The notes under the pieces were generated by a model. It worked only from the letters and a program-made list of their open reading frames with translations. It was not told where the DNA came from and searched no databases. From positions 1 through 25,365 of the IMG/VR virus record IMGVR_UViG_3300030104_003565: a stretch of 25,365 nt of DNA; one strand, given 5' to 3'. Shown here in pieces: positions 1-25,365 of the stretch. The translations under genes were made by a program, and so were the position numbers. The stretch is from a virus. Position 1 is the first letter of the stretch; each line of letters starts with the position of its first letter.

Positions 1-23
1 AATTATTTTAAGTGTTGTTTTCA

Positions 24-311
24 TTATCCTAATCTTATTACTACAAGTTTTTTGCAGTTTCTTTCATATAATTCTTTATGCTTTTCAGTTAGCTCAGTGT
101 GCCAAATATCTTTAATTTCAACACCAGTTTTCCTCCACCATTCTCTAATTTGTTTTTTTGTACCTATTAAACGAATATCTCTGCCAACTCTTTCAAAATC
201 GGCAACATAACCTCCATTTTTTCCTTTGTCATAACTCCAAACACTTGTAGGCAATAATGAAGGCTTCAGCCACCAATCTTCAGCAATTAAAATGTCATCA
301 TTATCCTTCAT
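24..311 (-). CDS. Hypothetical protein, last gene of the left operon
   Basis: This encodes 95 aa, rich in Trp, Lys and Glu, and I do not recognise the family. It has no signal peptide, membrane segment or cysteine cluster. The middle is basic with a WW pair (around residues 58-59, in REWWRK), which could suit a small nucleic-acid-binding or regulatory protein, but that is speculation. Its ATG overlaps the end of the upstream 79-aa gene by 11 nt, so it is probably translated by coupling as part of the leftward operon. The 23 bases after its stop hold nothing I can identify. Confidence 0.7.
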   Translation of the reverse strand: MKDNDDILIAEDWWLKPSLLPTSVWSYDKGKNGGYVADFERVGRDIRLIGTKKQIREWWRKTGVEIKDIWHTELTEKHKELYERNCKKLVVIRLG

Positions 312-540
312 TTTCTTCTATTTCAGAAAGTTCACCATTATCAATATTAATGCTCACTTTCCCATACTTATCCTCTAGATTTTTTTGCAGTTCATCAAAT
401 AGTTTTTCAACCTCATTGACTTCATGCAATATTTTATGCTTTTGATTTTCAAGCCTTCCAAGTTCAATGTGTACTTGATTTAGTTTGCTAACATTTTCTT
501 GTAAAGATTTTAATTCATCTTCAGTTAATTTTTTTTCCAT
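301..540 (-). CDS. Small coiled-coil protein
   Basis: This encodes 79 aa that are almost entirely charged and helical. Heptad-like spacing of Leu, Val and Ile runs from about residue 5 to 58, followed by an acidic tail (GELSEIEENEG). Similar short coiled-coil proteins with a conserved KYGKVSINI-like end are common in marine phages, with no established role. The leader before the ATG is a run of AAAT repeats, the same style as the one before the 117-aa gene at 6705. It follows the 120-aa gene by a few bases and overlaps the 95-aa gene, so it sits in the same operon. It could be a structural adaptor or a replication accessory factor; nothing in the sequence decides this. Confidence 0.8.
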   Translation of the reverse strand: MEKKLTEDELKSLQENVSKLNQVHIELGRLENQKHKILHEVNEVEKLFDELQKNLEDKYGKVSINIDNGELSEIEENEG

Positions 541-546
541 TTTTAT

Positions 547-909
547 TTATTTATTAGTAATTAATTTAGTTTCTGTTCTATATGCAAGACGTTTATCTTT
601 TTGGTGGTCTGCAACACCTTCATTGTTCCAAATTATGCTCCGCCATAATTTAATCCATTTATAATAAGTTTTTGCATTTATGCTAAAATCATCTGTGTTG
701 CGGACACCATTCCAGAAGCTCATTTCAACATCCCTCCACAAAAGTGATGAAAAGGATTTCTTTAAATCAGATGCTAAACTTTGAGCCATTAAAACTTTTG
801 TTTTTGCATCTATGTTATGTTGACCCAAATCCAAATAAGTTTTAGATAATAATTCAACACACATTTTAGTTAATTCAGATTCACTTATTTTTTTTATCAT
901 TTTCTTCAA
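547..909 (-). CDS. Hypothetical protein, possibly replication-associated
   Basis: This encodes 120 aa, helical and mildly basic, with a conserved-looking centre (LASDLKKSFSSLLWRDVEMSF, then WNGVRNTDDFSINAKTYYKWIK) rich in aromatic residues. I recognise the general pattern from small proteins that accompany phage replication initiators but cannot name a family. Two ATG codons are possible (residues 1 and 4). It overlaps the end of the upstream helix-turn-helix protein by 29 nt, an arrangement that favours co-translation and a shared process. A helicase-loader-type partner of the upstream protein is one hypothesis, based only on position. Confidence 0.75.
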   Translation of the reverse strand: MKKMIKKISESELTKMCVELLSKTYLDLGQHNIDAKTKVLMAQSLASDLKKSFSSLLWRDVEMSFWNGVRNTDDFSINAKTYYKWIKLWRSIIWNNEGVADHQKDKRLAYRTETKLITNK

Positions 910-1549
910 TTTGTTTTAATATTTGCATTGCCTCATTATGTGATTGCAAATGCTTATCTACTTTACTTATGCCTACGCTATTTAAAGCCCATTTTGATTC
1001 GTTTTTAGCCCATGTTTTTAATCTTCTGGATGTTGACCATGTTTTCATTGTATCTTTTTTTAAAACGCCTCTTTTTGTTGGCTCACTCCAATATTCAAAA
1101 AAATCTGTAAGCATTTCTTTTGAGTAAATATCAAAAGCCATAACTTCTTCAAAAAATTTATTTTTACTGTTTTCTTTATTAAATTGATTATTTATTCTTT
1201 TATTATTTACTTGTAGGCTGTTTTGTGATGTCAGATTAACCGCAGTCGGATTTTGTAACCTCGGTGATTCAAAAACAGTATAATTAACACCAATAAACAT
1301 TCCTTCTTTTCTAACTTGTTCTCTTTCTACATATCCATTTTTAATTAGCTCATTCATTGTGGACCTTAAACTTGTTCTTCCTTCTTTTAAAATTACTTCT
1401 AAACCATTAATTGATAATTTCCATGAATCACTAAAACTTAAAAGCATTGCCAATAAACCTTTTGCTTTTAAAGACAACCTTCTGTCCTTAAAAATACGAT
1501 TACAAATTGTAGTGTAATCTTTGCTTTTTATAACTCTTACAATATCCAT
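881..1549 (-). CDS. Helix-turn-helix replication-initiator-like protein
   Basis: This encodes 222 aa from the ATG at 1549. A TTG three codons upstream is possible but less likely, because the ATG forms a TAATG stop-start junction with the preceding gene. Residues ~1-90 look like the winged helix-turn-helix of phage replisome-organiser proteins: IFKDRRLSLKAKGLLAMLLS, then a recognition region near GRTSLRSTMNELIKNGYVERE. A low-complexity Asn/Lys/Ser linker (about 110-130) leads to a C-terminal part with FFEYWSEPT and MKTWSTSRRLKTW segments, a pattern seen in DnaD-like or replication-initiator C-termini that bind DNA or the helicase loader. A role in initiating phage replication is inferred from domain layout and neighbours. 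Confidence 0.8.
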   Translation of the reverse strand: MDIVRVIKSKDYTTICNRIFKDRRLSLKAKGLLAMLLSFSDSWKLSINGLEVILKEGRTSLRSTMNELIKNGYVEREQVRKEGMFIGVNYTVFESPRLQNPTAVNLTSQNSLQVNNKRINNQFNKENSKNKFFEEVMAFDIYSKEMLTDFFEYWSEPTKRGVLKKDTMKTWSTSRRLKTWAKNESKWALNSVGISKVDKHLQSHNEAMQILKQIEENDKKNK

Positions 1550-1830
1550 TAACCCCAAATTATTTCTTGTTGTTTATATTGTGGAATTGGTTTGAAATAT
1601 AAATATTTTGCGATAACAACTGTTCTATCAAATCTGTTTTTTACCTCTAAATTTTCTGTAATAATATTATATCCTTCGTCTCTCAAATTAAAAATTATTG
1701 CAGATAATCTTGTTGCACCATATTCTTTAATTGCTTGCCAGCTTGTTATATTTCCATAAGTTTTTAGATGCCATTTTATAGCATCTGTTTGAGTTTTAAC
1801 CTCTTCAAAAGTTATATTAATTTTTTTCAT
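1549..1830 (-). CDS. Helix-turn-helix domain protein
   Basis: This encodes 93 aa. Residues ~13-57 (QTDAIKWHLKTYGNITSWQA through LRDEGYNI) fit the small winged helix-turn-helix family seen in phages and prophages, probably the Pfam HTH_39 group. In that group a protein of this size is little more than the DNA-binding domain. The C-terminus carries a hydrophobic strand (VVIAKYLYFKPIP). Its start overlaps the stop of the DnaA-like gene by 14 nt and its stop overlaps the next ATG by 1 nt, so three DNA-binding proteins are translated in series. It may regulate transcription of this operon or act in replication control; its target is unknown. Confidence 0.8.
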   Translation of the reverse strand: MKKINITFEEVKTQTDAIKWHLKTYGNITSWQAIKEYGATRLSAIIFNLRDEGYNIITENLEVKNRFDRTVVIAKYLYFKPIPQYKQQEIIWG

Positions 1831-2209
1831 TTTTTACTTGATTTAATTCTTCTAATAGTTTTTTTATCTCTTTTCTTTTTTCATAAAAACCCCCACCATA
1901 AACATTGAATCTTTTCATTTCAGTCAAGAAAGTATTAAAATCTTTTTTTACATCTTCATAAGTTTGCAATTCAAAATGAAATTTATTTACATGATGAATG
2001 CTTGAAGCATGATTTATTGTTTTAAAATATTTATTCATGCCATTATGTGTCACTTCCATATATTTATATAAATAATAAATAAACATTCTTTTTGCTTTAA
2101 TAGTTTCAGAACTTCTATTATTGTTGTTTAAAACATAATCTCTATCAGCTCTAAATATTTCACAACTTATGTTTAAAGCATGATTTATAATTTTATCTTT
2201 TATTGTCAT
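1817..2209 (-). CDS. DnaA domain IV-like DNA-binding protein
   Basis: This encodes 130 aa resembling only the C-terminal DNA-binding domain of DnaA. A helical segment with RSSETIKAKRMFIYYLYKY corresponds to the 'R..ei..aRqiamyl' helix. It is followed by MNKYFKTINHASSIHHVNKF, corresponding to the 'GRDHSTVlHA' signature that contacts DnaA boxes; here the signature reads INHASSIHHV. There is no Walker A or AAA+ region. Proteins of this kind occur in phage replication modules and may mark the phage origin or compete for host DnaA sites. It starts at a TAATG junction with the preceding gene. The family call comes from motif similarity by eye, and the role is inferred. Confidence 0.78.
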   Translation of the reverse strand: MTIKDKIINHALNISCEIFRADRDYVLNNNNRSSETIKAKRMFIYYLYKYMEVTHNGMNKYFKTINHASSIHHVNKFHFELQTYEDVKKDFNTFLTEMKRFNVYGGGFYEKRKEIKKLLEELNQVKNEKN

Positions 2210-2583
2210 TATGGCTGATGTTTTAGTTCGTCCTCAGAATAAGTATTTGTAAAGCCTATTGTTTGAACAATGCATCTTGCCTTTGCTCTTTTTTCAGCTA
2301 TTTCGACTTTAAAATGTTGAATGCAATTTTTATCAGTAGCACTTCCAAAAGTTTCTATTTGTTTAAACCAGTCATCATTTTCTTTTGTATAACTCATGGC
2401 TTTAATAACTACATTGTCTTTGTCACATTTAACAACATCAAATTCTATTTTAATGTTTTTATTAAATTGAATTTTTTCAATACCAGACCTTGTTATTATC
2501 ACAAAACCTCTTCGGTCTTGATAAATATCTTCTTTTGTTAGATTGTATTCTTTATATATTTTTGTTAGTTCTTTCTTTGTCAT
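2209..2583 (-). CDS. Phage protein with AEKRAKAR...GF...YSEDE motif, possible recombination factor
   Basis: This encodes 124 aa. The first half is a beta-rich region (GFVIITRSGIEKIQ, IKIEFDVVKC, NVVIKAMSY). The second half has a helical signature (VEIAEKRAKARCIVQTIGF, then NTYSEDE). An 'aekRAk.Rav...gf....ysEdE' motif recurs in phage proteins next to replication or single-strand-annealing genes, and the overall pattern resembles small ssDNA-annealing or ssDNA-binding folds. I cannot assign a named family. It lies one nucleotide after the 61-aa gene and shares a TAATG junction with the DnaA-like gene. A role in recombination or replication of phage DNA is plausible but unproven. Confidence 0.75.
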   Translation of the reverse strand: MTKKELTKIYKEYNLTKEDIYQDRRGFVIITRSGIEKIQFNKNIKIEFDVVKCDKDNVVIKAMSYTKENDDWFKQIETFGSATDKNCIQHFKVEIAEKRAKARCIVQTIGFTNTYSEDELKHQP

Positions 2584-2584
2584 T

Positions 2585-2770
2585 TTATGAAAATTTGTTA
2601 AAATATTTAATCATTTTATCCTCTTCTTTTAGTAATTTTTTCCATAGAACATTTAATTTTTTATTGTTTTTTATTAAACGTAAATCACCATCTGTATTAT
2701 GAGGGCGAGTATAAAAATACCTAAAAGATGTTATAAGCATTCTTAATTCAGTATGTGTTAAATTTTCCAT
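2585..2770 (-). CDS. Hypothetical small basic protein
   Basis: This encodes 61 aa, lysine-rich and helical (LRMLITSFRYFYTRPHN, then KLNVLWKKLLKEEDKMIKYF). No known family is evident. Its position between the 72-aa membrane protein and the 124-aa protein, with gaps of only 1 nt on each side, makes it a genuine operon member. No transmembrane segment, metal site or signal peptide is visible. A small regulatory or DNA-associated protein is possible, with no direct evidence. Confidence 0.65.
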   Translation of the reverse strand: MENLTHTELRMLITSFRYFYTRPHNTDGDLRLIKNNKKLNVLWKKLLKEEDKMIKYFNKFS

Positions 2771-2771
2771 T

Positions 2772-2990
2772 TTATAATTTATCCATTATTGCTCCCAACA
2801 TTAGTAATCCAACTGAGCCTATTGCAACAGTTATAAATGCAATGACGTTACCTAATATTTCTTGAGCTGTTAATTTATCTTTTACAGTATAATTTAATAT
2901 GTCTTGTTTTTTAAAGAATCTATCCAATTCAACTGTATTTAATAAATACTCTTTTTTGTTTTGTTTATGTTTTACAATGTGCTGTTTCAT
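2772..2990 (-). CDS. Small membrane protein, one C-terminal helix
   Basis: This encodes 72 aa. Residues 1-43 are charged and cytosolic in character (many Lys and Asp). Residues ~45-68 (ILGNVIAFITVAIGSVGLLM, followed by LGAIM) form one strongly hydrophobic transmembrane helix ending close to the C-terminus. That is the arrangement of a tail-anchored inner-membrane protein. Its ATG overlaps the upstream TGA (ATGA junction), so it is translationally coupled to the 61-aa gene behind the ribozyme. Early-operon phage membrane proteins sometimes act in superinfection exclusion or host takeover; nothing here shows which. Confidence 0.75.
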   Translation of the reverse strand: MKQHIVKHKQNKKEYLLNTVELDRFFKKQDILNYTVKDKLTAQEILGNVIAFITVAIGSVGLLMLGAIMDKL

Positions 2991-3172
2991 ATATTATAGT
3001 ATTTACAGTATTCTATATTTTTTCTTTTATCTAATTCTATTTGTGCAATATTTCTTAATTGTTTTTTTTCTGTTGCACAAGTATCTTGCATAAAAAATAA
3101 TAATACTTCTGTACTACTTGCTTCTGCACATGCTTTTGCTTTTGCATATTCTGATTTTGAAAGTTTTTTCAT
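2987..3172 (-). CDS. Hypothetical 61-aa protein downstream of the hammerhead ribozyme
   Basis: This encodes 61 aa, MKKLSKSEYAKAKACAEASS at the N-terminus, followed by a helical, lysine-rich stretch with four cysteines. The family is unknown. The frame stays open to an ATG at 3241, but the extra 23 codons are just the ribozyme read as protein. The ATG at 3172 is therefore chosen; it also has the A-rich leader typical of this genome. The gene sits about 30 nt downstream of the predicted ribozyme cleavage site, so cleavage would release an mRNA starting with this gene. It overlaps the next gene in an ATGA junction. Confidence 0.7.
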   Translation of the reverse strand: MKKLSKSEYAKAKACAEASSTEVLLFFMQDTCATEKKQLRNIAQIELDKRKNIEYCKYYNI

Positions 3173-3201
3173 TTTTGTTTTTTTTATTAATATTTGTTTT
3201 T

Positions 3202-3250
3202 GATTAAGACGCTTCACAGCGTTTCGCCCATTAGGGCTCATCAGTTAATC
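3202..3250 (-). ncRNA. Type I hammerhead ribozyme (self-cleaving RNA)
   Basis: Read on the minus strand, every hammerhead element is present in order: stem I 5' strand GAUUAA (3250-3245), core CUGAUGA (3244-3238), stem II GCCC/GGGC with a UAAU loop (3237-3226), core GAA (3225-3223), stem III ACGC/GCGU with loop UGUGAA (3222-3209), cleavage nucleotide C (3208), and stem I 3' strand UUAAUC (3207-3202). All three stems are perfectly paired, and A15.1-U16.1 and G10.1-C11.1 are as required. Predicted cleavage lies between 3208 and 3207, after GUC. The open ends lie in stem I, so this is type I. It separates the 81-aa gene from the 61-aa gene in one operon. Hammerheads are known from phages and marine metagenomes; the role here is inferred to be mRNA processing. 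Confidence 0.94.
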
Positions 3251-3270
3251 TGTTAAGTTTTCTATTTTTT

Positions 3271-3516
3271 TTAAAATTGTTTTGGAGTTTTTAATACTTT
3301 GTCAGCTTTTATCATTTCCATTGCAAATTTTAATATTGTGTATTGACATAATTCAACTACTATCATTCTACTTGCATTTAATGTATGCTCTGAAGTTATT
3401 ACAGCCGCATTTGATGTGCATCTTAAGTGTACTGTAGTTACTTTGTTTTCAAATACTTTTACTTCAGCTATCATGTATGCGAAGTTGTTTTCTACTTTTA
3501 CTGGTGTTAATTTCAT
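3271..3516 (-). CDS. Hypothetical 81-aa protein, first gene of the left operon
   Basis: This encodes 81 aa. The first half alternates hydrophobic residues as in a small beta-sheet (FAYMIAEVKVFENKVTTVHL, TSNAAVITSEH). The second half is helical (MIVVELCQYTILKFAMEMIK). I recognise no family. Its leader, ending AAAACAAAAACAAATG, is nearly the same as the leader of the 61-aa gene behind the ribozyme. It is the first gene after the intrinsic terminator of the metallophosphoesterase and its presumed promoter region, so it is likely among the first products of this operon. Its 3' end precedes the ribozyme by about 20 nt, so cleavage would leave it on an RNA ending in the ribozyme's stems II and III. 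Confidence 0.75.
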   Translation of the reverse strand: MKLTPVKVENNFAYMIAEVKVFENKVTTVHLRCTSNAAVITSEHTLNASRMIVVELCQYTILKFAMEMIKADKVLKTPKQF

Positions 3517-3633
3517 TTGTTTTTGTTTTAATTAATATTTGTTTGATGCTGTAAAAGTAATTAATTTTTTAACATAAAAGCATAAAAATGATAAAAACTT
3601 TACATTTATTTTAATTTACTAGATAAAGATAAA
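3517..3633 (-). promoter_or_regulatory. Presumed promoter and leader region of the left operon
   Basis: This is a non-coding AT-rich stretch between the intrinsic terminator at 3634-3662 and the first gene of the left operon. On the minus strand, TACTTTTA (3559-3552) is one base from the Bacteroidota -7 element TAnnTTTG. No clear TTG-type -33 box precedes it. Just upstream is TATGTTAAAAAATTAATTACT, minus its last base a motif that recurs almost unchanged after the terminase gene at 23072-23053. A promoter must lie here if the terminator works, but the exact box is a weak call. Confidence 0.45.
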
Positions 3634-3662
3634 TAAAAAAAAGCCCCTTAAAAAAGAGGCTT
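3634..3662 (-). terminator. Intrinsic terminator after the metallophosphoesterase gene
   Basis: On the minus strand AAGCCTC (3662-3656) pairs with GGGGCTT (3647-3641), giving seven pairs including one G-U. The loop is A/T and the stem is followed at once by a run of T (3640-3635). This is the clearest rho-independent terminator in the window. It lies some 60 nt after the metallophosphoesterase stop and divides that transcript from the left operon. Confidence 0.85.
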
Positions 3663-3725
3663 CTTCCAACAAGATATTATAAAAACAATATTTTTAACTT
3701 AAAAAAACAGCCAAATATATAAAAA

Positions 3726-4952
3726 TTATATTACAATTTTAAAAACTGTTTGTTTTTTATGTGTTTTATCTAGGCTTTTAGCATTGTAAGCTGATAGTTC
3801 TTTATTTATTGCATAGCCTTTAAAACCTTTTGTGTGCTGTAAATCAATCCTTATATCATGTCTTTCCTTATCTTTCATAATATATATATTCTGAGCCGCC
3901 CTTGAGCTTAATAATAAAGCATTTTCACTATAAGCATTAGCACCAACTAAACTAGAGCTTCTTGCAAACATATCAGTTATCTTAGTTTCATGCAAATGCC
4001 CACAAATCATAAAATCAAGTATTATTCCATTTCTAGCATATTTACTAATTACTTTTGCTATCTTATCATTTTGCATATTTCCTAATTGATGCCCATGTAT
4101 TAGCAAAACATTATGCCCATTAACCTCAACAACTAATTCTAAGCCACCAGATGTAATAAAATTAATATCTGGCAACAACATTCTAAGTATTTCAAAGATG
4201 GTAAAATCGTAGTTGTCCGAACTGACCAAATCGACCCAACCCAGCTCATAAGCTCTTGATTCATTTCCAGAAACACAACCAACACTTACATTTGCAATGC
4301 TATTTAAATCTAAAATAAAATGCTTTAATAAGTGAACACCAAGAAATGTTGCTTTTGCCCTATTAGTTGACATTGCTAATTTTTCATCTAATCTTCTATC
4401 TGAATTTAATAAATCACCAGTAATTGCAATAAATATCTCACTAACATTGTAAAAAGTAGCATATTCTTTTATGTGATGTGCAAACTTTTGTAACCTCTTA
4501 GATGCTACTTCAAAATCATATTTATTATGTTTTAAATCAACAAGCTCATTATAATGATGGTCAGCAATTTGCACAATGATTGCTTGTTTGCCTTTAGATT
4601 CATGTTGCTTTATTGTTGTTTTAAGGCTCTCAGTTTTAAGAATATCTATCAAAGCCTTATTGTATTCAACTAAAGCGTTTTCAAGCCTTACATGCTCTCT
4701 AAATGATTTATTTTTTATTCTGTTAAGGTCAGCTTGTTTTTGACTTCTTTTTGCAAGTTTTAAGTTTTCTTCAATAACTTCTTTGTCAGCTATTTCATAT
4801 TGAATTATGTCTTTTATTCTGTGCCTTAAACTATGTTTTTTTACATCTAAATGATACTTGTCAATTAAATGTTGTGCAATGCCTTGATAGCCATTTCCAT
4901 TCCAAAAATGTTCTATTATTTCGTCTTTATAAACTAAATATTTAGATTCCAT
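3726..4952 (-). CDS. Metallophosphoesterase with N-terminal helix-turn-helix-like region
   Basis: This encodes 408 aa. From about residue 125 it is a calcineurin-like metallophosphoesterase with the motifs in order: D-x-H-type IADHHYNE (131-133), GD (179-180, ITGDLLN), GNES (229-232), HGH (286-288) and GHLHE (318-322). These ligands bind two metal ions in enzymes that hydrolyse phosphodiesters or phosphomonoesters. Residues ~8-50 (IIEHFWNGNGYQGIAQHLID, then SLRHRIKDII) resemble a helix-turn-helix, and 55-110 is a charged helical linker, so the enzyme is probably directed to DNA. It stands alone between a ~200-nt repeat-rich intergenic region and a strong terminator, so it is probably a separate transcription unit. 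The substrate is unknown; DNA end processing or host DNA degradation are candidates. Confidence 0.88.
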   Translation of the reverse strand: MESKYLVYKDEIIEHFWNGNGYQGIAQHLIDKYHLDVKKHSLRHRIKDIIQYEIADKEVIEENLKLAKRSQKQADLNRIKNKSFREHVRLENALVEYNKALIDILKTESLKTTIKQHESKGKQAIIVQIADHHYNELVDLKHNKYDFEVASKRLQKFAHHIKEYATFYNVSEIFIAITGDLLNSDRRLDEKLAMSTNRAKATFLGVHLLKHFILDLNSIANVSVGCVSGNESRAYELGWVDLVSSDNYDFTIFEILRMLLPDINFITSGGLELVVEVNGHNVLLIHGHQLGNMQNDKIAKVISKYARNGIILDFMICGHLHETKITDMFARSSSLVGANAYSENALLLSSRAAQNIYIMKDKERHDIRIDLQHTKGFKGYAINKELSAYNAKSLDKTHKKQTVFKIVI

Positions 4953-4959
4953 ACGCTTT

Positions 4960-5110
4960 TTTTAAAATTTAACATAATATTATTATGTGTTTTTTTTGTG
5001 TTTTTTTCTTCTCTAGTAAATTTTGTGTATTGCAATATCTAAACTTTTTAACATCAGTGTTAACAAAACAAACTAAAGTTGCTTAAAACGCTTAAAAACA
5101 GCCTTAAAAA
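4960..5110. repeat. Diverged intergenic repeat, copy A
   Basis: This segment aligns with 18739-18890. It shares a 20-bp identical block (4960-4979 with 18739-18758), then CTAG at offset 53 against 54, aactttttaacatc against aactttttaatatc at offset 82 against 83, and cttaaaacg at offset 122 against 123. Identity by eye is roughly two-thirds overall. It lies upstream of the metallophosphoesterase gene. The constant spacing shows common descent or a conserved element, not chance AT-richness. Confidence 0.75.
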
Positions 5111-5130
5111 GAAAATTAAGTTTTTTACAA

Positions 5131-5150
5131 AAAACGTCAAAAAACGTCAA
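5131..5150. repeat. Perfect tandem 10-bp repeat (AAAACGTCAA x2)
   Basis: Two identical, directly abutting copies of aaaacgtcaa occupy 5131-5140 and 5141-5150, immediately after the stop of the M15 peptidase gene. The AAAACG core recurs at 5085-5090 (ttaaaacgctt) and in the distant copy at 18864-18872 (ttaaaacgtctt). One helical turn of spacing suits cooperative binding of a protein. Confidence 0.7.
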
Positions 5151-5525
5151 TTAATAGGTCCATATAACACCTTGAATTTTATCTTCGTCTAAGTCAACAT
5201 GTATGAAATTTGGTCCATTTTTTTTTGAACTTATGCCAAATCTTGTAAATCCAGCGTTCATTAAAGCAGCTAAAATCACAGCTCTTTCACGACTATTTTT
5301 TACTAAAATATCAGCCGCTAAACCTTTTATGTGTGAGCTTGTTGGTTTGCTTACTGGATGATTCTCGCATCTATATCCACTTGTAATTATAAAAGGAATA
5401 TCTGAGCCATTTTCGTCTTTAGAATAAGCTCTTGCAGCATCTAAAACTTTGACAAAAGTTCTGTTTATTTTATTTTTACCACATCCACAACTACAAACAA
5501 ATTCTCTTAATTTAAAGTATTTCAT
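5151..5525 (-). CDS. M15-family peptidase, presumed endolysin
   Basis: This encodes 124 aa, the size of compact Peptidase_M15_3 domain enzymes. The motif SGYRCENHPVSKPTSSHIKG (49-68) with the following LAAD supplies zinc ligands His65 and Asp72. FIHVDLD (108-113 region) supplies His109, the third ligand in D-Ala-D-Ala carboxypeptidase/L-Ala-D-Glu-type enzymes. The N-terminal CSCGCG (11-16) is a common feature of this family. No signal peptide is present, so release would depend on the holin. It is the last gene of the lysis cassette and its start overlaps the 43-aa gene by 14 nt. Its place after the holin genes supports an endolysin role cutting peptidoglycan cross-links. Confidence 0.9.
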   Translation of the reverse strand: MKYFKLREFVCSCGCGKNKINRTFVKVLDAARAYSKDENGSDIPFIITSGYRCENHPVSKPTSSHIKGLAADILVKNSRERAVILAALMNAGFTRFGISSKKNGPNFIHVDLDEDKIQGVIWTY

Positions 5526-5643
5526 ATAACATATATATTTTACAACCTTTAACTTCTTTATGTAATACTCTTTTATATTGCTTTGTTTTTTCCTCTTTTT
5601 TGTACTTAGGATTTGTGCTGTTTAGTTTTCTTTTCTTAGCCAT
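5512..5643 (-). CDS. Small basic protein in the lysis cassette (43 aa)
   Basis: A short frame from an ATG at 5643 to a TAA at 5512 encodes MAKKRKLNSTNPKYKKEEKT followed by 23 more residues. About a third of the residues are Lys or Arg. Its ATG overlaps the stop of the preceding 57-aa frame by 8 nt (ATGGCTAA), and its end overlaps the peptidase start by 14 nt. These overlaps suggest that it is real and coupled. There is no homology I can name, so the call rests on position and lack of any other gene here. Confidence 0.5.
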   Translation of the reverse strand: MAKKRKLNSTNPKYKKEEKTKQYKRVLHKEVKGCKIYMLYEIL

Positions 5644-5809
5644 TGTGTTTATATTTACCCATCACACCATTGTGATTTCTTTGATTGCCATACTTTTTTG
5701 TTCTTTTATCTATTCTTTTTGGATATTCATATTTTTTTCTTAAACTTCTAGCAACATTGCCAAACTGCATTATTAGTGTATTTTTTTCGTCTGGATTATA
5801 TAATTTCAT
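5636..5809 (-). CDS. Small basic protein in the lysis cassette (57 aa)
   Basis: The frame runs from the ATG at 5809, which overlaps the holin's TGA as ATGA, to a TAA at 5636. The product has 57 aa and begins MKLYNPDEKNTLIMQFGNVA. Its second half is strongly basic (SLRKKYEYPKRIDKRTKKYG). No membrane segment is present. The ATGA junction and the absence of any other gene here support it. It is not a holin; a regulator or nucleic-acid-binding function is possible but unsupported. Confidence 0.55.
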   Translation of the reverse strand: MKLYNPDEKNTLIMQFGNVARSLRKKYEYPKRIDKRTKKYGNQRNHNGVMGKYKHNG

Positions 5810-6192
5810 TTTTTTACTTTTTCAAAACTTCTACCTCCAAAATATGCACCAATGCAAGTCATTAAAACTACTTTTAATAAGTCAACCCAAGATTCATCTA
5901 CTCTAAAACTTATTGTTCCAGAATCTATAAAAATCAATAATACAGTTGAAAAACATAAAAATATTAAAACTAATGGTCTAATGTTTTTACTTAACCAAGA
6001 ATCACTTTGCATGTCAAAACGCCATCTTTCACTAACCTCAACTTGAATAGCCTTTTCATAATTAAGCAAAACTTCTTTTAGCTTTTTTTTAGCCTCTAGC
6101 TTTTCTTCTTTTGTTGTTGTTAGGTTATCAACTACACCACCAACTTCTTTAACTAATTCACCAGAATTAAATAATTTACTAAAAAAACTCAT
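5806..6192 (-). CDS. Holin, GTA 3TM-type
   Basis: This encodes 128 aa. The N-terminal half is amphipathic and charged (KEEKLEAKKKLKEVLLNYEK) and leads to WRFDMQSDSWLSKNIRPLVL, a signature of the family of three-TM holins first described for gene transfer agents. Two hydrophobic stretches follow: IRPLVLIFLCFSTVLLIFID (around 71-90) and LLKVVLMTCIGAYFGGRSF (around 105-123). The protein would insert in the inner membrane and form the lesion through which the M15 peptidase reaches the cell wall. It starts one nucleotide after the 53-aa membrane protein and overlaps the 57-aa gene. Confidence 0.85.
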   Translation of the reverse strand: MSFFSKLFNSGELVKEVGGVVDNLTTTKEEKLEAKKKLKEVLLNYEKAIQVEVSERWRFDMQSDSWLSKNIRPLVLIFLCFSTVLLIFIDSGTISFRVDESWVDLLKVVLMTCIGAYFGGRSFEKVKK

Positions 6193-6193
6193 G

Positions 6194-6355
6194 TTATTTA
6201 TTAAAAGTCCAATAGTATAACTTGTATAAAGAAATACTAATAGCTAGAATTAAAGAAATAAAAGTAAGTATTTCGTTACACTCTGTTAAACTAATACCAA
6301 TTGCTGTTCCATTTGCAGCCAAAATTTCCATTGTATCTTTCACTTCGCTTTTCAT
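6194..6355 (-). CDS. Small membrane protein, possible second holin or antiholin (53 aa)
   Basis: This frame begins at the ATG at 6355, which overlaps the TGA of the 117-aa gene (ATGA junction), and ends with TAA at 6194, one nucleotide before the holin start. The product has 53 aa. Residues 1-27 are mixed polar, and residues ~28-50 (EILTFISLILAISISLYKLY) form one transmembrane helix with a short basic tail. Small one-helix proteins beside a larger holin are often holins or antiholins. That role is inferred from position and topology only. Confidence 0.65.
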   Translation of the reverse strand: MKSEVKDTMEILAANGTAIGISLTECNEILTFISLILAISISLYKLYYWTFNK

Positions 6356-6705
6356 GACACCCAAGGCAAAGGCAAAGTTTCCTCAACTGGATTTTTTTGC
6401 AGTTCAATATTTGCAGCTAATTGAGCATCCATTTCAGCTGGTGTTGGGTCAGTCATTTCATTTAACCATTCCTCAACTTTAGCTTCAGTTAAATTTTCAT
6501 AAAGTACAAAATCATTAGGGTCTGGTGATGTCAAAGGCATAGCCCCATAAACATCAGCATAGTAATAATTTTCTTCACCTTCAGTACCTTCTGACGCAGC
6601 TCTACGCCAATGTACCATATTTACTACATTTTGCAGTTCTTGTCCTTCAACTGTTTCTTGTATTACACAATCCATTGAAGATATTATCCATTTATATGTT
6701 ATCAT
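6352..6705 (-). CDS. DUF7936-like tail-associated protein
   Basis: This encodes 117 aa. The N-terminal pattern (MITYKWIISSMDCVIQETVE, then VVNMVHWRRAAS), followed by YYYADVYGAMPL and an LTEAKVEEWLNE helix, matches small proteins usually found after tail fibre genes in marine phages and cyanophages (the DUF7936 group). In such proteins the final part is an acidic helix with ANIELQKNP, as here. They are presumed to be tail or fibre accessory proteins, but the exact function is not established. The gene lies 18 nt after the fibre gene, has a repeated AAAT leader, and is linked by ATGA to the lysis cassette. Confidence 0.72.
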   Translation of the reverse strand: MITYKWIISSMDCVIQETVEGQELQNVVNMVHWRRAASEGTEGEENYYYADVYGAMPLTSPDPNDFVLYENLTEAKVEEWLNEMTDPTPAEMDAQLAANIELQKNPVEETLPLPWVS

Positions 6706-6723
6706 TTTTATTTATTTATTTAA

Positions 6724-9700
6724 TTATTCAAAAGAGGCAATTGTCCTTGTAACAACTGTTCCTCCTACATTTATTTTTACTTTTATAGCTCCATCAGCTG
6801 AATCCATATATATTGATGATTTATTATTTGCTGGGTCAGATGGAGTTGATATTGCATTTAAAGTTAATACATCTTCCAACTCTAATACACTTTGCACTCT
6901 TTGTTTTCCTACAACGTCTAATTTATAAACAGCTCCAGCAGTTCCACCCACCGACATATTACCATTTGGAATATTTACAGCCCCAGCTGATTTTACTCCT
7001 AAAGTTAAAGAATTTGCTGTTGCTAAATTACCAACAGATGTAACAGTATTACTTGCATTTGTAACTGTTGTAACTAAATGTCCGTTTTCGTTAGTATCTC
7101 TTAAAATATCTGAAATAACTCTAACTGCCTTAACATTTCCATTTACTTGCAGCTTATCCCCACTATCAGTTGTTGTTCCAATTAAAAAATTTCCGCCAGA
7201 TTTTATTCTAAATCTTTCTGTATTAGATGTTAAACCTATTATGTCAGAACTATTTACTTGTAATTTTATATCTTTATTTTGACCATTATCACCTAAATAA
7301 ACAGCACTATTAAACCAACCAACAACAGCTCTACTATTGAAATGTATTTTAGCAGTATCACCTATTTGACCTCCATTTGGCTGTAAATAAATATTAATAT
7401 TATCAGAACTATTTGAATCAAAAAATATATTTCCATTATTACTTCTTATAATTGGACTTGAATTTGAATTGCTTCCAAATCCATTTGCATTACTTCCTAA
7501 ATGCAAAAACTTTTCTGAACTTATTTTTACATCACCATTTACTTGCAGTTTGCTAGAGCCATCGTCAGTTGTTGTTCCTATAAGTAGATTTTTATGTACA
7601 TTAACAGTTCCAGTTCCATTAGGAATTAAATTTATGTCTGCATTAGTTTCACTTGAAGTAATTTCTAAACCAGAATTTCTTGACAATCTTGAAAACTCTG
7701 TTCCACTACTTCTTAAAACAATATCATTTCCACCAGCATCTAATCTTATGTCATCTCCAGCTGTTACTGTTAAATCACCACTTGATGAAGATGAAAAGGC
7801 AACATTTCCAGAGCCATTTATAATCTTTACAGTTCCAGCAACTTGCAGTTTACTAGAGCCATCGTCTGTTGTTGTTCCAATGAGTACGTTTCCACCAGAT
7901 GTCAAGCGCATTGCTTCAGAAACAGATGTGCCATTAGTTGACGTTGAAAAGAACATGTCTGTGTCACCTGCACCAGGACTATTAGTTCTTATTGCACCAA
8001 TTTTAGCTGATGTGCCAGAACTTGCTAATCTAAAATCAAAACTAAAACCAGTATCATTTGCTCCAGCAGAATTTTCTAATAACAAGTTACTTATTACACC
8101 GCCTTGATTATGTTTAAAATGAGCAACAGTTAAATTATTAGTAGTTGTTTCATCTACTGTTAATTTAGCACTATCAGTTGTTGTTCCAATGAGTAGGTTT
8201 CCGCCAGATGTCAAACGCATTTTTTCAGAGCCACCAGTTTTAAACTCTATTTGTGCGTCATTTGTTGCTGATATTTCTTGGTTACCATTACCCCAGCTTA
8301 TTCGCTGTGTAGTACCCATGTAAATATAACTACTAACAGCAGCTGAGCCAAGTACATGTAAAGTAGCAAGAGGATTTGTAGTTCCTATTCCTAATCGTCC
8401 GCCAGATGTAAGACGCATTCTTTCAGATTCTGTACCTGAACTTGATGTGTAAAACGCCATTTCATTACTTTGCGTTCCAGCTCCACCAGCATAAATTTTT
8501 TGAACACCATTTGTTGTTGAAATAGAAAAGTAAGAGTTTCCATCACTTTCTATTCTAAATTCTTGATTTGCTGTTCCAAACGAGCCTAATTGCAAATTTG
8601 CAAGTGGATTTACAGTTGATATTCCAAAATTTCCGCCATCAGTAATCCTTGCAAGTTCTGTGCTACCAAAGTTTTTAAATTTAATTGGCTCACCACTTGC
8701 AGCTGGTTTGAAAGCATCAGCCATTGAATCACCAGTTATTAATGCATCACCAACAACATGAATTTTTTCTGAGGGAGTTAAAGTACCAAAACCAGTATTA
8801 GCTCCATCTATATATATTTGTGTGCCTGCAAAAGTACCGATGGATACATCACCAGCAGTTGACCTGATTTCTAAATTAGCTGACTGAAAATAACCAATAA
8901 AACCACCCTTTGCACCAGTTGAATCATACCAGCTTAAATCACTATTTAATTCACTTCTTGATGCTGCACTTGTGTCATCAATTCTTATATTAGGATTATT
9001 TCCAGCTAAATTTAAAATCTCACTAGGGCTTGACGCCCCAATTCCTACGTTTCCTCCTCCAGTTATTGTAACTTTATCTGAGCCACCAGTTTTAAAATTA
9101 ATAGCTCTTGCAGTAGAATCATGACCAATATCTAAACCAACATTATCCATGTAAAACAATGTAGAATAACCACTTGTACTATTAGCTGCAAAATCAAAAC
9201 TTGCATTAGAGCCAATATCTATTCCAACAGCTGTGCTATCATTAGAAGATGAAACATTAAGTTTATGTGATGGACTGGAAGAACTACCTATCATTATGCT
9301 ATTAGTAGTGGTATTGCCATTATCTGTAACCTCTTGCAAATCATTATTAGCTCCTATTTGAGCATCAACGTACCCTTTACTTGCAGCATCAGTTGAAGCA
9401 ACTGGGGTGGCTGGAATTGTTACTTGTCCACTAAATGTTGCGGTATTATTATTCCCATCTAAAACTAAAACTTCAACACCATCATTTGGCATTATTTTAA
9501 ATTGACTACCAACACTTAATAGCCTTGTATAATTGCTAGAATCAACAATTCTTATTTCTGCAATACTATCACCAGCACTTCTAAAAGTTGCAACTAAATT
9601 ATCAGAACCAGAATCAACTACTAATCTTGACGTGCCGACTTCACTTGTACCTCCAATAAGTAATTTACCCCCAGATGTCAAACGCATTGCCTCAGAATTA

Positions 9701-12700
9701 TTTGGATGAAATGTTATAGGCTGAGTTGCTAATGTTTTTATAGCTAAAGAAAAGCTACCCACTATACTGTTATATCCAAGAGAAACTCGCTGTGATTGGC
9801 TTAAAGCGTAAGCACTAATAATTTCTGTAGTACCCACATTATCACCACTAATAACTTGTAGTTTGTGTGATGGGCTGGATGAACTACCAATCATTATACT
9901 GTTAGTCGTAGTATTTCCTACTGTTGTTACTTCTTGCAAACTATCTGTTGCAGATACTTGACCATCAACGTATGCCTTTATACTTTCACTTGTTGCTAAA
10001 CTTGTAGCACTTGCAGTTCCAAAACTATCATCATCTATATAACTACTAATTGCAACACTACCAGAATCAATACTTGTTGCTGTAATATCAAAGCCACCAA
10101 CTGTTCCTTTTGTTTTGTTTTGATATTGAGCCGCTAAGTCATCTTGATTTATTAAAACAATTGACCCAATGTCTATATCATCAAACAATGCTGTTGATGT
10201 AACATTAATTACAGTATCACCAGCACTTTGATTTGATGTTACATTCAACTCCATTATTTCACCACTATTAGAGTTAATTAAATTAAATGTATCACCGCTT
10301 TTAAATACAGCCGAATCTAGAGGCTCAATCGGTACTTGACTTAATGATTTTTGCTCTTCTATTCTAACAAAAGTGACTGTTCCAGTAAATGTTGTTCCAG
10401 CTTGAAATTTTATTTGTGTATTTCCTAAACATTGTTTGTAGATTATGTAATCACCACTTGATGTTATAGATTGAGACCCACCAGTTGTTCCAGCTTTTAC
10501 AGTCAATGTTCCAGCTGTAACCTCTACTCTAAAACTTATTTTATATGTTTTTTCTAATTCTAAAACATCTTGAATTAAATCACTTGTTGAGCCAGTTGCA
10601 GTAAATTTAGCTTTTGAAATAGTTGTGTCAATACTCCATCCAGTTCCTAAAGTCCAACCAGTTGCAACATTAAAGTTACCATTTACAGAAACATTTGAGC
10701 CAGTAGAAGCAACAGTTGTTCTTAAATATGCAACTGGAGCATTTTGCATTAAAGCATTTGTAACTGGTCCTTGCATTCTAGCGTTTGACAATGGTGCGTC
10801 ATCTTGAGCACCACCTAAACCACCCAAATCATTTGTTGTTGTTGTTGCTGTGACAGTATCTCTTATAATTTGATAACCCTCATAGTCCCATTCATCTTGT
10901 AAAGTAAAAAAACTACCTCTTCTAAAGATATATTCTGGGTCAGTTTCATTGCTTCTCGTTTCTCTTAGCCTACCAATTGGGTTTACAAATCTTGGTCTTG
11001 TTGCTGGTCCACTACTTCCAGTAGATGTTTGGTTTTTTAAAGATTCACTTACTATCAATCTCATTGTTGGTGATATAACAACTTTAACTTGACCACTTAA
11101 AAATTCATCAATAAGTAATTCTGTAAATGTTTTTGCACCACTTAAAGTGCCTCGACCCCATTCTCCAGCTGGATTTGTTTTAATATATGTGCTACCATTG
11201 TTAACTCTTAAAGCTCCTATTGTAGCTTGTAAAACAGCATCACCCCAAATTAAAGTTCCAAAGTCATGCATTTCAGTATTATTACTGTTGTTTATAGTAG
11301 TTACAACTTGATTTCCATAAGATGCATTTTGTGTTGTGTTTAAAGTTTGTAAAAAGCCCACAAAAGCAGAGTTTGTAACTAATTGAATATCTGGTTGAGC
11401 TGTTCCAGCATTAAAAGTAACTGGAACACTTGTGCTAGGTACTAATATTTGTGATGGGTCTTGTAAAGTATTTGACCAGCTTACTGTTCCAGATGGTGTT
11501 GTTCCACTTCCAGATGGATTTGGCAATAAAATATGAACTTGTGGATTTCTTTGAATTACTGTGCCACTAAAATTATTATAACCACTAAAACGACAAAAGA
11601 AAGAGCCACCATTTTGTGTTGCATAGTCCTCAATGTCTAAAAAGAATGACCACGCACCATTCATTGTTATTGCATTTCCACTAGCATCAACAAATGGAAT
11701 TTGTTCTTGAAAACCTATATAATTTGTTTCTACGTTACGTCTTGACTTAATAACATACTTTGGTGATTTAACTATTGGTGACCAGTCAGCTTTTAAAACC
11801 CAGTAGTAAGTTCCAGTTGTTTGTTCATATTGCAAATAATATTCTGTTATGTTACCTAAAGAATCAATATTTGTAGCATAAAAATTAAACTTAATAGAGC
11901 ACCACCATCCACCAGTATGTTCAATAATATTAGAGTTAGATAAATCCCAAACCCAATTTAATGGAATCGATAAAAATAAAAAGTTTGCACTTGATGGGTC
12001 AATTATAGTTCCTTGAAATATTTCTTGACTTGTTGCATTAGTTCCAAATGGAAAACCGCCATAATAATTTTTTGAGGCAAAACTTAAAAAATCAGCTGAA
12101 GCTCTATGTGTAATAGGTAAATAATTATATTTTGTTCCAACTAATTTACTTATTTGATTTGGACCAACTGTTTGTTCATATCTAGTAAAAAACGTATCAC
12201 CTAAATGGTCTTGACTTGACAGTTGAGTTCCGCTTTTATTATATTGTCTTGTATTGATATTGTTTGGATTATCAATTAAACCAGTTTCATCTTGTATGTA
12301 TTCTGGTATTTGTACAATCCAAAACTCATGTTTCCAATAAGTTATCCTAGCACCCCAATGCCTTAAAAGCTCTTTTAATACTGTATAGCAATTTTCTGGA
12401 GTAAATACTTGTTGGTCGTTTTTTGTATGAAACATTGAGACCACACATTTGGTATTTCCAAAAGGGTCAAAGTTTTGATTTGTATTTGGCATTGCTCCAT
12501 TATACCAATTTATTGCAGTTGTAAAGCCATAATCTTGAGTTGAGCCTTGAGATGTTGTTGCACATCCAGCTTTTAATAATATTTCTTTTATCCAAAAAGT
12601 ATAAACAGCTGGTCCAAAGTACATATTTTCTTGTGCATAGTTACCCATAACCCTATCCTCAAAATCCTCATTGCTTAAATCAACAAAATCAATATCTTTT

Positions 12701-13116
12701 AAAAGAGCTAAACCATCAACAAAAGTTAATTTTTGCTCATATGGAAATGAAACATCTTCACCAGCACCCAAATCCATAACCATAAATCCAGACCATAAAG
12801 GTTTTGTTCCACTATATGTTGAGCTAGAGGCTCTATATAAATGTAAATAAATTTGTCTTTCTTGAAAAGTAGTTCTAAGTTCCTCTATAAAATCTTGATG
12901 TGACGTATTTTGAACTAGAAAAGGTAACTCACATTGTGAACTTAATATTGGTGAAAATCTATCCTCTTGGTCAGTTTCGTAAGTTATGACTGGTCCGCCT
13001 TTTCCTAATACTATCTCTGTTGCTGTCCCAGAAAAATTAGCTACAAACAGCTCTAGATAATAATCTAAACCATTGTTACTCTTATATGACGAAAAATATT
13101 TTTTTCCAAAACTCAT
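6724..13116 (-). CDS. Giant baseplate/tail fibre protein with repeat-rich C-terminal half
   Basis: This encodes 2130 aa, the largest gene here. Residues ~1-300 resemble the distal tail/baseplate N-terminus of Bacteroidota phage tail proteins (YYLELFVANFSG, FVDGLALLKDIDF, CYTVLKELLRHWGARITYW). A jelly-roll, carbohydrate-binding-like domain is likely at ~808-917 (GNFNVATGWTLGTGWSIDTT onward). From ~1058 to ~2000 it is a fibre shaft of repeated blocks such as MRLTSGGNLLIGTTTDS and SSKLQVNGDV, typical of trimeric beta-structured fibres. The C-terminus (SSIYMDSADGAIKVKINVGG) resembles fibre tips; I see no S74 chaperone domain. It begins 2 nt after the tape measure gene. Role: host recognition and adsorption. 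The joining of baseplate and fibre in one chain is notable. Confidence 0.88.
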   Translation of the reverse strand: MSFGKKYFSSYKSNNGLDYYLELFVANFSGTATEIVLGKGGPVITYETDQEDRFSPILSSQCELPFLVQNTSHQDFIEELRTTFQERQIYLHLYRASSSTYSGTKPLWSGFMVMDLGAGEDVSFPYEQKLTFVDGLALLKDIDFVDLSNEDFEDRVMGNYAQENMYFGPAVYTFWIKEILLKAGCATTSQGSTQDYGFTTAINWYNGAMPNTNQNFDPFGNTKCVVSMFHTKNDQQVFTPENCYTVLKELLRHWGARITYWKHEFWIVQIPEYIQDETGLIDNPNNINTRQYNKSGTQLSSQDHLGDTFFTRYEQTVGPNQISKLVGTKYNYLPITHRASADFLSFASKNYYGGFPFGTNATSQEIFQGTIIDPSSANFLFLSIPLNWVWDLSNSNIIEHTGGWWCSIKFNFYATNIDSLGNITEYYLQYEQTTGTYYWVLKADWSPIVKSPKYVIKSRRNVETNYIGFQEQIPFVDASGNAITMNGAWSFFLDIEDYATQNGGSFFCRFSGYNNFSGTVIQRNPQVHILLPNPSGSGTTPSGTVSWSNTLQDPSQILVPSTSVPVTFNAGTAQPDIQLVTNSAFVGFLQTLNTTQNASYGNQVVTTINNSNNTEMHDFGTLIWGDAVLQATIGALRVNNGSTYIKTNPAGEWGRGTLSGAKTFTELLIDEFLSGQVKVVISPTMRLIVSESLKNQTSTGSSGPATRPRFVNPIGRLRETRSNETDPEYIFRRGSFFTLQDEWDYEGYQIIRDTVTATTTTNDLGGLGGAQDDAPLSNARMQGPVTNALMQNAPVAYLRTTVASTGSNVSVNGNFNVATGWTLGTGWSIDTTISKAKFTATGSTSDLIQDVLELEKTYKISFRVEVTAGTLTVKAGTTGGSQSITSSGDYIIYKQCLGNTQIKFQAGTTFTGTVTFVRIEEQKSLSQVPIEPLDSAVFKSGDTFNLINSNSGEIMELNVTSNQSAGDTVINVTSTALFDDIDIGSIVLINQDDLAAQYQNKTKGTVGGFDITATSIDSGSVAISSYIDDDSFGTASATSLATSESIKAYVDGQVSATDSLQEVTTVGNTTTNSIMIGSSSSPSHKLQVISGDNVGTTEIISAYALSQSQRVSLGYNSIVGSFSLAIKTLATQPITFHPNNSEAMRLTSGGKLLIGGTSEVGTSRLVVDSGSDNLVATFRSAGDSIAEIRIVDSSNYTRLLSVGSQFKIMPNDGVEVLVLDGNNNTATFSGQVTIPATPVASTDAASKGYVDAQIGANNDLQEVTDNGNTTTNSIMIGSSSSPSHKLNVSSSNDSTAVGIDIGSNASFDFAANSTSGYSTLFYMDNVGLDIGHDSTARAINFKTGGSDKVTITGGGNVGIGASSPSEILNLAGNNPNIRIDDTSAASRSELNSDLSWYDSTGAKGGFIGYFQSANLEIRSTAGDVSIGTFAGTQIYIDGANTGFGTLTPSEKIHVVGDALITGDSMADAFKPAASGEPIKFKNFGSTELARITDGGNFGISTVNPLANLQLGSFGTANQEFRIESDGNSYFSISTTNGVQKIYAGGAGTQSNEMAFYTSSSGTESERMRLTSGGRLGIGTTNPLATLHVLGSAAVSSYIYMGTTQRISWGNGNQEISATNDAQIEFKTGGSEKMRLTSGGNLLIGTTTDSAKLTVDETTTNNLTVAHFKHNQGGVISNLLLENSAGANDTGFSFDFRLASSGTSAKIGAIRTNSPGAGDTDMFFSTSTNGTSVSEAMRLTSGGNVLIGTTTDDGSSKLQVAGTVKIINGSGNVAFSSSSSGDLTVTAGDDIRLDAGGNDIVLRSSGTEFSRLSRNSGLEITSSETNADINLIPNGTGTVNVHKNLLIGTTTDDGSSKLQVNGDVKISSEKFLHLGSNANGFGSNSNSSPIIRSNNGNIFFDSNSSDNINIYLQPNGGQIGDTAKIHFNSRAVVGWFNSAVYLGDNGQNKDIKLQVNSSDIIGLTSNTERFRIKSGGNFLIGTTTDSGDKLQVNGNVKAVRVISDILRDTNENGHLVTTVTNASNTVTSVGNLATANSLTLGVKSAGAVNIPNGNMSVGGTAGAVYKLDVVGKQRVQSVLELEDVLTLNAISTPSDPANNKSSIYMDSADGAIKVKINVGGTVVTRTIASFE
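7130..9955 (-). repeat. Internal repeats in the tail fibre gene
   Basis: Imperfect DNA and protein repeats encode fibre-shaft blocks. IGTTTD occurs repeatedly (near 8180, 7870, 7570 and 7160), MRLTSGG at least four times (around 9680, 8410, 8210 and 7910), and SIMIGSSSSPSHKL twice (around 9890 and 9290). Neighbouring copies are close at DNA level, for example the GATGGCTCTAG-type blocks near 7560 and 7860. Such repeats can expand, contract or recombine and so change fibre length. Confidence 0.8.
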
Positions 13117-13118
13117 AT

Positions 13119-15461
13119 TTATACGCTTCTAAGCCTACTCATTCCACCTCTTTGATTACTTATAAAAATATCATTTCCACTTATACGTCCAAAAACCTCA
13201 ACTTGTTGTGTTCCACTACCATTTAAATGATTTTTTAACATATTTAAAGGTGCAATAACTTCTGGGTTTGAAGCTGTTATGCCAGCACCCTCGCCGACCA
13301 ATCCTAAGGTAGGTCCAGTCACTAACCCCCCATTTGCAAAAGCTGGAATTAATGAATTAAAAGCGGTCCTTGCTAAACCAGCAGCTGCTCCAGCAACAAC
13401 TGGAATTAAAAAAGGAGGTAAAAATGCTGTTGATGTTAATGCATTTGTTATGGCAGTTGAAACACCTTGAGCAATTATTGCACTAATAGTATCTCTTATT
13501 GAATTTTTTACATGCTTTGCATATTCTTTCATATTTTCAGCACCTTGAGAAAGTTGTTGTCCTAATGAATCACCATATTGTTGTAATACTTCTTTGCCTA
13601 AACCAAATGTTTCATTTAGAATATCCATTAAAGATTTTGTTTTTTCTAGCTCTGTATTTACTGGTTTTAGCATTGTAAGCATTTGACCAAAAGGTGAGTT
13701 TTTAAATTGGTCTAATGGTGTTTCTTTTGATTTTTCAGTTTTTTGACCAGCACCCATATCAAAACCAAACATTTCTTTAAATTGACCCAACACCTTATTT
13801 GCCATTTCTTTTGCTTTAGAAACAGTATTGTCAACATCCTCTTCAGAAATATATTCTATTTTTTCTCTTGAAAGAGTTTTGTCTAAAGCCTCTTTGTAAT
13901 TATCGGCAATTTCTTTTCCGAATTTTTTTGTTTCTTCTTTTACAATATCAGTATTTTCAAGAAAAGTTTTAGACAATGCTTTTCCATAATCCTTTATGCC
14001 TTCTAAAAACTCTTCTCTGTCAAATGTTAAAGCTCCCTTTATAATTTTACCAAGAGAGGTAACCTTATCTTTTAACCCATCAAATACATTTTGCCCTAAT
14101 TTAAAAATTAAACTAAAAGCAAATTTTGCCGCAGCCCATGTATTTTTAATATTAGCCACTATTAAATTAACCGCACCTCTAACTAACATTGATTCATTAT
14201 ATAAATCAATAAAATAATTTATTGTGTCAACTAATGGTTTTTTGACTTTGCTCCAATTAGCAACAATCAAAACAGCTCCAGCGACCATTGCACCAACCGC
14301 CAAACCTACTGGACTTAACAACATTGAAAAGGCAGTGACCAAACTACCTAAAACTGTCAATATTGGACCAATAGCAGCAGCCATCAAGCCAAGAGTTGCA
14401 ATTGTTGTTTTTACATCACTATCTAAATTCTTAAAAAAAGAAATAGCTTTTTGTAATCCATTAACAAGTTTCATTAAAATTGGAATAAGCATTTGACCAA
14501 TATCAATTGCCAAACCTTCAGCTGCACTTCTTAATCTACGCAACGCACCATTAGTTCCAGAATCCATAATGTCTGCCATTCTTTTAGATGTGCCAGTTGC
14601 ATTTTTTAATTGATTTTGATAAAGATTTGTTTGTTTTGTATTATCAGCTAGAATTAAACCAGCTGCAAAAGCTCTTTTTCCAAATAAATCAGTTGCAGTT
14701 TTTACTTTGTTAGTTGAGTTGTTAATCTTTTCCATTGCATCTTGAAAAGATATTCCTTTGGTCGATAGTTCAACAAAAATCTTTCTTAAATGAGTTCCCA
14801 TTGTACTGGCTTCAATACCCCTATCCGCAAGGACCATCATTTGAGCTGTTAACTCTTCTAAATCTACTCCAACAGCACTTGCAGTAGCACCAACTGTTGG
14901 CATTGCAACACTTAGTTTAGTCATATCCATTGCTGCATTTGAACTAGCCAAAGCAAAAATGTCAGCAACTTTACTAGCTTCAGATGCCTCCATACTAAAA
15001 CTCTTCATTGTAGATGCTACAATTGCACCACTTTCAGCTAAATCATGTGTTGTTGCTTGAGACAATTGCAAAATAGATTCTGTGGATGCATTTATTTCTT
15101 CACTAGAAAAACCAAGTTTTGCAAGTTCAAATTGTAAATCAGCAACTTGAGAGGCAGTAAACATTGTTGAAGCTCCAAGTTTTTTTGCAGTTTCAGTCAG
15201 TGTTTTAAATTCAGCATCAGTTGCACCACTTACCGCTTTTACCTTTAACATTGATTGCTCAAAATCTGCAAATGTTTTTACAGCAACAGTTCCTAAACCA
15301 ATTACTGGCAAAGTAATATTTCTGGTCAAATTTCTACCAGTTCTTTGCATTGAAGCACCAAATTTCTTGACAGTTCTTTGAGCTTTTTTCATTGCTCTTT
15401 CAAAGCCTCTTAAATCAGCTCCAAATGCAATAGTTAATAAACCAACACTTTTATTTGCCAT
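13119..15461 (-). CDS. Tail tape measure protein
   Basis: This encodes 780 aa from the ATG at 15461; a GTG two codons upstream is also in frame. The N-terminus (IAFGADLRGFERAMKKAQRT) and residues ~65-270 match the TP901-type tape measure region (PhageMin_Tail): FEQSMLKVKAVSGAT, FTASQVADLQFELAKLGFS, AVGVDLEELTAQMMVLADRG. Residues ~352-402 are a long hydrophobic stretch able to span a membrane during DNA injection. The C-terminus carries the usual FANGGLVTGPTLGLVGE and ending near PEVIAPL. It sets tail length and lies directly behind the chaperone frames, whose stop it overlaps. At 780 aa a tail of somewhat over 100 nm would be expected from the usual length-per-residue rule; that is an inference. 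Confidence 0.93.
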   Translation of the reverse strand: MANKSVGLLTIAFGADLRGFERAMKKAQRTVKKFGASMQRTGRNLTRNITLPVIGLGTVAVKTFADFEQSMLKVKAVSGATDAEFKTLTETAKKLGASTMFTASQVADLQFELAKLGFSSEEINASTESILQLSQATTHDLAESGAIVASTMKSFSMEASEASKVADIFALASSNAAMDMTKLSVAMPTVGATASAVGVDLEELTAQMMVLADRGIEASTMGTHLRKIFVELSTKGISFQDAMEKINNSTNKVKTATDLFGKRAFAAGLILADNTKQTNLYQNQLKNATGTSKRMADIMDSGTNGALRRLRSAAEGLAIDIGQMLIPILMKLVNGLQKAISFFKNLDSDVKTTIATLGLMAAAIGPILTVLGSLVTAFSMLLSPVGLAVGAMVAGAVLIVANWSKVKKPLVDTINYFIDLYNESMLVRGAVNLIVANIKNTWAAAKFAFSLIFKLGQNVFDGLKDKVTSLGKIIKGALTFDREEFLEGIKDYGKALSKTFLENTDIVKEETKKFGKEIADNYKEALDKTLSREKIEYISEEDVDNTVSKAKEMANKVLGQFKEMFGFDMGAGQKTEKSKETPLDQFKNSPFGQMLTMLKPVNTELEKTKSLMDILNETFGLGKEVLQQYGDSLGQQLSQGAENMKEYAKHVKNSIRDTISAIIAQGVSTAITNALTSTAFLPPFLIPVVAGAAAGLARTAFNSLIPAFANGGLVTGPTLGLVGEGAGITASNPEVIAPLNMLKNHLNGSGTQQVEVFGRISGNDIFISNQRGGMSRLRSV

Positions 15462-15797
15462 GCTCACTCATTTTTTTAATATATTCAGCTTTTGCTTTCA
15501 ATTTTTCGTAATCTATTTTTTTATCATTTTTATCCCAATCAAATTCAATCAAATCAGTTGGTTTTAATTTTTTACCTTTTCCTATTTGTATGTTCAACAA
15601 TAAAGTTGTTGACCATCTTGTTCTTTCCCAATTTCCTCTTTCTCTTAAATTTTCAAGCTCATAAAAACCATCCAACTTATTCCAAAAATGTTTCGGAAGG
15701 TAGTCATAAAACTCAACAACTCCCATTCCTAAATAACCAAAAGCCAATTTTTCTAGTTCACGCCAAGAAAGTGTTTTATTTACTTCTTGGCTTTCGG
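15451..15797 (-). CDS. Tail assembly chaperone T-like domain, reached by -1 frameshift
   Basis: The frame has no ATG near its start; the first possible start in the annotated part is a TTG at 15747. Without a start codon it runs upstream through SQEVNKTLSWRELEKLAFGY and joins gene G exactly at the slippery site. The content (SWRELEKLAFGYLG, FYDYLPKHFWNKLDGFYELE, NLRERGNWERTRWSTTLL) fits the gpT-like half of lambda-type G-T chaperones. The G-T fusion would have about 218 aa (103 from G plus 115). Such fusions bind the tape measure protein and tail tube subunits during tail assembly. The coordinates cover the part downstream of the slip. Its stop overlaps the tape measure start. Confidence 0.8.
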
Positions 15798-16106
15798 CTT
15801 TTTTTCGTTACTACCTCCCATGTGTTCAGCTAGAATTTCCATAGCTCTTCCAATACTGTCATAATCATTATCTATTAAATCAGCTAAGTCATCAATAGTT
15901 AAATCAAATTCTTGTTTCGCAGCTCTATAACCATCTTCAATGCCACAATAAATTAAAGTCAATGCACTGTCTAAGGTCATATTATCACCTAATTTGTCCA
16001 AATCTTGTAAACTTGTATTTGTTTTAGATGAATATTTTCTAAGTGCATTAAAACCGAACTTAATAGGATATTTTTTTTCGTTTATATTTATAAAAGAGTA
16101 ATTCAT
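15780..16106 (-). CDS. Tail assembly chaperone, G-like
   Basis: This encodes 108 aa. The pattern KKYPIKFGFNALRKYSSKTN, LDSALTLIYCGIEDGYRAAK, LTIDDLADLIDND and AMEILAEHMGG is typical of the phage tail tube/chaperone-G family. It keeps the tape measure protein soluble in the cytoplasm before the tube polymerises around it. It ends with a lysine-rich tail (NEKKPKAKK) that contains the frameshift site. It follows the tail tube gene after a 76-nt gap holding a strong hairpin, as expected if its expression must be lower than that of the tube. Confidence 0.85.
   Translation of the reverse strand: MNYSFININEKKYPIKFGFNALRKYSSKTNTSLQDLDKLGDNMTLDSALTLIYCGIEDGYRAAKQEFDLTIDDLADLIDNDYDSIGRAMEILAEHMGGSNEKKPKAKK
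15798..15804 (-). promoter_or_regulatory. -1 ribosomal frameshift site A AAA AAG
   Basis: In the zero frame of gene G the codons read GAA AAA AAG CCG, so the heptamer A AAA AAG (15804-15798) is in the correct phase for tandem -1 slippage. This is among the most efficient bacterial slippery sequences. After slipping, the next codons are GCC GAA AGC CAA, which lead without a stop into the T-like domain. The G stop codon lies only 5 codons downstream. A stimulatory hairpin was not worked out. Confidence 0.8.
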
Positions 16107-16132
16107 TTTTTTTGTTTAGTTTAAAAGGGTCA

Positions 16133-16169
16133 TAGCGAAGGCACTAAACAAAAAATAGTGCCTAAGCTA
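16133..16169 (-). promoter_or_regulatory. Extended hairpin between tail tube and chaperone genes
   Basis: On the minus strand TAGC (16169-16166), an internal loop, AGGCACTA (16163-16156), a 9-nt loop, TAGTGCCT (16146-16139), an internal loop and GCTA (16136-16133) form a 4 + 8 bp hairpin, with possible extension at its base. It is not followed by a run of T, so it is not a standard terminator. It may attenuate or stabilise transcripts, separating abundant tail tube mRNA from the chaperone mRNA. Confidence 0.6.
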
Positions 16170-16182
16170 ATCACCTAAGTTT

Positions 16183-16614
16183 TTAGTTTACAGTTTGGGT
16201 TAATACTCCAGTACCTTCAATTGTCATTGAATATGTTGCAGTATCTTCAGTTCCTCCAGTAAAACTCATAGATGTGATAAAACCACTTCCAGAGTAACTT
16301 ATGTCACTTGTTGAAGCAGTGTCACCAAAGATAAATGTGACAGCTTGTCTTGCATTTAAAACATTAGTTTCTAACACATCGTCAGCACCATCAGTTAAAG
16401 CAACTCCAGAAGCATTAGTCCAAGCATAAGCCCCATCAATGTCAATAGAAAAATCTCTTAATCCTTCTAAGATTTCTTTAAATCCACCGCTTTCTTTGTT
16501 TGTGATTTCTCTAGGTGAATGATTTACATTCAGCGTACAGTTTTGAGCAAAGGCAACAAGATTAGTTGTTCCAGCACTATAAACTTTTAATTCAGTTCCA
16601 TTTAAAATAGCCAT
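16183..16614 (-). CDS. Major tail tube protein
   Basis: This encodes 143 aa, the normal size for the TP901-1-type major tail protein (Phage_tail_2 family). Typical features are MAILNGTELKVYSAGTTNLV at the N-terminus, followed by CTLNVNHSPREITNKESGGF, FSIDIDGAYAW and a beta-rich C-terminus ending ATYSMTIEGTGVLTQTVN. It polymerises into the tube through which DNA passes, around the tape measure protein. It is preceded by a 56-aa gene and followed by the hairpin at 16133-16169. It should be one of the most highly expressed proteins of the phage. Confidence 0.9.
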   Translation of the reverse strand: MAILNGTELKVYSAGTTNLVAFAQNCTLNVNHSPREITNKESGGFKEILEGLRDFSIDIDGAYAWTNASGVALTDGADDVLETNVLNARQAVTFIFGDTASTSDISYSGSGFITSMSFTGGTEDTATYSMTIEGTGVLTQTVN

Positions 16615-16636
16615 TTTCTTTTATTTTTTTTATTAA

Positions 16637-16807
16637 TTAATTATTTTCTTCGGCAACTTTTTTTGCCTTTTTTTCTTTTTTTTCTTCTTTAAGAAAACCA
16701 TTGTCTTTTAAGTAAGAAATAGTTTCTTCATTTTTTATATCTAATTCAGTTCCAGCCATTATTACTTGACCAGCATATCTCCAATTTTTTTTCAATTTTA
16801 TCTTCAT
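16637..16807 (-). CDS. Small lysine-rich protein (56 aa) before the tail tube gene
   Basis: The frame starts at ATG 16807 and ends with TAA at 16637. It encodes MKIKLKKNWRYAGQVIMAGT at the start, then ELDIKNEETISYLKDNGF and a Lys/Glu tail. The pattern 'mkVk.lkn..y.G.v..aGe.ldi.......L...G.' is that of a widespread small phage protein usually found among head-tail genes, of unknown function. It lies 11 nt after the DUF3168 gene and 22 nt before the tail tube gene. Its size and placement fit, so I regard it as real. Confidence 0.7.
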   Translation of the reverse strand: MKIKLKKNWRYAGQVIMAGTELDIKNEETISYLKDNGFLKEEKKEKKAKKVAEENN

Positions 16808-16818
16808 AATCTATTTAT

Positions 16819-17235
16819 TTAATTTGTGGGATTTATTTGTCTAATATCAAAATCTAATGCTTTTCTATAAATACCAGCATCACCGCTAGTATCATCAAAA
16901 ATATCATTGTAACTTTGAAATTGACTTGATTGTATTTGTTCACCATTATAAGTCCCTTCATTTATTCTATCCATTGCAATCCTAATTTTTTTTGCTAAAT
17001 CAGATGCTTGTGCATAAGTTTCGCTATAACAACTAATCATAACACTATTAGTGTCAAGCGTACTTGCTCCCTCTTTTGTGTCATTTGGTATTACGCCAGT
17101 AATGTCATAAATAATAAATGGAAATTGTGTTGTTTGTGGAGCTACGTTTGGGAATATTCTATTTCCTACTATATCGTAAACATCACCAACACCACCATTG
17201 TATAAAATATTATATATTGCTTTTCCTATTTCCAT
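16819..17235 (-). CDS. DUF3168 tail terminator/completion protein
   Basis: This encodes 138 aa. The order AIYNILYNGGVGDVYDIVGN, RIFPNVAPQTTQFPFIIYDI and VMISCYSETYAQASDLAKKI, then IRIAMDRINEG, fits DUF3168 proteins. These cap the tail tube at the head-proximal end (gpU/gp17-like fold). It lies directly after the gp10-like gene (TAA next to ATG) and before the 56-aa gene. This is the standard gene order of HK97-like siphoviruses, which supports the call. Confidence 0.87.
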   Translation of the reverse strand: MEIGKAIYNILYNGGVGDVYDIVGNRIFPNVAPQTTQFPFIIYDITGVIPNDTKEGASTLDTNSVMISCYSETYAQASDLAKKIRIAMDRINEGTYNGEQIQSSQFQSYNDIFDDTSGDAGIYRKALDFDIRQINPTN

Positions 17236-17793
17236 TTAATAACCAAATAATCCATGTTTTTGTAATTTTCTTTCATGCCTTTTAATTTGTTTTGCTACTA
17301 CTGTTTCAGCATCTTTTAAAGCATTATTCATCATTTCTACTTTTGTTTCTTCATAAGCTGGACGCATAAATGGCTGACTTCTTTTTCCAAAACCTTTTCC
17401 ACCAAATTTAACTTCACCACCATATTCAACCCAAGCACCATAAAAACCAGAATTTGAATATTGTTTTTTCTTGTTTTTTCCTTTATATGATTGACTTTTT
17501 TTTGCAAATCTTCCTTTTACTCTTGGACCAACATATCCTCCTAAATATCTTCTACTAGCTCTTGTTGTAAAATATCCAATACTTCTGCCAAGTTGTCCAG
17601 TACCTCTTATGCTTTCATTTGATATTGAATCAGCTTTTTGTTTTGCAGATTTTACTAAGGGCTTTGATATTTCTCTAAAAAAATGTTTCCAAACACCATC
17701 ACGATTAATTTGACCTGGTAGCTGAGAAAATAAATCTTCTATTTCCTTTACACCAAACATTTTAATACTGTTATTATTTTCGTATAAAGCCAT
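17236..17793 (-). CDS. HK97 gp10-like head-tail/tail component
   Basis: This encodes 185 aa of basic character. VKEIEDLFSQLPGQINRDGV and KPLVKSAKQKADSISNESIR at the N-terminus are typical of HK97 gp10 family proteins. The C-terminal part YGAWVEYGGEVKFGGKGFGK followed by RSQPFMRPAYEET is the conserved 'vEfGt......apPFmrPA' signature. Such proteins help join the tail to the head. A basic GK/K-rich insertion (VKGRFAKKSQSYKGKNKKKQ) is longer than I would expect and might contact DNA. It starts in a TAATG junction with the head closure gene. Confidence 0.86.
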   Translation of the reverse strand: MALYENNNSIKMFGVKEIEDLFSQLPGQINRDGVWKHFFREISKPLVKSAKQKADSISNESIRGTGQLGRSIGYFTTRASRRYLGGYVGPRVKGRFAKKSQSYKGKNKKKQYSNSGFYGAWVEYGGEVKFGGKGFGKRSQPFMRPAYEETKVEMMNNALKDAETVVAKQIKRHERKLQKHGLFGY

Positions 17794-18119
17794 TAATCTT
17801 TATTTTCACAAATTATTTCTAAAAATGCTGTCCTCCCTTCTATCTGATTTATAACTTTAGGAAAATAATATTTACCATCATAAGTTAATCTTGATTGTAA
17901 ACTTAAATTGCTCATGTCTAAATTTCTTATGTAAACATGTAGTTTAGTCATGCCAGTTATTTTTTCAGATTGGTCCATTGATTCAGTACCGCCCTTCCAT
18001 TCAATTGCAGCCCAAACTGTACGAAAAGCACTATAACTTCTAGTCAATTCACCATAAGCATTAGATGAGGTGCTCACATTTTCTATTATTACTCTTCTAT
18101 CTAATTCACCAATTGTCAT
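17793..18119 (-). CDS. Head closure / head-tail joining protein
   Basis: This encodes 108 aa. MTIGELDRRVIIENVSTSSN, YGELTRSYSAFRTVWAAIEW and a C-terminal beta strand set (LTYDGKYYFPKVINQIEG) are the hallmarks of the SPP1 gp16 / Phage_H_T_join family. It plugs the portal channel after packaging and supplies the docking surface for the tail. It overlaps the connector gene by 4 nt (ATGA) and the gp10-like gene by 1 nt. Confidence 0.88.
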   Translation of the reverse strand: MTIGELDRRVIIENVSTSSNAYGELTRSYSAFRTVWAAIEWKGGTESMDQSEKITGMTKLHVYIRNLDMSNLSLQSRLTYDGKYYFPKVINQIEGRTAFLEIICENKD

Positions 18120-18691
18120 CCTACTATTTGTACTTTATATGTATCAAGCAACCATTTGCTATTTTGTGGGAGCTCACTAACCATGCGACCCACTATCACA
18201 GATTCTCTGTTAGCATAAAAATTTCCTATTGTTAAAAGAATTGCTTGTTTTATTATTTCTGGAACGTCACTTGCAGCTCCATATCCAACTGTATATTTAA
18301 CCTCAACAGCATCATTTCTTTTAGTAAAAGCTGGATAACTTTGACCATCAGCTAATTGTATTTGTGCTGGCTCATAATTTAATTGCTCATCATAAACAGT
18401 AGCACTTAATGTTTGCAAAGTATTATTGCTGTCATAATATTTAACATGAGCAACCTCACTTACTTTGCTTTTAAACAAAGTTTCAATTTCTTTAAAATCA
18501 CTTGAATATTGAGTTACAACTGTATCAATAAAAAATCTATTTGTGTATTCCTCACTTAATTGTGTTGCAGCTTTTATAATAGATTCAATGTAAGTGTCAT
18601 CAGCATTTGTGTCAACTTTTAAATGACTTTTTGCTTCAGTTAAACTTACTGGGAAAGTTGTTGCGGCTGTTGTAACTTGATAGGTTTTCAT
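18116..18691 (-). CDS. Head-tail connector, gp6-like
   Basis: This encodes 191 aa. PVSLTEAKSHLKVDTNADDT followed by YIESIIKAATQLSEEYTNRFF is the N-terminal helical signature of HK97 gp6-like connectors (Phage_connect_1). A beta insertion follows, then VPEIIKQAILLTIGNFYANR with ESVIVGR. It binds under the portal ring and begins the head completion series. It has its own long upstream intergenic region with repeat copy B and a small A/T hairpin close to the ATG, so it may head a separate transcript from the capsid gene. Confidence 0.88.
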   Translation of the reverse strand: MKTYQVTTAATTFPVSLTEAKSHLKVDTNADDTYIESIIKAATQLSEEYTNRFFIDTVVTQYSSDFKEIETLFKSKVSEVAHVKYYDSNNTLQTLSATVYDEQLNYEPAQIQLADGQSYPAFTKRNDAVEVKYTVGYGAASDVPEIIKQAILLTIGNFYANRESVIVGRMVSELPQNSKWLLDTYKVQIVG

Positions 18692-18738
18692 ATTATTTTT
18701 TTATAAAAAAAAGGATTTTTAAGACCCTTTTTTAATGT

Positions 18739-18890
18739 TTTTAAAATTTAACATAATAATTTTATTGCTTTTTTTTGTTTAATTTTTCTTATCTAGCGTT
18801 TTTCTTCTATTGTACTTTCTCAACTTTTTAATATCTATATTCATCAAAACATATAAAATGCCTTAAAACGTCTTAAAATGCAGTTAAAAA
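18739..18890. repeat. Diverged intergenic repeat, copy B
   Basis: This is the counterpart of 4960-5110, with the same block order and offsets differing by no more than one base. The first 20 bp are identical. Its distal end has three phased units, ccttaaaacg, tcttaaaatg and cagttaaaaa (18861-18890), matched in copy A by gcttaaaacg, cttaaaaaca and gccttaaaaa (5081-5110). Confidence 0.75.
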
Positions 18891-18918
18891 GCATTTTTTG
18901 TTTTTAGTAAAAAGGAGG

Positions 18919-18939
18919 GAAAAAAGGGTAAAAAACCCT
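18919..18939 (-). terminator. Weak intrinsic terminator after the capsid gene
   Basis: On the minus strand AGGGT (18939-18935) pairs with ACCCT (18929-18925) across a 5-T loop, followed by TTTTT. The stem has only five pairs, so it may terminate partially. Position behind the major capsid gene suits limiting read-through from a highly expressed gene. Confidence 0.5.
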
Positions 18940-18982
18940 AATTTCCAACCTTTTAAAAAGTTAATTTTGAATCAATTATTAA

Positions 18983-20221
18983 TTATAGTAGTGACGTATA
19001 TTTAACAAAAGATGCTCCACTTGCAACTGCAAAGTCAACATGGTTATTCATAACTAATCTAACTTCGTTTGAGTTAGCATCAGTATAAGGGTCAACTAAA
19101 ATTGAACTAGGTCCAAAAGTCGCAAAGTAAACTCTACTAAAGTCACCAAATATACCATCAGCTGAAGTTATTGGAGGACCACCAGCTGTTGCTGGGTGTG
19201 AACTAAAGTAACCTGGGTAACCCATTAATTTGTCATCAACATAAGCTGGAAACACATTAGATACCTGAGCACCAGATTTTAAAGTAGAATACATTCCCCA
19301 AGCATTAACAAAAGCTAAATTACCATCTAAACCATGATTATCAGCAACTGTTTGAATCGCAGTTAACATATCTTCAACCATTCCAGCACCACCAGAAGTT
19401 GTTGATTCTGTAAATGTTAAAACTCCAGTAGTTCCAGCAATTGCTCCAGGAGCACCACCACCTAAATCAGCAGAAGAAAACATTGCTTTGTCGATTTTTG
19501 TAGCCATATTTCTACCCATGTCTCTCATTACAGCAGCTTCAGCAGCTGGTCCATTTTGAGCTAATATAACATTTGAAATGTTAGCAACACCAGTAATTCT
19601 TTTTGGTGAAAGAGTTATTTTAGCAAAGTCAGCACCAGTATCACCAGCAGCAGCATTTTCAGCAGCCCAGTCAACAGTTGACCCTCCAGCAATAGGTAAC
19701 AAAGTGTCAGCAGCAACAGTTCCTAAATCTTGGATTCCAACTCTATTATATAAACCAGATGCTTGCAAACTATCAATAAAAGCACCAACTGACACTGGAG
19801 CAATAGCAGATGTACCTTGGTCAATTGTTCTTTTTTCAGTTAGCATTGTTGGTATTCCAATTCCTTGGATTCCTTTTCTAGCTTCTCTTTCAGCTTCTTG
19901 ATGCATTTCCGCCTCAAGACCAGTTAAGCCACCGCCATTTCTGATTTCGTTTACAGCCTTAAATAAAGACCAGTTGTTTGTTTCATTATTTTTCTTAGCT
20001 GACACACCAGAAACAACCGCAGCGTTACGCTTGATAGTTTCCATTTTTTCAGCTCTTGCAATCTTAGCATCAAGATTATCAACTTCAGTTAATAAACCAT
20101 CCACTTGATTGTTTTCTTCAGAGGTTAAATCTCTTTCCTCAGTTGTTGCAACATCCTTAATGTTTTCCAACTGAGAAATAATGTCTGACCTTTCCTCCTT
20201 TAATGTGATTGATGTTTTCAT
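18983..20221 (-). CDS. Major capsid protein, HK97 family
   Basis: This encodes 412 aa. Residues 1-~65 are a coiled coil (LKEERSDIISQLENIKDVAT, VDNLDAKIARAEKMETIKR) corresponding to the scaffolding delta domain that the prohead protease removes. The rest is the HK97 fold: APVSVGAFIDSLQASGLYNR, STVDWAAENAAAGDTGADFA followed by KITLSPKRITGVANISN (E-loop and spine region), MATKIDKAMFSSADLGGG and LMGYPGYFSSHPA. It forms the icosahedral shell. It is preceded by the protease gene and followed by a long non-coding gap. Ala/Gly content and codon choice differ from the AT-rich neighbours, as expected for a highly expressed structural gene. Confidence 0.94.
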   Translation of the reverse strand: MKTSITLKEERSDIISQLENIKDVATTEERDLTSEENNQVDGLLTEVDNLDAKIARAEKMETIKRNAAVVSGVSAKKNNETNNWSLFKAVNEIRNGGGLTGLEAEMHQEAEREARKGIQGIGIPTMLTEKRTIDQGTSAIAPVSVGAFIDSLQASGLYNRVGIQDLGTVAADTLLPIAGGSTVDWAAENAAAGDTGADFAKITLSPKRITGVANISNVILAQNGPAAEAAVMRDMGRNMATKIDKAMFSSADLGGGAPGAIAGTTGVLTFTESTTSGGAGMVEDMLTAIQTVADNHGLDGNLAFVNAWGMYSTLKSGAQVSNVFPAYVDDKLMGYPGYFSSHPATAGGPPITSADGIFGDFSRVYFATFGPSSILVDPYTDANSNEVRLVMNNHVDFAVASGASFVKYTSLL

Positions 20222-20234
20222 TTTATAATTTTTT

Positions 20235-20858
20235 TTATTTTCTCTTTTTTAATTCAATATTTAATGAGATAAGAGAGCCCCTCACTAAATTGTTTTCTTT
20301 TTCTTCTATTTTTTCTTCTTTAGTTTCTTCAATCAAACTTTGTTTATAAGCCTCTAAACCTCTCTGAGCTACAACTAAATCACTATCCGCTTGATTATAT
20401 GCTGGATATGTCACAACAGCAGTGTCAAATAACCTATCAATTTTTTTAATTGTTCTAATGTTATTGCCTTCGTCATCAGTTGACCAGTCATCCTCAGCCA
20501 CAGTGAATGCAAAAGAACTTTGACTTATATCGCCACGCTTCATTGAAATAGCTAAATCTTTACCATAAGATGTTTCTGGCATTTCAAATTCATATTTTAA
20601 ACCTCTTTCATCAGCTGAAAGTTTTAAAGTTCCAGATTTGTTTCTTGCAAGTATTAAATTTGGGTCATGATTTATCAAAGCTCTGACGTCTGAGTTTGCA
20701 ATAAGTTCATCTGTAAAAGCCCCTCTTTCTATATATTCATAAAAACCCCCAAGGTTATTTGACCTAGAATCATAAACGCTTGCGTAGCCTACAACAACAT
20801 CTTTTCCATCTTCTGTTGTATCTACTCTTGTTTCAACATTAAATATTCTTTTTTCCAT
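20235..20858 (-). other. Possible internal start giving a stand-alone prohead protease
   Basis: An in-frame ATG at 20858 (residue 323 of the fusion) starts MEKRIFNVETRVDTTEDGKD, exactly where prohead proteases begin. It is preceded by an A-rich leader (AACAATAAAAAATAATACA) like those of other genes here. Translation from it would give a 207-aa protease of normal length. It may make two products from one gene; this is inferred. Confidence 0.4.
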
Positions 20859-21824
20859 TGTATTATTTTTTATTGTTCTGTTATTCATAACATCCATTAT
20901 TTCTTCATGAGATTTAAAAGGCATATAAACTGTTTTACCATCCAAAGTGTGCTCATGAAATCCAGAGCCACCTAGTTTTTCAGCCTCTTGCTCAGCCTCT
21001 TTAGAAGAATCAAATAATGGCATTTCAACACCATCTGTAATCATTGACCCTACTTTTTTTCTTAAATTTTTTTCTTCTTTCATTTTTTTTACAACTGGGT
21101 GATTATCTGGAAGCAAATCAGTATCATGTTTACCGCCTCTAAACTTACCATTTTTTAAAGCATAAAGAAAAGAATTTACTCTAGCCATCGCCCATTGCTC
21201 TGGACTTTTAACTGATGGACGTACACTTTGAGGATTTGTGTTATAAGCTCCAACACCTCTATCAAAAACCTTTTCAAGTTTTGCATAACTAACCTTGGTA
21301 TTCCAATCTTTTTTAGAATCTTTTACGTCCTCATTATGGTCTTTTACTTTATTCTCTAAAGCTGTTTTTATTTTTTTTGTTACTCTCTCTTCTTCTTCGT
21401 TTTTTAATTGATTTCTTTTTTTCTCACTCCATGAATGACCAGCGTCACCACCCCACAAACTGTGGGCAATCCTTGAATTTGATGGATAACCTTTTTCACC
21501 TGGTCTAAATCCTTCAGCATCTTTATAAGTTTCATGTCTTTCAAAGTATGCAAACATTTTTTTTACTCGGTCCTCTGTCATTGAATTACTTAAAATCATA
21601 TTAGCTGTTTTTAAGCCAACTTCAGTTCCACCTCTACCAAACTCTTCACGCCATGCTTTGCCCCTTGCAGCCTCTTCTTTCATGCCTTCAGTGACGTTTA
21701 AATTTACATCTCTTTCATCTCTATAATCACTGTTTGCATCTTCAGCATCTTTTTTTGAATCATAAACACATGACCCAGATTCACCCCACTTCCATTTGCC
21801 ATTTTCACATTTCTTAGCTGGCAT
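20235..21824 (-). CDS. Prohead protease fused to a large N-terminal extension
   Basis: This encodes 529 aa from the ATG at 21824 (a TTG three codons upstream is less likely). The C-terminal ~205 aa are an HK97-type prohead protease (S78/U35): VVVGYASVYDS, GAFTDEL, ALINHDPN with candidate catalytic His386, and GDISQSSFAF with candidate Ser436/437. The N-terminal ~320 aa contain three motifs seen in other phage head proteins: a C-x(13)-C module KCENGKWKWGESGSC (5-19), an ARGKAWREEFGRGGTEVGLK to LWGGDAGHSW region (53-132), and WAMARVNSFLYALKNGKFRG followed by GKHDTDLLPD (211-240). A GFHEHTLDGKTVYMPF segment follows before the protease. Stand-alone proteases are near 200 aa. It overlaps the portal stop by 11 nt. 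Confidence 0.88.
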   Translation of the reverse strand: MPAKKCENGKWKWGESGSCVYDSKKDAEDANSDYRDERDVNLNVTEGMKEEAARGKAWREEFGRGGTEVGLKTANMILSNSMTEDRVKKMFAYFERHETYKDAEGFRPGEKGYPSNSRIAHSLWGGDAGHSWSEKKRNQLKNEEEERVTKKIKTALENKVKDHNEDVKDSKKDWNTKVSYAKLEKVFDRGVGAYNTNPQSVRPSVKSPEQWAMARVNSFLYALKNGKFRGGKHDTDLLPDNHPVVKKMKEEKNLRKKVGSMITDGVEMPLFDSSKEAEQEAEKLGGSGFHEHTLDGKTVYMPFKSHEEIMDVMNNRTIKNNTMEKRIFNVETRVDTTEDGKDVVVGYASVYDSRSNNLGGFYEYIERGAFTDELIANSDVRALINHDPNLILARNKSGTLKLSADERGLKYEFEMPETSYGKDLAISMKRGDISQSSFAFTVAEDDWSTDDEGNNIRTIKKIDRLFDTAVVTYPAYNQADSDLVVAQRGLEAYKQSLIEETKEEKIEEKENNLVRGSLISLNIELKKRK

Positions 21825-22995
21825 CCTCTCCAATTTTATCTATTGTTGTCATATTCATTTGCATGAAATGTTTGTCACCACCTTCAATAGAGTTCATGTT
21901 TTCTTTTTGTCTAACTTCATTTATTGACATATAGCCATTAGTGATTGCTGTTTTATATGCCTCAGTTCTTGATTTTACATCACCCCTCAACAATCCATTT
22001 ACATTAAATTCAACAAATGTTTTTCCTAACTCATTTGTTCTAAATAATTTAAGATTCATTTCCTCTTCTATTCTTGTTATGTAAGGCATTAAAGTGTAAG
22101 TAACAAATTCTTGTGATTGCATTTCAATATTATTAAAACTTGATTTGCTTAAATCTTTTAATAAATGTGGTGGCACATTAAAAATTCTTGCAACCTCTTC
22201 AATGCTAAATTGTCTAGAACTTAAAAACTGAGCTTGTTCTGGACTTATTGAAATAGGTTTAAAAGACAAACCCTCTTCTAATACAATAGTTGAATTACTA
22301 TTTTTTAAATTCCCATAGTTATTATTGAAGCTGGTTTTTAATCTTTGTAATGCTGTGTCACTTAATGCTCTATCAGTTTGTAAAATAGAACTTGGCTTTG
22401 CTCCATTAGAAAAGAATGTTGAGCCAAATTCTTCTAAGCTCTCTGACCATTTTAGAGCTTTTGCACATTGGTCAATGGGACTGAGACCTGTCACGCCATC
22501 GTCTGTGATTGTTTTTATGTGCAGCATGTCAGCTGAATCTAAAACTCTACCATCATTAACTTGATAAAAAAGCTCATTATTATTTACAACAACTGTAACT
22601 TTTTCTGGGTCAATACATAATAATTGGACTGGTGTTCCAGAATTATTTCTAACTATTTGAGCATATCCATTTCCATCAGTACAAATACTTAGCATGATAA
22701 ACTCAAAAAATGTTATTTTATTTTGATAATAATTAGGTTTATATTTTATCAATTTATAGATAGGACTTTTTGTGTCCTCTAATTTATCACCATTGTTACG
22801 TTTTGTGTAAACTGAAATTGGTAGTGAACTAACTGATTCTGACAATAATCTTATTGCACACCAAACCGCAGTAAGTGTTAGGGCTTTGTCAGTGTCAAAT
22901 GAATTTACTTGAGGGAATATTGAATTAAAAGATAAGTTTCTTTTTTCTGTTTTTTTTGGTGTGAATACGTTAGTTATTCGTTCTAGTAAAGTCAA
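21814..22995 (-). CDS. Portal protein, HK97 family
   Basis: This encodes 393 aa. TAVWCAIRLLSESVSSLPIS, VYTKRN, ICTDGNGYAQIVRN, MLHIKTITDDGVTGLSPIDQ, KPSSILQTD and FSIEEVARIFNVPPHLLKDL are classic HK97-type portal motifs. It forms the dodecameric ring for DNA entry. The only plausible start is TTG at 22995: an in-frame TAG lies ten codons upstream and no ATG occurs near the N-terminus. A hairpin (GTGAAA/TTTCAC) sits just upstream of that TTG, so initiation may be controlled. The stop overlaps the protease start. Confidence 0.93.
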   Translation of the reverse strand: MTLLERITNVFTPKKTEKRNLSFNSIFPQVNSFDTDKALTLTAVWCAIRLLSESVSSLPISVYTKRNNGDKLEDTKSPIYKLIKYKPNYYQNKITFFEFIMLSICTDGNGYAQIVRNNSGTPVQLLCIDPEKVTVVVNNNELFYQVNDGRVLDSADMLHIKTITDDGVTGLSPIDQCAKALKWSESLEEFGSTFFSNGAKPSSILQTDRALSDTALQRLKTSFNNNYGNLKNSNSTIVLEEGLSFKPISISPEQAQFLSSRQFSIEEVARIFNVPPHLLKDLSKSSFNNIEMQSQEFVTYTLMPYITRIEEEMNLKLFRTNELGKTFVEFNVNGLLRGDVKSRTEAYKTAITNGYMSINEVRQKENMNSIEGGDKHFMQMNMTTIDKIGEDAS

Positions 22996-23073
22996 TGTGA
23001 AATAATTATTTTCACAATAATACTACACAATTCTATTTTAAAAATATAAAATAGTATTTATTTTTTAACATTT
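22996..23073 (-). promoter_or_regulatory. Short gap between terminase and portal genes with hairpin
   Basis: This 78-nt AT-rich gap carries an inverted repeat: on the minus strand GTGAAA (23014-23009) pairs with TTTCAC (23001-22996) across 7-8 nt, ending at the TTG start of the portal gene. Upstream is ATGTTAAAAAATAAATACT (23072-23054), close to the motif before the left operon. A promoter or translational control element is possible. Confidence 0.35.
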
Positions 23074-24618
23074 TTATAATACCAAAACATCTCTTTCATC
23101 ATATATGCTATCACCACTCTCAGTTGTTAAATAACTACCTAATGCCATAATCAATGCAACTACTGGGTCAACCTTCTCTTTTGCCCTATTTTTTGCAACC
23201 TTAATATTCCCAGCTCCATCCTCTTGAAGTGCAACATTACTCATACACCAATTCATGCATGGGTTATTATTATGAATAATATTTTTAGCAAGTATCTCAG
23301 CCTCGAGAGTTTTCGTTGGCATGCTCATGCTAACAAATCCTTGACCGAAAGGGTCAAGATTGCAACCATCATTTTGTAAATCAACAATTAACTGGCTAGC
23401 CCCCCATCTATCATAACACACTGATTGAATCCTATATTTTTTTGAAAGCTCATTTATCTTTGCTCTTATAAAATTATAATCAGCAACATTGCCAGGTGTT
23501 GCAAAAATATGACCATTTTTCAACCAAGTAACATAGTCAACACCATCTCTTTCACTTCTTTTCTTTGCGTTTTCTTCTGGAATAAATATATAAGGAATAA
23601 AAACAAACTTGCCATCTACGTTAAATAATAAAACAAATGCGGTCAAATCTCTAGTAGATGCTAAGTCAAGACCGCCCCAACATTCTTTTCCTTCTAAAAT
23701 ACTATAATCAAATTCTTGATGACATGCATTCCATTCACCAGATGTGAGCCAGGCACTTTGTGAATCGGTCCATTGATTTAACATTAATCGCCTAAATGTA
23801 TTTTGATATGATGGAACATCAATTGCCCTTTGACTTTCCCTTTGCATATATTCTTTTTTCAAACTTATACCATAATTTGGATTTGCTTTTTTCCATGTTG
23901 TTTCCAAAGTTATATCGTCATCAGCATCAGCTTCATATATAACAGAATAAAAACTTTCATCTTTTATAGTTCCTTCTTTTACTTTTTTTGCATAAGAATA
24001 TAATTCATAACAAATTGTTTGTTTATCATAACCAGCTGTTGTTATCGCAATTATCAATGGCTGACGTCTAGCACCAGTTGATGTCAAAAGTGTGTCCCAT
24101 AAATCCCTAGATTTAGCGGTGTGAACTTCGTCATATATGACGCAATTAGCTGAGAATCCATGTTTAGTATTTGCATCTGCACTTATAGCTTGAAAAAAAT
24201 TTCCTTTTGATTCATTAACAATTGAGTTCCTATATACTTTGCCTCTATCAGATAATTCTTTGTTTTGTAAAACCATACTCTTTGCAATAGAAAATAAAAT
24301 CCCACTTTGATTTCTGTCAGATGCTGCACAGTATATCTCAGAGCCTCTTTCAGAGTCCATGTAAAGCATTAGAAGGGCTATTGAACTTGCTAACGTGGTC
24401 TTTCCATTTTTTCTTCCAAGCTGTATAAAAACTGTCCTAAACTTTCTAAGATTTGTTTCTTTATTTTTCCAGCCAAATATATCACCAACAATTTTACTTT
24501 GCCATTTTTCAAGTTTTAAAGGCTCACCAGCTTTTTCTCCTTTTGTATGGGTGCAAAAAGTTTCAATAAAACCAATGGCTTTTTCTGCGGCTATTTTATC
24601 AAAGTAATATTTACTCAA
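23074..24618 (-). CDS. Terminase large subunit
   Basis: This encodes 514 aa. The N-terminal ATPase has Walker A GRKNGKTT (68-75) and Walker B VIYDE (160-164) followed by HTA. The nuclease domain has GLDLASTRD (Asp318, Asp324), CYDRWGA (Asp403) and KVDPVVALIMALG (Asp484), the acidic residues of an RNase H-like fold. It packages DNA into the prohead and cuts it, together with the small subunit. The start is TTG at 24618, overlapping the small terminase stop by 8 nt. No ATG lies upstream in frame before the conserved YYFDKIAAEKAIGFIETF region, so TTG is accepted. Family is Terminase_1-like. Confidence 0.95.
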   Translation of the reverse strand: MSKYYFDKIAAEKAIGFIETFCTHTKGEKAGEPLKLEKWQSKIVGDIFGWKNKETNLRKFRTVFIQLGRKNGKTTLASSIALLMLYMDSERGSEIYCAASDRNQSGILFSIAKSMVLQNKELSDRGKVYRNSIVNESKGNFFQAISADANTKHGFSANCVIYDEVHTAKSRDLWDTLLTSTGARRQPLIIAITTAGYDKQTICYELYSYAKKVKEGTIKDESFYSVIYEADADDDITLETTWKKANPNYGISLKKEYMQRESQRAIDVPSYQNTFRRLMLNQWTDSQSAWLTSGEWNACHQEFDYSILEGKECWGGLDLASTRDLTAFVLLFNVDGKFVFIPYIFIPEENAKKRSERDGVDYVTWLKNGHIFATPGNVADYNFIRAKINELSKKYRIQSVCYDRWGASQLIVDLQNDGCNLDPFGQGFVSMSMPTKTLEAEILAKNIIHNNNPCMNWCMSNVALQEDGAGNIKVAKNRAKEKVDPVVALIMALGSYLTTESGDSIYDERDVLVL

Positions 24619-25087
24619 AGTAATTATTTATTTGGGTGTTATTATTTGTGACTGGTGCTGATATGTTAGCTCTGGCAACTGGTGTCAAACCAAATTGTGT
24701 TGCTAATTTTAATGCATTTGCCAAAGCATCATTTTTCATTTTTACAAATGGCTTTGCTTGAGTTCTAATTATATCACCATTAGTGTTTTTAAAAACATCT
24801 ACTCTTCCATTTTCTCTAAGCTCTTTTTCGCATTCAATATATAAAGCCATTTCATTACAATAACTTTCTATTAATCTTAAATCAATATTGTGCAACATTT
24901 TTAAATTAAACAACTGACTTGTTACCTTATACCATTCTTGAACTCCTATTTCAGATAATAATTCTGGAGGCTCTGGCAATTGTAAAACTAAATCAACTGT
25001 CATTTCATTTTCAACTAATCTATCAGCTCGAGCTGTGCCTTGCATTTCTTTTAAAACAGTAGGTGTTTTTTTTCTGCCTTTGCCCAT
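24611..25087 (-). CDS. Terminase small subunit, P27 family
   Basis: This encodes 158 aa. MGKGRKKTPTVLKEMQGTAR is the family's usual N-terminus (G.g.kPt.lk.l.Gt...r), followed by PEPPELLSEIGVQEWYKVTS, a helical oligomerisation core (LIESYCNEMALYIECEKELR) and KNDALANALKLATQFGLTPV with ARA. The Asn-rich C-terminus (APVTNNNTQINNYFE) probably contacts the large subunit. It recognises the packaging site. It begins at a TAATG junction with the zinc-ribbon gene and overlaps the large subunit start. Confidence 0.92.
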   Translation of the reverse strand: MGKGRKKTPTVLKEMQGTARADRLVENEMTVDLVLQLPEPPELLSEIGVQEWYKVTSQLFNLKMLHNIDLRLIESYCNEMALYIECEKELRENGRVDVFKNTNGDIIRTQAKPFVKMKNDALANALKLATQFGLTPVARANISAPVTNNNTQINNYFE

Positions 25088-25278
25088 TATTTTTTGTTTA
25101 ATGTTGGCTCAGTACGAATCAGATTTGGAATGCCAAATTCTTTCTGGACTTCAACCATATAATCTAAACACTTAGGACATTCTGAATTTCTAGTAACAAC
25201 TTTAGAATTTTTAATTTCTAAAATTGCTCTCTGTAATTTTTTTTCTGTTTTACATTTTTTACAATGAAATATAAACAT
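25087..25278 (-). CDS. Small zinc-ribbon protein
   Basis: This encodes 63 aa with two cysteine pairs, CKKC (6-9) and CPKC (34-37), spaced for binding one zinc ion in a zinc-ribbon. The rest is polar (EVQKEFGIPNLIRTEPTLNK). It precedes the terminase genes, a usual site for small phage proteins of this type (sometimes HNH endonucleases, but here no HNH motif is present). It may bind DNA near the packaging site; its function is not known. The ATG follows an A-rich leader. Confidence 0.75.
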   Translation of the reverse strand: MFIFHCKKCKTEKKLQRAILEIKNSKVVTRNSECPKCLDYMVEVQKEFGIPNLIRTEPTLNKK

Positions 25279-25315
25279 AGTTTTTTGGTTTTAGTTTGAA
25301 CTTAAACTGACACTG

Positions 25316-25342
25316 AAAACATATCGATACCTAAACACTCAA
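25316..25342 (-). promoter_or_regulatory. Possible promoter of the packaging and head genes
   Basis: On the minus strand TTG (25342-25340), 16 nt, then TATGTTTT (25323-25316) resembles the Bacteroidota promoter TTG-N17-TAnnTTTG, with one mismatch in the last base. It lies about 40 nt upstream of the zinc-ribbon gene. The region right of it runs off the window, so other promoters cannot be excluded. Confidence 0.35.
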
Positions 25343-25365
25343 TTTTGACATTGAACGTGTTTGTA

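Follow-up and report, generated by a model that had tools for sequence, protein, structure and literature searches.

A type I hammerhead ribozyme with a probable role in intercistronic message processing, located between small genes of an uncultured, marine-type phage

De la Pena (2017, PMC6155905) notes that hammerhead ribozymes are linked to phages and treats their roles in phages and bacteria as an open question. The closest described systems are clustered hammerheads that flank prophage genes, ardA included, for which a processing of the message into gene-length mRNAs was proposed (Perreault et al. 2011, PMC3088659). That study found activity of tandem phage hammerheads both in vitro and in E. 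coli, and showed cleavage for some of them (Perreault et al. 2011). Natural hammerheads are accelerated by a contact between loop II and stem I (PMC6155905). Here, we examined a hammerhead in a 25,365-base virus contig (IMG/VR record IMGVR_UViG_3300030104_003565), the whole of which is referred to as the window. The contig carries terminase, portal, and tail genes as well as an early gene set, and belongs to an uncultured, marine-type phage; the label "Bacteroidota-type", given to it in a first-pass annotation made from the sequence, is plausible, with indirect support. A 2130-aa protein encoded at 6724-13116 (minus strand) contains many repeats of the type MRLTSGGNLLIGTTTD and is probably a tail fibre.

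On the minus strand, from 3250 down to 3202, the RNA reads GAUUAA-CUGAUGA-GCCC(UAAU)GGGC-GAA-ACGCU(GUGA)AGCGU-C-UUAAUC, a complete type I hammerhead with a full core and with six, four, and five base pairs in stems I, II, and III, respectively. The core consensus CUGANGA...GAA, the A15.1-U16.1 pair, and the NUH triplet are present as CUGAUGA, GAA, A3222-U3209, and GUC. Folding to minimum free energy (MFE) yields the hammerhead three-way junction (z -3.4), in which stem I is open and stems II and III are closed by loops. Loop II has 4 nt, 5 being commoner, and its sequence UAAU occurs in 19 of 191 distinct hammerheads. The ribozyme lies on the coding strand between two co-directional phage genes, beginning 20 nt past the stop codon of an 81-aa gene and ending 29 nt ahead of the ATG (3172) of a 61-aa gene; it is the only hammerhead copy in the record. 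The first-pass annotation had reported a complete type I hammerhead at this place, and the sequence, the fold, and the comparative data below bear it out; all its coordinates were right, as were its pair counts for stems I and II, while stem III, credited with four pairs, has five and is closed by a GUGA tetraloop. The features are, in the order of transcription:

3271-3516, minus: upstream 81-aa gene; relatives, none found.
3202-3250, minus: type I hammerhead ribozyme, whole; from the sequence and covariance model R1, sub-threshold with Rfam Hammerhead_1 (scores below).
3245-3250, minus: stem I, 5' strand GAUUAA, pairing perfectly with 3207-3202.
3238-3244, minus: catalytic core CUGAUGA, from the sequence.
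3226-3237, minus: stem II GCCC/GGGC with loop UAAU, from sequence and fold; loop type co-conserved with the two A residues that flank stem I.
3223-3225, minus: core GAA, from the sequence.
3209-3222, minus: stem III ACGCU/AGCGU with loop GUGA, including A15.1-U16.1, from sequence and fold.
3207-3208, minus: predicted cleavage site between C17 (3208) and U (3207), GUC triplet, placed by its position relative to the hammerhead core.
3202-3207, minus: stem I, 3' strand UUAAUC, from sequence and fold; after cleavage it would be the 5' end of the downstream product.
3201, minus: A residue next to stem I at its 3' side; the matching A on the other side is 3251.
3173-3207, minus: 35-nt A-rich leader of the 61-aa gene that cleavage would leave; similar, with the ribozyme, to a Cellulophaga phage (below).
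2987-3172, minus: downstream 61-aa gene; relatives, none found.

Neither small gene could be assigned to a PHROGs or Pfam family, and the 81-aa gene had no relatives among the viral contigs. A terminator-like hairpin at 3667-3636 follows the neighboring exonuclease gene, and a new transcript may therefore start with the 81-aa gene. A scan for sigma-70 promoters gave no more matches than in shuffles, and a promoter pattern copied from relatives matched at two loci only. On the minus strand, the leaders of the 81-aa (3516-3553) and 61-aa (3172-3207) genes share the string CAAATATTAAT within A-rich surroundings, and only the latter has a ribozyme ahead of it.

The window copy belongs to a large viral group. 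A descriptor of the core matched once in the window, and 100 shuffles gave no match. A descriptor applied to 1.84 Mb of viral DNA retrieved 214 hammerheads in 121 loci, with none in the reversed control. A search pattern with a fixed core, a partly fixed stem II, and free stems I and III occurred in at least 120 viral contig stretches versus 6 in 257 Gb of prokaryote genomes. Among its 129 unique matches, 123 were complete hammerheads and 128 had both free stem II pairs complementary; core and loop II are enriched by design, because the loci were gathered by those features, and stems I and III are not. Whole-record searches revealed up to seven hammerheads per viral contig, with arrays in L163, L088, L189, and others. 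In contig L106 (4272-4296, plus strand) a second core lies 53 nt past a complete hammerhead, with stems I and III broken, and is probably a decayed copy. Another member (632-655, plus strand) occurs in L140, a viral contig of 424,529 bases, so very large phages may carry the group too.

The structure is kept through compensatory changes. In an alignment of 48 sequences, 100% of the cells are paired, a value partly imposed by the row-choosing descriptor, which demands some pairing, whereas the variety of pair types is not so imposed; both sides change at 13 of 16 pairs, and the covariation score is 0.857 versus 0.16 in shuffles. Sliding the partners destroys the pairing signal. Outside the stems, an A flanks stem I on each side in all 166 hammerheads with a U..U loop II of 4-5 nt, versus 11 of 27 with other loops, in a set of related sequences for which a p-value would be inexact. 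The window hammerhead has both the U..U loop and the two A residues. This association is consistent with a loop II-stem I contact, and does not prove one.

Relatives of the exonuclease are encoded in at least 80 contigs. Among the matches listed, the closest (about 90-97% identity over the exonuclease) have neither the 81-aa gene, the ribozyme, nor the 61-aa gene, and align on both sides of the missing block; the ribozyme is thus dispensable. In more distant relatives (L039, L040, L043 with two copies, and L048) hammerheads occupy the same operon position, downstream of the exonuclease and between small genes. In L191 and L105, two contigs that share other window genes, the hammerheads match the window copy in stem I and match it fully or almost fully in stem III. 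Outside these contigs, we found a homologue in a cultured phage of Cellulophaga baltica, phi19:3 (21818-21768, minus strand), with 81% identity over 74 nt, leader included. Since none of the window genes tested had a match in phi19:3, ribozyme and leader behave as a module of their own. In phi18:3 a ribozyme precedes the same gene as in phi19:3, with a stem III that is entirely different yet paired, and in phi13:2 and phi46:3 no hammerhead was found ahead of that gene. A literature search, which did not cover preprints and beside which unpublished or subscription work may exist, returned no paper on Cellulophaga phage hammerheads. The same phages hold two further elements. A Pistol ribozyme (RF02679; Rfam, 46.5 bits) sits between two small genes in phi19:3 (L208, 20369-20436, minus strand) and phi46:3 (L210, 3935-4002, plus strand), near the hammerhead in the former, which places two ribozyme classes in one phage gene block. 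The anti-restriction gene ardA lies at 3403-3969 in phi13:2 (L211) and 3378-3944 in phi18:3 (L212), a few genes past the gene next to the hammerhead site.

Across the group, the placement relative to genes is precise. For 129 of 160 hammerheads, the stop codon of the upstream ORF ends between -10 and +13 nt relative to stem I, compared with 201 of 1,665 (12%) random same-strand positions with a nearby ORF end. The next start lies a median of 24 nt downstream, and 167 of 191 hammerheads have an ATG-started ORF within 70 nt. The genes that follow are of many kinds, mostly unknown, and include a few for anti-restriction, RNA polymerase, DNA ligase, and MazG; this rules out a single constant gene served by the hammerheads, and indicates that the ribozyme serves the intergenic position rather than one gene. 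Ribosomes that terminate at the stop codon should hinder the folding of the hammerhead, which often adjoins that codon or overlaps it; by further inference, cleavage might be coupled to translation.

From the motif, its homology and covariation, its intergenic position, and its presence or absence in sister phages, all of them observed, we suggest that the window element is, in all likelihood, a hammerhead carried in sense orientation by a polycistronic phage message, which it cuts between small genes. The RNA is very probably self-cleaving. For cleavage, its timing, and its effect on mRNA stability or expression, we infer the following course. The hammerhead would fold during transcription and cut between C3208 and U3207. 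The upstream piece, with the 81-aa gene, would have the folded ribozyme and a 2',3'-cyclic phosphate at its 3' end; the downstream piece, with the 61-aa gene and the replication genes that follow, would carry a 5'-OH at its 5' end, 35 nt ahead of the start codon. The chemistry of such products follows established hammerhead biochemistry. In this way, accessory small genes would probably be split from their neighbors into separate mRNAs with defined, nuclease-resistant ends. Against this reading stand the single copy in the record, its absence from the closest relatives listed, the sub-threshold Rfam score, and a loop II of less common length. A less favored reading takes the ribozyme for a relic, active in the past, carried along with a mobile gene cassette and now without function. 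The patchy distribution, the want of relatives for both flanking genes, and the degenerate tandem copy in L106 agree with it, but the window copy has no defect in core or stems; since intact stems, loop II, and flanking A residues are unexpected in a neutral relic, we regard this as unlikely.

The hammerheads of one phage also resemble each other in stem I to an unexpected degree. Within phages, the ratio of stem I distances to those in shuffles is 0.45 (z -14), compared with 0.80 for stem II, 0.71 for stem III, and 0.73 for the downstream leader, and the likeness survives GC-binned shuffling. Of 90 within-contig pairs in which neither stem II nor stem III is the same, 33 have an identical stem I, versus 2.3% between contigs. 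A shared stem I could reflect gene conversion, a functional 5' end held in common, or ribozyme halves that can be exchanged and so permit ligation. Under the last option, an active ribozyme would serve RNA ligation or recombination beyond cutting, giving circular or rearranged mRNAs: as stem I is common to the ribozymes of one phage, every product that bears a ribozyme could ligate any product that starts with a 5'-OH. If true, phages would possess a ribozyme cut-and-ligate system for their mRNAs, in which the shared stem I lets pieces re-join in new orders or circularize. Both the excess of identical stems I within contigs and the low distance ratio, not explained by base composition, speak for such a system. 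Yet the likeness of stem I could also be maintained by gene conversion or by selection for a common 5' leader, or stem from recent duplication; the single-copy window does not bear on the pattern, and spliced or circular products were sought and none found by Perreault et al. (2011, PMC3088659). We regard ligation as an improbable function. Whatever its cause, any functional model must account for the shared stem I.

Rfam Hammerhead_1 (RF00163) assigns the window copy 24.7 bits (171-nt search, E 3.4e-4), short of the gathering score of 34 bits. The first-pass annotation had proposed this search and named the lack of a covariance-model hit as grounds for rejection; taken literally, that is the outcome at the gathering score, whereas model R1, built from 48 viral-contig hammerheads with the window excluded and run with filters off, gives a single match in the window (3251-3201, 55.5 bits, E 1.1e-14) and nothing else. 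At the Rfam type I cut-off, just 2 of the roughly 48 hammerheads in 12 array-bearing loci are recovered, and the sub-threshold score in the window follows from a model that misses nearly all phage hammerheads of the group. The second-best family, RAGATH-1 (RF03152), is ruled out by a sub-threshold score of 23.9 bits against a cut-off of 56.3 and by an upstream hairpin that is unconvincing in the window. The shortfall against Rfam is also what could favor a chance resemblance or an ordinary hairpin, terminator or regulatory, a reading to which we give practically no credence and which, as the first-pass annotation anticipated in calling a chance match very unlikely, is refuted by the E-value of about 1e-14 from an independent model, the empty reversed control over 1.84 Mb, the compensatory changes in homologues, the same operon position in distant relatives, and the homologues in cultured Cellulophaga phages.

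Overall, the window copy leads to a large group of hammerheads, mostly unannotated and largely missed by Rfam, that sit precisely between stop and start codons and probably serve to divide long phage transcripts into pieces of one gene each. The first-pass annotation held the element worth describing, which is partly right: Perreault et al. (2011, PMC3088659) had already described clustered hammerheads flanking phage genes, and with this precedent and that of De la Pena (2017) the window hammerhead is a further case of a known arrangement and not the first of its kind. Because cultured sister phages exist with and without the ribozyme before the same gene, its function can be tested on Cellulophaga hosts. 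Like the clusters of Perreault et al. (2011), the present hammerheads lie between phage genes, often several per operon, and flank variable genes; unlike those of bacterial prophages, they come from uncultured viral contigs and Cellulophaga phages. Our analysis adds to that description the tight overlap with stop codons, the stem I shared within a phage, the co-conservation of loop II and flanking residues, and a set of sister phages of which some carry the ribozyme and others lack it. The core, the open stem I, and the GUC cleavage site are those of RF00163, whose model nonetheless scores the window copy below its threshold and largely misses the phage group. RAGATH-1 has the same core and differs by its upstream hairpin, not convincingly formed in the window. 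Finally, the Pistol ribozyme of phi19:3 and phi46:3 is likewise a self-cleaving class between small genes, in phi19:3 within the hammerhead region, but represents a different ribozyme class and is absent from the window.
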